Notes under the pieces: generated by a model
The model's database searches: none
What the model was told of the DNA's origin: nothing
What the model saw: the letters and a program-made list of their open reading frames with translations, nothing else
Assembly: GCA_022794265.1 (NCBI GenBank)
Contig: JAAWEK010000003.1
Span: forward strand, 1-64,000
Origin: Lachnospiraceae bacterium
Lineage (GTDB): Bacteria > Bacillota > Clostridia > Lachnospirales > Lachnospiraceae
Length of the DNA stretch: 64,000 nucleotides
Direction of reading: 5' to 3'
Shown here: positions 1 to 64,000 of the stretch, piece by piece
How the letters are laid out: every line of letters begins with the position of its first letter
Position numbering within the stretch: position 1 is the stretch's first letter
Made by a program: the position numbers and the translations under genes

Positions 1-290
1 CGAATGTGACTACGAAAGACAGATTGCAAGTTCTTAGTGTTCTGCTAAGGTTCCAGCTATTTTCTGACACGAGGTCAGAAAAAGGCGGATTTGAGGCAGG
101 ATGCCGAATATCCGCCGGTAGCGTCCGCCTTCGAATATCTCCCGCAGAACACTTAGAACTTTCATCTGTCTGAAGTGGAACATTCGGACCGTCTTCCCCG
201 GACATAACTGCGTCCGTTTAACGAATTTATAATCCGCCTGCAGCAATTCTGCCTGAATAATCCCCATGATTTTTATAAATTATTATCTAA
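1..290. other. Non-coding or decayed stretch with inverted repeats
   Basis: I see no convincing gene here. A 77-codon minus-strand frame (267 to 34) has no ribosome binding site and no family I recognise. The DNA holds a hairpin (TTCTGAC at 62-68 against GTCAGAA at 74-80) and a near-perfect 15-base inverted repeat (31-45 against 144-158, one mismatch). This could be the decayed end of an element or a structured tail of an upstream gene outside the window. Confidence 0.35.
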
Positions 291-293
291 GAC

Positions 294-322
294 TTGACAT
301 TTATTTTGCAATGTATGATAAT
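294..322 (+). promoter_or_regulatory. Promoter of the thi operon
   Basis: TTGACA at 294-299 and GATAAT at 317-322 are separated by 17 bases, a near-consensus vegetative sigma-factor promoter. It lies just upstream of the TPP riboswitch, so the riboswitch would sit at the very 5' end of the transcript. Confidence 0.75.
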
Positions 323-334
323 AAATAAGATATT

Positions 335-425
335 TGCAGGGGAACAGACCATTTTTACGGAATGTTGAGAAGGTAAAACCTGACCCTTTGAACCTGTCGG
401 TTAACACTGTCGTAGGGAGCAATCA
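335..425 (+). promoter_or_regulatory. TPP riboswitch (THI element)
   Basis: The conserved core is readable: GGGG at about 338-341, TTGAGA at about 364, ACCCTTTGAACCTG at about 382-396 and CGTAGGGA at about 411-418. This arrangement is the thiamine pyrophosphate aptamer. It lies between a strong promoter and a terminator hairpin in front of thiM, so thiamine pyrophosphate should cause premature termination of the thi operon. Confidence 0.93.
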
Positions 426-460
426 TTTAATATTATCGGATAAGGAATATTATATTAGGT

Positions 461-487
461 GAGGCTGTCAGTGGCAGCCTCTTTTCC
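461..487 (+). terminator. Riboswitch expression-platform terminator
   Basis: GAGGCTG (461-467) pairs with CAGCCTC (475-481) and is followed by a T run. It sits between the TPP aptamer and thiM, so it is the likely terminator formed in the ligand-bound state. Confidence 0.8.
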
Positions 488-553
488 ATATACGGACCGG
501 TGATAACGGGAGACCGGTTTCTGATGAAATATGAAAAACGGAGGCAGAATGAA

Positions 554-1381
554 ATGGTAAAAGAGAATATAATACGGCTGTTAGAGGATGTAAGAAAAAA
601 TGTGCCTTTAGTACATAATATAACAAATTATGTAACGGTAAACGATTGCGCCAATGCTGTACTGGCAATAGGAGCTTCTCCAATTATGGCAGATGATATT
701 CTGGAAGCAGCAGATATTACGGCGATTTCACAATCATTGGTAATCAATATAGGAACACTGAATCAGAGAACCGTGGAATCCATGCTGGCAGCGGGAAGAA
801 AAGCCAATGAACTTGGTATTCCGGTCGTATTTGATCCGGTAGGAGCGGGAGCTTCCAGTTTCCGGAATGATACGGTGAAACAGATACTTTCCAATGTAAA
901 AATTGCCATTTTACGGGGAAATCTCTCGGAAATGTCGTATATAGCAGGCCTTCAGGTGAATACCAGGGGAGTGGATTCTGCTGAAGAGGATAAAAAAAAT
1001 GATGCGGTTTCCGTTGCCAGGAAGGTGGCTGAAATCTATGGTTGTGTGGCGGCGATTACAGGAGCCGTTGATGTGGTGTCAGACGGAACAAGGGTAACAA
1101 AAATTTCCAACGGTCATAAGATGCTGTCCAGAGTCACAGGTACAGGCTGCATGACGACCGCATTGGTGGGTTCCTATGCAGGTGCGGCTAAAATAAACGA
1201 AAGCAGTGATTATTATACGGCAGCAATTGGCGGAATTATGACAATGGGCATTGCCGGGGAAATGGCATATGAAACGGCAGGACATATGGGGACCGGAAGT
1301 TTTCATATTAATATCATAGATGCCATCAGTATTCTTTCCAACGAAATAATAGAAGAGAGGGCCGGATTAAATGAAGAATAA
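554..1381 (+). CDS. thiM: Hydroxyethylthiazole kinase ThiM
   Basis: ThiM phosphorylates 4-methyl-5-(2-hydroxyethyl)thiazole, salvaging the thiazole half of thiamine. The 275-residue product matches the family length. It shows the N-terminal LVHNITNYV motif with ASPIMADD, and the GTGC phosphate-binding motif with Cys199 near the C-terminus. I chose the ATG at 554 because GGAGG at 540-544 precedes it by nine bases; an in-frame upstream ATG at 500 has no such site and would add residues absent from the family. It is the first gene behind the TPP riboswitch and overlaps thiE by 11 bases, which indicates translational coupling. No thiazole-synthesis gene (thiG/thiH) is in the window. Confidence 0.95.
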
Positions 1382-1997
1382 GATAGATTATACCCTGTAT
1401 CTCTGTACTGACCGGGAGCTAATGAGTACTGACACCATTGAAGAGTCGGTAGAACAGGCAGTAAAAGGCGGATGTACTATTGTACAGCTTCGGGAGAAAC
1501 ATTGTGGTTCCAAAGAGTTTTATGAGCTGGCGGTCAGGGTAAAAGAAATAACGGACAGATATCATGTTCCCCTGATTATTAATGACCGTGTGGATATTGC
1601 ACTGGCTGTAGATGCTGCCGGAGTACATATTGGACAGTCGGATCTGCCGGCTTCCGTGGTTCGGAATATCATCGGAAAAGATAAAATTCTCGGCGTGTCG
1701 GCAGCGAGACTGGAGGAAGCGGTAAAGGCCGTAGAAGACGGAGCCGATTATCTGGGTATTGGGGCCATGTTTTCCACGAATACGAAAACAGATGCCAGAC
1801 CAGTTACCATGGAACAATTAAAAGAGATACGGGCTGCAGTGAATATACCGATTGTTGTCATTGGCGGGATTAATATGAATACACTGGAGCAGTTTAAAGG
1901 AACGGGAGTTGACGGACTGGCAGTGGTATCTGCAATTATAGCAGAAAAAGACATTGAAGCGGCTGCAAGAAATATGTATCAGGCATTCCTGGCATGA
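1371..1997 (+). CDS. thiE: Thiamine-phosphate synthase ThiE
   Basis: ThiE couples hydroxymethylpyrimidine diphosphate to thiazole phosphate to give thiamine monophosphate. The 208-residue protein has the expected TIM-barrel markers: QLREK near residue 40, INDR with DAAGVHIGQ near residues 70-90, GIGAMF near 130, and the phosphate-binding VIGGI near 165. The start lies inside the end of thiM, so the two are almost certainly co-translated. Together with the neighbouring thiM and thiC it forms a pathway to thiamine monophosphate. Confidence 0.95.
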
Positions 1998-2039
1998 ATA
2001 TATATGAGATAATGAAGAGAATTAAAATACGAGGTAAGT

Positions 2040-2696
2040 ATGGAACAAACTATTTACAGAGGAGCAATTTTTGATTTAGACGGAACACTGATGGATTCCA
2101 TGGGAGTCTGGAGACAGATTGATGTGGATTTTTTAGGGAAGAGAGGGCTTTCTGTGCCTTCAGATTATCTGGATGCCATTACGCCTATGGGATTTGAGGC
2201 GGCTGCAGATTATACCATTGAACGGTTTGGTTTTCCGGAAACCAGGGAGGAAATTATCCAGGAGTGGTATGACATGGCTATATATGCTTATGCCAATACG
2301 GTTTCGCTGAAAAAAGGCGCCATGGAATATCTTCAAATGCTGAAAGAACAGAATATCAAAATGGCAGTGGCAACCGCATCGGATAAACAACTGGTAATAC
2401 CGGCACTGACCAATAACGGTGTAATCGATATGTTTGACAATATAACAACGGTGCAGGAAGTACCTCGGGGAAAAGGCTTTCCGGATGTATATGATAAAGC
2501 AGCAGAACGAATGGGTATTCAACCGGCGGAATGTATTGTATTTGAAGATATACTGGCTGGGATTCAGGGAGCCCGTATGGGAGGATACCGTGCGGTAGCC
2601 ATATATGATGAACATTCCGTAGAACCGGCGGAAGTCATAAAAGAAAACGCAGATGTATACATTATAAATTTTATGGGCTGTACGTTTCCGCTGTAG
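2040..2696 (+). CDS. HAD-superfamily phosphatase in the thi operon
   Basis: This 218-residue protein is a subfamily I haloacid dehalogenase-like hydrolase. Motif I is FDLDGTLMDS, with nucleophile Asp12 and acid/base Asp14; motif II is the VATAS stretch; motifs III/IV include VFEDILAGIQGA. The helical cap between motifs I and II resembles beta-phosphoglucomutase-type phosphatases. It follows thiE by 42 bases in the same orientation. Its substrate cannot be read from sequence. The position suggests thiamine monophosphate or a pathway intermediate, because no thiL kinase is seen nearby, but that is inference. Confidence 0.85.
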   Translation: MEQTIYRGAIFDLDGTLMDSMGVWRQIDVDFLGKRGLSVPSDYLDAITPMGFEAAADYTIERFGFPETREEIIQEWYDMAIYAYANTVSLKKGAMEYLQMLKEQNIKMAVATASDKQLVIPALTNNGVIDMFDNITTVQEVPRGKGFPDVYDKAAERMGIQPAECIVFEDILAGIQGARMGGYRAVAIYDEHSVEPAEVIKENADVYIINFMGCTFPL

Positions 2697-2728
2697 CGGC
2701 ATAACGGCAGATGAATGGAATATGAAGC

Positions 2729-2787
2729 CGGACAGGGCGAAGAATGTGTCTGTTTTTACAGACGGATAGTTTTATTTATCCTGTCCG
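2729..2787 (+). other. Nested hairpin between the HAD gene and thiC
   Basis: CGGACAGG (2729-2736) is the perfect complement of CCTGTCCG (2780-2787). Inside it GTCTGT (2748-2753) pairs with ACAGAC (2758-2763). The structure lies in the roughly 200-base gap before thiC. There is no strong T run directly after it, so it may be an RNA processing or regulatory structure rather than a simple terminator. No second TPP aptamer core is visible. Confidence 0.5.
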
Positions 2788-2898
2788 CAGTGTTCCAAAA
2801 TATGGAAAGACTTTATCTTGGGAATAAAAGAGTTCGTATATCACCATGGATGATTTAATTGCATGAAAAAATAATACAAGCAGGAAAGGATTAGAATT

Positions 2899-4212
2899 AT
2901 GAGAGACTATCATACACAGATGGAAGCTGCAAAAAAACAGATTATTACTCCGGAGATGGAAACAGTAGCAGCAAAAGAAAATATGAATGTGGAGGATTTA
3001 AGGGAACTGGTGGCGCTGGGACAGGTTGTTATTCCGGCAAATATCAATCATACTGCTCTTTCACCAGAAGGAATCGGAAAAGGTTTAAAAACAAAGATTA
3101 ATGTCAATCTTGGAATATCCGGGGATAAAAAGGATTATGAGATGGAAATGGAAAAAGTCAGAATGGCTGTTGATTTTGGCTGTGAAGCCATTATGGATTT
3201 AAGCAATTACGGTAAAACCAATACATTTCGGGAGGAACTGATTAGAGTGTCTCCGGCAATGATTGGTACTGTTCCCATGTATGATGCCATTGGATATCTG
3301 GAAAAAGATTTACTGGAGATAACAGCACAGGATTTTTTGAAAGTAGTGGAAGCTCATGCCAGAGAGGGTGTGGATTTCCAGACGATACATGCGGGTATTA
3401 ATAAACGGGCCGTAGAGGCATTTAAACGGGAAGGCAGACTGATGAATATTGTATCCAGAGGAGGGTCTTTGCTTTTTGCATGGATGGAGATGACAGGAAA
3501 TGAAAATCCATTTTATGAATATTATGATGAAGTATTGGAAATATTTAGAAAATATGATGTAACCATTAGTCTTGGAGATGCACTTCGGCCGGGCTGCATT
3601 CAGGACAGCACCGATGCCGGTCAGATTGCAGAACTTATCGAGTTAGGAAATCTGACCAAACGGGCATGGGAAAAAGATGTACAGGTTATGGTGGAAGGTC
3701 CGGGACATATGGCATTAAATGAAATCGCTGCCAATATGGCCATTCAGAAGCGAATCTGCCATGAAGCGCCGTTTTATGTTCTGGGGCCGCTGGTAACGGA
3801 TATTGCACCGGGATATGACCATATTACATCGGCAATTGGAGGAGCCATAGCAGCCGCCCACGGTGCGGATTTTCTGTGTTATGTAACTCCGGCAGAGCAT
3901 TTGAGACTGCCGGATGTCAGTGATGTACGGGAAGGAATTGTTGCATCAAAGATAGCTGCCCATGCCGCTGATATTGCCAAAGGGGTTAAGGGAGCCAGAG
4001 AAATTGATAATAAAATGAGTGCAGCCAGACACAGACTGGACTGGGAGGAAATGTTCCGCTATGCTATTGACGGAGAAAAGGCAAAGAGATATTATGACAG
4101 CGTACCGTTGGAAGAGCGGCATACCTGTTCCATGTGTGGTAAAATGTGTGCAGTACGGACCACCAATAAAATACTGGCAGGAGAAAAGGTTGAATTCTGT
4201 TCTGAATTATAA
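2899..4212 (+). CDS. thiC: Phosphomethylpyrimidine synthase ThiC
   Basis: ThiC is a radical-SAM enzyme that rearranges aminoimidazole ribotide to hydroxymethylpyrimidine phosphate, the pyrimidine half of thiamine. The 437-residue length is that of the short clostridial and archaeal form. Recognisable stretches include IPANINH near residue 49, a central MVEGPGHM segment and [13 protein letters not shown]. The C-terminal cluster cysteines are Cys410, Cys413 and Cys417 (CSMCGKMC), spaced C-x2-C-x3-C, one residue shorter than the CX2CX4C described for long-form ThiC. AAAGGA precedes the ATG. It completes the thi operon, about 200 bases after the HAD gene. Confidence 0.95.
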
Positions 4213-4278
4213 CATGTGATTGCGAAACTTACGGTCATAGAGCAGAAGTTTAATTATAAAAATGAAAGGAAGGCATTA

Positions 4279-5703
4279 ATGAATAAGGTTTTAAAAGAGA
4301 TTTTAAAGGGAATGAATCTTGAAGAAAATCTTCCGGTTTATGGGAAATATCTGGCAGATTTATATAATAGAAGTGCGGCTGTTGAATTAGCCCTGGATTA
4401 TTATACCTATTATGAAATGCTGGAAGACAGAGGGAAAAAAGATGAAAATCTGCAACGTTATGCGGCCGTTATTTCTGAAATTATTGAGCATGTGATTATA
4501 CCAAAGCAGACAGAAGCAGAACGGAACAAGGCCATTACGGAAATTGACGGGATTCGGAATGAAATCTATCAGAAGGTGGACGGGCTGGCCGCTTATGCAG
4601 ATATTTTTTCCAGATATGAATATGTGTCTAACAGATGTGAATACTTATTTAAAGACACAGATTTAGGCGGAAATTATTCTGATGAAGAGTTTACCAGACA
4701 GATTATGCAGTATATTTTCTCGGAGGAAGATAATACGGTTATTAACGGCAAAATTAGTGAAATCATTGCGGAAGTTCCGTTGAGAATGACCAAATCAAAA
4801 TTTTTCCAGCTTTTAAGTGAGGGAATGACCGTTTATAACCAGACGGACCGGAAGACAGTGGATGATTTTGTTTACGTGCTGAAATCCTCTTCTATGCTGA
4901 TACTGCCGGAGCAGATTAAAGATTTTCAGGATTTGCATGAAATTTATCTGTATGCAAAAAATATGAATTATGATACAATAACAGAATCACAGTTTTGTGA
5001 ACTGGAGCAGAAATTAAAATATGCGGCGGCTTTTATTGATGATGAAACCGGTTTATATATGATGCTGCAGGGAATTGTAAATAAAATCTATGCAATGCTG
5101 AATTGCATGCCTTATGTTTCTTATGAACAGGAGAATGTTGCCTGCTGTATCCGGGTGTTACAGGCGGTGAACGAAGCCTTTCAAGGTGGAGAATACAAAA
5201 CACTTTCTGATGAAGTAACGGAATCCTTTGGAGCTTTGGAAGGGGTACCGGAAGAACTTTATTCTAAAATATCATCAGTGGAATACGGATTGGATACCGT
5301 GAAAGAACAGTACATGAAAACGGTATCGGATATAAAAGTGGAGGAATTCTTCCGGGACCTTTTTATTACCCGCTACCTGATGTCGGACAGCCTGTTTGTG
5401 GACCTGTCTGTAGTCAGGGACAGCCTGAAACAGACGGATGTGGAGTCGGAATCTTTTGATATTAAAGTATATGTGGAACAAAAGCGGCAGGAACTGGAGG
5501 AAGACCTGACCCGGTTCTTTCATGAGAATCAGAAAATTGTAAATCGTTCGGTTATGGCACTGATATTGTCCCGGTTACCAGTATTTTTTAATAATATTAC
5601 AGAAATTCAGGATTATATTTTTTATTCGGTTTCTAATTGTACCAATAAAGCGGAAAAGGCGGCAGTAGTTGAAATCATTAAATGTATCATAAATGAGATT
5701 TGA
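4279..5703 (+). CDS. Conserved hypothetical protein, about 474 residues
   Basis: I do not recognise a family. The protein is soluble, mostly helical and rich in Glu, Tyr and Ile, with no signal peptide or membrane segment. The ATG at 4279 follows GAAAGGAAGG at good spacing; an upstream in-frame ATG at 4216, almost touching thiC, lacks a site. It sits 66 bases after thiC and 10 before the next small gene, so it may be read through from the thi operon or begin its own unit leading toward gerW. Confidence 0.75.
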   Translation: MNKVLKEILKGMNLEENLPVYGKYLADLYNRSAAVELALDYYTYYEMLEDRGKKDENLQRYAAVISEIIEHVIIPKQTEAERNKAITEIDGIRNEIYQKVDGLAAYADIFSRYEYVSNRCEYLFKDTDLGGNYSDEEFTRQIMQYIFSEEDNTVINGKISEIIAEVPLRMTKSKFFQLLSEGMTVYNQTDRKTVDDFVYVLKSSSMLILPEQIKDFQDLHEIYLYAKNMNYDTITESQFCELEQKLKYAAAFIDDETGLYMMLQGIVNKIYAMLNCMPYVSYEQENVACCIRVLQAVNEAFQGGEYKTLSDEVTESFGALEGVPEELYSKISSVEYGLDTVKEQYMKTVSDIKVEEFFRDLFITRYLMSDSLFVDLSVVRDSLKQTDVESESFDIKVYVEQKRQELEEDLTRFFHENQKIVNRSVMALILSRLPVFFNNITEIQDYIFYSVSNCTNKAEKAAVVEIIKCIINEI

Positions 5704-5713
5704 GGTTGTTTGA

Positions 5714-6025
5714 ATGAAATGGTATAATAATCTTTATGTGGGCTGCCGGGCCGGCCGACGCAGACATAAAATCATAAAAAAAGCAATTCGGAACAAACCG
5801 CAGCTTGGTGTTTATTTTATAACCCTTCCTGTCAATGAGAATAATTCTTTGGAAATATATCCATCCTATGTTTTATTACAAAAACATTACCAAAAGAGCA
5901 ATCTGACTGTGGTGGGTATTGGGGAAGGCAGAGAGGAAGCTTTGGACGTCATGGAGCAGATTATTATGGACTGTTATCGTAAGACCGGGCAGTTTCTTGT
6001 TAGAAAGATGATTGAAAAAGAATAA
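5714..6025 (+). CDS. Small conserved hypothetical protein, 103 residues
   Basis: This is a basic protein with no recognised domain. It starts MKWYNNLYVG and has a cluster of Arg, His and Lys in the first 25 residues. GAGGT lies upstream of the ATG. It is 10 bases behind the preceding hypothetical gene and 22 before the DUF2953 gene, which suggests a single operon. Function unknown. Confidence 0.7.
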   Translation: MKWYNNLYVGCRAGRRRHKIIKKAIRNKPQLGVYFITLPVNENNSLEIYPSYVLLQKHYQKSNLTVVGIGEGREEALDVMEQIIMDCYRKTGQFLVRKMIEKE

Positions 6026-6047
6026 CATGAAGTAAGGAAGAGGGAGC

Positions 6048-7046
6048 ATGTTACATATAGTGCTGACAATTTTAAAAATATTAGGAATCATTCTTCTTGC
6101 CCTGCTCAGTCTGGTGTTAGTGTTGCTTCTATGTGTACTGTTTGTGCCCATCCGGTATTCCGCCAGAATTGATTATCACGGCAAACTTACGGCGGATGCC
6201 AGAGTTTCTTTTTTGTTTCGAATGCTCAGCTTCCGTTTTCAGAAAAATATCCGGATGACCATGACATTCCGTATATTCGGAATTAATACTCACTGGCTGG
6301 ATGATGAAAGCGACGAGCGGAGTCTGAAAGGCCGGAAGAAACGGATGAAACAGATGGAAAAAGAGACAGAAATGTTTGAACGTCTGTCGGAGGAAATTCA
6401 TCAGAAACAGCAAAGTGAACCATCTTCCGAATCAGAAGAAACCTTTGAAGAGTTGCAGAAACTGGAAAAACAAAGAGATGCCTTTGTTAAGAGGGAACAG
6501 GATCAGAAGACGGAACATATGCAACAAACCATTCAGGAATCTAAAATATCCGGTAATGAAACAGAGCATTCAGAAAGAATTTCTGTTTTTGACAGAATAA
6601 AAAATTTTTTTTCTTCAATACAATTGAAAATTAAATATATTTTTAGACGTTTTTGTGATACAATAAGAAATATATATGAAAAATCTAAGCGACTGAAAGA
6701 AGTTCTGCAGGATGAAACAATCTGGCAGGCATTCAGAGATGTGAAAACAGAAGCTATTCGGCTTTTAAAGCATATCCGGCCCCGTAGGATAAAGGGATAT
6801 CTGCATTTTGGTTTTGACAGTCCGTGCAATACAGGGAAATTATATGGATTTATCTGTATGTTTTATACAGTTTTACCAAAGAATTTTTTATTACAGGCTG
6901 ATTTTGATCAGAAAGTTCTGGAAGGCGATTTGTTAATCAAAGGCAGAATTCAGATATATTATTTGTTAATAATAGCATTAAGACTATATAGAAATGATAA
7001 TCTGAGACAGGTTATGAAAAAAAGGAGGACATATGGCAGAGAATAA
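6048..7046 (+). CDS. DUF2953 membrane-anchored protein
   Basis: The 332-residue protein begins with a long hydrophobic helix (about residues 5-33), then a short extracytoplasmic-type segment, a highly charged Glu/Lys/Gln-rich coiled region (about 85-185) and a C-terminal part containing GYLHFGFDSP and TGKLYGF. That C-terminal part is the DUF2953 signature. DUF2953 genes commonly neighbour gerW (ytfJ) in sporulating Firmicutes, and here gerW overlaps its 3' end. A role at the forming spore or cell envelope is therefore plausible but unproven. GGGAG precedes the ATG. Confidence 0.85.
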   Translation: MLHIVLTILKILGIILLALLSLVLVLLLCVLFVPIRYSARIDYHGKLTADARVSFLFRMLSFRFQKNIRMTMTFRIFGINTHWLDDESDERSLKGRKKRMKQMEKETEMFERLSEEIHQKQQSEPSSESEETFEELQKLEKQRDAFVKREQDQKTEHMQQTIQESKISGNETEHSERISVFDRIKNFFSSIQLKIKYIFRRFCDTIRNIYEKSKRLKEVLQDETIWQAFRDVKTEAIRLLKHIRPRRIKGYLHFGFDSPCNTGKLYGFICMFYTVLPKNFLLQADFDQKVLEGDLLIKGRIQIYYLLIIALRLYRNDNLRQVMKKRRTYGRE

Positions 7047-7434
7047 AAATGCATTTGACAGCACAGTGGAATCATTATTTAAAGGAATGGAAAATTTCAT
7101 TACAACAAAGACTGTTGTAGGAGATGCCATCAATATTGATGGAACCATTATTTTACCCTTGGTGGATGTATCCTTTGGCGTTGGAGCCGGAGCTGCATAT
7201 AATGACCAGAAGAATAACGGCGGCGGCGGAATGGGCGGAAAAATGTCACCAAGTGCCGTACTGGTGATTAAAGATGGAGTTCCCAAGCTGGTAAATATTA
7301 AAGAGCAGGACGGACTGACCAAGATTCTTGATATGGTGCCAGACTTTATTGAGAGATTTACCAATAAAGATGCGGACACTAAGGACGATACGGTTGAAGT
7401 TGATGATATTGTGATTAAAACAGAAAATAAATAA
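7033..7434 (+). CDS. gerW: GerW family sporulation protein (YtfJ)
   Basis: The 133-residue protein matches the GerW/YtfJ family. It has the N-terminal helix, the KTVVGDAINIDGTIILPLVD segment, a glycine-rich GVGAG...GGGGMGGK stretch and SPSAVLVIKDG. In Bacillus the homologue is linked to lysozyme-triggered germination. AAAGGAGG at 7021-7028 precedes the ATG, which lies inside the end of the DUF2953 gene. The overlap implies co-translation and supports a spore-forming host. Confidence 0.92.
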   Translation: MAENKNAFDSTVESLFKGMENFITTKTVVGDAINIDGTIILPLVDVSFGVGAGAAYNDQKNNGGGGMGGKMSPSAVLVIKDGVPKLVNIKEQDGLTKILDMVPDFIERFTNKDADTKDDTVEVDDIVIKTENK

Positions 7435-7494
7435 TAATGTTAAATCCGCATTTACTGGCATATGATATACAAATACCTTTAAAGGATTTGTATT

Positions 7495-7632
7495 ATGCGT
7501 AGAATCTGCGGATTTATATTATTTTGGATAGCAGTGGGAATGGCCATTGGATTATATCTCGGCTTATGTTTCTGGTCTGTGTTTATTATATTTTTATGTA
7601 TTATCATCGGATACAATCTGTTTTGCAATTAA
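7495..7632 (+). CDS. 45-residue single-pass membrane peptide
   Basis: An ATG at 7495 opens a frame of 45 codons ending TAA at 7632. AAAGGA at 7480-7485 is well placed as its ribosome binding site. The peptide starts MRRICGF and is almost entirely hydrophobic (Leu, Ile, Phe, Gly), with two helical stretches around a short turn and a short FCN tail. It lies between gerW and metF. I recall similar very short membrane proteins beside gerW in Lachnospiraceae. A spore-membrane role is a guess from position only. Confidence 0.7.
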   Translation: MRRICGFILFWIAVGMAIGLYLGLCFWSVFIIFLCIIIGYNLFCN

Positions 7633-7677
7633 GTGAGAGATAAGCGGCAAATGAATACAGGATGAAAGGGAATTAAA

Positions 7678-8538
7678 ATGTATATATCAGATTTATTTAA
7701 AAAAGACAGAACAATCTTTTCTTTTGAGGTATTTCCACCTAAAAAGACAAGCTCTATTGAGACAATTTATGAAACGCTTGAGGGATTGAGTGATTTAAAA
7801 CCGGATTTTATTTCTGTTACCTATGGGGCCGGCGGAAATCGTTCCGATTCCAAAACCTGCCAGATAGCTTCGGATATTCAGGAGAAATATGGGATTTTAT
7901 CGGCAGCGCATCTGACCTGTGTGTATAATACAAAGGAAGATATTGATTTTATATTAAAAGAACTGGAAGATCATGGAATCCGTAATATTCTGGCGCTCCG
8001 GGGAGATATCAATCCGGATTTTCCGGTAAAAAAGGATTTTAAGTATGCCAGTGAACTGGTATCTTATATTAAATCCCGTGGTGAGTTTCATGTATCTGGT
8101 GCCTGCTATCCGGAAGGCCATGGGGAAGCGGAATCTCTGATTGATGATATTAAAAATTTAAGGAAAAAGGTAGAGGCGGGAGCGAGCCATCTGATGTCCC
8201 AGTTATTTTTTGACAATGCTCATTTTTATGATTTTCTGGAAAAGGCCAGAATTGCCGGAATTGAAGTTCCGATTGAAGCCGGAATCATGCCTGTGGTAAA
8301 CAAAAGCCAGATTGAGCGTATGGTATCCATGTGTGGCGTCAGTCTTCCGGTTAAATTCAGCAGGATGATGCAGAAATATGAACATCAGCCGGAGGCGTTA
8401 CGGGATGCTGGAATTGCTTATGCCATAGACCAGATTGTGGATTTAATTTCCAATGGTGTAGATGGAATTCATTTGTATACAATGAATAATCCTTATGTGG
8501 CAAGAAAAATAAATGATGCGGTAAGGAGTCTGTTGTAA
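7678..8538 (+). CDS. metF: Methylenetetrahydrofolate reductase MetF
   Basis: MetF reduces 5,10-methylenetetrahydrofolate to 5-methyltetrahydrofolate, the methyl donor for MetH. The 286-residue barrel has FEVFPPK near residue 16, the SVTYGAGG loop, AAHLTC, LALRGD near 104, YPEGH and QLFFDN. All are typical of the FAD-dependent bacterial enzyme. It stands just ahead of the MetH reactivation domain (2 bases) and metH, forming a methyl-transfer operon. AAAGGG precedes the ATG. Confidence 0.95.
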   Translation: MYISDLFKKDRTIFSFEVFPPKKTSSIETIYETLEGLSDLKPDFISVTYGAGGNRSDSKTCQIASDIQEKYGILSAAHLTCVYNTKEDIDFILKELEDHGIRNILALRGDINPDFPVKKDFKYASELVSYIKSRGEFHVSGACYPEGHGEAESLIDDIKNLRKKVEAGASHLMSQLFFDNAHFYDFLEKARIAGIEVPIEAGIMPVVNKSQIERMVSMCGVSLPVKFSRMMQKYEHQPEALRDAGIAYAIDQIVDLISNGVDGIHLYTMNNPYVARKINDAVRSLL

Positions 8539-8540
8539 TT

Positions 8541-9227
8541 ATGCCATTGGATGAAGAAATTATAATAAAAGAAATTGATAAAGGGGAAGCCGCCAGATAT
8601 CTGGGATATCGGGATACCTTGCCGGATTTGAATATGACAAAGCTGATTCTTCAGGCAGAAATTGATTTATTGAAGGTCATTAAACCGAGATACTGTTATA
8701 AAGTGTTTAATCTGTGTAGAGAAAATGAAAGTCTTTTTTTGGGAGAAACCCGGCTGGAACTGAAAGGTGATTCCATCCGGAAACATCTGAGCGACTGTGA
8801 GAAGGCGGCGGCATTATGTGTTACTCTGTCGGACGGTGTGGATAAATTGCTGAGACAGAATGAAGTAGATAATATGGTAAATGCCCTGATTATTGATGCT
8901 CTGGCAAATGCCGCCGTTGAACAGGTTTGTGATGAAGTGGAAAAAATCATATTCCGGGGGATGGAGGGATATTCCCATACCTGGAGATTTGGTGTGGGAT
9001 ATGGAGATTTTCCACTTTCTACCCAGAAAGAGCTTTTGGAAATCATGAATGCTGGCAGGCGGATTGGCCTTTGCGCTACGGAATCCTGTATTCTGGTTCC
9101 AAGAAAATCTGTAACCTGCCTAATCGGAATTCGTCAGGGGTCTTTGGAAGAGCGGAAAAAAACATGTGAAAATTGTCATTTGCTGGGAGACTGTGAATAT
9201 AGGAGAAAAGGAACCACCTGTTATTAA
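8541..9227 (+). CDS. Stand-alone methionine synthase reactivation domain protein
   Basis: This 228-residue protein corresponds to the C-terminal activation domain of cobalamin-dependent methionine synthase, which binds SAM and reductively remethylates oxidised cobalamin. The RFGVGYGDFPLS stretch carries the RxxxGYG SAM-binding signature. A cysteine-rich tail (four Cys in the last 22 residues) could add a metal or redox site. The adjoining metH lacks this domain, so the two proteins should work together as a split enzyme. It starts 2 bases after metF and ends 32 bases before metH. Confidence 0.9.
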   Translation: MPLDEEIIIKEIDKGEAARYLGYRDTLPDLNMTKLILQAEIDLLKVIKPRYCYKVFNLCRENESLFLGETRLELKGDSIRKHLSDCEKAAALCVTLSDGVDKLLRQNEVDNMVNALIIDALANAAVEQVCDEVEKIIFRGMEGYSHTWRFGVGYGDFPLSTQKELLEIMNAGRRIGLCATESCILVPRKSVTCLIGIRQGSLEERKKTCENCHLLGDCEYRRKGTTCY

Positions 9228-9259
9228 TTTACGGAATTCTGACAGAGAAGGAGAGAACT

Positions 9260-11683
9260 ATGGATTTTAAGACATTGTTGTGTAAAGAATTTGTTATTTT
9301 TGACGGTGGTATGGGAACCATGTTGCAGGAGAAAGGAATGCCTATGGGGGCTGTTCCTGAACTGCTCAGTATTCAAAAGCCGGAATGGATTCTGGATATT
9401 CACCGGGCTTATATCCAGGCAGGTGCAGATGTTATATATGCCAATACATTTGGAGCCAATGCATATAAATTAAAAAACTGCGGATATAGCGTGGCAGAGG
9501 TGATTGGTACCTCCATAAAATTAGCAAAACAGGCTTGTGAAGGAACCGATACACTGGTTGCCTTGGATATAGGACCCATCGGTCAGTTATTGGAACCCAC
9601 CGGAACTCTTTCTTTTGAAGAGGCTTATGAAATCTATAAAGAGCAGATTACGGCAGGCAGGGAAGCCGATCTGATTGTATTTGAAACCCAGACCGATTTA
9701 TATGAATTGAAAGCGGCGGTGCTGGCGGCAAAAGAGAATTCAGAACTTCCGGTTGTCTGTACCATGACGTTTGAAAAAAATCTGCGTACATTTACCGGCT
9801 GCGGAATTTCCAATATGGCGATGACTTTGGAAGGACTGGGGGTAACGGCTCTCGGAGTCAACTGTTCCCTCGGACCGAAAGAATTGTTTCCGATTGTAAA
9901 AGAGATGGCGGAATGGACAAGTCTTCCGCTGGTGGTAAAACCGAATGCCGGCCTGCCGGATCCGTTGACCAATCAGTATGATGTAACAGCACAGGATTTT
10001 GCCAGACAGTTACAGGATTTTCCAAGGCTTGGTGTTAAAATTTTCGGCGGTTGCTGCGGAACCACACCGGAATATATTGAAGAACTGGCAGCTATGCTGA
10101 AAGATAAACATTTTGTTTCTACGGCAAAGATTCGCAAGGCAGCGGTCTGTTCCGCCGTGGATACGGTTATCATTTCCCAGCCACGTATCATCGGAGAACG
10201 GATTAATCCTACCGGAAAAAAGAGATTTAAAGAGGCGTTACTGAATCAGGATATGGATTATATTCTGAACCAGGCCATTGATCAGGTAAAGGCAGGAGCA
10301 GAAATACTGGATGTCAATGTGGGACTGCCGGATATTGATGAAAAGTCCATGATGGTAAAGGCGGTAAAGGCAATTCAGAGTATTGTGGAAGTTCCTTTGC
10401 AGCTGGATTCTACGATTCCCGGGGTATTGGAAGCCGGTCTGCGTGTATATAACGGAAAACCCATTGTCAATTCTGTTAATGGTGAGGAAAAGTCGCTGTC
10501 TTCCGTACTTCCTCTGGTGAAAAAATACGGTGCTTCTGTAGTTGGACTAACGCTGGATGAAAACGGAATTCCGAAAAGCAGTGAGCAGAGATTTGAAATT
10601 GCCGAAAAGATTTTGAAACGGGCATTAGATCTGGGAATTCCAAAGGAAGACGTTTATATCGACTGTCTGACATTGACGGCTTCCGCAGAACAGGAGGGTG
10701 TTGCCGAAACCCTGCAGGCTGTCCGCCGGGTAAAAGAAGAACTGGGGTTAAAAACGGTATTGGGAGTATCCAATATCTCCTTTGGTCTTCCAGGCAGGGA
10801 ATTGATTAATCATACCTTTTTGACTATGGCGATGCAGAATGGTCTGGACCTGCCAATTATGAATCCAAATGTAGCAAGCATGACCGGCAGTGTACGGGCA
10901 TTTCGGCTGTTGATGGGTTATGATAAAAATTCGCTGGAATATATTGAAGCCTATAATACACAGTTACAGTATATGTTGCCGATATCCGGACCAAAAACCA
11001 TATCCGCCGTTCCAGAGAAGGGCGGACTGGCGGTACCAGAACAGTCTTCTATGAAAAGTAGTCAGAATTCGTTGGAATATGCCATTGAAAATGGATTGAA
11101 AAATGATGGTGCCAGAATTACAGCACAACTGTTAGAAACAGAAAATCCAATGACAATCATAAATAACCGGCTCATTCCTGTTCTTGACAAAGCAGGAAGT
11201 CAGTTTGAAACTGGAAAGATTTTTCTTCCCCAGCTAATAATGGCTGCGGATGTGGCACAAGCGGCGTTTGCGGTTATCAAAGAGCATCTGGGTAAACATT
11301 CCGGAGAGTCGGTGAGCAAGGGTAAGATTGTTCTCGCTACTGTAAAAGGTGATATCCACGACATCGGAAAGAATATTGTAAAGGTATTATTGGAAAACTA
11401 TGGATATACGGTAATTGATTTGGGAAAAGATGTGGATTATCAGGCGGTTGTGGATGCGGCTGTGGAGCATAAGGTAAAACTGGTGGGTCTGTCAGCGCTG
11501 ATGACGACTACGCTGGTTTCCATGGAGAAAACAATCAGTCTCTTACGGGAAAACCATGTGGATTGTAAAGTTATGGTGGGAGGTGCCGTATTGACTCCGT
11601 CATATGCGCAAAAAATCGGAGCGGACTTTTATGCCAGAGATGCAAAAGAATCGGTGGATATTGCAAAGCGGATTTTGGGTTGA
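9260..11683 (+). CDS. metH: Cobalamin-dependent methionine synthase MetH, three-module form
   Basis: MetH moves the methyl group of methyltetrahydrofolate to homocysteine through cobalamin. At 807 residues it holds the homocysteine-binding barrel (1 to about 290; zinc ligands Cys202 and Cys265-Cys266 in GGCCGTTP), the pterin-binding domain (about 310-570; GERINPTG, DVNVGLPD) and the cap plus B12 domain (about 610-807). The B12 domain has the DxHxxG motif at Asp698, His700 and Gly703, His700 being the lower cobalt ligand. It stops where the reactivation domain of the roughly 1200-residue E. coli enzyme would begin; that domain is the upstream neighbour. Confidence 0.96.
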   Translation: MDFKTLLCKEFVIFDGGMGTMLQEKGMPMGAVPELLSIQKPEWILDIHRAYIQAGADVIYANTFGANAYKLKNCGYSVAEVIGTSIKLAKQACEGTDTLVALDIGPIGQLLEPTGTLSFEEAYEIYKEQITAGREADLIVFETQTDLYELKAAVLAAKENSELPVVCTMTFEKNLRTFTGCGISNMAMTLEGLGVTALGVNCSLGPKELFPIVKEMAEWTSLPLVVKPNAGLPDPLTNQYDVTAQDFARQLQDFPRLGVKIFGGCCGTTPEYIEELAAMLKDKHFVSTAKIRKAAVCSAVDTVIISQPRIIGERINPTGKKRFKEALLNQDMDYILNQAIDQVKAGAEILDVNVGLPDIDEKSMMVKAVKAIQSIVEVPLQLDSTIPGVLEAGLRVYNGKPIVNSVNGEEKSLSSVLPLVKKYGASVVGLTLDENGIPKSSEQRFEIAEKILKRALDLGIPKEDVYIDCLTLTASAEQEGVAETLQAVRRVKEELGLKTVLGVSNISFGLPGRELINHTFLTMAMQNGLDLPIMNPNVASMTGSVRAFRLLMGYDKNSLEYIEAYNTQLQYMLPISGPKTISAVPEKGGLAVPEQSSMKSSQNSLEYAIENGLKNDGARITAQLLETENPMTIINNRLIPVLDKAGSQFETGKIFLPQLIMAADVAQAAFAVIKEHLGKHSGESVSKGKIVLATVKGDIHDIGKNIVKVLLENYGYTVIDLGKDVDYQAVVDAAVEHKVKLVGLSALMTTTLVSMEKTISLLRENHVDCKVMVGGAVLTPSYAQKIGADFYARDAKESVDIAKRILG

Positions 11684-11714
11684 ACGAAGATATGAATAGA
11701 CGAGGTGCAAAAAT

Positions 11715-12458
11715 ATGGCAGGAAATAAAAAGTTAAATTCCGGGAAGGAAGCGGAGGAAAAAGAGAAAGGCGTCCGTCTGAATAAATTTTTAAGTGATGC
11801 AGGAGTCTGTTCCAGAAGGGAAGCAGACCGCATGATTGAAGCTGGCAGAGTACGGATTGATGAACACACGGCTGCCGTGGGAGAACGGGTAAAAAAAGGC
11901 TCAAAGGTTTATGTCGACGGAAAACCTGTAAAGCAGCAGGATTCCCTGATTCTATTGGCGTTAAATAAACCAGTGGGAATTGAGTGTACCTGCGACAGAA
12001 CCAATCCGGATAATATTATTGATTTTATGAATTATCCCAAACGTCTGATTTATGTGGGAAGACTGGATAAGAATTCTTCCGGTCTGATTCTGATGACCAA
12101 TGACGGAGAACTGGCAAATCGTATTGCAAAGTCCAGTGAGGGTCATGAAAAAGAATATGTGGTCCGGGTCAGTAAACGGATAACTGATGAGTTTCTGGAG
12201 AAAATGGCGGCCGGGGTTTCGATACTGGATACGGTGACCAGGCCGTGCGAAGTGAATCGGATTGATGATTATACATTTGATATTGTATTGACCCAGGGTC
12301 TGAACCGTCAGATTCGGCGGATGTGTGAGACATTAAATTACAGAGTAACGGAGTTGAAAAGAATCCGGGTTATGAATATCCGGTTAAACCGGCTGAAGGA
12401 AGGGACTTACCGAAGAATCTCGGAATCAGAGATTATGGATTTAATGGAACTACTATAA
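11715..12458 (+). CDS. RluF/RsuA-family rRNA pseudouridine synthase
   Basis: The 247-residue enzyme has an S4 RNA-binding domain (RLNKFLSDAGVCSRREAD, about residues 19-37) followed by the pseudouridine synthase fold. The catalytic aspartate is Asp118 in GRLDKNSSGL. LTQGLNRQIRRMCE near residue 195 is characteristic of the RluF-like branch, which modifies a uridine of 23S rRNA near the peptidyl-transferase centre. The exact site cannot be read from sequence. GAGGTG precedes the ATG. It lies between metH and ligA with short gaps. Confidence 0.9.
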   Translation: MAGNKKLNSGKEAEEKEKGVRLNKFLSDAGVCSRREADRMIEAGRVRIDEHTAAVGERVKKGSKVYVDGKPVKQQDSLILLALNKPVGIECTCDRTNPDNIIDFMNYPKRLIYVGRLDKNSSGLILMTNDGELANRIAKSSEGHEKEYVVRVSKRITDEFLEKMAAGVSILDTVTRPCEVNRIDDYTFDIVLTQGLNRQIRRMCETLNYRVTELKRIRVMNIRLNRLKEGTYRRISESEIMDLMELL

Positions 12459-12481
12459 AATAATGTTGAGGTATCAGTCAG

Positions 12482-14425
12482 ATGAGCAGAATGCAGGAAT
12501 TGGTGGATATCCTGAATCAGGCATCCAAGGTATATTATCAGGATGGAAATGAAATTATCAGTAATTATGAATATGACAGATTATATGACGAACTGGTGCG
12601 GCTGGAACAGGAAACCGGAATACGCATGTCAAATAGTCCCACGGTTACGGTAGGGTATGAAGTTTTAAGTGAATTGCCCAGAGAGCGGCATGAACAGCCT
12701 ATGCTGTCTTTGGATAAAACAAAGGAAATTAGCGGTCTGGTGGATTTTATTCAGGATAAGAAAGGTATTTTATCCTGGAAACTGGACGGCCTTACAGTGG
12801 TTTTAACCTATGAGAATGGAGAACTGGCGAAGGCTGTTACAAGAGGCAACGGAGAAATCGGGGAAGTCATCACCAACAATGCAAAAGTTTTTAAAAATGT
12901 ACCGTTAAGGATAGCTTACAACGGTAAACTGGTATTGCGGGGAGAGGCGGTCATCCGTTATTCCGATTTTGAGAAAATCAATGCTTCCATTGAAGATGTG
13001 GCGGCAAAATATAAAAATCCCAGAAATCTCTGTTCCGGCTCCGTCAGACAGCTGAACAATGAGGTAACGGCAAACAGAAATGTATATTTTTATGCCTTTG
13101 CTTTAATTCAGGCAGAAAAGGCGGAGTTTGACAATTCTCTGCAGTGCCAGTTTGAATGGCTGAAGAGTCAGGGGTTTGAAGTGGTGGAATACAGGGAAGT
13201 TTCCGCAGAGTCCATGGAGAAGGCTGTAGGGCATTTTTCAAAAGAAATCGAAGATTATGATATTCCGTCGGACGGACTGGTTTTAATGTTTGACGATATT
13301 GCATTCGGAATTTCTCTGGGACAAACTTCTAAGTTTCCAAGAAACGGTATTGCTTTTAAATGGGCGGACGAGACGGCAAAAACCCATCTGCTGACCATTG
13401 AATGGAGCCCTTCCAGAACCGGACTGATTAATCCAATTGCTGTGTTTGAACCGGTGGAACTGGAGGGAACCACGGTTTCCAGAGCCAGCATACACAATGT
13501 CAGTGTGGCAGAAGGATTGGAACTGGGTATCGGAGATGAAATAGAAGTTTTTAAGGCAAATATGATTATCCCACAGATTGCGCAGAATCTTACAAAGAGC
13601 GGTTTGACCACGATACCGGAGGAATGTCCGGTATGTGGTGAAAAAACTGTGATTAAGGAGGACAATGGCTTTAAGTTTTTATATTGTATCAATGCAGAAT
13701 GTCCTGCTAAGAAGATTAAAAAATTTACCCATTTTGTTTCCAGAAATGCTATGAATATCGATGGTTTATCAGAGGAGACACTGGAGAAATTTGTGGATTC
13801 CGGTTATATTCATGAGTTTGCCGATATTTATCATTTGTCCCGTTTTGAGGAGGAAATCGTGGGAACCAAAGGATTCGGAAGAAAGTCTTTTGATAAGTAT
13901 ATGGCTGCCATTGATGCTTCCAGAAATACGGAATGTTATCGTGTCATAAACGGCCTTGGTATTCTGAATGTGGGGCTTACCAATGCCAAAATGCTCTGCC
14001 GGGAATTTCACAATGACATTGACAGGCTGATTCATGCAACGGAAGAAGAACTGATTGGAATAGATGGAATTGGTGAAGTGATTGCCGGGTCCTTTGTACA
14101 ATATTTTGAGGATGAAAACAATATGCAGGAATTCCAGAATCTTTTGCAGGAGCTTACATTAAAACAGGAAAAGGAATCTGGGCAGGAAAATGAGAAGATA
14201 TCCGGGAAAGTATTTGTTATCACAGGTTCGCTGGATACATTTTCAAATCGTGAGGAATTAAAACTTCTAATAGAGAATCTCGGCGGTAAGGTTACTGGTT
14301 CCGTCAGTTCTAAAACGGATTATCTGATTAACAATGATGCGATGTCATCTTCTTCCAAGAATAAGAAAGCCAGGGAACTGGGTGTGCATATCATTACTGA
14401 GGAAGATTTCAGGGCTTTTCTTTAG
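12482..14425 (+). CDS. ligA: NAD-dependent DNA ligase LigA
   Basis: LigA seals nicks in DNA during replication and repair using NAD. The 647-residue protein has the Ia-like NAD domain, the adenylation lysine Lys100 in WKLDGLT, the OB fold, a four-cysteine zinc finger (CPVCGEK and YCINAEC, about residues 381-401), helix-hairpin-helix repeats (GLGILNVG, GIDGIGEV) and a C-terminal BRCT domain (KVFVITGSL onward, about 577-647). Length and order match the family. It begins 23 bases after the pseudouridine synthase gene. Confidence 0.97.
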   Translation: MSRMQELVDILNQASKVYYQDGNEIISNYEYDRLYDELVRLEQETGIRMSNSPTVTVGYEVLSELPRERHEQPMLSLDKTKEISGLVDFIQDKKGILSWKLDGLTVVLTYENGELAKAVTRGNGEIGEVITNNAKVFKNVPLRIAYNGKLVLRGEAVIRYSDFEKINASIEDVAAKYKNPRNLCSGSVRQLNNEVTANRNVYFYAFALIQAEKAEFDNSLQCQFEWLKSQGFEVVEYREVSAESMEKAVGHFSKEIEDYDIPSDGLVLMFDDIAFGISLGQTSKFPRNGIAFKWADETAKTHLLTIEWSPSRTGLINPIAVFEPVELEGTTVSRASIHNVSVAEGLELGIGDEIEVFKANMIIPQIAQNLTKSGLTTIPEECPVCGEKTVIKEDNGFKFLYCINAECPAKKIKKFTHFVSRNAMNIDGLSEETLEKFVDSGYIHEFADIYHLSRFEEEIVGTKGFGRKSFDKYMAAIDASRNTECYRVINGLGILNVGLTNAKMLCREFHNDIDRLIHATEEELIGIDGIGEVIAGSFVQYFEDENNMQEFQNLLQELTLKQEKESGQENEKISGKVFVITGSLDTFSNREELKLLIENLGGKVTGSVSSKTDYLINNDAMSSSSKNKKARELGVHIITEEDFRAFL

Positions 14426-14479
14426 GGATGGAATGATGTACAATACTAATAACTAAATAATAGAAAAGAGGCGTGCAAT

Positions 14480-15385
14480 ATGCCAATTAAGGTAAAAGGC
14501 GATCTGCCTGCCAAGGCGGTCATTGAACAGGAAAATATATTTATCATGGATGAAACCAGGGCAATCCGTCAGGATATCCGTCCTTTGAAAATAGCAATCT
14601 TAAATCTTATGCCATTAAAACATGAAACGGAAATACAGTTGTTGCGGGCGTTGTCCAATACTCCGATTCAGGTGGACGTGACATTTGTTCATATTGCATC
14701 ACATGTTTCAAAGAATACACCAGCCAGCCATCTGAATCAGTTTTACAGTACCTTTGAGGAAATAAAGAATCAGCGGTTTGACGGTTTTATTATTACCGGA
14801 GCTCCGCTGGATCATCTGTCATTTGAAGAAGTGAATTACTGGAAGGAACTGACAGAGATTATGGATTTTACCAGGACAAATGTTACTTCCACTCTTCATA
14901 TTTGCTGGGGGGCGCAGGCAGGATTGTATTATCATTTTGGCGTTCATACCAATCGGTTGCCGGAAAAGAGATTCGGTATTTACTGGCATGATGTACTGCA
15001 TCGGAAGGTGCCGTTGATGAGAGGTTTTGACGATGTGTTTCTGGCACCTCATTCCAGACATACGGAGGTGTCAAAGGAGGAAATTCTGGCCAATGATAAA
15101 TTGTCTATTCTTGCAGAATCCAAGGAAGCCGGTCCGTTAGTGATTATTGCCGGAGAAGGAAAACAGATATTCCTTACCGGACATCCGGAATATGACAGAA
15201 TAACACTGGATACGGAATATAAAAGGGATTTAGGAAAAGGATTGGATATCAGTCTGCCGTATAATTATTATCCGGATGATAATCCGGAGAATCCGCCGTT
15301 GCTGACCTGGAGAGCACATGCAAATGCCTTTTATACAAACTGGCTGAATTATTATGTGTATCAGGAGACGCCATATGAATTGTAG
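14480..15385 (+). CDS. metA: Homoserine O-acyltransferase MetA
   Basis: MetA acylates homoserine, the first committed step of methionine synthesis. The 301-residue protein has the LNLMPLKHETE segment, the GAPLDHL loop and the nucleophilic Cys142 in HICWGAQAG, plus the HSRHTEV and GHPEYD stretches. MetA proteins of Firmicutes often use acetyl-CoA rather than succinyl-CoA; the substrate is not decided here. It closes the methionine block that begins with metF. No SAM riboswitch or T-box is visible in the 54 bases before it; AAGAGG provides the binding site. Confidence 0.95.
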   Translation: MPIKVKGDLPAKAVIEQENIFIMDETRAIRQDIRPLKIAILNLMPLKHETEIQLLRALSNTPIQVDVTFVHIASHVSKNTPASHLNQFYSTFEEIKNQRFDGFIITGAPLDHLSFEEVNYWKELTEIMDFTRTNVTSTLHICWGAQAGLYYHFGVHTNRLPEKRFGIYWHDVLHRKVPLMRGFDDVFLAPHSRHTEVSKEEILANDKLSILAESKEAGPLVIIAGEGKQIFLTGHPEYDRITLDTEYKRDLGKGLDISLPYNYYPDDNPENPPLLTWRAHANAFYTNWLNYYVYQETPYEL

Positions 15386-15607
15386 AGAAATCGTTTAAAA
15401 GCTTGAAAATCAAAGATAAACAAAGCAATATCAAGACTTATACGACAAGAAAATTTCGTATTAACTTGTTATAAATTAATGTAAATTAATACAATTTATA
15501 GTAATTGTGGAGATAAACTGGAGATTTTGCCTCTCATAACTGGAGACAGTCTTTATATGTTATTAAATATTTCTAAAAGAAAACTTGGTACAAAATAAAA
15601 GTAAAAA

Positions 15608-15643
15608 ATGGGATAGAAGAAAACAATTTTTCTTCTATCCCAT
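15608..15643 (-). terminator. Terminator of the decayed minus-strand gene
   Basis: A perfect 16-base-pair stem (15608-15623 against 15628-15643) with a CAAT loop is followed on the minus strand by a T run (complement of 15602-15608). It lies directly after the stop codon of the minus-strand fragment, and may also act for metA in the other direction. Confidence 0.8.
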
Positions 15644-15649
15644 ATCTAT

Positions 15650-15892
15650 TTATCCAAGTAATTTTCTCCACACCTGGGTTCCAGCAATTCCATGCTGATT
15701 TAAATTCCACACTTTCTGAAAATGTAAAACAGTATTCTTTGTATTTTCATCAATAGTCAAATAAATATGTAGATAATTATTAAGCCACTTTTCAAAATCT
15801 GCAATAGAAGCAATATTATCATTAGTAACAACAAGATTACCATCGTTATTAAATGAAAAGTGGAATTGCTTAGCGTGGTATTCATTTGGAAG
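15650..15892 (-). pseudogene. C-terminal gene remnant, minus strand
   Basis: The minus strand keeps an 80-codon open frame ending TAA at 15650, followed by a perfect terminator. It has no start codon: a stop (15893-15895) sits immediately upstream. The readable part includes QFHFSFNNDG, FEKWLNNYLH and QVWRKLLG and looks like genuine protein, but I do not recognise the family. The combination of good coding character, a proper terminator and no start suggests the surviving end of a deleted accessory gene. The rest of 15386-16015 is AT-rich and holds no other gene I can support. Confidence 0.5.
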
Positions 15893-16027
15893 TTATAGAG
15901 TTTGTAAAATGATTATTGAAAGAATCGTTTCAAACACGATGTTTAAGTTATTAAATGAAAAACTATATATATTTACAAAAATAAATAAATATGATAAAAT
16001 ATAAGTGTAGAAAGGATGCGGAAAATT

Positions 16028-16951
16028 TTGAAGATTTCTTATAACAAATTATTTGATATATTGGATCAGATGAATATAACAAAAACAAAACTAAGGGAAA
16101 ATATTAAAATTTCTACTGCTACACTTGCAAAATTATCAAAAAATGAACCTGTAGCGATGAAAGTTATTGAGGACATTTGTAATTATCTTGGCTGTCAACC
16201 GGGAGATATTATGGAAATGGAAAGAGAAGTAGATAAAACATCTTTGCTATATCAGTTAAGAGAGGAAAAACGAATCCGTTTAAAGGGCGGAATATATCAT
16301 CAAACACAAGTAAAACTTGCCTATAATTCTAATCAAATGGAAGGCAGCAAATTAACCGAAGATCAGACACGGTATATATACGAAACTAATACGATTGGAT
16401 TAGAAAAAGAGCCAGCTAATATAGATGATATTATAGAAACAGTAAATCATTTCCAATGTTTTGATTATATCTTGGATTGCGCTGAAGAAATTTTGACAGA
16501 AAATATACTCAAGAAAATTCATTCAATGCTAAAATCCAATACATCAGACAGCCGTTTGGAATGGTTTAATGTAGGGGCTTATAAGCAACGCCCGAATATG
16601 GTAGGGGATTCTAAAACAACGCCTCCTGGTAAAGTGGAAAAGGAGATGCAAAGATTATTATTTGACTATCAGCAGAAGGATAATATTTCTTTTGATGATA
16701 TTGTGGAATTTCATTACCACTTTGAAAAAATACATCCGTTTCAAGACGGAAATGGAAGAGTAGGACGTCTGATAATTTTTAAGGAATGTTTGAAATATAA
16801 TATAATTCCTTTTATTATTGACGAAAGACATAAATTATATTATTACAGAGGACTAAAAGAGTTTGAAAATGAAAGCGGATATTTGAGCGATACCTGTTTA
16901 TCGGCACAAGATGTTTATAAGGAACTGTTAAAATATTTTGCAGAAGAATAA
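16028..16951 (+). CDS. Fic-domain protein with N-terminal XRE-type HTH
   Basis: Fic proteins transfer AMP or another nucleotide moiety to protein hydroxyls. Residues 1-65 are a Cro/C1-type helix-turn-helix (SYNKLFDILDQ, ISTATLAKLSKNE, YLGCQPGDIME). The Fic core carries the complete catalytic motif HPFQDGNGRVGR from His236. Upstream, SNQMEG (Ser101 to Glu105) matches the inhibitory helix motif (S/T)xxxE(G/N) of class II Fic proteins, so activity is probably autoinhibited. I place the start at TTG 16028, because AAAGG at 16011-16015 fits that spacing and touches the ATG at 16016; the family also typically begins MKISYNKL. No partner antitoxin gene is adjacent. Confidence 0.88.
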   Translation: MKISYNKLFDILDQMNITKTKLRENIKISTATLAKLSKNEPVAMKVIEDICNYLGCQPGDIMEMEREVDKTSLLYQLREEKRIRLKGGIYHQTQVKLAYNSNQMEGSKLTEDQTRYIYETNTIGLEKEPANIDDIIETVNHFQCFDYILDCAEEILTENILKKIHSMLKSNTSDSRLEWFNVGAYKQRPNMVGDSKTTPPGKVEKEMQRLLFDYQQKDNISFDDIVEFHYHFEKIHPFQDGNGRVGRLIIFKECLKYNIIPFIIDERHKLYYYRGLKEFENESGYLSDTCLSAQDVYKELLKYFAEE

Positions 16952-17322
16952 AAATTTATAACCAATTAGAAGGCATTAGCGGAAGATATGTATTATTGTT
17001 TGCGTTATAGGAATATTGCATACTATTAAATATTTTGCTGAAAAAGTGTAAGATCTATTAAATTGTCTGGATTTTACATCTTTTTATTTGTATAAAACTT
17101 GGATATAGTGGACTTTTCAAAATTTTGGAAATTCTTTTATATTATTGAAATTTCATATACTAAATATATTTTTATAAATTGAATAAACAGTTTAAATATG
17201 GTATAATTCCCAAAAGAGCAGGTTTTTGGGTGTCTGTAACTGTACTTTTATCTGAAAAATATTACATGATTAAAGATATATTAGAATATTAATATATAAA
17301 TACACAAAAAAGGAAGAGATAA
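16952..17322. other. AT-rich intergenic region
   Basis: No gene is seen in this gap. A weak hairpin (AAGTGTAA near 17044 with TTACATCTT near 17080, then T-rich DNA) could terminate the Fic transcript. I find no c-di-GMP riboswitch core in front of the PilZ gene. AAAGGAAGAG at about 17309 is the ribosome binding site of that gene. Confidence 0.4.
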
Positions 17323-17928
17323 ATGTTTATTTATGAACTGAAAGAAAACGATTTTATTGAAGTTGAAATTCAGGATGGCACAAGAGAAATTATTGTTCCT
17401 TCAAGAGTATTAAGGTGTATAAAAAACAGTATATTGATTGAAAATATTACATTAGATGGTAAGGTTGTGATTTTTGACAAGGATAATATCCGAATTAATA
17501 TTGTATATCAAAAAGAAAATGAAAATCCGATTGCATGGAATAATGTAATAACCCAGAATGTTAATACTGAAACGATTAAGGGAATTTTAGTATATAGTAA
17601 AAATCAGGGTATTAAAAAGAATCGGAGAAATACTTATCGGGTACCTTTGGGGATTAATGGAAAAATTCAGGGTGAGAATGTAGTAATTCATGATATCAGC
17701 GTATCAGGAATTTCTTTTCGGACGAAAATGGATGCTCCTGAAAAGGAAATTGGTTCAAAAGTAAAGATATCATTTGAAGCAAACTATGAACCTTATACTG
17801 TGAATGCAACAATTGTAAGAAAAGCGGAGGAAAATGGAAGAATTTTATATGGATGTAAAATTGAAGCAAATGTTAATATTGACAGATTGATTTCCATTGA
17901 ACAGCGAAAACAAATGAGGCGCAGGTAA
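17323..17928 (+). CDS. PilZ-domain protein (YcgR-like c-di-GMP receptor)
   Basis: The 201-residue protein has an N-terminal YcgR-type beta domain (about 1-95) and a C-terminal PilZ domain. The c-di-GMP-binding pattern RxxxR...(D/N)xSxxG is present as RRNTYR near residue 107 and HDISVSGISF near 124. Such proteins bind c-di-GMP and tune motility or surface behaviour. No flagellar or cyclase gene is next to it. It stands alone, flanked by AT-rich gaps. Confidence 0.88.
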   Translation: MFIYELKENDFIEVEIQDGTREIIVPSRVLRCIKNSILIENITLDGKVVIFDKDNIRINIVYQKENENPIAWNNVITQNVNTETIKGILVYSKNQGIKKNRRNTYRVPLGINGKIQGENVVIHDISVSGISFRTKMDAPEKEIGSKVKISFEANYEPYTVNATIVRKAEENGRILYGCKIEANVNIDRLISIEQRKQMRRR

Positions 17929-18023
17929 GAATTTGTACTTCGGAGTTTTTGGTGACCAAAATATTTGGATTGAGAGGAAGCGTTCTACAATCGCCTAAAT
18001 TATTAAAATAAGGAGAGAAAAAT

Positions 18024-18377
18024 ATGTTATTTTTATGTTATCCCAAATGTACAACATGTAAAAAAGCAGAAAAATGGCTGAAAGAAAACCATTTGGAATA
18101 TGAAACGCGGAATATAAAAGAAGAAAATCCCAGATTTGAAGAATTGAAAGAATGGTATGAACGAAGCGGACTGGATATAAAGAAATTTTTTAATACCAGC
18201 GGAAATTTATATAAGGAACAGGAATTGAAAGATAAATTACCATCCATGAGTGATGAAGATAAATTAAGATTGCTTGCAACGAATGGTATGCTGGTAAAAA
18301 GGCCGGTTCTGATTACTGAGGAGATAGTTCTGGTTGGATTTAAAGAAGAACATTGGAGAAGTTGTTTAATAAAATAA
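18024..18377 (+). CDS. ArsC/Spx-family thioredoxin-fold protein
   Basis: The 117-residue protein belongs to the arsenate reductase family that includes Spx and MgsR. It has the N-terminal YPKCTTCKKA motif with a CxxC pair (Cys9 and Cys12), the helix KKAEKWL, and the conserved KRPVLI stretch near residue 91. The family covers glutaredoxin-type reductases and RNA-polymerase-binding regulators, and sequence alone does not decide which. AAGGAGAG precedes the ATG, and a strong terminator follows. Confidence 0.85.
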   Translation: MLFLCYPKCTTCKKAEKWLKENHLEYETRNIKEENPRFEELKEWYERSGLDIKKFFNTSGNLYKEQELKDKLPSMSDEDKLRLLATNGMLVKRPVLITEEIVLVGFKEEHWRSCLIK

Positions 18378-18414
18378 CATGATGACAGCGATTGATAATG
18401 TAGCGGAAAGCGTT

Positions 18415-18470
18415 AAACTGTTCTCCAACAGTCAGAGTATAAATTCTGATTGTTGGAGAACAGTTTTTTA
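18415..18470 (+). terminator. Strong intrinsic terminator
   Basis: AAACTGTTCTCCAACAGTCAGA from 18415 pairs almost perfectly with TCTGATTGTTGGAGAACAGTTT, ending in a T run at about 18465-18470. It isolates the ArsC/Spx-like gene from the rSAM operon. Confidence 0.9.
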
Positions 18471-18485
18471 TTACAAAAAAAGAAC

Positions 18486-18514
18486 TTGCGTTCTGCTTAT
18501 GCTTGTGCTATAAT
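18486..18514 (+). promoter_or_regulatory. Promoter of the rSAM/DUF4130 operon
   Basis: TTGCGT (18486-18491) and TATAAT (18509-18514) are 17 bases apart. Between this promoter and the gene lies a perfect 10-base inverted repeat (AGCCGGCTGA 18584-18593 against TCAGCCGGCT 18611-18620, 17-base loop). It may be a 5' leader hairpin or an operator; each arm contains the palindrome AGCCGGCT. Confidence 0.7.
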
Positions 18515-18631
18515 TTTGATAAAGAACATTTGTTCGAAGGCGCTGTATAATTGATAAGGTGAAAAAATTAAAAAGGAATATGCAGCCGGCTGATTGTTTC
18601 GATATATTTCTCAGCCGGCTTCACAGGAATT

Positions 18632-20002
18632 GTGATATGCATGGGTATTGAAATGGATTATTGTGTTACAGATACTATGTCTATGACAGAAAAACTTGGA
18701 ATACTGGCAGATGCAGCCAAGTATGATGTGGCATGTACAAGTAGCGGTGTTGAGAAAAATGGTGACGGTACGGGTATAGGAAATACAATATCAGCCGGAA
18801 TTTGTCACAGCTTCTCCTCTGATGGCAGATGTATTTCTTTATTAAAAATATTACTTACCAATGAATGTATCTTTGATTGTAAATATTGCATTAATCGTCG
18901 TTCCAATGATGTAGCAAGAGCTTCTTTTTCTCCGAAGGAAATCTGTGATTTAACGATACAGTTTTACCGAAGGAATTATATTGAAGGATTATTTTTAAGT
19001 TCTGGTATTCTACGTTCCCCGGATTATACCATGGAACTGATTTATCAGACGATTTTTCTGTTGCGGACAAAATATGATTTTCAAGGTTACATTCATATAA
19101 AAGCAATTCCGGGTGCGGATAAAAAACTTATTTATCAGGCAGGTTTACTGGCTGACCGAATGAGCATTAATCTGGAGCTGCCTACAGCGGAAGGACTTCG
19201 GGAATTAGCGCCGAATAAGACGAGAGATAAGATTTTAACGCCTATGAAACTCATTCGGAACGGCATAATTGAAAGTAAAAATGAGATTTCGATTTATAAA
19301 AAATCCCGGCAGTTTGTACCTGCTGGTCAATCGACACAAATGATAGTGGGCGCTACCCGGGAGACTGATTATCAGATTATGACAATTGCCGAAGCATTAT
19401 ATAATCAATATAATTTAAAACGGGTGTTTTATTCCGCATTTGTCCGGGTCAATGACGATACATCCCTGCCGGTGCTCAAAGAGGGACCGCCGCTGCTTAG
19501 GGAACACCGGTTGTATCAGGCAGATTTTCTTTTACGGTATTACGGATTTAGTACCAGGGAGCTGTTAAGTGAGGAAAGACCGAATTTTAATGTACTGCTG
19601 GATCCGAAATGTAACTGGGCTTTGGGACATCTGGAATTATTTCCAATGGAAATCAACCGTGTAGATTATTCACAGCTATTAAGAATTCCGGGTATAGGAG
19701 TTAAAAGTGCTCAGAGGATTGTAAAAGCAAGAAGAAGCGGAAATCTTTGTTTTGATGATTTAAAGAAGATGGGAGTGGTGTTAAAAAGGGCATTATATTT
19801 TATAACATGTAATGGGAAAATGATGTATAACACAAAAATTGAGGAAAACTATATAATAAGAAATCTGTTGTCTCCTAAGGAGTTATACCCTTTTTCGAAG
19901 GATAGTGTGACATATCGCCAGTTAAATTTGTTTGACGATATGTCAGATGGTGGTAATGAATTTTATATGAAAAGCAGGGAACGGTCATGTATGAATGGAT
20001 AA
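18632..20002 (+). CDS. Putative DNA modification/repair radical SAM protein
   Basis: The product belongs to the radical SAM family named for linkage to uracil-DNA glycosylase-like genes. The iron-sulfur cluster motif is CIFDCKYC (CxxxCxxC, near residue 82). A helix-hairpin-helix near the C-terminus (LLRIPGIGVKSAQ, about residue 353) suggests DNA binding. The partner DUF4130 gene overlaps its 3' end by 16 bases, the arrangement typical of the pair. The start is uncertain: AGGA at 18624-18627 is 4 bases before GTG 18632 and 13 before ATG 18641. The reaction is not known to me. Confidence 0.88.
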   Translation: MICMGIEMDYCVTDTMSMTEKLGILADAAKYDVACTSSGVEKNGDGTGIGNTISAGICHSFSSDGRCISLLKILLTNECIFDCKYCINRRSNDVARASFSPKEICDLTIQFYRRNYIEGLFLSSGILRSPDYTMELIYQTIFLLRTKYDFQGYIHIKAIPGADKKLIYQAGLLADRMSINLELPTAEGLRELAPNKTRDKILTPMKLIRNGIIESKNEISIYKKSRQFVPAGQSTQMIVGATRETDYQIMTIAEALYNQYNLKRVFYSAFVRVNDDTSLPVLKEGPPLLREHRLYQADFLLRYYGFSTRELLSEERPNFNVLLDPKCNWALGHLELFPMEINRVDYSQLLRIPGIGVKSAQRIVKARRSGNLCFDDLKKMGVVLKRALYFITCNGKMMYNTKIEENYIIRNLLSPKELYPFSKDSVTYRQLNLFDDMSDGGNEFYMKSRERSCMNG

Positions 20003-20754
20003 TCTATTGTGAAGATTCTTTGGAAGGAGTATTCACAGCAATTTATGAAACATATGAATATAAGTATAATCATGAAAGAACTTATATCCATGCAGGGGAA
20101 ATTTCAAACTATATGCTGGCTGAGCATAGCCGGTATTCCCAGGCAAATCCGGAGAAAACCCGGAAAGTTGCCCAAACCGTTATCAGGGAGTTCGGGATGG
20201 ATTGTTATAAATTGATTTGCAGGGCACTGGCAAGCTATGAAGAATTTAAGGCGGATTCCGTTTATCATATGATAGAGTATGGACTTTCTTTGAAAAACCG
20301 GAGGAATCTTCTGAATGATCTATCCAATTCTTATGTTTTAAATGTTTTTAAGATGAAAATCGAGGTGTGTAATGAGATTCATCATATGTATGGTTTTTTG
20401 AGATTTACAGAGATAGATAACGGTTTGCTGTTATCAAAAATAGGACCGAAAAATAATATTATTATATTTTTAGCAGCTCATTTTGAAGATCGGTTTCCTT
20501 TAGAGAATTTTGCAATTTATGACGAAACAAGAGAATTATTTGCAGTTCATCCTGCAGGAAAACAGTTTATTATAGTTTCCGGAGAAAAAATAGATAAAGA
20601 GATATTTAATCACATTTCCCAGGATGAAGAAATTTATCAGGAGTTATTTAAAACTTTCTGGAAATGCATAGCCATTCAGGGTCGAAAAAACAAAAAGCTT
20701 CAGACACAGATGTTGCCATTACGATTCAGAGACTATATGATGGAGTTTCGTTGA
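19987..20754 (+). CDS. DUF4130 protein, partner of the rSAM enzyme
   Basis: This 255-residue protein is the usual companion of the preceding radical SAM protein, annotated as a probable DNA metabolism protein with DUF4130. Near the C-terminus it shows QDEEIYQELFKTFWKCIAI and QTQMLPLRFRDYM. In some bacteria this domain is fused to a uracil-DNA-glycosylase-like domain; here there is none. It overlaps the rSAM gene by 16 bases, so the two are translationally coupled. Its 3' end overlaps the convergent flippase gene by 36 bases. Confidence 0.88.
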   Translation: MYEWIIYCEDSLEGVFTAIYETYEYKYNHERTYIHAGEISNYMLAEHSRYSQANPEKTRKVAQTVIREFGMDCYKLICRALASYEEFKADSVYHMIEYGLSLKNRRNLLNDLSNSYVLNVFKMKIEVCNEIHHMYGFLRFTEIDNGLLLSKIGPKNNIIIFLAAHFEDRFPLENFAIYDETRELFAVHPAGKQFIIVSGEKIDKEIFNHISQDEEIYQELFKTFWKCIAIQGRKNKKLQTQMLPLRFRDYMMEFR

Positions 20755-22284
20755 AGACTTGGAATAATTACATCTATAACATATCAGAAGATATATGATG
20801 GTGATAATGCAAGTTTCCAGACTGATTTTTATAAATTCCTGAAGTGTGGAATGGCAGTTTATAAATTGATTTATAAAGTTTATACTGAAATGAAATATTA
20901 AAAAAGTTAATGTAGGAATCAGGAATGTGTTCCAGGCATCTATATGAAATTTTACATATTTTTTTGCAGAAATATAATGTGAGACCGAGCTGATAATACT
21001 GCTGACAAGCAGTCCCATCAGATAACCAACGATTCCTATGCCGGGAATCAGCATAACGGTACAGAATAACTGAATAAGAGTTGTAACAATACTATGTATA
21101 AATGTTATATGAGTATATCCGAGACCGTTTAAGATACTTGCCAGAGTGGCAGTAATATATAAAAATGGACATAAGAATCCAAGAATGCAAATATAGGTTC
21201 CGGAGGTGGTATTATTAAATAACAGTATTCCAATAGGATTGCCGAATATCACAAAAATTCCGGCACAGTAAATTCCGAACAGACAGCAAAATTTTAGGGT
21301 ATGATCGGAAGTATTGCTGATTTGGGAGGAATCATCACTATATTCCGCTTCAGCAATGGTTGGAAGGAGCATTAACGAAATGGAATTTACTAATGCTCCT
21401 GGAAACATGATCAAAGGTAGTACAAGCCCGAGACAGATTCCGTAAAGACTTAAGGCTTCAGAAGAACTCAGACCATAACTGATTAGACAGAACGGAATCA
21501 ATATGCTTTGTATACTTTGAATAATGCTTAACATCAGCCGGTTTAATGTTAAAGGCAGGGAAAGTTTAAATATTTTTTTAAAATAATTTGTTTTGGGAAG
21601 CGTAAGTTTATTACTTGCTATTTGTTTGTCTGCACAGGAAATACAATAGACCGTATAAAGTACAGAAAAAATTTCACCGATAAAAGAGCCGATAACTGCA
21701 GTTTCAGGTGTTATGGTAATTCCTTTTTCATAACAGATCTGGATAATAATCCAGATGGAAAGCACGCGGGTGCATTGCTCAATTAATTGGGACCAGGCAG
21801 GAATGGAAGCCTTTTTTATGCCGAGATAATAACCGCAGATGCAGGAATGAATACTTGCCAGTGGTATGGTGATACTCATCCATCGAATCAGGTTTTTACA
21901 TCTCTCTTCGGCCAAAATCCGTGTAGAAATAAATTCATTATTAAAATAAACAAACATTGCAATTATTACAGATATAGATAATGACATCATTAAACCGGTT
22001 TTTAAAATCTGCATAGAAGACTTTTTGTTTTTTGCATTTGCGGAAGCTACCAGTTTTGAAATCGATAATTCAAATCCGCTTGTACAGAGAGAATAACAGA
22101 TGGCCTGTATCGGAAAAATTAACTGATAAATTCCGATTCCCTCTGCACCAATGCACCGGGATAGGAATATTCTAAAGAAGAAGCCGATAATACGGGTGAG
22201 TATGCCTGCAAAGGTGAGGATGAAAGTTCCTTTAACAATAGGATTATTTTTATATTTTAAAATGGATGTATTATTTGAATTCAT
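20719..22284 (-). CDS. SpoVB-like polysaccharide/lipid flippase (MOP superfamily)
   Basis: The 521-residue protein has about 14 hydrophobic helices and opens with the MOP-type pattern VKGTFILTFAGILTRIIGF. That pattern, with IGAEGIGIYQLIFP, is typical of stage V sporulation protein B and related oligosaccharide or lipid II flippases. A role in moving spore cortex or wall precursors across the membrane is likely from family knowledge. GAGGA precedes the ATG on the minus strand. It converges on the DUF4130 gene and diverges from the cysteine desulfurase gene across a short AT-rich gap. Confidence 0.88.
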   Translation of the reverse strand: MNSNNTSILKYKNNPIVKGTFILTFAGILTRIIGFFFRIFLSRCIGAEGIGIYQLIFPIQAICYSLCTSGFELSISKLVASANAKNKKSSMQILKTGLMMSLSISVIIAMFVYFNNEFISTRILAEERCKNLIRWMSITIPLASIHSCICGYYLGIKKASIPAWSQLIEQCTRVLSIWIIIQICYEKGITITPETAVIGSFIGEIFSVLYTVYCISCADKQIASNKLTLPKTNYFKKIFKLSLPLTLNRLMLSIIQSIQSILIPFCLISYGLSSSEALSLYGICLGLVLPLIMFPGALVNSISLMLLPTIAEAEYSDDSSQISNTSDHTLKFCCLFGIYCAGIFVIFGNPIGILLFNNTTSGTYICILGFLCPFLYITATLASILNGLGYTHITFIHSIVTTLIQLFCTVMLIPGIGIVGYLMGLLVSSIISSVSHYISAKKYVKFHIDAWNTFLIPTLTFLIFHFSINFINQFINCHSTLQEFIKISLETCIITIIYLLICYRCNYSKSSTKLHHIVSES

Positions 22285-22395
22285 GTGTCCTCGAATAACT
22301 GTTTTATGAAAATATATGATTTTATTTATATATATATGCAGTGAAAAAAGTATTTTATAATCTGAGCAGCAGGATATGTGTCAGGAGGGGTGTTT

Positions 22396-23580
22396 ATGGA
22401 AGAAAGCCATGATATGGTATATTTGGATAATGCCGCAACAACTATGACGTATAAAGAAGTTGTGGATGACATGATGGATTATTTTACGGAATTATACGGC
22501 AATCCATCCAGCGTGTATGAATTTGCGGGAAAGAGCAGAAAGGCGATTGAAGATGCCAGAAGTCTAATTGCCGATACTCTGGGAGCAAAAAAAGATGAAA
22601 TTTATTTTACTGCCGGAGGGACGGAGTCTGATAACTGGGCATTGCGTTCCATTTCAAAAGAGTTTGCCAGCAAAGGAAAACATATTATTACCTCCAGAAT
22701 TGAACATCCTGCAATTATGAATACTGCAGGAAATTTAGAAGAACTGGGATTTGAGGTAACATATGTGAATGTTGATGAAAAGGGTTTCATAAAGCTTAAT
22801 GAACTGGAGCGTGCTATCAGAAAGGATACCATATTAATATCAGTGATGGCAGCCAACAATGAAATCGGAACCCTTCAGCCCATCAGGGAAATCGGGAGAA
22901 TCGCCAGAAAAAATAATATTGTATTTCACACGGATGCGGTACAAATGTATGGGCAGCTACCGATTGATGTAGATGAATTTAATATCGATATGTTAAGTGC
23001 CAGTGCCCACAAATTTCATGGACCGAAAGGCGTCGGTTTTCTTTATGTAAGAGAGTCCGTGCCAATATCTTCGTTTATTTTCGGAGGCGGACAGGAAAAC
23101 CATAAACGGGCGGGAACCCAGAATGTTCCAAGTATCGTAGGAATGGCATCGGCAGCAGGAATTGTTCATAAACATATGGAAGAAAAAAGAATACAGGAAA
23201 CCCGGTTGAGGGATTATTTTATTAACCGGATTTTAAGGGAAATTCCGTTTTCAAGATTAAACGGAGACCGGAACCGAAGGCTTCCGGGAAATGTTAATAT
23301 CAGTATTCAGTTTGTTGATGCGTCGGAACTGCTGGCCTCTCTGGATATGAAGGGAATTTGTGCCTCCAGTGGTTCTGCCTGTTCCAGTCATAGTGCAAAA
23401 CCTTCTCATGTACTGGAAGCCATCGGACTACCAGAGAATCTGATATATTCTACCATTCGGATGACACTTTCGGAAAGTACCACAAAAGAGCAGCTGGATT
23501 ATGTTATCGAAGTTCTGAAAGAGATTAGTAGTGAGTATCGGGAAAATTCCAGTGAATATGCAGAATGTTTTGCAATTTGA
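22396..23580 (+). CDS. Cysteine desulfurase (NifS/IscS family)
   Basis: The enzyme removes sulfur from cysteine with pyridoxal phosphate and passes it on as a persulfide. The 394-residue protein has YLDNAATT at the start, the cofactor lysine Lys206 in SAHKFHGPKG, and the persulfide cysteine Cys329 in SGSACSSHSAKPSHVL. I chose ATG 22396, because CAGGAGGGG sits just ahead of it while a GTG at 22378 overlaps that site. mnmA follows 65 bases later, so this desulfurase probably supplies sulfur for tRNA 2-thiolation. No iscU-type scaffold is next to it. Confidence 0.93.
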   Translation: MEESHDMVYLDNAATTMTYKEVVDDMMDYFTELYGNPSSVYEFAGKSRKAIEDARSLIADTLGAKKDEIYFTAGGTESDNWALRSISKEFASKGKHIITSRIEHPAIMNTAGNLEELGFEVTYVNVDEKGFIKLNELERAIRKDTILISVMAANNEIGTLQPIREIGRIARKNNIVFHTDAVQMYGQLPIDVDEFNIDMLSASAHKFHGPKGVGFLYVRESVPISSFIFGGGQENHKRAGTQNVPSIVGMASAAGIVHKHMEEKRIQETRLRDYFINRILREIPFSRLNGDRNRRLPGNVNISIQFVDASELLASLDMKGICASSGSACSSHSAKPSHVLEAIGLPENLIYSTIRMTLSESTTKEQLDYVIEVLKEISSEYRENSSEYAECFAI

Positions 23581-23645
23581 GAAAAGTATGTTATAATTTT
23601 CATTTGAAAAGCAGAATTAGCATACAAGAACGATAGGAAAGGTTA

Positions 23646-24761
23646 ATGATACAAAGCATGAGTGTTCAGAAGAATGGAAAAAAAGTAGTTGTAGGCATGT
23701 CAGGCGGTGTGGATTCATCTGTGGCAGCATATTTATTAAAAGAACAGGGATATGATGTAATAGGAGTAACTATGCAGATCTGGCAGGATGAACCGGATTA
23801 TGATTTGAATCATGAGGGTGGCTGTTGTGGTCTGAGTGCGGTGGAAGATGCCAGACGGGTAGCACAGATGCTGGATATTCCATATTATGTTATGAATTTC
23901 AAAAAAGAGTTTAAATCTAATGTTATAGATTATTTTATTAATGAATATTTAAACGGAAGAACACCGAATCCCTGTATTGCCTGCAACCGATATGTTAAAT
24001 GGGAAGCACTGCTTCAAAGGAGTTTGTCAATCGGAGCAGATTTTATTGCAACGGGACACTATGCAAGAATTGATCAGTTAAATAATGGCAGATATGCACT
24101 TAGAACATCGGCCACGGCCACAAAAGATCAGACATATGCATTATATAATCTTACACAATATCAATTAGAGCATACATTGATGCCTGTAGGAGAGTATACA
24201 AAAGAGCAGATTAGGAAAATTGCAGCGGAACTCAATCTGAATGTGGCAAATAAGCCGGACAGTATGGAGATTTGTTTTATACCGGATCATGACTATGCTT
24301 CTTTTATAAGGCAGAATACGGGAAAAGAAATTTTGCCGGGGAATTTTGTAGATAAAACCGGAGTGGTGCTGGGCAGGCATGAGGGAATTACAAACTATAC
24401 GGTTGGACAACGAAAGGGACTGAATCTTTCCATGGGCAGACCGGTATTTGTTACCGAAATTCGTCCGGATACAAATGAAGTTGTTATTGGAGATGATACA
24501 GATGTGCTGACAGACAGGCTCACAGCCGGGCAGATTAATTTTATGTCAGAACCGGATGTTGATGAATCCAAACGATATACAGCTAAAATCAGATATAGTC
24601 ATAAGGCGGTGCCATGCTATGTTAAGCGAACGAATCAAGATAAAATAGAATGTGTATTCGAAGAACCTGTAAGAGCCGTAACACCTGGACAGGCTGTGGT
24701 GATTTATGATGGAGAATATGTTGCAATGGGTGCCACTATCTGCAGGGCAAAGACGGAGTAA
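23646..24761 (+). CDS. mnmA: tRNA-specific 2-thiouridylase MnmA
   Basis: MnmA installs the 2-thio group on the wobble uridine of tRNAs for Lys, Glu and Gln. The 371-residue protein has the ATP-binding PP-loop GMSGGVDSSV near residue 18, the catalytic cysteines Cys110 (NPCIACN) and Cys210 (EICFIPD), and the GHYAR stretch. GATAGGAAAGG precedes the ATG. The desulfurase directly upstream is the expected sulfur donor. Confidence 0.96.
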   Translation: MIQSMSVQKNGKKVVVGMSGGVDSSVAAYLLKEQGYDVIGVTMQIWQDEPDYDLNHEGGCCGLSAVEDARRVAQMLDIPYYVMNFKKEFKSNVIDYFINEYLNGRTPNPCIACNRYVKWEALLQRSLSIGADFIATGHYARIDQLNNGRYALRTSATATKDQTYALYNLTQYQLEHTLMPVGEYTKEQIRKIAAELNLNVANKPDSMEICFIPDHDYASFIRQNTGKEILPGNFVDKTGVVLGRHEGITNYTVGQRKGLNLSMGRPVFVTEIRPDTNEVVIGDDTDVLTDRLTAGQINFMSEPDVDESKRYTAKIRYSHKAVPCYVKRTNQDKIECVFEEPVRAVTPGQAVVIYDGEYVAMGATICRAKTE

Positions 24762-24826
24762 AATCCAGGAGTCTGTTTTTGGCAAACAGATATTTCAGAG
24801 AACGCTGAGATAGATGGAGGTAGGAA

Positions 24827-25825
24827 ATGAAAACGTTTGCGGAGAAGTGTATAAAGAAAATAAAATGGTGTGTTTCTAAAATAACATACAAAATGGTAAT
24901 GCTTGTAGTTGGCATCATACTTCTGATAATTGCATACACATCCTTTAAAGTCAGTATCAATCATCAGATTAATAACAATACAAAAGTATACTTATCTTCG
25001 GTGCTGGATGAGAGTCTTGACCGGGTTGGAATAAAAGTTAATGAAGAAATAAATATATTAAAAACCATTGCGGCAATTTTTAATAATGAAGAAGATTTAA
25101 ATGGGGAAGCAGCAAAACAGCATCTAATGGAACAGTTGAAATTGCATGGTTTTCTTGGAATTCGCCTTACTGATCAAACTGGACACACCATTACATCCAT
25201 TGGGAATGTATCGGCAGGAGCAGCAACGGATTATATGGAACCATGTATGGAAAAAGGGTATTGTATTTCTTCTGTGCTCCGGAATGAAAATGAAGAATAT
25301 ATTGACTTGTCGGTACCATTGTATTATCAGAATGAAAATATCGGAATTCTGGTGTGCAGTTATGATATGAATGAGTTTACGGAAATAATCGACAGTTCTT
25401 ATTTTGAAAAAATCGGTACAACCTTTATATCCCAGGAGGATGGTACATTGATTTCACGTCCGGAATCAGTGGGAAATAATACTAATTTGTTTAAAATGCT
25501 GGATTCCATTAATACATACAATGAAAAATCTATAAGAAAACTTAAAAATTCTATTCAGAATGGAGAATCAGGAATTATTTCATTTGGAAGCGGAAAATAT
25601 AAAAGATATATCTGTTATAAGGTGATACCAGAAACCTCCTGGTATTCGGTATCTATCATTTCAGGCTCCGCTATTGAGCCTCTGGCAAAGAAAATTTCAA
25701 AATTATCAATGGTGCTTGCCATGGAAACAGCGGCTATATGTGCATTATATATCAGTATAATCATTATTGTTGAATATAAAAGATATAAAACGAAACGGAG
25801 ACTGTTTCAACAAACAGATATATAA
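24827..25825 (+). CDS. Membrane protein with extracellular Cache-type sensor and no output domain
   Basis: The 332-residue protein has a membrane helix at about 24-45, an extracytoplasmic region of roughly 250 residues with features of a dCache sensor (GFLGIRLTDQTGHT, DLSVPLYYQN, ISQEDGTLISRP, TSWYSVSII), and a second helix at about 290-315. It then ends after a short basic cytoplasmic tail (YKRYKTKRR). Proteins of this build normally continue into a GGDEF, kinase or methyl-accepting domain. Here none follows. It borders the accessory island, so it may have lost its output domain, or it may be a genuine orphan sensor. GGAGG precedes the ATG. Confidence 0.75.
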   Translation: MKTFAEKCIKKIKWCVSKITYKMVMLVVGIILLIIAYTSFKVSINHQINNNTKVYLSSVLDESLDRVGIKVNEEINILKTIAAIFNNEEDLNGEAAKQHLMEQLKLHGFLGIRLTDQTGHTITSIGNVSAGAATDYMEPCMEKGYCISSVLRNENEEYIDLSVPLYYQNENIGILVCSYDMNEFTEIIDSSYFEKIGTTFISQEDGTLISRPESVGNNTNLFKMLDSINTYNEKSIRKLKNSIQNGESGIISFGSGKYKRYICYKVIPETSWYSVSIISGSAIEPLAKKISKLSMVLAMETAAICALYISIIIIVEYKRYKTKRRLFQQTDI

Positions 25826-25839
25826 AAAAGAGCCTTTTA

Positions 25840-25870
25840 AAGGGACACTTCAAATAAGGAAGTGTCCTTT
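25840..25870 (+). terminator. Hairpin of tnpV module copy 1 (GACACTT type)
   Basis: AAGGGACACTT (25840-25850) pairs with AAGTGTCCTTT (25860-25870). The same hairpin type recurs at 27845-27875, at a similar distance ahead of the second tnpV. It may terminate the preceding gene or belong to the module's own leader. Confidence 0.7.
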
Positions 25871-25950
25871 ATGGTATTTATAAATATTAGTAAAGATGGT
25901 TGGATATGACGAGTTTGTAGAAATAATTAAATATATCGGAAGAAACTACA

Positions 25951-26046
25951 ATGAAATCATGATTTGAACAGTTAGGCGGAACATATCACGAAGAAAATGA
26001 GTATCTCACCCCAGATTTGAGATTACCCGATTGGCGAAAAAAATAA
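25951..26046 (+). pseudogene. tnpV: tnpV pseudogene, copy 1
   Basis: The frame from ATG 25951 reads MKS, then TGA, then FEQLGGTYHEENEYL, which is the N-terminus of TnpV proteins with one Leu codon turned into a stop. It ends at TAA 26046 after about 30 codons, whereas a full tnpV (as at 27940) has about 125. Both the nonsense codon and the truncation show it is dead. The leader upstream resembles that of the second copy, so the two are diverged relatives of one module. Confidence 0.85.
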
Positions 26047-26065
26047 ATGAAAAAGAGGTGCTTCT

Positions 26066-26779
26066 ATGACAATGTGGAATCCGTGGCGTGGCTGCCACAA
26101 GTATAGTGAGGGTTGTAAATACTGTTATATTCATAAGGGTGATTACAAACGTGGAATTGATACAAATAACATTGTAAAAACAGACAATTTTTATTCTCTT
26201 ATAGAAAAGAAAAAATCAGGTACATATAAAATCAAATCGGGGCAGACAGTTTATCTCTGCTTTTCTACTGATTTTCTGATTAAGGACGCTGATGGTTGGC
26301 GTGGAGAATGTTGGAGTATGATGCGGGAGCGTTCCGATTTGAATTTTATCTTTCTGACAAAGCGGATTGAGCGTTTTATGGATTGCATTCCAGACGATTG
26401 GAGCGATGGATATGATAATGTGACCGTTGGCTGTACAGTTGAAAATCAAGACAGAGCGGATTACAGACTTTCCATTTTTAAGGAGCTTCCCATCAAACAT
26501 AAAAATATTATTTGTCAGCCATTGATAGAGCGCATAGACCTTTCGGCTTACTTGGATAATGTCAAGTTGGTTGTGGTTGGTGGCGAGTCGGATAAAAATG
26601 CCAGACCGCTTGATTATGAATGGGTGCTTGCTATACGGAAACAATGTGTTGCACAAAATGTATCTTTTGAGTTTCGGCAATGTGGGACGCATTTTATCAA
26701 GGACGGGAAAACTTATACCCTGAATGTTCGTGATTTATGCAGTCAGGCAAAAAAAGCAGGAATCAATTTTTTGAGATAA
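26066..26779 (+). CDS. DUF5131 (phage Gp37/Gp68-type) radical-SAM-like protein
   Basis: The 237-residue protein starts MWNPWRGCHKYSEGCKYCY, with cysteines spaced C-x6-C-x2-C, and contains IFLTKRIERF, NVTVGCTVENQ and VVVGGESDKNARPL. This is the DUF5131 or Gp37/Gp68 family, found in phages and mobile elements and related to radical SAM lyases. The reaction is not established to my knowledge. AGAGGTG precedes the ATG. It lies between two tnpV copies, so it is probably cargo of a mobile element. Confidence 0.88.
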   Translation: MTMWNPWRGCHKYSEGCKYCYIHKGDYKRGIDTNNIVKTDNFYSLIEKKKSGTYKIKSGQTVYLCFSTDFLIKDADGWRGECWSMMRERSDLNFIFLTKRIERFMDCIPDDWSDGYDNVTVGCTVENQDRADYRLSIFKELPIKHKNIICQPLIERIDLSAYLDNVKLVVVGGESDKNARPLDYEWVLAIRKQCVAQNVSFEFRQCGTHFIKDGKTYTLNVRDLCSQAKKAGINFLR

Positions 26780-26875
26780 ATCCCCTCTCTTTTTTGTGCA
26801 AATATAGAGAGGAAAATTTACGGGAAAAACTATATAATGATATTGCAGATTAATATTAGGTGATTGAGAAACTTG

Positions 26876-26944
26876 TAGTCACAGATTAGAAGTTTCGCTT
26901 CACTCTGTTGGTCTCAAAGTGTTGAAACTTCAGACCTGTGACTA
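26876..26944 (+). promoter_or_regulatory. Structured leader before the AraC-type gene
   Basis: TAGTCACAG (26876-26884) pairs with CTGTGACTA (26936-26944), and inside it GAAGTTTC (26889-26896) pairs perfectly with GAAACTTC (26924-26931). The long nested hairpin ends about 50 bases before the regulator's start codon. No T run follows, so it may control translation or RNA stability rather than terminate. A TATAAT at 26833-26838 lies upstream with a poor -35. Confidence 0.5.
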
Positions 26945-26994
26945 TGAGTTTTACAATCGCCTATAGATTTATATGTAAGCAAGGAGGTATCCCA

Positions 26995-27846
26995 ATGGAA
27001 TGGGTAGAAAGATTAAATCAAAGTATGAACTACATCGAAGAACATTTGACAGATGAGATTGACTATGAACAGCTTGGGCGGATTGCCTGCTGCTCTACCT
27101 ATCATTACCAAAGAATGTTTACCTATATGGCAGGTATTACTCTGGCAGAGTATATTCGAAGAAGAAAAATGTCTTTAGCGGCAGTTGATTTGCAAGGTGG
27201 AAATGAAAAAATTATTGATGTTGCTGAAAAGTATGGTTATCGTTCACCAACGGCATTTAACAGGGCATTTCAATCTTTTCATGGAATAGCACCCTCGTCA
27301 GTTAGAAATGAGGGTGTATCTGTAAAATCTTTTTCTACCATTGTGTTTAGAATTGCTGTGAAAGGGGCAACGGAGATGAATTATAGAATTGAAACAAAAG
27401 ATGCTTTTCGCATTATTGGTGTATCCGCATCGCTTGATAAAGAAATCGAAAATAATTTTATGATTGTACCGAAAATGTGGCAAGATGCCGCAGTAAGTGG
27501 AACAATAGAGAAGTTAGCAGGTATGATGGATACGCCGCTGATGGGGCTTTTGGGCGTTAGTGCCTGCAATGATGAAGAACAATGGAAGTATTTTATTGCT
27601 GTTTCAAGCACAAAGGAAAATGATGAATTTGAGGAATATACCGTGCCAGCTTCCACTTGGGCAATTTTCTCTGGAACAGGAACAAACAAGTCCATACAGG
27701 AATTGCAGCAGCGTATTATAACCGAATGGCTTCCGGCTTCTGGATATGAATATGCCAACGCTCCTGATATTGAGGTTTATCTCAATCAAGACCCACAGAA
27801 CGCACAGTATGAGGTATGGATACCAGTAATAAAAAAGCAGGTATAA
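26995..27846 (+). CDS. AraC-family regulator with GyrI-like effector domain
   Basis: The 283-residue protein has an N-terminal AraC DNA-binding domain with two helix-turn-helix units (DYEQLGRIACCS and VAEKYGYRSPTAFNRAF, about residues 22-100). A C-terminal GyrI-like small-molecule-binding domain covers about 122-283 (ETKDAFRIIGV, TWAIFSGTG, EVWIPV). Regulators of this build respond to drugs or cationic compounds and often control efflux. AAGGAGG precedes ATG 26995; an upstream in-frame ATG at 26938 falls inside the leader hairpin and is unlikely. No efflux gene is adjacent. Confidence 0.9.
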   Translation: MEWVERLNQSMNYIEEHLTDEIDYEQLGRIACCSTYHYQRMFTYMAGITLAEYIRRRKMSLAAVDLQGGNEKIIDVAEKYGYRSPTAFNRAFQSFHGIAPSSVRNEGVSVKSFSTIVFRIAVKGATEMNYRIETKDAFRIIGVSASLDKEIENNFMIVPKMWQDAAVSGTIEKLAGMMDTPLMGLLGVSACNDEEQWKYFIAVSSTKENDEFEEYTVPASTWAIFSGTGTNKSIQELQQRIITEWLPASGYEYANAPDIEVYLNQDPQNAQYEVWIPVIKKQV

Positions 27847-27875
27847 GTGACACTTCATATAAGGAAGTGTCACTT
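27845..27875 (+). terminator. Hairpin of tnpV module copy 2 (GACACTT type)
   Basis: AAGTGACACTT (27845-27855) is the exact complement of AAGTGTCACTT (27865-27875). It overlaps the stop of the AraC-type gene, and it matches the hairpin at 25840-25870 in sequence and in its position relative to tnpV. Confidence 0.7.
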
Positions 27876-27939
27876 GCGGCATTTATTAGTATTTGTAATG
27901 ACGGTTAGATATGATGAATTTGTAGCAAATTAAAATATT

Positions 27940-28326
27940 ATGGAGGAAACTACAACGAAATCATTGTTTGAACAAAATGGCGGTACTTACCGCAAACAAA
28001 GCGATTATCTCATTCCAAATCTCACATTTCCTAAAAGTGAAGAAAACGCTATTGGTATTTATGGGCAACGGCATTTGAATTTTTTACAGGAGCACCGCAG
28101 ATTGACTTATATCAATTTACTTACAAGAGGAGAGCTTAATGAATATCTTTTCAAGATTGACAAACAGGCACGAGAACGTTTTTGTCGGATTGTAAAACGG
28201 TTAAAAACAACACAAGATATTACTGAACAGATGAAGGCTGACAGCCCTATGGAATGGGTTAAAAAAATGAATTATATTAGGCAGCAAGCTGAAGAAATTA
28301 TTTTAAATGAACTAATTTATATTTAA
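27940..28326 (+). CDS. tnpV: Transposon-encoded protein TnpV, copy 2 with altered start
   Basis: The 128-residue product matches TnpV of Tn4451-type elements: SLFEQNGGTYRK, IGIYGQRHL, HRRLTYINLLTRG, MEWVKKMNYIRQQAEEI. TnpV's role in transposition is not established to my knowledge. The usual start (before KSLFEQ, behind GGAGG) reads ACG at 27955-27957 instead of ATG. The nearest ATG, at 27940, adds five residues but lies upstream of GGAGG and has no site of its own. Expression may therefore be weak or absent, although the reading frame is intact. Confidence 0.85.
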   Translation: MEETTTKSLFEQNGGTYRKQSDYLIPNLTFPKSEENAIGIYGQRHLNFLQEHRRLTYINLLTRGELNEYLFKIDKQARERFCRIVKRLKTTQDITEQMKADSPMEWVKKMNYIRQQAEEIILNELIYI

Positions 28327-28342
28327 AATTTAAGGCAATGTG

Positions 28343-28386
28343 TGAAAAAACAATCCGTATCAAATGATACAGATTGTTTTTTTACA
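28343..28386. terminator. Bidirectional terminator between tnpV and the TIR gene
   Basis: AAAAAACAAT with a GTATCA segment on the left pairs with TGATAC and ATTGTTTTTT on the right, giving A and T runs on both flanks. It separates the convergent tnpV and TIR-domain genes and should stop transcription from either side. Confidence 0.8.
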
Positions 28387-28392
28387 GTACAA

Positions 28393-29412
28393 TCAATTGT
28401 ATTGCTCTGATATTTCATCCAAATACCTCATTAAAGAATATGGAAGCTCTTTAATAAATATTATACTATCTTTAGTACGACCAAACATATCTCTCATCAT
28501 AGGATGACTAAAAGTGAAATCAACCATGTCTCTAAATTCTCTAATGGCAATTGATTTTTCGTCAGGGCTATTTTCACTTTTAAGTATGTCAATTAGTTCT
28601 TTCCCCATATCATAAATCCAAGGAAAATCTTCTTTTAATAGACTGAGCGTCATCAAAAATGCATAAGAACTACGTTTGCCGCTCATATGCATAATTTCAT
28701 CAAAAAACATAGAACTATATTTTCTTGACATTCTTTTCCGTTCAAATGCCATTTCATTTCTCATAGAAATCCGTTCCAAGGAATCTTTAATTTTTTCCAT
28801 ATCATCGTACAGTTTAGCGTCGGGATTTCGTAACAATTTTTGATTGTCTCTGGAAAGTTCGAGGATTTCTTCTAATATTTCAGAAGAATGATTGACATCT
28901 TCTGGTGCAACATCTTCATTTTTATTTGAACTTTGATCCCTCAATTCGATTAATTCTTGTTCAAGAGTCGGATACCAAACATCAAATGATTTATCAAGGC
29001 GCTGCTCAGATATACCTGCATCACCACAAGCTTTATTTAATGTTTGAACCATTTTCTTAATATCATCTTTTTGAAAAATAGTTGACTGAAATTGTAAAAT
29101 TGGTCCCTGTACCTCTGAACGCTTTATATCAAATAAGAACGGTGTGACAAAGGATTTTTCCATTGTCTTAGAAAGTGCACCTGCTTCAAAAGATAGCCAT
29201 GGAGCCTCTAAATTTTCTTTTGTTACACATAATATTCCAAATGTTGAATCTTCAAGTTCTTTTGCTATATCAGTGCTCCATCTAGCACCTTTATCAATAT
29301 CTTCAGACGAAACATATGGTTCGAGTGATTGTATAACAGATGGAAGCCAATCCCTAAAAATAACTGCAACTTTCCAACTGATATTACCTGACCAACTAAT
29401 AAATACTTTCAT
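28393..29412 (-). CDS. TIR-domain protein, probable NAD-cleaving defence effector
   Basis: The 339-residue protein starts MKVFISWSG, the beta-A strand of a TIR domain. It continues with SSEDIDKGARW (BB-loop-like region) and PWLSFEAGAL, in which Glu76 is placed as the catalytic glutamate of NAD-hydrolysing bacterial TIRs. The rest (about 160-339) is charged and helical with no recognised domain and may sense or oligomerise. GAGGAGA lies before ATG 29412 on the minus strand; an upstream ATG at 29463 has no comparable support. No ThsA-like or other known partner is adjacent. Confidence 0.85.
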   Translation of the reverse strand: MKVFISWSGNISWKVAVIFRDWLPSVIQSLEPYVSSEDIDKGARWSTDIAKELEDSTFGILCVTKENLEAPWLSFEAGALSKTMEKSFVTPFLFDIKRSEVQGPILQFQSTIFQKDDIKKMVQTLNKACGDAGISEQRLDKSFDVWYPTLEQELIELRDQSSNKNEDVAPEDVNHSSEILEEILELSRDNQKLLRNPDAKLYDDMEKIKDSLERISMRNEMAFERKRMSRKYSSMFFDEIMHMSGKRSSYAFLMTLSLLKEDFPWIYDMGKELIDILKSENSPDEKSIAIREFRDMVDFTFSHPMMRDMFGRTKDSIIFIKELPYSLMRYLDEISEQYN

Positions 29413-29921
29413 AGGTTTTCTCCTCATATAGATTGTCCCTTTCATTATAACAGATTGTTCCAAAACAAATCAAGTATTTGGATAATGATATTGAAATTAA
29501 TATATGTAAAGTGACACAATAATATGATTTCGGAAAGATGACAAAAGATATACTTTTGAGTATATATGAAAAAAGTTATGTCTTACCAAGCACTGAATTT
29601 GGTTATCCAAATTCGCTTGTTAGGGACTTTCGTCCCTAAAACCTTATGAGCTATATTTTTGAACAGCTTGTGGTGCAGCTGAAACAGATTTAGTATATCA
29701 CATACTCATAAAGAAAATATTTATGCATAGACAGACATAGAAAAGCAGCAGAAAATAAATTTCTGTTGCTTTTCTATGTCTGGAATTCTTCATAAGCAAT
29801 TTAAAATCTTTTGCAATAGGATATTGCATCTTGTTGCAAGCGTTAATAATTCATAATTGCACAGTTGATACAGTTCGTTCAGACGGCTATAATATACACA
29901 ACACGCTGTAAGAGGTCAAAT
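29413..29921. other. AT-rich intergenic region with three hairpins
   Basis: This 500-base gap separates the divergent TIR gene and the HTH gene. It contains three perfect or near-perfect stem-loops: GAATTTGG/CCAAATTC (29595-29614), TAGGGAC/GTCCCTA (29621-29638) and a 23-base-pair stem (29732-29754 against 29760-29782, one G-T). The last looks like a terminator or the relic of a small inverted-repeat element. No gene is supported. Confidence 0.6.
29865..29893 (+). promoter_or_regulatory. Promoter of the HTH gene
   Basis: TTGATA (29865-29870) and TATAAT (29888-29893) are 17 bases apart. The start codon follows 28 bases after the -10 box, with AGAGGT as ribosome binding site. Confidence 0.75.
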
Positions 29922-30095
29922 ATGTTTGAATATATGACGGCACAGGAAGCCGCAGAAAAATGGGATGTTTCTCTTAGATGGGTACAGCGTCTATGTAAAG
30001 AAAATCGGATTGAGGGTGTAATGAACATCAACCGTGTTTGGCTTATACCGATAAATGCTGAGAAACCCATTGATAAAAGAAAAAAGAAATCCTAA
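29922..30095 (+). CDS. Small helix-turn-helix (excisionase/MerR-like) protein
   Basis: The 57-residue protein reads MTAQEAAEKWDVSLRWVQRLCKENRIEG and then VWLIP, the compact winged HTH of excisionase-type and MerR-like DNA-binding domains. Such proteins are frequent on conjugative and integrative elements. It lies ahead of the response-regulator gene, whose promoter overlaps the end of this gene. Its target is unknown; it could regulate the island or be a leftover excision factor. Confidence 0.8.
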   Translation: MFEYMTAQEAAEKWDVSLRWVQRLCKENRIEGVMNINRVWLIPINAEKPIDKRKKKS

Positions 30096-30123
30096 TCAGA
30101 AACTAATAAAAGCCTGCTATAAT
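30093..30123 (+). promoter_or_regulatory. Response-regulator operator and promoter, site A
   Basis: Two direct half-sites, TAATCA (30093-30098) and TAATAA (30104-30109), repeat with an 11-base period. Eight bases further lies TATAAT (30118-30123). The half-sites take the place of a -35 box, as in OmpR/PhoB-class activated promoters. The same layout recurs at 32317-32347, so this is probably the autoregulated promoter of the two-component genes. Confidence 0.65.
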
Positions 30124-30142
30124 TTAATGTGGAGGTCTATAT

Positions 30143-30811
30143 ATGGATAAGAAAATATTGATAATTGAAGATGAAGCGGCAATACAAAAAATACTTTCTG
30201 AGCCGCTTACCTTTGCAGGATACAAGGTTACTACTGCTTCGGATGGATTAGAGGGCATCAATTCTTTTCATGAGCAGAATTTTGACCTTATTCTATTGGA
30301 TATTATGCTGCCGAAGATTGACGGATACACGGTATGTGAAATGATACGGCAAGAATCGCAAATCCCGATTATTCTTTTAACCGCACTTGATACAGAAGAT
30401 GACCAGATTAAAGGCTTTGATAAATTGGCTGATGATTACATCACAAAGCCATTTTCTATTAAGCTCGTATTAAAGCGTGTGGAAGCTCTTTTGCGGCGAA
30501 CATCATCAGATACGGTGTCAGACAATATTCGTTACAAAGAAATCACTTTGAGCGAAACAGAACGAAAAGTTACTGTTTCTGGAAACGAGGTATCACTTAC
30601 CCACTTGGAGTTTGAGATATTACTTCTATTTCTGAAAAACAAGGGGCGTGTTTTTACAAGGGATGATTTGCTAAATCTCGTTTGGGGCTATGACTTCGTA
30701 GGAGATGAAAAAGGTGTGAACTTCCACATCATGAATTTACGCAGGAAACTCGGTGGGGATTATATTGAAACGGTCAGAGGGGTGGGATATAGAATTGCGA
30801 AAGAAAATTAA
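30143..30811 (+). CDS. OmpR-family response regulator
   Basis: The 222-residue protein has a receiver domain with acidic pocket residues in IIEDE, phospho-acceptor Asp53 in LLLDIMLP, the LLTALD threonine and the YITKPF lysine. A C-terminal winged-helix DNA-binding domain follows (TRDDLLNLVWGYDF, VNFHIMNLRRKL, VRGVGYRI). TGGAGGT precedes the ATG. The kinase gene overlaps its end. Two matching operators, before this gene and before the permease genes, suggest it activates both units. Confidence 0.93.
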   Translation: MDKKILIIEDEAAIQKILSEPLTFAGYKVTTASDGLEGINSFHEQNFDLILLDIMLPKIDGYTVCEMIRQESQIPIILLTALDTEDDQIKGFDKLADDYITKPFSIKLVLKRVEALLRRTSSDTVSDNIRYKEITLSETERKVTVSGNEVSLTHLEFEILLLFLKNKGRVFTRDDLLNLVWGYDFVGDEKGVNFHIMNLRRKLGGDYIETVRGVGYRIAKEN

Positions 30812-32165
30812 GAACAGTTTAAGCGTAAAAGTGTTTTTATGGGTGTTCTCCGCCCTTACCATTTGCAGTATGCTGATTTATGGAATTGTATTGACTGTCC
30901 TGCCCAAGCAATATCAGGTCACATCGGACAAGCAACTGGATGCAAATACTGAATTCCTTGTTTCAAAGCTGCAGGGTATGCGTTATGAGGAAGCGGTTAA
31001 TGAAATTTATAATTTCTGCATTCAAAATAACTCGACAGCTATTCTCAGCGATGATAACGGAGCTATGAGCTTTGGCGAAATAAAGACAGAAGAATTGACG
31101 GTTGCGACATCAAGCATTGCAACTACTGTCATTTTTTCGGACAGCAAAACAGAATATGCGCTTATCATATCTTCTTTGTCACAAACAGCAGATGTTATTC
31201 TAAGCCTTATGTTACGCTTTTTGCCTGTTGTCTTTGTAATCATCTTGTTGCTGTCATCGCTAAGCGCCTTTATTTGTAGCAAAGTTATTGTCAGCCCTAT
31301 CGCTAAAATCAGTCAGATTTCCAAACGAATGACATTACTCGATATGACTTGGAAATGTGATATTGAAAGTAACGATGAGATTGGCGTACTGGCTTCCAGT
31401 CTAAACACTATGGCAAGCAGATTGCAAACCACTATGGAAGAATTGGAGAATGCAAACAAACAACTCACAGCAGATGTGAAGAAGTTTCAAACATTAGAGG
31501 GACAACGAAGAAATTTCTTTGCGGCGGTATCTCATGAGTTGAAAACCCCGCTTACTATCCTAAAAGGTCAAATTGAAAATATGATGTTGGGGTATGGAGA
31601 TTACCAAAACCACGAAAAATATCTGCCCGAAGCATTGAAAGCGACAGAGGATATAGAGTGCCTTGTCAAAGAGATTATTACCATATCCAAAATGGAAAGT
31701 ATGGATTTAGAGGATACCTTGCAGGAGGTTTCGCTAAAACAAACGATAAATGACACGATTCAAGCTATTTTGCCGCTTGCACAGGATAAGGATATTCAGA
31801 TACACCAAAATATCAGTACAGATATGGTTTTGTCCATCAATCTAGGGCTTTGGAATAAAGCCTTATCCAATATTGTCGGGAACGCAGTTCGGCATTCTCC
31901 CTGCGGCAAAGATGTTTTTATAACTTTACAATCCTCTGAAACCAGAAATGCCCTTGTTATCGAAAATACTGGCGTGATTATCCCGGAAACTGACCTATCC
32001 CATATGTTCACACCGTTTTATCGAGCAGACAAATCAAGGAACAAAGCAACAGGGGGAAGCGGTCTGGGGCTATACATTGTCAAAACAATTCTCGACTTGC
32101 ATGGTATGACCTATTGTATAAAGAATACCGAGCAAGGCGTAGCCTTTTCCCTCTATCTAAACTGA
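30795..32165 (+). CDS. Sensor histidine kinase
   Basis: The protein of about 456 residues has two membrane helices (about 13-35 and 135-160) enclosing an extracytoplasmic sensor of roughly 100 residues, then a HAMP-like linker (SPIAKISQISKRM). The dimerisation domain carries phospho-acceptor His247 in AAVSHELKTPL, and the ATPase domain has N, G1 and G2 boxes (NIVGNAVRHSP, GGSGLGLYIVK). I place the start at TTG 30795, 17 bases inside the regulator gene, with GGTGGG upstream. The pairing and the nearby ABC exporter resemble peptide-antibiotic sensing modules. Confidence 0.92.
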   Translation: MRKKIKNSLSVKVFLWVFSALTICSMLIYGIVLTVLPKQYQVTSDKQLDANTEFLVSKLQGMRYEEAVNEIYNFCIQNNSTAILSDDNGAMSFGEIKTEELTVATSSIATTVIFSDSKTEYALIISSLSQTADVILSLMLRFLPVVFVIILLLSSLSAFICSKVIVSPIAKISQISKRMTLLDMTWKCDIESNDEIGVLASSLNTMASRLQTTMEELENANKQLTADVKKFQTLEGQRRNFFAAVSHELKTPLTILKGQIENMMLGYGDYQNHEKYLPEALKATEDIECLVKEIITISKMESMDLEDTLQEVSLKQTINDTIQAILPLAQDKDIQIHQNISTDMVLSINLGLWNKALSNIVGNAVRHSPCGKDVFITLQSSETRNALVIENTGVIIPETDLSHMFTPFYRADKSRNKATGGSGLGLYIVKTILDLHGMTYCIKNTEQGVAFSLYLN

Positions 32166-32182
32166 TAATAGCTTCATTCTAC

Positions 32183-32219
32183 AAAAAGCTGTCGGCCGGC
32201 AATCGCTGACAGCTTTTTT
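32183..32219 (+). terminator. Terminator after the two-component genes
   Basis: AAAAAGCTGTC (32183-32193) pairs with GACAGCTTTTT (32208-32218). It ends the regulator-kinase transcript, so the permease genes need their own promoter, which is present at 32317-32347. Confidence 0.85.
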
Positions 32220-32316
32220 ACGATAAAAGCGGACATTCGGATTCCGCTTCACTTCATCCTCATGAACGCAGACTGCTTTGCAGTTTCTGCGTTCAAATCA
32301 AAGCCTTATGAAAATC

Positions 32317-32347
32317 AAATCAAAAACTAATCAAAGGACTGTATGAT
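32317..32347 (+). promoter_or_regulatory. Response-regulator operator and promoter, site B
   Basis: AAATCA (32317-32322) and TAATCA (32328-32333) repeat with an 11-base period. They are followed after exactly eight bases by TATGAT (32342-32347). Geometry and most bases match site A at 30093-30123. It should drive the FtsX/FtsX/ABC/KTR operon under control of the adjacent response regulator. Confidence 0.65.
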
Positions 32348-32376
32348 AGATTGCAGAAAGGAGCTGAATAACTTAG

Positions 32377-33738
32377 ATGAATTTTACACAAAGAGCTTTG
32401 CTTTACATATCACGGAAAAAAGGAAAAACTGTAAGCCTGTTTTTGGTGGTATTCGTAGTAGCCGTTTTTTTGATTTCATGTTTTGGCGTTTTGAATGCGT
32501 CAGAACGGTTGTCAAAGGACATCCGTACTTCTCTTGGAACGGCTTTCTATATACGGGCAAACACCGAGGTTTCTATGAATGAAAACGGCGAAACACAGGT
32601 AAAGGAAAACAATATTCATATTTCTCAAAAGGAAATAGATGAGATTATGGGGACGGGTGAAATCAAATACTATAATCCCATCAATTATGGTTTTGCCAAA
32701 AGTGATGCCATTCAATTTATTCAGGGCGATAAGCACACAGCCGAAAATAATATGGGAAAAGTGACCGCACTTCGTTTTTCCGCACTTGCTCCCAATTTTG
32801 CCGATGAAACAGCCGTCTTAGTAGCAGGAAAACATATTACCGAAACAGATAGCGGAAGAATTCTTATCAGTGAACAGTTGGCAACTACAAACCATTTGTC
32901 GGTTGGGGATACGCTGATGCTGACCCACGCAAGCTTAAGTGAAGCTGATGGAGCATACATTGATGAAATACCAGTAAAAACAGCCTATGTCCAAGTAGAA
33001 GTGTTGGGGATATATAAACTGAATATCGAGGACACATCTATGAAACCAACGGCGGGCGTCGCTGATAACGAGATATATGCGAGCCTTGATATTTTGGACG
33101 AGCTGCATGAGTGTGAAGCAGGTATTTACACAGGCGAAGTTGATTTCTATATTACTGACCCTGCCAAACTTGAAAGCATTACCCGTAATGTTCAGCTACT
33201 GCAATCTATTGACTGGACGACACATTTTATTCGTACCAATGATTTTCAGTATTCCAAAATAGCAGACCAGTTATCTTCTCTTGGAGATTTAGTAAAGATA
33301 CTGCTTGTTCTTGCGTCCGTTGTTAGTACTGCATTTTTAACCTTGCTATTAACCATGCGTATGCGTGGCAGAATGCAGGAAGCAGGTATTTTGCTTTCGG
33401 CAGGAGTTTCAAAAGGGCAGATTATGGCGGGCTTTTTGTTAGAGGTATTATCAGTTGCGATAATTGCACTAATTTTATCCTATATTGCTTCTTTGGGTGT
33501 TACAGGGTTTTTAGGGCATAGCTTGTTTGGAGAGCTGCAACCGAATCTGTTAAATGAGGAAACGATAACAGCAGGAATACAAAACAGTCTTCAAATTGAA
33601 AACTATCTGAAGCTTGGTGCCATAGAAACATTGCTTATTTATCTTTGTCAATTAGCCGTAATTGCCGTCTCAACTTTGGTATCGTCCCTTGCGATTATGC
33701 GGCTGAAACCAAAAGAAATTTTATCAAAACATGAGTAA
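32377..33738 (+). CDS. FtsX-like ABC transporter permease, first subunit
   Basis: The 453-residue protein has one N-terminal membrane helix (about 20-40), a large extracytoplasmic MacB-type domain of roughly 240 residues, and three C-terminal helices (about 305-330, 350-380, 418-440) with the FtsX signature MRGRMQEAGILLSAGVSKGQI. It pairs with the next gene to make a heterodimeric exporter, likely for peptides or peptide antibiotics. AAAGGAG lies about 13 bases before the ATG, a rather long spacing. Confidence 0.9.
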   Translation: MNFTQRALLYISRKKGKTVSLFLVVFVVAVFLISCFGVLNASERLSKDIRTSLGTAFYIRANTEVSMNENGETQVKENNIHISQKEIDEIMGTGEIKYYNPINYGFAKSDAIQFIQGDKHTAENNMGKVTALRFSALAPNFADETAVLVAGKHITETDSGRILISEQLATTNHLSVGDTLMLTHASLSEADGAYIDEIPVKTAYVQVEVLGIYKLNIEDTSMKPTAGVADNEIYASLDILDELHECEAGIYTGEVDFYITDPAKLESITRNVQLLQSIDWTTHFIRTNDFQYSKIADQLSSLGDLVKILLVLASVVSTAFLTLLLTMRMRGRMQEAGILLSAGVSKGQIMAGFLLEVLSVAIIALILSYIASLGVTGFLGHSLFGELQPNLLNEETITAGIQNSLQIENYLKLGAIETLLIYLCQLAVIAVSTLVSSLAIMRLKPKEILSKHE

Positions 33739-33767
33739 TGCCATAAATGGCATAGGAGGATTTTAGA

Positions 33768-35069
33768 ATGAGTTTTATAAAAAGAGCAACTCTATACTGT
33801 TTCAGACAACGGTTTAAGACGATTGTTTTATTTCTGGTGTTGACGCTTTTAGCGACTTTTATGCTTACAGGCATTGCTGTTCGTGATGCGGCTAAAGGTG
33901 CAACGGCAGATGTTCAGACGGCTATCGGCGGAAAAATCATGCTTGACCTTGATACCGACGTACATATGGGAAGCGGTCAGCAAAACCAATGGGGAACGGT
34001 TTACGGTTACAATGGTGATTTGATTACACAAGAAATTGTAGACGCAATCGGAAAAGTTGATGGCGTTGTAGATTACAATTCCGAGGACACAGCAAGTTAT
34101 TACGGTGCAGGCGTTGATTTCAAATATCTGCCCGCTGCCTTTGGATTGAGCTATACACAGTATGGAGAAGCATCAAGCTATACTGCAACATTGTCATCTG
34201 AGAAATGCTCTAAGTTCCAAAGCGGAAAGTATAAATTAGTAGACGGAAGACATATTACGCCAGACGATAAACACGCCTGTTTGATTTCAAAAGAGCTTGC
34301 CGACTATAACAAGCTGTCTGTTGGCGATAAGTTTAAGATGTACTCTTTGGATTCGGACGCAATATCAGAATTTGAAATCATAGGTATCTTTGACGGTACT
34401 GAGGGTACATCGGGGAACGCTTTAACCGTAGATGAAATCCCTGCAAACTGCGGCTATATAGACTATGCAACCATGTTTGAGTTATGGGGAGATGAGTTAA
34501 ACGGTTATCAGCAGTTGATTATCTATGTGGAAGACCCTGTCAGCATTCAAAATGTCTATGACAAGATTGCCGCTTTGCCAGAACTAAAAGGAAAAACCTT
34601 GAAGCTCAGCATTGATACAGAGGAGTATGATGTTGTTTCTACGCCGTTAGAGTCCCTTCAAGAATTAATGAGTACAACAATTATCATTATTTCAGTTGTC
34701 AGTGTTGTAATTCTGACATTGCTTTTGACAATCTGGATTCGAGGAAGAAAAAAAGAAATCGGTATTTTACTTTCCATCGGAAAAAGCAAAGCAAATATCA
34801 TTTTGCAAATCTTTACAGAAACTTTTATTGTAGCTGTTATTTCGTTTGTGGCATCCATACCGTTTAGTAATCTGATAGCAGAACAAGCAGGAGCGTTTTT
34901 AGTATCCAGAGTTACCACAGGAACAGCCGATCTCAATGTACAGATTGACGCAGCCTATCTGCTCCCACTATATTTGATTGGCATTTTACTGATTGCGATA
35001 GCGGTTATTGCTTCATCGTGGACTGTTGTTCGCTCCAACCCGAAAGATATTCTTACGAAAATGAGTTAA
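33768..35069 (+). CDS. FtsX-like ABC transporter permease, second subunit
   Basis: The 433-residue protein has the same build as its neighbour: N-terminal helix, an extracytoplasmic domain of about 250 residues, and three C-terminal helices with IRGRKKEIGILLSIGKSKANI. AGGAGG precedes the ATG, 29 bases after the first permease. The two subunits have clearly diverged in their outer domains. With the ABC protein downstream they form a MacB/FtsX-type complex that may export or shed antimicrobial peptides; the substrate is unknown. Confidence 0.9.
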   Translation: MSFIKRATLYCFRQRFKTIVLFLVLTLLATFMLTGIAVRDAAKGATADVQTAIGGKIMLDLDTDVHMGSGQQNQWGTVYGYNGDLITQEIVDAIGKVDGVVDYNSEDTASYYGAGVDFKYLPAAFGLSYTQYGEASSYTATLSSEKCSKFQSGKYKLVDGRHITPDDKHACLISKELADYNKLSVGDKFKMYSLDSDAISEFEIIGIFDGTEGTSGNALTVDEIPANCGYIDYATMFELWGDELNGYQQLIIYVEDPVSIQNVYDKIAALPELKGKTLKLSIDTEEYDVVSTPLESLQELMSTTIIIISVVSVVILTLLLTIWIRGRKKEIGILLSIGKSKANIILQIFTETFIVAVISFVASIPFSNLIAEQAGAFLVSRVTTGTADLNVQIDAAYLLPLYLIGILLIAIAVIASSWTVVRSNPKDILTKMS

Positions 35070-35084
35070 GGAGGAAACTTATAT

Positions 35085-35714
35085 ATGAGTATCATTAAAA
35101 CTTGTAATGTTAAATATTCCTATGATGGAAATAGAACTGTTCTTAAAAATATATCTACCGAATTTGAGGTGGGAAAAATCTATGCAATCCTTGGTCCGAG
35201 CGGGTGTGGCAAAACGACCTTGCTCTCCCTGCTTGGAGGGTTGGATAGCCCGTCTGACGGACAGGTACTGTTTCAAGGAGAAGATATTGAGAAAAAAGGA
35301 CATGCGTATCATCGCAAAAACAATGTGGCTTTCATTTTTCAAAGCTATAATCTGATTGACTATATGACATCAGCCGAAAATGTGGCTTTGACATCTAAGC
35401 TGCCGCCGCATCCTATCTTGGAGCGTCTGGGACTTACTAAGGAGGAAGCAAAACGAAATGTTCTGAAGCTCTCTGGAGGACAACAGCAGAGGGTAGCAAT
35501 CGCCTGTGCGTTAGCTTCTGACGCAAGCGTTATCCTTGCAGACGAGCCAACAGGAAATCTTGACGAAGATACTGCGGTTGAAATCACAAACATTCTGAAA
35601 GAATGCGCCCATCAGATGAATAAGTGCGTGATAATTGTAACGCACTCGAATGAGCTTGCAAAACAGGCGGATGTGGTTCTTCGTTTGAAAAAGGGCGAGT
35701 TACAGAAATTATGA
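35085..35714 (+). CDS. ABC transporter ATP-binding protein
   Basis: The 209-residue ATPase has Walker A GPSGCGKT (near residue 38), the Q loop IFQSYNLID, the signature LSGGQQQR, Walker B VILADEPTGNLD and a switch histidine in VTHSNE. It belongs to the MacB/LolD-like group that partners FtsX-type permeases. AAGGAGG precedes the ATG, 15 bases behind the second permease. It overlaps the KTR gene by four bases (ATGA). Confidence 0.95.
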   Translation: MSIIKTCNVKYSYDGNRTVLKNISTEFEVGKIYAILGPSGCGKTTLLSLLGGLDSPSDGQVLFQGEDIEKKGHAYHRKNNVAFIFQSYNLIDYMTSAENVALTSKLPPHPILERLGLTKEEAKRNVLKLSGGQQQRVAIACALASDASVILADEPTGNLDEDTAVEITNILKECAHQMNKCVIIVTHSNELAKQADVVLRLKKGELQKL

Positions 35715-35896
35715 TAATAGAGTGGATACGTTGCCCTGTCTGCGAAAATAAAACAAGGTTACAAATGCGAGAAGATACAGAATTGAAGAATTTTCCTCTC
35801 TACTGTCCGAAATGCAGGCGGGAAACATTAATTGAAGCAAAAAATTTACAAATAACTATCATTACAGAGCCAGATGCAAAGACACAGAGCCAATGA
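35711..35896 (+). CDS. Cysteine-rich KTR zinc-ribbon protein
   Basis: The 61-residue protein has CPVCENKTR near the start and CPKCRRET in the middle, two CxxC knuckles that form a zinc ribbon with the KTR motif. These proteins are very common on conjugative and integrative elements of gut Firmicutes; their role is unknown. It is translationally coupled to the ABC gene. Its stop codon lies inside the terminator hairpin that follows. Confidence 0.88.
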   Translation: MIIEWIRCPVCENKTRLQMREDTELKNFPLYCPKCRRETLIEAKNLQITIITEPDAKTQSQ

Positions 35897-35935
35897 TTTT
35901 GTTAGGTACTCACAAAGCATTGGCTCTTTCCTTTT
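35886..35935 (+). terminator. Terminator of the permease operon
   Basis: AGAGCCAATG (35886-35895) pairs with CATTGGCTCT (35919-35928), followed by a T-rich run. The left arm overlaps the last codons of the KTR gene. Confidence 0.8.
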
Positions 35936-35954
35936 ATAAGAACAATAGCGGCAA

Positions 35955-36085
35955 GTCCGTCAAATTAAAAAAAACGGTAATTTTGACGGCGATTCTGCTA
36001 TGCCCAAAATACACAATAGAAAGCACGCTTTGTCAACTTTCTATTGTCATGAATAAAGAACACCCTCGAAGGGTTCTTTTTTATA
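35955..36085. repeat. Cluster of inverted repeats at the right edge of the island
   Basis: Three stem-loops follow each other. The first is CCGTCAAATT near 35957 with AATTTTGACGG near 35984 (one-base bulge). The second is ACAATAGAAAG (36013-36023) with its perfect complement CTTTCTATTGT (36037-36047). The third is ACCCT-CGA-AGGGT near 36062-36074, followed by TTCTTTTTT. The last is a terminator; the others resemble element-end or transfer-origin palindromes. No gene is present. Confidence 0.5.
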
Positions 36086-36087
36086 TG

Positions 36088-36909
36088 TTATATCTTAAGA
36101 AAAACAGGTTTTCTTTTTTCGAAAATAGTATAATATCTGAAACCGCAGGATTCTAAAACAGATACGGTTTGGGTAAAATTTTCGGCAATATATTCAGGTG
36201 TATGGGCATCGGAACCGATGGTGATGATTTCACCCCCCAATTGTTTATATCGTTTCAGAATTTCCGGATGCGGGTTAGGAAAATCCAGACCGGAGCGGAA
36301 GCCGCCGGAATTAATTTCGATGCCTTTTCCGGAATGAATTAGTTTTTTTAATATTTCATCAAGAATTGAAGCATACTGAGTATATGAGTAGTTTTTTGAT
36401 TTATTCGGGGAATATCTGACTACATAGTCGATATGACCATATACGTCAAAGTTATGACAGGTATTCAGATTTTCCAGAATCGATTCAAAGTATTCCATAA
36501 ATGCCTGAGAATCGGAACGCTGATCAAAAAATTCCGGATAGTAGGGATCCTTCCGATGGACCAGATGGGAGGAACCGATAATAAAATCATATGGATGACG
36601 GCCGATAAACAAATCCAGAAGTTCTGCCTTGTCTGGTTCAAGTCCGGTTTCCACTCCAATCATTATCCGAATCTGATCTGCATACTGTTCGGACAGACGG
36701 GTTACAGTATCAAAATAGGTATCACCGTCTAATTCGAAATCTTTCGGATTATCATATGGATAGTCAAAATCCAGATGGTCAGTAATACATATGGCAGATA
36801 ACCCCTTGCGGATTGCCTGTTCAATCATTGCGGAAACAGGGGTCTGGCTGTCTCCGGAAAATTCTGTATGCATGTGAAAATCACATGGAAGTTTTGTATG
36901 TTTTTTCAT
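36088..36909 (-). CDS. Histidinol-phosphatase, PHP family (HisJ type)
   Basis: The 273-residue PHP-domain protein carries metal-binding histidines in DFHMHTEFSGD, ITDHLD, GSSHLVH, YGHIDYV and GSDAHTPE, the order expected for PHP histidinol-phosphatases. These hydrolyse L-histidinol phosphate in histidine synthesis. No other his gene is nearby, so substrate assignment rests on family resemblance. GAAGGAC precedes ATG 36909 on the minus strand; an ATG farther upstream (36990) would add an atypical leader. Confidence 0.88.
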   Translation of the reverse strand: MKKHTKLPCDFHMHTEFSGDSQTPVSAMIEQAIRKGLSAICITDHLDFDYPYDNPKDFELDGDTYFDTVTRLSEQYADQIRIMIGVETGLEPDKAELLDLFIGRHPYDFIIGSSHLVHRKDPYYPEFFDQRSDSQAFMEYFESILENLNTCHNFDVYGHIDYVVRYSPNKSKNYSYTQYASILDEILKKLIHSGKGIEINSGGFRSGLDFPNPHPEILKRYKQLGGEIITIGSDAHTPEYIAENFTQTVSVLESCGFRYYTIFEKRKPVFLKI

Positions 36910-37071
36910 ATTCGTCCTTCTTTCCAATTGGTAAAGCAGATTATGGCTGTCTAAATTCCTACCATACCATAAATATTGGAAAAAATCCATAAAATGGACA
37001 TAAAAACAGGTGATATGGTAATAATAACAAAAACGGAAAGGGATATAAAGGAAAATTTGGTAAAATTATGC

Positions 37072-37100
37072 TTGATATTTTGAGACAAATTAGGTAAAAT
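37072..37100 (+). promoter_or_regulatory. Promoter of gap
   Basis: TTGATA (37072-37077) and TAAAAT (37095-37100) are 17 bases apart. The spacing and the strong AGGAGG before gap fit a highly expressed glycolytic gene. The remaining 36910-37071 gap shows only AT-rich sequence. Confidence 0.7.
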
Positions 37101-37198
37101 ACACCTAGGTTATTTATTCGTGATGGAGGCGAGACTGTCCTGCGTCAAATATTTAACAATCTTTTTAAATTTAATATAACTTTAGGAGGAACTTAAAA

Positions 37199-38212
37199 AT
37201 GGCAGTAAGAGTTGCAATTAATGGTTTTGGCCGTATTGGTCGTCTTGCATTCAGACAGTTGTTTGGAGCAGAAGGTTATGAAGTAGTAGCTATCAATGAT
37301 TTAACAAGTCCTAAGATGTTAGCTCACTTATTAAAGTATGATTCATCACAGGGTTCATATGAGAAAAAAGATACAGTAACAGCAGGCGAAGATTCTATCA
37401 CAGTTGATGGAAAGACAATTAAAATTTACAAAGAAGCAGACGCAAACAATCTTCCTTGGGGAGAATTAAAGGTTGACGTTGTACTTGAATGTACAGGTTT
37501 TTATGTATCAAAAGAGAAGTCACAGGCTCATATCAATGCTGGTGCAAGAAAGGTTGTTATCTCAGCACCTGCTGGAAATGATCTTCCTACAATCGTTTAC
37601 AATGTAAACCATACTACATTAAAGCCGGAAGATACAATTATTTCTGCCGCTTCCTGCACTACAAACTGTTTAGCTCCTATGGCTAAGGCATTAAATGATT
37701 TAGCTCCTATTCAGAGTGGTATTATGACAACAATTCATGCATATACAGGAGATCAGATGATTCTTGACGGACCACAGAGAAAAGGTGATTTAAGAAGATC
37801 CCGTGCAGGTGCTGTTAATATCGTTCCTAATTCAACAGGTGCTGCAAAGGCAATTGGTCTGGTTATTCCGGAATTAAACGGAAAGTTAATCGGAGCTGCA
37901 CAGCGTGTACCTACCCCGACTGGTTCTACGACAATCTTAATCGCAGTTGTTAAGGGCAATGTTACAAAAGAGCAGATTAACGATGCCATGAAGGCTGCTT
38001 CCAATGAATCATATGGATACAATGAAGAAGAAATCGTATCCAGTGATATTGTTGGAATGAGATTTGGTTCATTATTTGATGCAACACAGACAATGGTATC
38101 TCCGATGGAAGACGGAAATACACAGGTTCAGGTTGTTTCATGGTATGACAATGAAAACAGTTATACAAGCCAGATGGTTAGAACCATCAAATACTTCTCA
38201 GAATTAGCATAA
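37199..38212 (+). CDS. gap: Glyceraldehyde-3-phosphate dehydrogenase
   Basis: The enzyme oxidises glyceraldehyde-3-phosphate to 1,3-bisphosphoglycerate with NAD and phosphate. The 337-residue protein has the Rossmann start [14 protein letters not shown], catalytic Cys153 in [19 protein letters not shown], and the C-terminal [10 protein letters not shown]. Codon use is biased toward preferred codons, as usual for abundant enzymes. It heads the glycolytic series gap-pgk-tpiA-gpmI-eno. Confidence 0.97.
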
Positions 38213-38234
38213 TTCTGAATCAATAATGATCCTA

Positions 38235-38270
38235 AGCGGGTCCGGTCTCAATGGATCGGGTCCGTTTTTT
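38235..38270 (+). terminator. Terminator between gap and pgk
   Basis: AAGCGGGTCCGGTC and GATCGGGTCCGTTTT form a stem of about 14 pairs including several G-U pairs, with loop TCAATG and a T run. It lies between gap and pgk, so part of gap transcription may stop here and give more gap than pgk message. Confidence 0.75.
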
Positions 38271-38295
38271 AAAATAACAGGAAAGGAGCATTCTA

Positions 38296-39495
38296 ATGCT
38301 TAATAAAAAGTCAGTTGATGATATCAATGTAAAAGGTAAAAAAGTTTTAGTTCGTTGCGATTTCAATGTACCATTGGATGCAGAATTAAATATCACAGAT
38401 GAAAACCGTTTGGTGGCAGCGTTACCAACCATTAAGAAATTAATTGCAGATGGTGGTAAAGTGATTCTCTGCTCCCATTTAGGAAAACCAAAAGGAGAAC
38501 CAAAGCCTGAGTTATCATTAGCGCCTGTGGCAAAGAGATTATCTGAATTATTAGGACAGGAAGTAAAATTTGCTGCAGATGCCAATGTTGTGGGTGAAAA
38601 TGCAAAGGCTGCCGTTGCTGCAATGAATGATGGTGATGTGGTTCTTTTGGAAAATACACGGTATCGTGCAGAAGAAACAAAAAATGGAGAAGAATTCAGC
38701 AAAGAACTTGCAAGTCTTTGTGAAGTATTCGTAAATGATGCGTTTGGTACCGCACACAGAGCACATTGTTCTAATGTCGGTGTGACAAAATTTGTTGATA
38801 CTGCAGTAGTAGGATATTTAATGCAGAAGGAAATTGATTTTCTGGGAAATGCAGTGAATAACCCAGTGAGACCATTTGTAGCTGTACTCGGCGGAGCAAA
38901 GGTTTCCTCTAAGATTCCTGTAATTGAAAACTTACTGGATAAAGTGGATGTGTTAATTATCGGCGGAGGAATGGCATATACATTTATGGCTGCTCATGGC
39001 GAACCAGTTGGCAAGTCGCTGTTGGAAGAAGATTATAAGCAGTATGCCCTTGATATGGAAAAGAAAGCAGAAGAGAAGGGTGTAAAACTGTTAATTCCAA
39101 TTGATACTGTTGTTGCAGATGATTTTTCCAATGATGCCAATTATAAAGTTGTGGGACGTGGTGAGATTCCGGATGATATGGAAGGCCTGGATATAGGACC
39201 GAAAACCAGAGAGCTTTTTGCAGATGCCATTAAAGGTGCAAAAACAGTTGTCTGGAATGGACCGATGGGTTGCTTTGAAATGCCGAATTTTGCAGGTGGT
39301 ACGGTTGCAGTTGCCAAAGCACTGGCTGAATTAGAAGATGCTACAACCATTATCGGTGGCGGAGACTCAGCAGCAGCCGTAAATAATTTAGGATTTGGCG
39401 ATAAGATGACGCACATCTCAACCGGAGGCGGAGCCTCTCTGGAATTTCTGGAAGGAAAAGAACTCCCAGGCGTTGTCGCTGCAAATGACAAATAA
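38296..39495 (+). CDS. pgk: Phosphoglycerate kinase
   Basis: PGK transfers phosphate from 1,3-bisphosphoglycerate to ADP. The 399-residue protein has [10 protein letters not shown] near residue 16, [10 protein letters not shown], the [10 protein letters not shown] signature, the GGAKVSSKI loop, and the C-terminal nucleotide site with GGGDSAAAV and [19 protein letters not shown] precedes the ATG. Its last codons (VAANDK, stop) are the start of the first of the 58-base repeats behind it. Confidence 0.97.
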
Positions 39496-39666
39496 GTTTG
39501 AATGAAAATAGAATCAGCGACAACGCTTTGTTGCCGCTGCAAATGACAAATAAGTTTGAATGAAAATAGAATCAGCGACAACGCCTTGTTGCCGCTGCAA
39601 ATGACAAATAAGCCTGAGTAAAAATAGAACAGCGACAACGCCTCATTGCTGCTGAATGACAAATAA
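39472..39666 (+). repeat. Tandem 58-base repeats duplicating the pgk 3' end
   Basis: The sequence GCTGCAAATGACAAATAAG and its flanks recur at 39479, 39537 and 39595, two exact 58-base steps, then in a degenerate fourth copy about 55 bases on. The first copy is the end of pgk itself, so each unit repeats the last codons and stop of pgk. Each junction can fold: CAGCGACAA near 39515, 39573 and 39631 pairs with TTGCCGCTG or TTGCTGCTG. Fifty-eight is not a multiple of three, so the copies are not an in-frame extension. Confidence 0.9.
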
Positions 39667-39694
39667 AAAATGGGTAATACAAGGAGAATTTATC

Positions 39695-40444
39695 ATGCGT
39701 AAGAAGATTATAGCCGGCAACTGGAAAATGAACAAGACTCCAAGTGAAGCTGTAGCATTAATTAATGAATTAAAGCCTTTGGTGGCGAATGATGAAGTTG
39801 ATGTGGTGTTTTGTGTTCCTGCAATTTCAATCATTCCTGCAATGGAAGCTGCAAAGGGAAGTAATATTTCCATTGGAGCAGAAAATATGTACTTTGAAGA
39901 AAGCGGAGCATATACAGGAGAAATCGCTCCAAATATGTTAACGGATGTTGGCGTTAAGTATGTAATCATCGGACATTCCGAGAGAAGAGAATATTTTGCG
40001 GAAACGGATGAAACCGTAAATAAAAAAGTGCTGAAAGCCTTTGAACATGGAATTACACCGATTATCTGCTGTGGTGAAACACTGACACAGAGAGAACAGG
40101 GGATTACCATTGACTGGATTCGCCAGCAGATTAAAATTGCATTTTTGAATGTAACGGCAGAACAGGCCAAAACAGCAGTTATTGCTTATGAGCCAATCTG
40201 GGCCATTGGAACAGGAAAGACAGCTACATCTGATCAGGCAGAAGAGGTATGTGCAGCTATTCGTGGCTGTATTTCAGAAATATATGATGATGCGACAGCA
40301 GCAGAAATCCGTATCCAGTACGGCGGTTCTGTAAATGCCGGAAATGCGGCTGAATTATTTGCAAAGGCAGATATTGACGGTGGACTTGTAGGCGGGGCAT
40401 CCTTAAAGCCGGAATTTGGCAATATCGTGAATTATAACAAATAG
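39695..40444 (+). CDS. tpiA: Triosephosphate isomerase
   Basis: The enzyme interconverts dihydroxyacetone phosphate and glyceraldehyde-3-phosphate. The 249-residue protein has AGNWKMN with the catalytic Lys, the HSERR histidine near 95, the [11 protein letters not shown] catalytic Glu region near 165, and the phosphate loops YGGSV and [10 protein letters not shown] chose ATG 39695 because AAGGAG at 39681-39686 precedes it; an earlier in-frame ATG at 39656 lies in the repeat region. The gene is separated from pgk only by the 58-base repeats. Confidence 0.97.
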
Positions 40445-40474
40445 TAAAAGTACAAAATTAAATCCATATAGTAG

Positions 40475-40518
40475 CAAACCCATTTCAACCAAAACGGAAC
40501 CGTTGAAATGGGTTTTGT
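40475..40518 (+). terminator. Terminator after tpiA
   Basis: CAAACCCATTTCAAC pairs with GTTGAAATGGGTTTTG around loop CAAAACGGAACC. It separates tpiA from gpmI, which has its own promoter (TTGACG 40546-40551, 17 bases, TATATT 40569-40574). Confidence 0.85.
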
Positions 40519-40545
40519 GTTGCGGAAACTACAGATGGAATGGCA

Positions 40546-40574
40546 TTGACGATAAAAGCAAATAATGATATATT
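40546..40574 (+). promoter_or_regulatory. Promoter of gpmI
   Basis: TTGACG (40546-40551) and TATATT (40569-40574) lie 17 bases apart, downstream of the tpiA terminator and upstream of gpmI. Confidence 0.7.
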
Positions 40575-40658
40575 ATATGGGAAAAAATCAGAAACTCAGA
40601 GTAAAGGATATTTTACTTTATACTGTTAAATTATAAAACATGAGAAGGAGAACAGAAA

Positions 40659-42197
40659 ATGAGCAAAAAACCAGCAGTTTTAATGATTCTTGACGGATAT
40701 GGATTAAATGAAAAGAACGAAGGAAATGCAGTTGCACTGGCAGATACTCCGGTTATGAATGGTTTAATGAAGAATTATCCTTTTGTAAAAGGAAATGCAA
40801 GCGGAATGGCAGTGGGACTTCCGGATGGACAGATGGGTAATTCGGAAGTAGGTCATCTGAATATGGGAGCTGGAAGGATTGTATATCAGGAACTTACCAG
40901 AATTACCAAATCAATTGAAGATGGGGACTTTTTTGAGAATAAAGGGCTGATGGAAGCCATTGATAATGCAAAGACCAATGACTCAGCCCTTCATCTGTTT
41001 GGCCTTTTGTCTGACGGCGGCGTACACAGTCATAATACTCATTTATACGGATTATTGAAATTAGCAAAGAAAAACGGTATTGAAAAAGTATATGTACATG
41101 CCTTTTTAGATGGAAGAGATACGGCGCCAACCTCCGGAAAAGGATTTATGGAGGAATTACTAGAGAAAATGCAGGAAATCGGAGCTGGTGAAGTGGCAAC
41201 AGTAATCGGACGTTATTATGTCATGGACCGGGATAACCGATGGGACAGAGTAGAAGCTGCATATAAGGCAATGACGGCAGGAGAAGGCGTAATGGCAGAA
41301 CATCCGGTGACGGCCATCAGTGATTCGTATGCTGAAGGTGTAAATGATGAATTTGTAAAACCGACAGTCATTACGAAGAATGGCACTCCTGTGGCAACCG
41401 TTTCGGAGGGTGATTCGGTAATATTCTTTAACTTCCGTCCGGACAGAGCAAGAGAAATTACCAGAGCATTCTGTGCGGAGGAATTTGATGGATTTTCAAG
41501 AGAAAAAAGAATCAACACAAAATTTGTATGTTTTACGGAATATGATGTAACTATTCCAAATAAATCCGTTGCTTTCCATAAGGTTTCTCTGGACAATACG
41601 TTTGGTCAGTTTCTGGCAGCAAATGGAAAGAAACAGGCCAGAATTGCGGAAACGGAAAAATATGCGCATGTTACATTTTTCTTTAACGGTGGTGTGGAAG
41701 AACCAAATGAAGGAGAAGACAGAATTTTAGTGAATTCACCAAAGGTGGCGACCTATGATTTAAAACCGGAGATGAGCGCTTATGAAGTTTGCGATAAGCT
41801 GGTTGAGGCGATTAAGTCCGATAAATATGATGTGATAATCATTAACTTTGCAAATCCGGATATGGTTGGACATACAGGAATCGAAGAAGCTGCCGTGAAA
41901 GCGATTCAGGCAGTTGATGAGTGTGTAGGAAAAGCCGTTGAGGCAATAAAAGAGGCAGATGGAGTTCTGTTTATCTGTGCAGACCATGGAAACGCAGAGC
42001 AGCTGATTGACTATGATACCCATGAGAGTTTTACTGCCCATACTACCAATCCGGTACCATTTATACTTGTAAACGCAGACCCATCTTATAAATTAAGAGA
42101 AAACGGCTGCCTTGCGGATATCGCTCCTACCCTGATTGAATTAATGGGAATGGAACAGCCGGAAGAAATGACTGGAAAATCCTTATTGGTAAAATAA
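40659..42197 (+). CDS. gpmI: 2,3-bisphosphoglycerate-independent phosphoglycerate mutase
   Basis: GpmI interconverts 3- and 2-phosphoglycerate using a phosphoserine intermediate and manganese. The 512-residue protein has the metal site LMILDGYG (Asp12), catalytic Ser62 in GNSEVGHLNMGAG, HAFLDGRDT, NFRPDRARE, NFANPDMVGHTG and CADHGNAE. AGAAGGAG precedes the ATG. A strong terminator follows. Confidence 0.97.
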   Translation: MSKKPAVLMILDGYGLNEKNEGNAVALADTPVMNGLMKNYPFVKGNASGMAVGLPDGQMGNSEVGHLNMGAGRIVYQELTRITKSIEDGDFFENKGLMEAIDNAKTNDSALHLFGLLSDGGVHSHNTHLYGLLKLAKKNGIEKVYVHAFLDGRDTAPTSGKGFMEELLEKMQEIGAGEVATVIGRYYVMDRDNRWDRVEAAYKAMTAGEGVMAEHPVTAISDSYAEGVNDEFVKPTVITKNGTPVATVSEGDSVIFFNFRPDRAREITRAFCAEEFDGFSREKRINTKFVCFTEYDVTIPNKSVAFHKVSLDNTFGQFLAANGKKQARIAETEKYAHVTFFFNGGVEEPNEGEDRILVNSPKVATYDLKPEMSAYEVCDKLVEAIKSDKYDVIIINFANPDMVGHTGIEEAAVKAIQAVDECVGKAVEAIKEADGVLFICADHGNAEQLIDYDTHESFTAHTTNPVPFILVNADPSYKLRENGCLADIAPTLIELMGMEQPEEMTGKSLLVK

Positions 42198-42274
42198 AAA
42201 TTTATGTGGCAGTATGGATTTATGTATATATGAATTTCTAAGCAATATTTTAAATTGCAGATTCATTTCGTAAC

Positions 42275-42325
42275 AAACCGGACATTCTGTATATCAGACA
42301 GATATACAGAATGTCCGGTTTATTT
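42275..42325 (+). terminator. Strong terminator after gpmI
   Basis: AAACCGGACATTCTGTATAT pairs over its full length with ATATACAGAATGTCCGGTTT, with loop CAGACAG and a T-rich tail. It ends the gpmI transcript before eno. Confidence 0.92.
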
Positions 42326-42380
42326 TCTGGAAAAATGTGCAGACTAATTACTAAAGAATATAAATAGAGAAAGGATAAGC

Positions 42381-43754
42381 ATGCTGCCTGAAGCTAAAAC
42401 CGCAATTGTTTTGCATTTTTGCCAGGGCAGTTCGCAGATAAGTCTGCGGTATGCAGGTATAAAAATGAATAAAAACCTGGTATGTAATAATAGTATTGTC
42501 ATTGAAAAAGTCATGGGGCGTGAAATCATTGATTCCCGAGGAAATCCTACGGTTGAAGCAATGGTATATCTCAGTGACGGTAGTGTGGGAAAAGCGGCCG
42601 TTCCCTCCGGTGCCTCTACCGGAATCTATGAAGCTGTTGAATTAAGGGACAAGGATGAGCGTTATATGGGAAAAGGTGTTACAAAGGCCGTTAACAATAT
42701 CAATGAGGTTTTGGAAAAAGCCATTGTGAACCGTTCTCCGTTTAATCAGCTGGTAATCGACAAACTGCTGATTGAAGCAGACGGAACAGAGAATAAAGGA
42801 AAGTTAGGCGCCAATGCTATTCTTGCAGTATCTCTGGCAGTATCAAGGGCAGCGGCGGAAAGTCTGAATATGCCATATTATGCTTATGTAGGAGGTATTA
42901 GCGGAAATACCATGCCGGTACCAATGATGAATATTTTAAACGGCGGCGCTCATTCCAAAAATTCCATTGACTGTCAGGAATTTATGATACTGCCTTTGGG
43001 AGCTTCCTCTTTTGGAGCAGGATTGCGAATGTGCTGTGAAGTCTATCATCATCTGGCAGGAATCCTGGAGGAAAAAGGATTATCTACGGCAGTGGGAGAC
43101 GAGGGAGGTTTTGCACCGGATTTGAGTGGTGAAGAGGAAGCCATTGAGATTATTCTTCAGGCAATTGAAAAGGCGGGATATACTTATGGCAGAGATAAAG
43201 ATTTCATGATATCTCTGGATGTAGCGGCTTCTGAATGGAAAGATCCAGAGAACGGAAGCGGATTTTATATTCTTCCGAAACAGAATAAGCAGTATAACCG
43301 TACGGAATTAATTGAAAAATGGACGGAACTGATTGAAAAATATCCGATTTATTCGATTGAGGACCCATTGGACGAAGATGATATTGAAGGATGGGTACGC
43401 CTGACGAATCAGATTGGAGATAAGGTGATTCTGGTAGGAGACGATTTATTTGTTACCAATCCGTCAAGACTGAGACAGGGAATTTTAGAGGGATATGCCA
43501 ATGCTATTCTAATTAAGCCGAATCAGATCGGAACATTATCGGAAACAATTGAAGCGATTAAAATGGCAAAAGCAGGAGGTTATAAGACAATTATGTCCCA
43601 CAGAAGCGGTGAAACCGAGGACACTACCATTGCCGACTTATCAGTGGCCCTGAATACCGGTCATATAAAAACGGGAGCGCCGTGCCGGGCAGAACGTACG
43701 GCTAAGTATAACAGACTGCTTCGAATCGAGGAAGAAATAAAGAATTTTTCATAG
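42381..43754 (+). CDS. eno: Enolase, possibly with an N-terminal extension
   Basis: Enolase converts 2-phosphoglycerate to phosphoenolpyruvate. The family sequence begins near Met29 ([21 protein letters not shown] follows shortly after), and carries [10 protein letters not shown], the metal ligands in [20 protein letters not shown] and VGDDLFVTN, and the catalytic lysine in LIKPNQIGT and SHRSGETED. The best ribosome binding site (AAAGGA at about 42370) serves ATG 42381, which adds 28 residues not usual for enolase. ATG 42465 fits the family start but has only a weak GCAGGT upstream. The true start is unresolved. Confidence 0.93.
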
Positions 43755-43879
43755 AACTATGCCAGTATATTTGAGAAACCGGGAAAATTTAGCAGAAAAT
43801 AAACTTGCCATTCGATAAATCCTATGTTAGTATGGTATCGTTAATTTTTAATTCAGATAATAACAAAGGAGATTAATTC

Positions 43880-44797
43880 ATGATCATGAGATTGATACAG
43901 GGCTTCTGCATGGCACTGGCAGACAGTGTTCCGGGAGTCAGCGGTGGTACAATTGCATTTTTGCTGGGATTTTATGACAAGTTTATTGGTTCGCTGGATG
44001 ATATTATCAGCGGCACAAAGGAAGAAAAAAAAGAGGCGGTAAAGTTTCTGATTAAGATTGGTATCGGATGGGTCATCGGTTTCTGTATGGCAATCTTATT
44101 TATTACGACTGTATTTGAAGATAATATTTATGAAATCAGTTCTCTGTTTATAGGTTTTATTTTGTTTGCCATTCCGATTATTGTCAGGGAAGAAAAGGAC
44201 TGTCTGAAGGGAAAATATCTGAATATGATATTTATTGTATTGGGCGGGGCACTGGTTGCCGGAATTACTTATTTTTCCGGCAGTACCATTCTGGCAGACG
44301 GAGTGAACCTGTCGGCAGGCAAATTTGGATTTGGCGTAGGAATTCTCCTCTTTATTGCAGGTATGGTTGCCATATCAGCTATGGTTTTGCCGGGAATTTC
44401 CGGTTCCACGATTCTGATGGTATTTGGATTGTATATTCCGGTTACGACTGCAATCAAAGATATTCTGCATTTGAAATTTGAATACATTCCGGCAGTTGCC
44501 ATTTTTGGTGTTGGTATTATAATCGGAATTCTTATGGTAGTAAAGCTGATTAAGAAATTATTAGATTCGTTCCGTTCCCAGACCGTATATTTTATTATCG
44601 GAATGATGATAGGCTCCTTTTATTCCATTGCCATGGGACCGACAACGCTGAAAAGCAGTGAAGGAGTGAATAAAGGACTGAAAATGCTTACATGGGATTC
44701 TTTCAGCATATGGTTCTTTTTGATTGGCGGCGTGATTATTTTGGGATTACAGTATTTGAAATATATAATGGAAAAAAAGTCTCAGGTTCAGAAATAG
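43880..44797 (+). CDS. DUF368 membrane protein, undecaprenyl-phosphate flippase family
   Basis: The 305-residue protein has about eight membrane helices. It shows the DUF368 signature SVPGVSGGTIAFLLG at the N-terminus and a mirrored VLPGISGSTILMVFG in the middle, an inverted internal repeat typical of the fold. Members have been shown to recycle undecaprenyl phosphate across the membrane (PopT family), supporting wall and teichoic acid synthesis. AAAGGAG precedes the ATG. It stands alone between eno and clpB and ends at a clear terminator. Confidence 0.9.
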   Translation: MIMRLIQGFCMALADSVPGVSGGTIAFLLGFYDKFIGSLDDIISGTKEEKKEAVKFLIKIGIGWVIGFCMAILFITTVFEDNIYEISSLFIGFILFAIPIIVREEKDCLKGKYLNMIFIVLGGALVAGITYFSGSTILADGVNLSAGKFGFGVGILLFIAGMVAISAMVLPGISGSTILMVFGLYIPVTTAIKDILHLKFEYIPAVAIFGVGIIIGILMVVKLIKKLLDSFRSQTVYFIIGMMIGSFYSIAMGPTTLKSSEGVNKGLKMLTWDSFSIWFFLIGGVIILGLQYLKYIMEKKSQVQK

Positions 44798-44811
44798 TAT
44801 GGAATCATACA

Positions 44812-44856
44812 AATCAGTATATTAGTATAGGTATCTAATATACTGATTTTTTTATA
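44812..44856 (+). terminator. Terminator after the DUF368 gene
   Basis: AAATCAGTATATTAG pairs with CTAATATACTGATTT around loop TATAGGTAT, followed by a T run. Confidence 0.88.
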
Positions 44857-44872
44857 AATCGCAAAAAAATAC

Positions 44873-44900
44873 TTGAAAAAAATAATTTTAGTGTTATACT
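44873..44900 (+). promoter_or_regulatory. Promoter of clpB
   Basis: TTGAAA (44873-44878) and TATACT (44895-44900) are 16 bases apart. No CIRCE element and no CtsR heptad repeat is visible between it and clpB, so heat-shock control by HrcA or CtsR is not evident from this sequence. Confidence 0.6.
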
Positions 44901-44993
44901 AGATATAGAACAAATAAATCAAATTACTTTAGGTTCAGTAAAAAATACCACATTATAATTGTAAATAAATATTTCTGAAAGGTGGCAGGTAGA

Positions 44994-47576
44994 ATGAATA
45001 TCAATAAATTTACACAAAAATCCATGGAGGCAGTCAACCAATGCGAAAAAATTGCGTATGAATTCGGCAATCAGGAAATAGAGCAGGAACATCTGCTGTA
45101 TAGTCTTCTGACGCTGGAAGACAGTCTGATTCTTAAGATGATTGAAAAAATGGAAATCAATAAGGAATATTTTTTGAACCGGGTGCGGGAATATCTGGAA
45201 CAACTGGTGAAAGTACAGGGCGGGCGTCTGCGGATTGGCAACGATTTGAATAAAGTTCTGGTAAGCGCTGAAGATGAAGCAAAGCCAATGGGAGATGAAT
45301 ATATTTCCGTAGAGCATCTGTTTCTGGCAATGATTAAGTATCCGAACCGGAATATAAAAGAACTGTTTCATGAATTCGGAATCAATAAAGAAAGATTTCT
45401 GCAGGCATTGGCAACCGTACGGGGAAATCAGAGAGTTACTTCGGATAATCCAGAGGCAACTTACGATACGTTGAATAAGTATGCCGTGGATTTGGTGGAG
45501 CGGGCCGGAAAACAGAAACTGGATCCGGTCATTGGCAGGGATGCTGAAATTCGAAATGTAATTCGTATCCTGTCCCGTAAAACGAAAAATAATCCGGTTC
45601 TTATTGGAGAACCAGGTGTGGGGAAAACTGCGGCCGTAGAAGGACTGGCACAGAGAATTGTGCGGGGGGATGTACCACAGGGACTGCAGGATAAAAAGCT
45701 GTATGCCCTGGATATGGGAGCTTTGGTTGCCGGTGCCAAATACCGGGGAGAATTTGAGGAACGTTTAAAGGCAGTTCTGGATGAAGTCAGGAAAAGCGAG
45801 GGGCAGATTATTTTATTCATTGATGAGCTTCATACCATTGTCGGTGCCGGAAAGACTGAAGGAGCCATGGATGCCGGCAATATGTTAAAACCAATGCTGG
45901 CCAGAGGGGAACTGCACTGTATCGGCGCCACAACCTTGGATGAATATAGAAAATACATTGAAAAAGATCCGGCATTGGAGCGGAGATTTCAGCCAGTTAC
46001 GGTGAATGAACCGACATTAGAAGATACCATATCCATTTTGCGTGGATTGAAGGAACGGTACGAGGTATTTCATGGGGTAAAGATTAACGATTCTGCACTG
46101 GTCAGTGCAGCCACTTTATCAAACAGGTATATTACCGACCGCTTTCTTCCTGATAAGGCTATCGATCTGGTGGATGAGGCATGTGCATTGATCAAGACGG
46201 AACTGGATTCTATGCCGACGGAACTGGATGAAATGAAACGCCGTGTGATGCAGTTGGAAATTGAAGAGACTGCATTGAAAAAAGAGGAAGACCGTCTGAG
46301 CAGGGAACGGTTGGAAGCATTACAGAAAGAACTGGCAGAACTGCGGGATGATTTTAAAAATCAGATGGCACAATGGGAAAACGAGAAATCCAGTGTGGAT
46401 GCATTGTCGAAACTGCGGGAGCAGATTGAAGATGTGAATAACCGGATTCAGGTGGCGGAACGGGAATATGATCTGGAAACTGTTGCAAAATTAAAGTACG
46501 GAGAGCTGCCGGGATTGATGAAACAACTGGAACAGGAAGAGGAAAAGATAAAAAGCAGGGAGCTTATGCTGGTTCATGAGGCGGTTACCGAAGAGGAAAT
46601 TGCAAAAATCATTTCACGATGGACCGGAATTCCGGTGGCAAAGCTTACGGAATCAGAACGGAATAAAACCCTTCATCTGGATGATGAACTTCACAAGCGG
46701 GTAATCGGACAGGAGGAAGCGGTTACAAAGGTGACGGAAGCTATCATCCGTTCCAAGGCCGGGATTAAGGACCCGTCCAAACCAATTGGTTCCTTCCTGT
46801 TTCTGGGACCAACCGGTGTGGGTAAAACAGAACTGGCCAAGTCTCTGGCAGCAAATCTGTTTGATAATGAAGCCAATATGGTGAGAATTGATATGAGTGA
46901 ATATATGGAGAAACATTCGGTTTCCCGTCTGGTAGGAGCTCCTCCGGGATATGTGGGATATGATGAGGGCGGGCAGCTGACAGAAGCAGTCAGACGTCAG
47001 CCTTACAGTGTGGTACTGTTTGATGAAATTGAAAAAGCTCACCCTGATGTATTTAATATTTTATTACAGGTACTGGATGACGGCCGAATTACCGATTCCC
47101 AGGGAAGAACGGTGGATTTTAAAAATACGATTCTGATTATGACTTCCAATATTGGGTCTTCCTATCTGCTGGAAGGTATTAATGAAAGCGGAGAAATTAC
47201 GGAAGAAGCGAGAAACCGGGTGGAACATGAATTAAAGAATCATTTCCGGCCTGAATTTATTAACCGGCTGGATGAAATCATTATGTTCAAACCGCTTACC
47301 AGGGATAATATCAGCGGAATCATTGATATTCTGATGGATAATCTGAATGACAGGGTGGCGGATAAAGATTTAACTATCGCATTAACAGAGAGAGCAAAAG
47401 ATTATATCACTCGGCACGGATATGACCCAGTATACGGCGCCCGTCCGTTAAAACGGTATTTACAGAAGAACGTGGAAACCATGGCAGCAAAACTGATTTT
47501 AGGGGAGGAACTGGAAACTGGAAACCGGATTGTTATGGATGTGGAAAATGATAAGTTGGTAACCAGAGTAGAATAA
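44994..47576 (+). CDS. clpB: ATP-dependent disaggregase ClpB
   Basis: ClpB, with DnaK, extracts proteins from aggregates. The 860-residue protein has the double Clp N-domain (1 to about 145), AAA-1 (Walker A GEPGVGKT near 205, [11 protein letters not shown]), a middle coiled coil (about 410-525; this distinguishes ClpB from ClpA), and AAA-2 ([17 protein letters not shown]), ending in the D2-small domain. There is no ClpP-binding loop that I can see. AAAGGTGG at 44978-44985 supports ATG 44994; GTG 44982 lies inside that site. Confidence 0.95.
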
Positions 47577-47652
47577 TTAAATATCCTGCATAAAATTTTA
47601 CAGACCGGGCATCATAGCAATATAATTTTATGGTGAAGGCGGGTGAAAAAAT

Positions 47653-48369
47653 ATGCAGGATATTTTTCATATCATTTTATTATCCAGCGGTTCCGTAGTG
47701 GTTTTATTTATATTAACGAAATTGATGGGATATCGTCAGATGTCGGAATTAAGCATGTTTGATTATATCAACGGAATAACCATAGGCTCCATTGCGGCAG
47801 AAATGGCAACGGCTCTGGAAGACGGAATCACGAAAACCTTAACGGCAATGATTGTATATGCGTTTTTTTCCATTGCACTTTCGTATATCAGCATGAAATC
47901 TATGAAGGCAAGAAGAATCATTGCCGGACGGCCCATTATTCTTTTAAATGACGGAGTAATCTATGAAAAGAATTTAAAAAAGGCAAAAATAGATTTGTCA
48001 GAATTGCTGGTACAATGCAGGGTCAGCGGTTATTTTGATATATCGAAGATTCAAACTGCAATTCTGGAAGAAAATGGCAAGATAAGCTTTCTTCCGAAGT
48101 CGGAAGAAAGACCTATCACGCCAAATGATATGGGGTTAAAGCCAAAGAGTGATAATATGGTAGCAAATCTCATAATAGACGGTAAACTGATGAAGAATAA
48201 CCTGAAACATTCCGGAAAAGATACAATCTGGCTTAATAAACAGCTTGCAGCCTTTGGAGTAGCGGATATGAAAGATGTTTTACTGGCAACCTGTGATCTG
48301 GAAAATAACGTTACCGTTTATCGAAAAAATGAGATGGAGCATAGGGGTGAGAGTGATGTTCTGGATTAA
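47653..48369 (+). CDS. DUF421 (YetF-type) membrane protein
   Basis: The 238-residue protein has three N-terminal membrane helices (about 5-25, 38-58, 62-80) with GYRQMSELSMFDYINGITIGSIAAE, the DUF421 signature. A cytoplasmic domain follows with RPIILLNDG and RVSGYFDISKIQTAILEENG. Bacillus homologues such as YetF are spore or membrane proteins of uncertain function. GAAGGCGGG lies upstream of the ATG. It converges on the small Cys-rich gene with only a few bases between stops. Confidence 0.88.
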   Translation: MQDIFHIILLSSGSVVVLFILTKLMGYRQMSELSMFDYINGITIGSIAAEMATALEDGITKTLTAMIVYAFFSIALSYISMKSMKARRIIAGRPIILLNDGVIYEKNLKKAKIDLSELLVQCRVSGYFDISKIQTAILEENGKISFLPKSEERPITPNDMGLKPKSDNMVANLIIDGKLMKNNLKHSGKDTIWLNKQLAAFGVADMKDVLLATCDLENNVTVYRKNEMEHRGESDVLD

Positions 48370-48372
48370 CGG

Positions 48373-48744
48373 TTAATAATTCCGGAAGTAATTTCTTCTG
48401 CAGCTGCGTCTCTTATACATTTCATCTGACATTAATATGCTGACTATATCTCTCAGCCATGCTTTGTCGGTACATTTTTTTGCATAGGAACAGCTGCAGT
48501 TTGCAACGGCGCATACATCATTACAAAGTTTCATAAACATGATTTTATCCGGATATTCGTCATACATCATGCTGCCCTCATAATCCAGTTTATCACATTC
48601 ATCATCTATTATTGCTTTTAAATCAGAAATTTCCCGGGGATACAGTTTGCTTAAATATTCTATGTCACGGTTGTTTTCATAGTTACATTCAGAAAGATTA
48701 TAAACCGGATATTTTTGGGAATATAATGGAAGATTATAGTTCAT
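48373..48744 (-). CDS. Small Cys- and Tyr-rich conserved hypothetical protein
   Basis: The 123-residue protein has no signal peptide or membrane segment. It holds MMYDEYPDKIMFMKLCNDVC and clustered cysteines (CAVANCSCSY, KKC), with a basic Cys-containing tail. GGAGGC precedes the ATG on the minus strand, so it is a real gene. The composition would suit a small spore-associated protein, which is a guess from composition alone. It converges with the DUF421 gene. Confidence 0.7.
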   Translation of the reverse strand: MNYNLPLYSQKYPVYNLSECNYENNRDIEYLSKLYPREISDLKAIIDDECDKLDYEGSMMYDEYPDKIMFMKLCNDVCAVANCSCSYAKKCTDKAWLRDIVSILMSDEMYKRRSCRRNYFRNY

Positions 48745-48871
48745 ACTGCCTCCAGCTTCTTTTTTCTATATTATATTCAGATTTCCACATTTTGCTTGCA
48801 TTAATAGTGCGAATATGGTACAATAACAAACAATTGAGTAAATCTGATACGATGCCAAAGGAGGTGTAGGG

Positions 48872-49105
48872 ATGCTTAAGACTATATTAACTGTTATATT
48901 TTTGATTATATGTGTTGTATTGACGATAATTGTTCTTATGCAGGAAGGTAAATCTGCAGGACTGGGAACGATAAGCGGAGCTGCTGAGACTTATTGGGGA
49001 AAGAACAAGGGCCGTTCCATGGAAGGTGCGCTTGAAAAAGCAACAAAGATTCTTGCAGTTCTTTTTATTGTACTTGCGGTATTGCTGAATTCCAAATTTA
49101 TATAA
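48872..49105 (+). CDS. secG: Protein translocase subunit SecG
   Basis: SecG is the small, non-essential membrane partner of SecYE. The 77-residue protein has two helices (about 1-22 and 56-75) separated by the conserved loop LMQEGKSAGLGTISGAAETYWGKNKG shortened here to its key features: QEGKSAGLG and AETYWGKNKG. AAAGGAGG precedes the ATG. The order secG-rnr-smpB-ssrA is a classic Gram-positive arrangement. Confidence 0.96.
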   Translation: MLKTILTVIFLIICVVLTIIVLMQEGKSAGLGTISGAAETYWGKNKGRSMEGALEKATKILAVLFIVLAVLLNSKFI

Positions 49106-49126
49106 TTGGATAATAAGAATCCTATT

Positions 49127-49172
49127 ATAACCGTATCACTCGTTGCAAAACATATAGTGATGCGGTTTTTTT
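49127..49172 (+). terminator. Terminator after secG
   Basis: ACCGTATCACT pairs with AGTGATGCGGT, then a T run. It partly separates secG from rnr. Confidence 0.8.
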
Positions 49173-49330
49173 ATAATTTTGATACTGGAGATTTCTGGAA
49201 ACATGAACAGAGAGATTTTTCGATAGTATTTGGTAAATGAAAAGAGAAAAACAATACTCAGTTTTATTGGGGGTCAAAACCAAGTGTATATAAAAGTTTT
49301 AAAAATTGAAACAGGAAAGGAATTGAATGA

Positions 49331-51478
49331 ATGGAGAAAGAATTATTAAATCAGAGAAAACAGATTATCCTGGATATTATAAATGATGATAACTATATTC
49401 CGATGAAAATCAAGGAACTGGCCATAGTGTTAAATGTTTCGAAAGAAAACAGGGAGGATTTGGAAGAGGTATTAAAGGAACTGCTGGCGGAAGGAAGAAT
49501 CAGTGTATCGAAAAAAGGAAAATACGGAAAACCCAGTGGAAATATTTTAGTCGGCAAATATGAAGGTAATGCCAAGGGATTTGGTTTTGTAACCGTGGAG
49601 GGGGAAACTGAGGATATATTTATACCAGAGAGTGCTTCTAACGGTGCTTTAAATGAAGACCTTGTACAGGTGGTACTGCGTTCCGGTAAAGGAGGAAAAC
49701 GCCGGGAGGGTGAGATTATTAAAATACTGGAACATGGTGTGACAGAACTGGTGGGTACTTATCAGAAGAATCAGAATTTTGGTTTTGTGATACCAGACAA
49801 TAATAAGATTTCAAAGGATATTTTCATTCCCATTGAAAAATCCAAAGGCGCAGTGACCGGGCATAAGGTTGTTGTGAAAATATCCAGCTATGGCGGAAAG
49901 AATAAGAAACCGGAGGGTGTGGTAAAGGAAATCATCGGTCATATTAACGATCCGGGAACCGATATTCTATCCATTGTAAAAAGCCTGAATATTCCGATGG
50001 AATTTCCGGATGAGGTTATGAAACAGGCAGAGCAGATTCCAAATGAAGTGGATTCTAAAGATATGGCCGGAAGAATGGATATCCGGAACTGGCAGACGGT
50101 GACTATTGATGGTGAAGATGCCAAAGATCTGGATGATGCCATAACCGTTCAAAAAGAAGGAAATAAGTATATACTGGGAGTGCATATTGCCGATGTGGCA
50201 AATTATGTTCAGGAGCATACGCCATTGGATAAAGAGGCATTAAAGAGAGGAACCAGTGTTTATCTGGTGGACCGGGTAATTCCAATGATTCCTCATAAAC
50301 TGTCTAATGGCATTTGTTCCCTGAATGCAGGAGCAGACCGTCTGGCACTGAGTTGTATTATGGAAATTGACGAAAAAGGTAATGTGACTGGGCATAAGAT
50401 TGCAGAAACTGTTTTACGGGTAGACCGGCGCATGGATTATACAACTGTGAAAAAGATACTGGAAGATAATGATGAAGCAGCGATTCAGGAATATAAAGAA
50501 CTGGTATCCATGTTCCGTTTGATGGAAGAACTGGCAGGAATATTGAGGGTAAGGAGACATAAACGCGGTTCCATCGATTTTGATTTTCCAGAAAGCAAGA
50601 TACTTCTGGATGAAAAAGGACATCCGGTTGAAATAAAACCATATGAAAGAAATACGGCTACCAAAATTATTGAAGACTTTATGCTGATTGCAAATGAAAC
50701 GATAGCCGAGGATTATTTCTGGCAGGAACTGCCGTTTGTTTATCGTACCCATGATAATCCGGATTCGGAAAAAATGCTGAAACTGGGTTTGTTTATCAAT
50801 AATTTTGGATATGCCATTAAGACCACACAGGAGGAAATTCATCCGAAAGAACTCCAGAAATTACTGGAGCGGATAGATGGAACAGATGAGGAAACATTGA
50901 TTAGCAGACTGACCCTGCGTTCCATGAAACAGGCGAAATATACCACAAACTGTTCCGGACATTTCGGTCTGGCAACAAAGTATTACTGCCATTTTACTTC
51001 ACCAATCCGAAGATATCCGGATTTACAGATTCACCGGATTATTAAGGAAAATCTCCGGGGCGGACTGAATGAAAAGCGTATCCGGCATTATGAATCCATA
51101 CTGCCAGGGGTGGCTGACCAGTCCAGTACAACGGAGCGGCGGGCAGATGAAGCGGAACGGGATACGGATAAACTGAAAAAAGTGGAATATATGGAACAAC
51201 ATATCGGAGAAGAGTTTACTGGTGTTATCTCAGGTATTACAAACTGGGGAATGTATGTGGAACTGCCCAATACCATAGAGGGGATGGTACGGATTACGGA
51301 AATCCGCGATGACTATTATTATTATGATGAAGAAAAGTATGAACTGGTTGGCGAAACCACAAAGCGTACGTTTAAACTGGGACAGGAAGTAAAGATTCAG
51401 GTAGCTTCAACCGATAAAATGCTAAGGCAGATTGATTTCAGCCTGGCAGAAGAGGAATCTGAGGATGAGATTGAATAA
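49331..51478 (+). CDS. rnr: Ribonuclease R
   Basis: RNase R is a processive 3'-5' exoribonuclease that degrades structured RNA and takes part in tmRNA-directed decay. The 715-residue protein has an N-terminal winged helix (1 to about 65), two cold-shock domains ([23 protein letters not shown]), the RNB catalytic domain ([14 protein letters not shown] with the metal aspartates, near residue 260), and a C-terminal S1 domain ([18 protein letters not shown]). AGGAAAGGAA precedes the ATG. smpB and ssrA downstream make the functional link to trans-translation. Confidence 0.96.
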
Positions 51479-51507
51479 AATATAATGTCAGGAGGCAGTA
51501 TATAACA

Positions 51508-51975
51508 ATGAGTAAAGAATCTATTAAATTAATTGCAAACAATAAAAAAGCATACCACGATTATTTTATTGAGGATAGATATGAAGCGGGAATCTGTCTG
51601 CACGGAACAGAAGTAAAATCCCTGAGAATGGGCAGATGCAGTATCAAAGAGTCTTTTATCCGGGTGGAAAATGGCGAAGTGTTTATTTATAATATGCACA
51701 TCAGTCCTTACGAAAAAGGGAATATTTTTAATAAGGATCCTCTGAGAATTAAGAAGCTGATGCTGCATAAATATGAAATCAATAAATTATCCGGTAAAAT
51801 GACGGAAAAGGGATATACGCTGGTACCGACACAGGTTTATTTTAAAGGTGGACTGGTAAAAGTTGAAGTTGGTCTTGCCAAAGGTAAAAAGTTATATGAT
51901 AAGAGACAGGACATTGCGAAACGGGATCAGCGCAGAGAGGCAGAAAAAGAGTTTAAAGTTCGGAATCTGGGATAG
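51508..51975 (+). CDS. smpB: SsrA-binding protein SmpB
   Basis: SmpB binds tmRNA and delivers it to stalled ribosomes. The 155-residue protein has [35 protein letters not shown], the [16 protein letters not shown] segment and a basic tail ([12 protein letters not shown]) that enters the decoding centre. AGGAGG precedes the ATG. It sits between rnr and, after a patatin gene, ssrA. Confidence 0.97.
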
Positions 51976-51985
51976 GAGTGATTTT

Positions 51986-52942
51986 TTGGCATTTGATAAG
52001 GAAAAGATTTATGATCAGTCATTGCTTGATAAAGTATATGGGCTGGTGCTGGCCGGAGGCGGAGGAAAAGGAGCCTATCAGGCAGGAGTATTTAAAGCGC
52101 TATGGGAATGCGGAATGTTTGAACGGATTCTGGGAATAGCTGGAAGCAGTGTAGGAGCGTTAAATATGTGTCTTTTTTCACTGGAGGATGTAGAGTTAAG
52201 TGAAGAGATATGGAAACAAATTTGTCCTGACCAGTTTATCCGGCCGGATATGAAATATCTGGATTTTAATGAAGGGATATTTGGAAGAGAAGGTTTACTG
52301 GAACTGATGGACCAGTATATTGACTATGAGCGGATATCCGAGTCGGATATGGCTCTGTATGCTACGGTTTCCAGATATGACGAAAGAGGAATGGGGATTC
52401 CGGCAGCTGAGTATTTCCGGTTAAACGGAATGGATAAAAATATGATTCAGGATACGTTACTGGCTTCGTCTGCATTACCTGCCATTTATGCGCCAGTAAA
52501 GATTGGGGAGTTTTTGTATCGTGATGGAGGAATTACGGATAATCTTCCCATAGAACCGTTGTATCGCAAGGGAATGCGTAATTTTATTGTTATACCGTTA
52601 TCGCCAGTAACAGAGATTCCTTATGAGGCATATCCAAATGCAGATTTTCTTATAATAAAACCCAGCCGGAGTCTGGGAGATGATTTTACGGGTACTCTTG
52701 ATTTTACTGGTTACGGTGCAAAAATCCGTATGAAGCTGGGATATGAAGATGCGGTACGGACTTTGACATATCTGCATTCGCCGGAAAGCAGACAGCCAGA
52801 ATTTGAAGAGCGGATGTCTGCATTGGCAGATGAGGATTTTCATAAGATTATTTTGGAATATGGTACAAAACAGGTTGAAAAACTGATGAAAAAGGATTTA
52901 AAAAAAATAAAAAATTATCTGAAAACGGTTACAGGTGCTTGA
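51986..52942 (+). CDS. Patatin-like phospholipase family protein
   Basis: The 318-residue protein has the oxyanion motif GGGGKGAYQAG (near residue 20), the nucleophile elbow GSSVGALN (GxSxG, near 55), and the catalytic aspartate in DGGITDN, so the Ser-Asp dyad is complete. A likely lipid acyl hydrolase in the cytoplasm; substrate unknown. I chose TTG 51986, because AGGAG at 51974-51978 precedes it by seven bases and upstream codons lie within smpB. The ssrA promoter begins inside its last codons. Confidence 0.88.
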   Translation: MAFDKEKIYDQSLLDKVYGLVLAGGGGKGAYQAGVFKALWECGMFERILGIAGSSVGALNMCLFSLEDVELSEEIWKQICPDQFIRPDMKYLDFNEGIFGREGLLELMDQYIDYERISESDMALYATVSRYDERGMGIPAAEYFRLNGMDKNMIQDTLLASSALPAIYAPVKIGEFLYRDGGITDNLPIEPLYRKGMRNFIVIPLSPVTEIPYEAYPNADFLIIKPSRSLGDDFTGTLDFTGYGAKIRMKLGYEDAVRTLTYLHSPESRQPEFEERMSALADEDFHKIILEYGTKQVEKLMKKDLKKIKNYLKTVTGA

Positions 52943-52967
52943 CATTTTCCGAAAAAAGATTTATGAT
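52939..52967 (+). promoter_or_regulatory. Promoter of ssrA
   Basis: TTGACA (52939-52944) and TATGAT (52962-52967) are 17 bases apart. The -35 box overlaps the end of the patatin gene. A precursor leader of about 75 bases would be removed to reach the mature 5' end at 53050. Confidence 0.75.
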
Positions 52968-53049
52968 ATATTTCCATTACAGATATTCTGTGTTGTTACA
53001 GGGGTATCGGACTGTAATGGTATCATTTGAAAATCAGTATCCGTATTTC

Positions 53050-53393
53050 GGGGTTGTACTGGTTTCGACGGGGTTTTAGAAGTTAGGGAAGCCACCCGTG
53101 GACTAGGACCACGATAAAACTTAGAAAATTAAAATTAAACGCAAACGATAACGTAGCGTACGCTGCCTAGTGGCAGCTGTCGACCTTAAGCCTCCCGCTG
53201 CTTAAGACTCGGCATCGACTTTGCGGGGCACTTTCTTTCCAAAGCTTTGAGGTAAGAAAAGATTTATGAAGCTACTAAGGTTTTAAGCCTGTCAGCAGGC
53301 ATAAGACTGAGGGAATGATAAATATGCTGACTGTGGTGGGAGAAACTTTAATGGAAGAGGCTTCGGACACGGGTTCGATTCCCGTCAGCTCCA
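53050..53393 (+). ncRNA. ssrA: Transfer-messenger RNA (tmRNA)
   Basis: The 5' end GGGGTTGTACTGGTTTCGACGG and the 3' tRNA-like end with GGGTTCGATTCCC are diagnostic. The acceptor stem forms seven pairs (53050-53056 with 53386-53392), and A53393 is the discriminator; CCA is not encoded. The tag frame at 53141-53170 reads ANDNVAYAA then TAG, starting at a GCA resume codon. Pseudoknot-like repeats fill the middle. SmpB and RNase R, its partners, are encoded upstream. It rescues stalled ribosomes and marks their products for degradation. Confidence 0.97.
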
Positions 53394-53398
53394 TAGTA

Positions 53399-53438
53399 GA
53401 AAAGCTTTGAAAACAAATATGTTTTCAAAGCTTTTTTT
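53399..53438 (+). terminator. Terminator of ssrA and insertion target of the intron
   Basis: AAAAGCTTTGAAAAC pairs with GTTTTCAAAGCTTTT, followed by a T run. The group II intron begins two bases beyond the T run. Confidence 0.92.
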
Positions 53439-53439
53439 A

Positions 53440-55351
53440 GTGCGCCTTGCGGCGCACGTCGCTAATGGGTGAAAGTCCCTAATCCGCCCTAGTAGTGGGA
53501 AGGATACAGCCAAGACCAAGGGTGTCCTATTCATAGCACCGATTATGATTAACGTGAGGGGAATCTGAAGGAAGGTGGAGGCAAATCTCTGGTCTGACGT
53601 ACAGAAATCACATCAGGCTATAGTTAAGGATAAGGCTGCTAAACAAGTCGAAGTCCAATAACTACTCGGAATTAACTGTAGTAGATGTGGCAGATATATG
53701 GAGAGAAAGTGACGTGTGGTACCAAGGGAGGTCTTGTCAGCGGATGAAAACAGAGTATGAAATCCGTGAGTAACAACGAATGGCAAGAAGTCAGCAGAAA
53801 CCATAGTAAACCGATGGTTGCAAACATCGGCGAAGGGTTGAACTTTAGGAGACACAAGCAATGAATGTAACTGAAAGTAGATTTAAGAACAGACAACTTC
53901 ATATTGAGGACTATCTGCAAATGGTATCTGCGGAACAGAAAGAGTATGCAGAAGTGTTCGGCTACCGTAAGATTGCTGAAAAGAGCGGTGTCATCACAGA
54001 CTATTGGACGGATAATCTGTTGGAATTGATTTTACGCAAAGACAATCTTAATAAAGCCTATAAGCGAGTGAAATCAAACAAAGGAGCTGGTGGAATGGAT
54101 GGTACGCAGGCAGATGAACTTCTGCCCTTCCTAAGAGAAAACCAAGATAATTTAATCCAAGAGATAAGGAACGGTAAATTTAAACCGAACCCAGTCCGAA
54201 GGGTAGAAATACCCAAAGAAACAAAAGGCGAGTTTCGTAAACTTGGAGTTCCGACAGTGGTAGACCGAGTGATACAACAGGCAATTACACAGGAACTTAC
54301 ACCAATCTATGAGGAGCAATTCTCAGAAAACAGTTTTGGTTTTCGCCCGAAAAGAGGACAACAGGATGCTCTCAGACAATGCCAAAAGAATGTAAACGAT
54401 GGCTATGTATATGTAGTGGATATGGACCTGGAGAAGTTCTTTGATACGGTATGCCAGAGCAAGCTGATAGAGGTGCTGTCAAGAACTGTCAGGGATGGCA
54501 GGGTTATCTCGCTTATACACAAATATCTCAATGCGGGAGTGCTCGTAAATGGGATGTTTGAAAGAACAGAAGTAGGAATGCCCCAGGGAGGACCGCTTAG
54601 TCCCTTGCTTAGTAACATCATGCTAAATGAGTTAGACAAGGAATTGGAACGTAGAGGACACAGATTTGTCCGCTATGCAGATGATTGTATGATTTTCTGC
54701 AAGAGCAGAAAGAGTGCACAGAGAAGCCTGGAAAACATCATTCCATTCATAGAAGGGAAACTTTTCTTAAAAGTGAATCGGAAGAAAACGGGCGTGGCTC
54801 ATATCAGCAAAGTAAAATACCTTGGATATAGTTTTTACAGGTATAAGGGAAAATGCAGATTTAGGGTACATCCGAAGTCAGTAGCTAAAATGAGAAATAA
54901 AATCAGAGAGCTTACAGACAGAAACAATGGCATGAGTAATACTAAGCGTGAGGAAAAGTATCAGCAGTATGTGAGAGGGTGGGTAAACTACTTTAAACTT
55001 GCTGATATGAAACAGCTTCTTAAAGAAACAGATGAGTGGGCAAGACGCAGAATCAGGGCAGTCTGTTGGAAACAATGGAAGAGAATCAGGACAAAATACC
55101 GAATGCTGAAAGCATTAGGTTTGGAACATTGGAGGGCCAAGGAACTCGCGTGTAGCCGGAAAGGTTATTGGAGAATGGCACAAGTATTGAACCAAATTTT
55201 TTCAAAAAAATAATAGCCAAGCTGGGATACACATCCATGCTTGACTATTATCTGATTGTCTGTGAAAACTAAGGAACCGCCGTATACGGAACCGTACGTA
55301 CGGTGGTGTGGGAGGACGGTAAGTAAAATAATTATTTACCTCCTACCCGAT
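53440..55351 (+). mobile_element. Group II intron, IIC-like, inserted after the ssrA terminator
   Basis: The element begins GTGCGCC at 53440, opening a hairpin (GTGCGCC/GGCGCAC), which fits the GUGYG 5' end. It ends near CCTACCCGAT at 55351, which fits the AY 3' end. Domain V is readable at about 55274-55307 (CCGCCGTA with TACGGTGG and internal loop AACC), with a CGC triad as in class C. Domain VI follows (GGTAAGTAAA...TTTACC). It encodes a reverse transcriptase without an endonuclease domain. Insertion directly behind a terminator hairpin is the known target choice of IIC introns. Boundaries are good to a few bases. Confidence 0.85.
53861..55213 (+). CDS. ltrA: Group II intron reverse transcriptase/maturase (frameshifted C-terminus)
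   Basis: The 450-residue protein has the RT domain (fingers and palm with GFRPKRGQQDAL, VVDMDLEKFFDTV, the MPQGGPLSPLL motif and catalytic YADD in FVRYADDCMIF) and a maturase X domain (KVKYLGYSFY, YVRGWVNYF). There is no HNH endonuclease. It ends SKK-TAA after a run of seven A. With eight A the frame would continue about 20 more codons to a natural TAA at 55270-55272 (the alternate frame reads AKLGYTSMLDYY). A one-base deletion is therefore likely. TAGGAG lies upstream of the ATG. Confidence 0.93.
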   Translation: MNVTESRFKNRQLHIEDYLQMVSAEQKEYAEVFGYRKIAEKSGVITDYWTDNLLELILRKDNLNKAYKRVKSNKGAGGMDGTQADELLPFLRENQDNLIQEIRNGKFKPNPVRRVEIPKETKGEFRKLGVPTVVDRVIQQAITQELTPIYEEQFSENSFGFRPKRGQQDALRQCQKNVNDGYVYVVDMDLEKFFDTVCQSKLIEVLSRTVRDGRVISLIHKYLNAGVLVNGMFERTEVGMPQGGPLSPLLSNIMLNELDKELERRGHRFVRYADDCMIFCKSRKSAQRSLENIIPFIEGKLFLKVNRKKTGVAHISKVKYLGYSFYRYKGKCRFRVHPKSVAKMRNKIRELTDRNNGMSNTKREEKYQQYVRGWVNYFKLADMKQLLKETDEWARRRIRAVCWKQWKRIRTKYRMLKALGLEHWRAKELACSRKGYWRMAQVLNQIFSKK

Positions 55352-55437
55352 TAAAATAGTATTTAAATATTATTACTGGTTTTATTTGGAGAGAATGCCG
55401 ATATATAAGAGACAAAAACATGAAGGAGGATTTTTAT

Positions 55438-56118
55438 ATGAATGTTATGATGAATCTTGATAATTATCAAATATTATCTCTTAAGACCGGGCGTATTGCT
55501 GAAGCGGAAGATAAAAAAGTCCCAATGCAGTCTTCCTCTGCCAAAGATGAGGCAATCATTTCAGAAGAGGGACGGGAGGGTCTGGAATCTCATCTGAATG
55601 CCATGTCAAAAGAAGATTTCATGGAGATGTACAGGCAGTGGAAAAACGAGAATCCGTTGGAATTAGAAGTGGATTCTCTGGGTTCTTACAGGAAGGTGGA
55701 TCCAGATGGCACGATAGCAACAAAAATTTATTTTGAAACATACATTGGACAGTTAGAGGAAAACAGAAAAACAATTGAAGCATACTATGCAGATGCCTGT
55801 CAGGAAGCGATGTATAGCCCATTGGGGAACGGCACAACTGCAGCGCTATCTTATATTGCAGGCAGGTATCTGTGTTCCTGGTCTGGTTATTTTAACGGTA
55901 ATATGCCGGCAGATGAGCGGAAATGGTCTTATATTCAACTGTCCTCGATGATTAACGGTACAGGAGTGGCACTTAATGATCCTTATGCCCTGGCAGCCTC
56001 CGGCGGTCCGAAAACAGTGGAAGAAATGGATAAGATTGCACGGCAGGCTGTGAAAGAAAAACTGGATGCCCTTCTTGAGGAAGGCGAAGCGGTTAAGCTG
56101 CAAAGGTCTGCCGGATAA
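55438..56118 (+). CDS. Conserved hypothetical protein, 226 residues
   Basis: I do not recognise a domain. The protein is soluble and acidic, with SKEDFMEMYRQWKNENP in the middle and an alternating Ala-rich C-terminus. There is no signal peptide. AGGAGG lies before ATG 55438; an ATG at 55420 overlaps that site and is not used. It is followed by a perfect 16-base-pair terminator. It comes first after the intron's 3' exon, so its promoter could have been moved or altered by the insertion. Confidence 0.75.
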   Translation: MNVMMNLDNYQILSLKTGRIAEAEDKKVPMQSSSAKDEAIISEEGREGLESHLNAMSKEDFMEMYRQWKNENPLELEVDSLGSYRKVDPDGTIATKIYFETYIGQLEENRKTIEAYYADACQEAMYSPLGNGTTAALSYIAGRYLCSWSGYFNGNMPADERKWSYIQLSSMINGTGVALNDPYALAASGGPKTVEEMDKIARQAVKEKLDALLEEGEAVKLQRSAG

Positions 56119-56211
56119 CATCAATTAATAATTGCAGGTATCCGGATTTGGAAAAAACATAAAAGAGTGTTAAAAATCTGATGTGACTCAATCTTTTTGT
56201 ATTACATAACA

Positions 56212-56262
56212 AAAAGAGTATTACTAAGCAAAATAATCATTTGCATTTAGTAATACTCTTTT
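56212..56262. terminator. Perfect bidirectional terminator
   Basis: AAAAGAGTATTACTAA (56212-56227) is the exact complement of TTAGTAATACTCTTTT (56247-56262), and GCAAA/TTTGC extends the stem inward. A and T runs flank both sides. It should end the hypothetical gene on the plus strand and tRNA-Arg on the minus strand. Confidence 0.88.
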
Positions 56263-56283
56263 GACGTTAAAAAATAAAAGAAA

Positions 56284-56355
56284 TGCATCTGATGAGAGTC
56301 GAACTCACCCACTTGGCTCCGGAGGCCAATGCTCTATCCACTGAGCTACAGATGC
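56284..56355 (-). tRNA. tRNA-Arg (anticodon CCG)
   Basis: The minus strand folds as a complete tRNA: acceptor GCATCTG with CAGATGC, D arm GCTC/GAGC, anticodon arm TTGGC-CTCCGGA-GCCAA giving anticodon CCG, and T arm with GTTCGACTC. It reads CGG codons. CCA is not encoded. A promoter lies upstream on the minus strand: TTGAAA (56395-56390), 17 bases, TAGAAT (56372-56367). Confidence 0.97.
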
Positions 56356-56516
56356 ATAACAACTATATTCTATACCATAATTGAAAAAATTTCAAGAGAA
56401 ATTTTTTTATAATTCACTTAATATTGGTTGCAATTTCAGTTACGATTTGATAGAATGAAATGTGTCATATTTTGTAGATTAAAAGAAGTTTAAATTTGAA
56501 AGGCTTGGTGGATAGG

Positions 56517-57854
56517 ATGGGCCAGAATAAAGATGAAAAAAAAGTTGATTCTATAATAGATGATTCCATAGAAGAAATGGATGAAGCAGATAAAATTTTA
56601 AAAGAACTGGATGAAATAGAAAAGAAAAAAGAGAAAGATATTTCGTCAAAAGTACGGGATTTAATTAAGAGCGATAAAGAAGCAATTCGGGATTATACAG
56701 CAAAAAGAGAGAAGAATAAACAAAAAGAATCTGAAATGGAAGAAAATGATACAATCGAAACGGATTCTGATGTGGAACTGAATGTATTTATTGAATATGA
56801 ATCAGAAGAAGGAAAGAACAGAAATATTCAATCAAAAAAGAAAGAACGCAGAGCCACCCGGAATAAAAAACAACAAAGCATAGATAAAAAAAATAGTTTG
56901 TCTGAATACGAAAACGACAAGACAGAACCAGAAGAGGAGAGAACGGAAGAGGAAGCTGAGAAAGAAGATTTTTTAGGTTCTCTTGACAAACGAACCAAAC
57001 ATATTGTCAATGAGAGAATCAGAAAAAAACAGCCGAATCGTTTAAAACCAAAGGATAATACATTACAGACAAATACAGGATTTATTTCTAATATAAGGAG
57101 CCTGGCAATGGCAGAAATAAAAAATACGGTTGTTTTTATTTCTATCATCGCTTTAACGATAATTTTATTTGCAGCCATGATTTTGGATAGAAATCATTTA
57201 TCGAATGAAAAAAATCAGGGTGCTTTTTTGGAAATGGATACCACAGGTATTGTTTCTTTGTTTAATGATTATTATACAGCCCTGGCCAATAATGATATTA
57301 ATAAAGCAAAAGAATATTTGGAAGAATCTTCAGATTTATCAGATGATATTCTGTTGGAAAAAGTAAAAGAAACACAAGTATATAAAGAGCAGATTAGTGA
57401 TTCTTTTAAGATTGTTCATTGCTATCTTCAGAAGGGACTGAAAGAGAATGAATATATTGCATATTTTAAGTTTGAATTGAAATTTAAAGAAGTAGAGACA
57501 CCTGCGGTCGGTATATTTTCCAGTTATGTGGTGAATTGTTCCGTAGATAAAGAAAAGCAGGACTATAAAATATGCAATGTAGATAAAATGTCCGACCGCT
57601 ATAAGCATATGGCAAGAATGAGTAACTGTAGTAATGTTACCGAGGTTTTTAAACAGACAGATAAAGAATTAATGGATGCATGTGAAAAGGATGCGGCATT
57701 AAAGAAGGTAGTAGATGTGCTTCGAATGGCTGGAAAAAATGAATCTGAAACCACAACTGCAGAAACCGGCAGCTCTGAAAATAATATGGAAAGTGTAACT
57801 GTGTCAGAAGAAATGTCGTCTGTGAATGAGAGTACAACTGTTGCGGCAGAATAA
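56517..57854 (+). CDS. Single-pass membrane protein with acidic coiled N-terminus, unknown function
   Basis: The 445-residue protein has a long, highly charged cytoplasmic region (about 1-200, Glu/Lys/Asp-rich, coiled-coil-prone, with EEMDEADKILKELDEIEKKK near the start), one membrane helix (about 204-226) and an extracytoplasmic domain (about 240-390). That domain, with SLFNDYYTALANNDINKAKEYL, resembles NTF2-like folds. A Ser/Thr/Glu-rich tail ends the protein. I do not recognise a family. A GTGG-type site supports ATG 56517; TTG 56496 is an alternative. Confidence 0.75.
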   Translation: MGQNKDEKKVDSIIDDSIEEMDEADKILKELDEIEKKKEKDISSKVRDLIKSDKEAIRDYTAKREKNKQKESEMEENDTIETDSDVELNVFIEYESEEGKNRNIQSKKKERRATRNKKQQSIDKKNSLSEYENDKTEPEEERTEEEAEKEDFLGSLDKRTKHIVNERIRKKQPNRLKPKDNTLQTNTGFISNIRSLAMAEIKNTVVFISIIALTIILFAAMILDRNHLSNEKNQGAFLEMDTTGIVSLFNDYYTALANNDINKAKEYLEESSDLSDDILLEKVKETQVYKEQISDSFKIVHCYLQKGLKENEYIAYFKFELKFKEVETPAVGIFSSYVVNCSVDKEKQDYKICNVDKMSDRYKHMARMSNCSNVTEVFKQTDKELMDACEKDAALKKVVDVLRMAGKNESETTTAETGSSENNMESVTVSEEMSSVNESTTVAAE

Positions 57855-57880
57855 AATTCGTTAAATTTTTACATTTTTTG

Positions 57881-57909
57881 TTGACGAAATCAGATTAACG
57901 TATTATAAT
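57881..57909 (+). promoter_or_regulatory. Promoter of gdhA
   Basis: TTGACG (57881-57886) and TATAAT (57904-57909) are exactly 17 bases apart, placing the start of transcription near 57917, just ahead of the leader hairpin. Confidence 0.8.
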
Positions 57910-57922
57910 ATGTCTCGAGAAT

Positions 57923-57980
57923 GATACCAAAGGCGGTTACAGGGCTCACTTTGTTTTTGCGCCTTATTGGTATCTTTTTT
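57923..57980 (+). promoter_or_regulatory. Terminator-like leader of gdhA (possible attenuator)
   Basis: GATACCAA with AGGCG (57923-57934) pairs with GCGCC and TTGGTATC (57959-57974), followed directly by six T. The hairpin lies between the gdhA promoter and its start codon, so uncontrolled it would stop transcription before the gene. The loop of about 24 bases is T-rich and I do not recognise a known riboswitch, T-box or protein-binding motif in it. A competing antiterminator is not obvious. Confidence 0.6.
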
Positions 57981-58004
57981 GTGTTATGTGTATTAATTAT
58001 GTGA

Positions 58005-59354
<1,350 letters not shown>

Positions 59355-59410
59355 TGTCCCATGATTTTTCAATATTTATAAATCTGTAATACAAATATTA
59401 TTTTGCGTCA

Positions 59411-59439
59411 TTGACAAACAGAGGAATAAGACATATAAT
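59411..59439 (+). promoter_or_regulatory. Perfect consensus promoter of a small RNA
   Basis: TTGACA (59411-59416) and TATAAT (59434-59439) with exactly 17 bases between is a full-consensus promoter. No open reading frame follows on this strand. Transcription should begin near 59446. Confidence 0.85.
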
Positions 59440-59445
59440 ATACTT

Positions 59446-59545
59446 AACAAGTGAGCCGATAGCTAGAATACACCTAGCCGCCGGTAATTGCTAAATTAAA
59501 AAATAGCGCTTTATCTTACCAGGACAGAGGCGCTATTTTTTGTGT
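59446..59545 (+). ncRNA. Putative antisense RNA antitoxin
   Basis: The predicted RNA is about 100 bases long, runs from a consensus promoter to a perfect 12-base-pair terminator (59498-59509 with 59530-59541), and contains no ribosome binding site or open frame. GCTAG (59462-59466) pairs with CTAGC (59474-59478) to give an upstream hairpin. Its 3' part is complementary to the 3' end of the minus-strand toxin message, including the stop codon and last few codons. This is the geometry of type I antitoxins such as RatA. It resembles no riboswitch I know. Confidence 0.7.
59498..59541. terminator. Bidirectional terminator shared by toxin and antisense RNA
   Basis: AAAAAATAGCGC pairs perfectly with GCGCTATTTTTT around a 20-base loop. 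It gives a T run on both strands. The toxin stop codon (59535-59533) lies within the stem. Confidence 0.85.
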
Positions 59546-59619
59546 GTTAAATTGCATACAAGAGTGATAACAGCACAAAGCATAATTACAAAAGTAAATA
59601 ATTCGCTATATGTAACCAT
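59533..59619 (-). CDS. 28-residue holin-like type I toxin
   Basis: ATG at 59619 opens 28 codons ending TAG at 59533. The peptide begins MVTYSELF, has one continuous hydrophobic stretch (about residues 7-24), and ends THKK. The pattern of a Tyr-Ser/Glu start, single membrane helix and basic tail matches holin-like toxins of the TxpA/BsrG group. AAGGGAG lies about 10 bases upstream. A promoter is present at 59711-59684 (TTGTAG, 16 bases, TATACT). It would insert in the membrane if made freely. Secondary structure around the binding site may delay translation. Confidence 0.75.
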   Translation of the reverse strand: MVTYSELFTFVIMLCAVITLVCNLTHKK

Positions 59620-59683
59620 TGGCACCAGCTCCCTTCTTTAGTATCCGGTAACTGGTATAATCGCCCCATCGGCTCCCTGGGTA

Positions 59684-59711
59684 AGTATATTATGGGTTCA
59701 TTTATCTACAA
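59684..59711 (-). promoter_or_regulatory. Promoter of the toxin message
   Basis: On the minus strand TTGTAG (59711-59706) and TATACT (59689-59684) are 16 bases apart. It is weaker than the antisense promoter, as expected if antitoxin RNA is kept in excess. It lies directly after a terminator hairpin (GGGAATAC with GTATTCCC at about 59713-59740) that closes the next gene on that strand. Confidence 0.55.
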
Positions 59712-59712
59712 A

Positions 59713-59740
59713 AGGGAATACCGTTTGTAGCAGTATTCCC
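59713..59740 (-). terminator. Terminator of the secreted SH3-like gene
   Basis: GGGAATAC and GTATTCCC form an eight-base-pair stem with an 11-base loop, followed on the minus strand by a short T run. It ends the gene at 59790-60146 before the toxin promoter. Confidence 0.75.
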
Positions 59741-59789
59741 TTGCAATGTAGTAGCTTATTAATTATATGTTTTTATATGAGAAAATAAA

Positions 59790-60146
59790 TTATTGGCCTA
59801 CTATTTTAACGTATTCCGCAGCAACATAGCCATAGACGTATCCGTATTTGCATGGATACCACAGTATACCATCAGACTCTATAGCATTCGCTTTATCAAT
59901 TTGAATAAAATAAGCTCGTTGTAAAGTCATTAAAACAGTACCAGCCAGACCCGGAGCGTCTTTCATTGCTACATTGTCTTCCGTTATTATAGCTGGTGTG
60001 GCATAATTTATATCACTAATTGGAGCAATATTTGTTATATCATTTGAACCATCAGTAATTTCTTTTGCCTGCGCAGGTATAGAAATTGGCAGTATTAACA
60101 TTGCACTCATCATTAGTAATGATAATGTTCTTTTAAATTTCTTCAT
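59790..60146 (-). CDS. Secreted SH3-like small protein
   Basis: The 118-residue protein begins with a signal peptide (MKKFKRTLSLLMMSAMLILP, cleavage likely after ...AQA near residue 27). The mature part, NVAMKDAPGLAGTVLMTLQRA and WYPCKYGYVYGYVAAEYV, has the pattern of a bacterial SH3 (SH3b) domain that binds wall peptides. AAGGAGG precedes ATG 60146. It may bind peptidoglycan outside the cell; its partner is unknown. Confidence 0.82.
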   Translation of the reverse strand: MKKFKRTLSLLMMSAMLILPISIPAQAKEITDGSNDITNIAPISDINYATPAIITEDNVAMKDAPGLAGTVLMTLQRAYFIQIDKANAIESDGILWYPCKYGYVYGYVAAEYVKIVGQ

Positions 60147-60254
60147 TATTAGTAACCTCCTTGATACCTTATAATTACTCCTACATTGCATATATCATTA
60201 TATACCATTATTTGACATTTGAATAGTATTAAAATGACATTTTTAATGTAATTA

Positions 60255-60410
60255 TTATTTATTGTTATTATTCCTTATAAGTATATTTGTCAGCAGATCG
60301 CTAAGTACTTGCAGATTGGAAGCCAGTTCTTCCAACTGCTGTTCCGAGAGACATTCGGAAAGCTGACAGGCAACAAGGGAAAGCAGATAGAGGTTTGAGC
60401 AGTCATTCAT
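60255..60410 (-). CDS. DUF6774-like 51-residue protein
   Basis: ATG at 60410 on the minus strand opens 51 codons ending TAA at 60255. The product starts MNDCSNLYLLSLVACQLSEC and continues with a Leu-rich helical hairpin (EELASNLQVLSDLLTNIL) and an Asn-rich tail. The Ser/Ala-Cys spacing and length match small proteins of Clostridia grouped as DUF6774. CGGAG lies about 12 bases upstream. Function unknown. Confidence 0.65.
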   Translation of the reverse strand: MNDCSNLYLLSLVACQLSECLSEQQLEELASNLQVLSDLLTNILIRNNNNK

Positions 60411-60476
60411 GAGTCACAAAACTCCGTAAATAATTTATATAATATATGATGACTTTAAGAAAACATGAATAAGAAG

Positions 60477-60523
60477 AAAAGGTAACAGTCATAGTATACA
60501 AAATTTATGACTGTCACCTTTTA
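60477..60523 (-). terminator. Terminator of the Bfd-like gene
   Basis: AAAAGGTAACAGTCAT pairs with ATGACTGTCACCTTTT with one mismatch around an AT-rich loop. On the minus strand it is followed by TTTT, closing the Bfd-like gene and any read-through from the penicillin-binding protein gene. Confidence 0.8.
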
Positions 60524-60570
60524 AAAATATTGAAAGATAAAATAAGCATAAGAGCGGTAAATTGCCGGCT

Positions 60571-60744
60571 TTATGAAAATTCGTCAATCAGATGCTGAAT
60601 ATCATCAAGACATACACCGCATACAGTTCCGGCTCCGGTGAGTTCCTGCACTTCTTCTAATGTTTTGGCACCATTCTCTACCGCTTCCTTAATCATTCCG
60701 TTTGTAATATTTAAACAGGTACAAACAACTTTATCTGGATCCAT
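60571..60744 (-). CDS. Bfd-like [2Fe-2S]-binding small protein
   Basis: The 57-residue protein has four cysteines in the pattern VVCTCLNIT near the start and GTVCGVC in the middle, with the helix TLEEVQELTGAG between. This is the BFD-like fold that binds a [2Fe-2S] cluster and serves as a ferredoxin or as a domain of nitrite reductases and other oxidoreductases. AGGAGG precedes ATG 60744 on the minus strand. It lies about 50 bases downstream of the penicillin-binding protein gene, in the same orientation. Confidence 0.88.
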   Translation of the reverse strand: MDPDKVVCTCLNITNGMIKEAVENGAKTLEEVQELTGAGTVCGVCLDDIQHLIDEFS

Positions 60745-60796
60745 ATGAATACCTCCTTTTGATATTAATATGTGCAGATAAAATTAAATTATACAG

Positions 60797-63352
60797 TTAA
60801 TTTCCGCCGTGAACCGGACAGAAATTATTAATCAGATTCTCCGGTACGCAATATGGGGTATCACTGGTGTATCCATTGCTTCCGGCAGGGCGGACGCGAT
60901 AAATTTTATCCACTTTTGCTTCGGCAGGACAATTGTCGGTTGCAATTAATCCGGAAGCCGCACAAAGGGTATATTTTTGGTGAATATCACAGGTATCGGT
61001 AGGTACGGTTCCCTTTGCAAAATACTCCATTGTAACCTTGCTGCCTTCCTGATCATTGTTACAGATTCCGTCTACGGCAAGTTTGCCTGACTTGGAGCAA
61101 ATTTGTGCAGTGATAATAGATTCGGGAGCCGGAAAACCAATGTCTTCGGTATAACCTTTTGTTTCGTTTATTCTGGTCATAATCCTGCTCCACATGGTTT
61201 CGTGATAAGAACCATGGGCGATTGGTGCATTTTCATCGAATCCGGTCCAGACAGTAGCAGTCAGGTAAGGAGTATAACCAGAGAACCACAAGTCGTTATC
61301 GTTTGTTGTAGTACCGGTCTTACCGGCAACCGTCATACCCGGAACCCTACAGGCTGTACCGGTTCCACCAGTGATAACATCTTCCATTGCGTTGGTCAGC
61401 AGCCAGGCGGTAGATTCTTTTAATACCCTGTGGGTGGATGGGGTTGTATTATCCAAAAGGACTTTTCCGTTATGGTCTAATACTTTGGTATATAATACCG
61501 GTTCTGTATAAACACCTCCGTTTGCAATGGAAGCATAAGCAGAACATAATTCAAGATTGGTAACGCCATAAGTTATTCCTCCAAGGGCAAGGGCCTGTCC
61601 AATATCGCTTACAACGCTTCCGTTATTCAGGGTTTTTTTGGAAACCAAAGTTGTAAATCCAAATTCCTGTAAATAATCAAATCCCAGCTGAGGAGTAATG
61701 GCGGTTATCAGCTTACTGGTAACAACATTCATGGAATCCCTAATACCTGTACGCATAGTAGATAATCCTCTGTAAGAATTTCCCCACCAGTTACTTACGG
61801 GACGTCCGTTAATATCATTAAATGGAGAATCGTCAATAATGGAAGACAGTGTATAGCCTGCTGTATCAATAGCAGGCGCATAAGCAGCCAGAACTTTAAA
61901 ACAGGAGCCGGGCTGTCTTGGAGTATCCGTTGCACGATTCAGTGTCAGGCTCCGGGTTTTATCACCCCTTCCGCCTACGATGGCTTTCACATAGCCGGTT
62001 TTCTGGTCCATAACCGTAAATGAAGTCTGGGGCTGAAGAGTATAAATCAGGTTTTCGGCCAGCGGAGTCTCTCCCTCGTGAAGATATTCTGCTTTAAATG
62101 CAGCAATACAGGCGTCAGCTTCTTCGGTGGAAGAAAAAATTAGTTTAAATTTAGGATTATTTAATATTACCCTGTGATAATAATCCAGATCCACTTTGGA
62201 ATAATTCCGTACGGTACCGTCTGCCAGCTCCACTGACCAGGCCCAGTCAACGGAATACTTTGTTGTAACCGGATAGCTGGCCGGATTATTTACTTCTTCG
62301 TCGCAGATGGACTGAATAGCCGCATCCTGTGTGGTATAAATACTTAATCCGCCACTGTATAACATATTGTGTGCCTGGGTACGGGAATATCCTTTTTGTT
62401 CCTGAAGATCAGTCATTACATCTTCGATTAAAGCATCTACAAAATAAGAATAAGGTGAAGTGGTTGAAGTTTGAATATTGATGGACTGTATTCTGGAATA
62501 AACATCATCATTCATTGCTTCATCAAATTCTGCCTGGGAAATATGTTCATTTTTAAGCATGTTTTTAAGTACTTTTTCCCTCCGTTTGGCATTTTCCTCC
62601 GGATCTGTCACCGGGTTAAATGCAGACGGATTCTGAGTGATGGCAGCAATCACTGCAGATTCGGAAATATTTAAATCCTTGGCATCTTTATTGAAGTAAC
62701 GTTTGGAAGCGGCCTGCACACCCAGACAGTTGGAGCCGAGATTGATGGTGTTCAGATAACTCTGAAGAATATAGGTTTTTGGCATGGTTTTCTCCAACTG
62801 CAGCGCCAGATACTGTTCCTGGAATTTTCTCTTAAATAATGCGCCAAGGTTTGATTCGGCACCGCCATTTTCAAATACGTTGTTTTTTAATAACTGCTGG
62901 GTGATGGTGCTGGCGCCTTCTGAAAACCTCCGGGTAGTAATGGCAACTACACCGGCACGAATGATACCCTTTATATCAATACCGTTATGTTCTAAAAAAC
63001 GTTCGTCTTCAATATCTATAAAAGCATATTGCAGACATTCTGGAATTTCGTCAATCGTAACTTCCTGTCGGTTGGAGCCGGATTTTATAAGTTTGCTGGT
63101 TACATTTCCGTCGGAATCGTAAACTGTAGTAGAATATCCGGTGGGAGCAACATTTAAAGATTCAATATCCGGGGCATTCTCTATAATTCCTTTGATCATT
63201 CCAAATCCGGTAAAACCTATGACAACAATTACCAGAACCACAAGATATAAGGAAAATTTAAAGGTATTTACCAATATTTTTGTGGTAAGTTTTTTGGATT
63301 TTGAAGCATAGGCTTTCCGTTTTTCAACGGTTTTATTATATCCAAAATTCAT
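60797..63352 (-). CDS. Class A penicillin-binding protein (bifunctional PBP1a type)
   Basis: The enzyme polymerises and crosslinks peptidoglycan at the outer face of the membrane. The 851-residue protein has a cytoplasmic start, a membrane helix (about 34-56), a GT51 glycosyltransferase domain (EDERFLEHNGID, GASTITQQLLKN, QEQYLALQLEK) and a transpeptidase domain with SxxK (PGSCFK), SxN (DSMN) and KTG (GKTGTT) motifs. The Cys-rich C-terminal part (about 740-851) resembles clostridial PBPs. AGAGG precedes ATG 63352; an upstream ATG at 63376 overlaps the site. Confidence 0.95.
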   Translation of the reverse strand: MNFGYNKTVEKRKAYASKSKKLTTKILVNTFKFSLYLVVLVIVVIGFTGFGMIKGIIENAPDIESLNVAPTGYSTTVYDSDGNVTSKLIKSGSNRQEVTIDEIPECLQYAFIDIEDERFLEHNGIDIKGIIRAGVVAITTRRFSEGASTITQQLLKNNVFENGGAESNLGALFKRKFQEQYLALQLEKTMPKTYILQSYLNTINLGSNCLGVQAASKRYFNKDAKDLNISESAVIAAITQNPSAFNPVTDPEENAKRREKVLKNMLKNEHISQAEFDEAMNDDVYSRIQSINIQTSTTSPYSYFVDALIEDVMTDLQEQKGYSRTQAHNMLYSGGLSIYTTQDAAIQSICDEEVNNPASYPVTTKYSVDWAWSVELADGTVRNYSKVDLDYYHRVILNNPKFKLIFSSTEEADACIAAFKAEYLHEGETPLAENLIYTLQPQTSFTVMDQKTGYVKAIVGGRGDKTRSLTLNRATDTPRQPGSCFKVLAAYAPAIDTAGYTLSSIIDDSPFNDINGRPVSNWWGNSYRGLSTMRTGIRDSMNVVTSKLITAITPQLGFDYLQEFGFTTLVSKKTLNNGSVVSDIGQALALGGITYGVTNLELCSAYASIANGGVYTEPVLYTKVLDHNGKVLLDNTTPSTHRVLKESTAWLLTNAMEDVITGGTGTACRVPGMTVAGKTGTTTNDNDLWFSGYTPYLTATVWTGFDENAPIAHGSYHETMWSRIMTRINETKGYTEDIGFPAPESIITAQICSKSGKLAVDGICNNDQEGSKVTMEYFAKGTVPTDTCDIHQKYTLCAASGLIATDNCPAEAKVDKIYRVRPAGSNGYTSDTPYCVPENLINNFCPVHGGN

Positions 63353-63713
63353 ATAAAAACCTCTTTCTTTCTGCATTGTAAAAACATATTCCTAATTATA
63401 CCAAACATGAGAAATGATATAAAGTTAAATATTTGTTACAATAATGTGAAAATTGCCTGATTTAAAGGCATTTTCATGAAGGGTGTCTGTAAATTTCTTT
63501 TTGGCAGATGCATTTCCAGCTTTGCAGGATACAGATGGCAGGATTGAACGTTTAAACACTCTTCAGGATACGGATGCCATTCTATTAATAGGTTTGACAG
63601 ATTTTCTATTCTTAATCAAAGAAAAAGTAATGTTGAAAAAAAAGCAAATTGCCTGTATGATAGGTATATTCATGTAACAGGAAATATAAGAAACAACAGG
63701 AGTTAAAAACAAT
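63353..63713. other. Intergenic region between the PBP and yigZ-family genes
   Basis: A 64-codon plus-strand frame at 63483-63677 has no ribosome binding site and no recognised features, so I do not call it. TTGAAA (63633-63638) and TATGAT (63656-63661), 17 bases apart, form the promoter of the yigZ-family gene. On the minus strand a TATAAT near 63400 may serve the penicillin-binding protein gene. Confidence 0.55.
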
Positions 63714-64000
63714 ATGACAAAGGAATATGAGACAATAAAAATAGTAATAGAACCAGGGATTGGAGAATATATAGAAAAAAAATCCCGATTTATAGCGGAA
63801 GTCCGAAATGTTGAATCTGAAGAGGAAGCCATGGCGTTTATCAATGAAATAAAGAAAAGATACTGGGATGCCAGACACAACTGTATGGCATTTGTTCTGG
63901 GGGAAAACCGGGATACCATGCGGTTCAGTGATGACGGAGAACCCTCAGGAACCGCAGGAAAACCGATTCTGGATGTGATTCTCGGCAATCAGATAACGAA
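63714..64000 (+). CDS. yigZ: YigZ/IMPACT-family protein, partial at the window edge
   Basis: The frame starts at ATG 63714, with AGGAG at about 63698-63702, and runs off the window without a stop after about 95 codons. It shows YIEKKSRFIAEV and the family hallmark FSDDGEPSGTAGKPILD. UPF0029/IMPACT proteins are about 200-215 residues, so roughly half is present. The function in bacteria is poorly defined; eukaryotic relatives act in translation control. Confidence 0.93.
   Translation, partial: MTKEYETIKIVIEPGIGEYIEKKSRFIAEVRNVESEEEAMAFINEIKKRYWDARHNCMAFVLGENRDTMRFSDDGEPSGTAGKPILDVILGNQIT

Follow-up and report, generated by a model that had tools for sequence, protein, structure and literature searches.

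A minus-strand frame of 28 codons in the window (the whole stretch of DNA analysed here, 64,000 nucleotides) ends within a terminator that is approached from the other strand by a full-consensus promoter, which raises the question of whether the arrangement represents a toxin with its antisense antitoxin, a regulatory RNA with an incidental frame, a membrane peptide of another function, or a chance combination of unrelated elements. The original prediction, made from the sequence alone, favoured a type I toxin-antitoxin pair in which the antisense RNA acts on the 3' end of the toxin message. The type I pair stood as the best reading and gained comparative support; pairing at the 3' ends alone appears to be an incomplete account, and a second contact at the Shine-Dalgarno sequence (SD) is indicated. 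The locus is very probably a chromosomal type I toxin-antitoxin pair with two antitoxin contacts, one at the terminator and one at the SD, and it is the conserved frame, the facing promoter, the terminator, and the RNA structure that make such a pair the most likely explanation.

The frame with its AAGGGAG site, the plus-strand promoter, and the perfect terminator holding the toxin stop codon are all present as originally described (Table 1). The antitoxin promoter is the sole 12/12 site in a scan of positions 57000-62000. The toxin promoter originally placed at 59711-59684 fared less well: its hexamers, TTGTAG/TATACT, match the consensus poorly, and no hexamer pair upstream of the toxin scores above 8/12, a value within the range of control flanks, which mostly score 7-9 (113/125). 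The terminator was absent from a simple terminator scan, its loop presumably exceeding the 8-base limit of that scan, and it constitutes the only region of full overlap between the two RNAs (~44 nt). The peptide is short and hydrophobic with a charged end, and a membrane location is predicted from its sequence. The A/T tract of the terminator also encodes the C-terminal KK; at positions 59533-59541 of the window, the C-terminal lysine codons are at the same time the T tract of the antisense RNA terminator, and through this double use the RNA may dictate the KK end of the peptide. The locus lies between a gene at 58020-59354, which we take to encode a glutamate-dehydrogenase-like protein, and a small secreted-protein-like ORF at 59790-60191, which gave a weak SH3_3 match in a Pfam search.

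Table 1. Features of the putative toxin-antitoxin locus in the window
Feature	Position	Strand	Basis
Antitoxin RNA promoter, TTGACA-17-TATAAT, 12/12	59411..59439	+	Hexamer scan
Predicted antitoxin (antisense) RNA, ~98 nt, both ends inferred	59446..59543	+	Sequence and covariance model
Antitoxin 5' hairpin, outer CCG/CGG, inner GCTAG/CTAGC	59453..59485	+	Covariation, duplex energy, identity test
Bidirectional intrinsic terminator common to both RNAs, containing the toxin stop codon	59498..59541	.	Perfect inverted repeat AAAAAATAGCGC...GCGCTATTTTTT
Toxin ORF, 28 aa, MVTYSELFTFVIMLCAVITLVCNLTHKK	59619-59533	-	ATG start, 28 codons; stop TAG 59535-59533
Shine-Dalgarno AAGGGAG, then CTGGTGCC (similar in many relatives)	59629..59635	-	Sequence and relatives
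Toxin leader element CAGGGAGCCGATGGGGCGATTATACCAGTTACCGG	59645..59679	-	MFE fold, cognate-specific duplex tests, likeness to antitoxin 5' domain
Toxin promoter -10 region CATAATATACT, without good -35	59684..59694	-	Hexamer scan
Predicted toxin mRNA, ~188 nt, ends inferred	59495..59682	-	Fold analysis
Toxin mRNA terminator loop region TCCTGGTAAGA, containing CUGG (YUNR-type)	59514..59524	-	Fold

In the MFE fold of the window toxin mRNA, ACCAG of the leader pairs in cis with CTGGT beside or at the SD region, so that the SD is hidden, and the leader's GGGGCG is predicted to be capable of pairing with the terminator's 5' arm. The 3' arm of the antitoxin hairpin, CACCTAGCCGCC, can in turn pair with the toxin SD region according to prediction, with a duplex energy of -13.5 at the window locus. 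Among the 60 loci in which terminator loops were found, a YUNR motif occurred in 46 and CTGG in 29, which is weak evidence, the motif being short and the count having no chance control.

When 299 genomes of the same family were searched with the peptide, 53 gave a match at E<=0.1, the own genome counted among them; two of the 53 (G011 and G148) proved on reading to be non-homologous frames, and nine weaker matches were not fetched. The loci read were 30 from this search and those of 40 further stretches; after removal of duplicates, of L041 (which repeats L023), and of the non-homologous L069 and L070, the set comprised 69 distinct toxin loci. The facing promoter scored at least 10/12 and lay 75-115 nt beyond the stop in 58/69, the stop codon fell within a terminator stem in 60/69, an SD-like sequence was present in 67/69, and the peptide ended in K or R in 64/69; the family-wide search for frame, terminator, and facing promoter that had been proposed earlier thus found the same combination widely repeated. 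The toxin frame is under purifying selection, and the expectation of a frame conserved with synonymous changes was borne out: among 28 distinct 28-codon frames, in pairs differing at <=35% of bases, pN/pS was 0.32 in the coding frame versus 0.95 and 1.31 in the two alternative frames.

Four loci depart from the common anatomy. The antisense RNA is lost in L016 and L048, the antitoxin 5' hairpin is lost in L017, and the facing promoter is poor in L009; these four were judged damaged on visual inspection and excluded from the 65-locus tests described below, although the covariance model R1 does give matches at L009 and L017. Over the 65 loci, the antitoxin promoters score 12/12 in 32, at least 11/12 in 46, and at least 10 in 60, whereas the toxin promoters reach at least 10 in 14/65 (4/125 control flanks) and score 8 or 9 in 45/65. 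The toxin promoters are slightly above the controls, and the antitoxin promoters are much better than the toxin promoters.

At greater phylogenetic distance, a peptide profile search at the class level gave matches in 30/391 genomes at E<=0.01, several of the weak ones lying within frames of >200 residues and probably being false. Within the genus, R1 gave only two weak matches (E ~0.004 and ~0.009) in the eight other genomes. In the nearest congener (G182), gdhA was found (85%); since the DNA beyond it is unrelated, no empty site was seen in this comparison. The frame reached in G182 by the DNA past gdhA is presumably a phage-type integrase.

The antisense RNA structure is conserved, with compensatory changes. 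It was derived from a sequence-only alignment of 43 main-subfamily loci, nine damaged or divergent loci of the 52 being omitted, and comprises a 5' hairpin followed by the terminator. In this alignment, 97.1% of cells are paired and 14/21 pairs are changed on both sides, with 0/500 shuffles reaching as high a value; slid-partner controls gave pairing of <=54.5%, a comparison in which the structure is favoured by having been derived from the same alignment. The window RNA scores 111.8 bits (9.2e-19) against R1, the locus being among the 43 used to build the model. Rfam gave no family at gathering score for the antitoxin RNA in the window, and tRNAs only in 20 other loci.

The 5' domain of the antitoxin resembles the toxin leader in the same sense over ~45 nt, rather than complementing it. 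Over the 65 loci, the mean local identity score was 14.1 for cognate versus 8.3 for non-cognate leader and antitoxin pairs (0/5000 permutations); the test was significant overall and within each subfamily (0/5000), and the result for all 69 loci was similar (13.7 versus 8.2; 0/5000). The likeness extends to loci with STYE-type peptides (32 loci, 0/5000, z 9.3). Resolved by position in 59 loci, it starts at about -10, includes the bases around the -10 and the start site, and is absent from the DNA upstream of -12; identity is 0.82 in the arms (positions 14-20) versus 0.48 in the centre (20-28), in an analysis that mixes the subfamilies and in which every leader was anchored on its own antitoxin, a procedure biased towards cognate identity close to the anchor. 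Gene conversion seems unlikely as the sole cause of the likeness, because identity falls in the centre relative to the arms and the upstream DNA is unlike. Direct complementarity between leader and antitoxin is not favoured either: a reverse-complement alignment control was not cognate-specific (468/5000), and the antitoxin:leader duplex energies were only slightly so (32/3000; 14/3000 in subfamily 1).

Duplex prediction for the two RNAs, proposed at the outset as a check, yielded cognate-specific pairing between the antitoxin 5' domain and the SD over the 65 loci (z -5.1, 0/3000), and the leader:SD and leader:terminator arm duplexes were cognate-specific to the same degree (0/3000 each). All three held in the 52 loci of subfamily 1, with 0/3000 for antitoxin:SD. 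In the 13-locus second subfamily alone, leader:SD was modest (42/3000), leader:terminator marginal (258/3000), and antitoxin:SD not cognate-specific (837/3000). The antitoxin:terminator arm duplex was not cognate-specific over the 65 loci (2377/3000); among the control duplexes, antitoxin:ORF was borderline (135/3000) and leader:ORF went in the opposite direction (2991/3000). The pairings of the SD and the leader in cis, in trans, and with the terminator arm suggest a possible reason for the likeness between leader and antitoxin.

Comparison of the relatives shows conservation of the frame, the promoter, the terminator, and the RNA structure, together with leader likeness and cognate-specific predicted pairing energies, and from these we propose the following mechanism. 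The strong plus-strand promoter would give rise to a short structured antitoxin RNA, and the weaker minus-strand promoter to an mRNA for a 28-residue peptide that would insert into the membrane and, in excess, is probably toxic. This mRNA would be made with its SD already paired to its own leader, for which the terminator arm is a further possible partner. Two sites of the mRNA would be contacted by the antitoxin: the shared terminator, where complementarity is full and pairing probably begins at the loops, and the SD, reached through the antitoxin's first hairpin, which appears to be a same-sense copy of the anti-Shine-Dalgarno element of the leader. Translation would thereby be prevented both in cis and in trans, and RNase III may cut the RNA duplex, the order of these events being presumed.

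The proposed arrangement, with one contact at the terminator and another at the SD, resembles that described for par(pAD1) in PMC7472228. Both systems have convergent promoters and a bidirectional terminator, the toxin promoter here being weak, and both have a second complementary region over the SD or start, which here is cognate-specific over 65 loci and not in the 13-locus subfamily alone. The window peptide differs from Fst in that it contains no proline and hence lacks the PXXXG motif; among the Pfam and NCBIfam matches of 51 members there was likewise no Fst family. As further differences from par(pAD1), the antitoxin 5' domain is here a same-sense copy of the leader over ~45 nt, and several peptide types occur on a common chassis. 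The locus shares with TxpA/RatA and BsrG/SR4 of Bacillus subtilis a short membrane peptide and a 3' overlapping antisense RNA, and is unlike them in that the overlap is only ~44 nt and the peptide has 28 aa. The toxin mRNA shows weak similarity to Rfam BsrG (20.9 bits for the window, 27.8 for L002, against a cut-off of 55), and no Rfam RatA match was obtained in the window or the 20 loci searched. TxpA/RatA, cited originally among the known type I systems, thus gives way to par(pAD1)/Fst with respect to RNA architecture, the peptide not being Fst-like; the predicted architecture is par(pAD1)-like, with a Hol_Tox/PepG1-like peptide in place of Fst.

The earlier statement that the peptide has no nameable long match beyond a holin-like pattern applies to the window peptide itself, which matched neither Hol_Tox nor PepG1 in Pfam and NCBIfam and reached E 0.13, not significant, with a PHROG holin. 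It does not apply to its relatives. Pfam Hol_Tox (PF16935, Putative Holin-like Toxin) was matched by 18/51 members at E<=1, with a best value of 2e-07; among eight typed peptides, two pass the Hol_Tox cut-off of 23.3 bits, L059 with 27.8 and a STYEEL type with 29.8, and the second copy in the own genome scores 20.9. NCBIfam PepG1 (type I toxin, NF041589) was matched by 14/51 members at E<=1, with a best value of 5.2e-05, which is still weak; the curated PepG1 cut-off was compared for one peptide only (12.7 bits versus 70). In the titles and abstracts of open-licence papers, we did not find the RNA family or the leader copy described.

The RNA is more widespread than the peptide type of the window. 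R1, the model of the main RNA, gave matches in 120/299 family genomes at E<=0.01, and R2, built from the 13 second-subfamily loci, in 144/299 at E<=0.001; their union comprises 177/299, with different E limits for the two models, which also find the loci they were built from and whose E-values are rough. In the class at large, at E<=0.001, R2 was found in 88/331 genomes (eight of the same family) and R1 in 9/331 (four of the same family). The 48 R1 matches read were those away from VTYSDLF-type toxins, picked from a longer list; 34 lie on a STYE-type (Hol_Tox-like) frame, including L022 (poor SD) and L150 (truncated), and 14 have no STYE-type frame. The 30 R2 matches read comprise eight VTYSDLF-type loci (all eight used in R2), two SDFE, 12 LIAV..FGLGY, L221 with an intact frame and no SD, L230 with a frame running past the usual stop, and six with no frame. 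Four LIAV-like peptides gave no significant match in Pfam or NCBIfam.

Several individual loci illustrate this variety. The own genome holds a second chassis copy (G000:C9:166827-166944, L100) with the STYEEF-type peptide MSTYEEFMVILTVALLIVAILNLKNKK, and in the congener G182 a second-subfamily RNA chassis (L181:1316-1620) surrounds the peptide type MSIVDFIAVVSFGLTCFGIGYSFGKDNNKTQK, to which the LIAV..FGLGY peptides are related. Tandem chassis pairs within a few hundred bases were seen at L022, L023, L038, L067, and L149, and at L022 and L038 the toxin types differ. The antitoxin start motif also occurs in 22 viral-contig stretches (L182-L203), one of them with two copies, and a toxin-like frame was present at 18/23 of these sites in a simple ORF test; a tblastn search of the phage and plasmid collections with a consensus-like peptide was negative.

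These observations bear on four other explanations of the locus. A type I pair acting by 3' overlap only, in the style of TxpA/RatA and BsrG/SR4, with the leader likeness as a by-product of an inverted duplication and homogenisation at the DNA level, seems to us rather unlikely. It would account for the confinement of full complementarity to the terminator, for the weak Rfam BsrG matches, for the non-significance of antitoxin:SD pairing in the second subfamily alone, and for a likeness that takes in the bases around the -10 and the start site, which RNA pairing leaves unexplained. However, the arms are more alike than the centre (0.82 versus 0.48, with cognate anchoring favouring identity near the anchor), there is no likeness upstream of -12, and SD pairing is cognate-specific over 65 loci, all of which argue for the two-contact pair. 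Chance association of an unrelated promoter, ORF, and terminator, to which a very short frame and the random origin of short repeats might lend some appeal, is refuted by the comparative data, in which the same anatomy recurs in many genera with compensatory changes, and we regard it as practically negligible.

Loss of the frame is informative for the two remaining explanations. The situation that the original prediction had set against itself, an RNA kept while the frame is broken, does occur: 20/78 RNA matches read have no intact frame (20/70 among new matches, since eight of the 78 are R2 model loci) and two more have a damaged one, as might be expected of a stand-alone regulatory small RNA with a 28-codon frame that is incidental to the terminator and the leader. 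We nevertheless consider such an RNA very unlikely, because in 56/78 matches a small frame is intact and stops within the terminator, purifying selection acts on the frame, changes in the RNA go together with changes in the toxin leader and, for the main subfamily, in the SD, and visual inspection shows a toxin remnant in 12 of the 20 matches that lack a frame; we read the frameless matches as putative decayed toxins. The peptide could also serve in lysis or secretion in the manner of a holin, or be some other small membrane effector, for instance a competence inhibitor resembling ComI, and be under antisense control without forming a toxin-antitoxin module. Matches to PHROG 3488 (holin; 20/51 members at E<=1, best 1.3e-05) and to NCBIfam ComI (11/51 at E<=1, best 6.2e-06), as well as the copies on viral contigs, would fit this alternative, which we nonetheless think improbable given that some members match the type I toxin PepG1 (14/51) and that RNA without a frame (20/78) seems commoner than toxin without RNA (2 to 4/69). 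The latter comparison, between samples that were drawn differently, is suggestive only, and fits a course of decay that requires loss of the toxin before that of the RNA.

If the type I pair with two contacts is generalised, it is about evenly balanced whether these loci represent a widespread type I chassis of Clostridia, in which same-sense anti-Shine-Dalgarno copies in the antitoxin RNA and the toxin mRNA evolve in concert as a cis/trans off-switch, and into which unrelated membrane-toxin peptides are swapped. Should this be true, peptides named only as putative holin-like toxins, or not named at all, would be parts of toxin-antitoxin pairs, and such pairs would occur in the majority of the sampled family genomes (177/299 with chassis RNA by two models at different E limits). 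The concerted copy shared by leader and antitoxin would offer a testable case of a trans antitoxin arising from a cis switch, and the common chassis would serve as a sequence handle for finding new toxin peptides.

Elsewhere in the window, Rfam matches at 53050-55351 indicate a tmRNA gene closely followed by a group II intron, with a 450-residue frame that we take to be the reverse transcriptase of the intron. At the window start (11-435), a TwoAYGGAY RNA is followed by a TPP riboswitch (Rfam).
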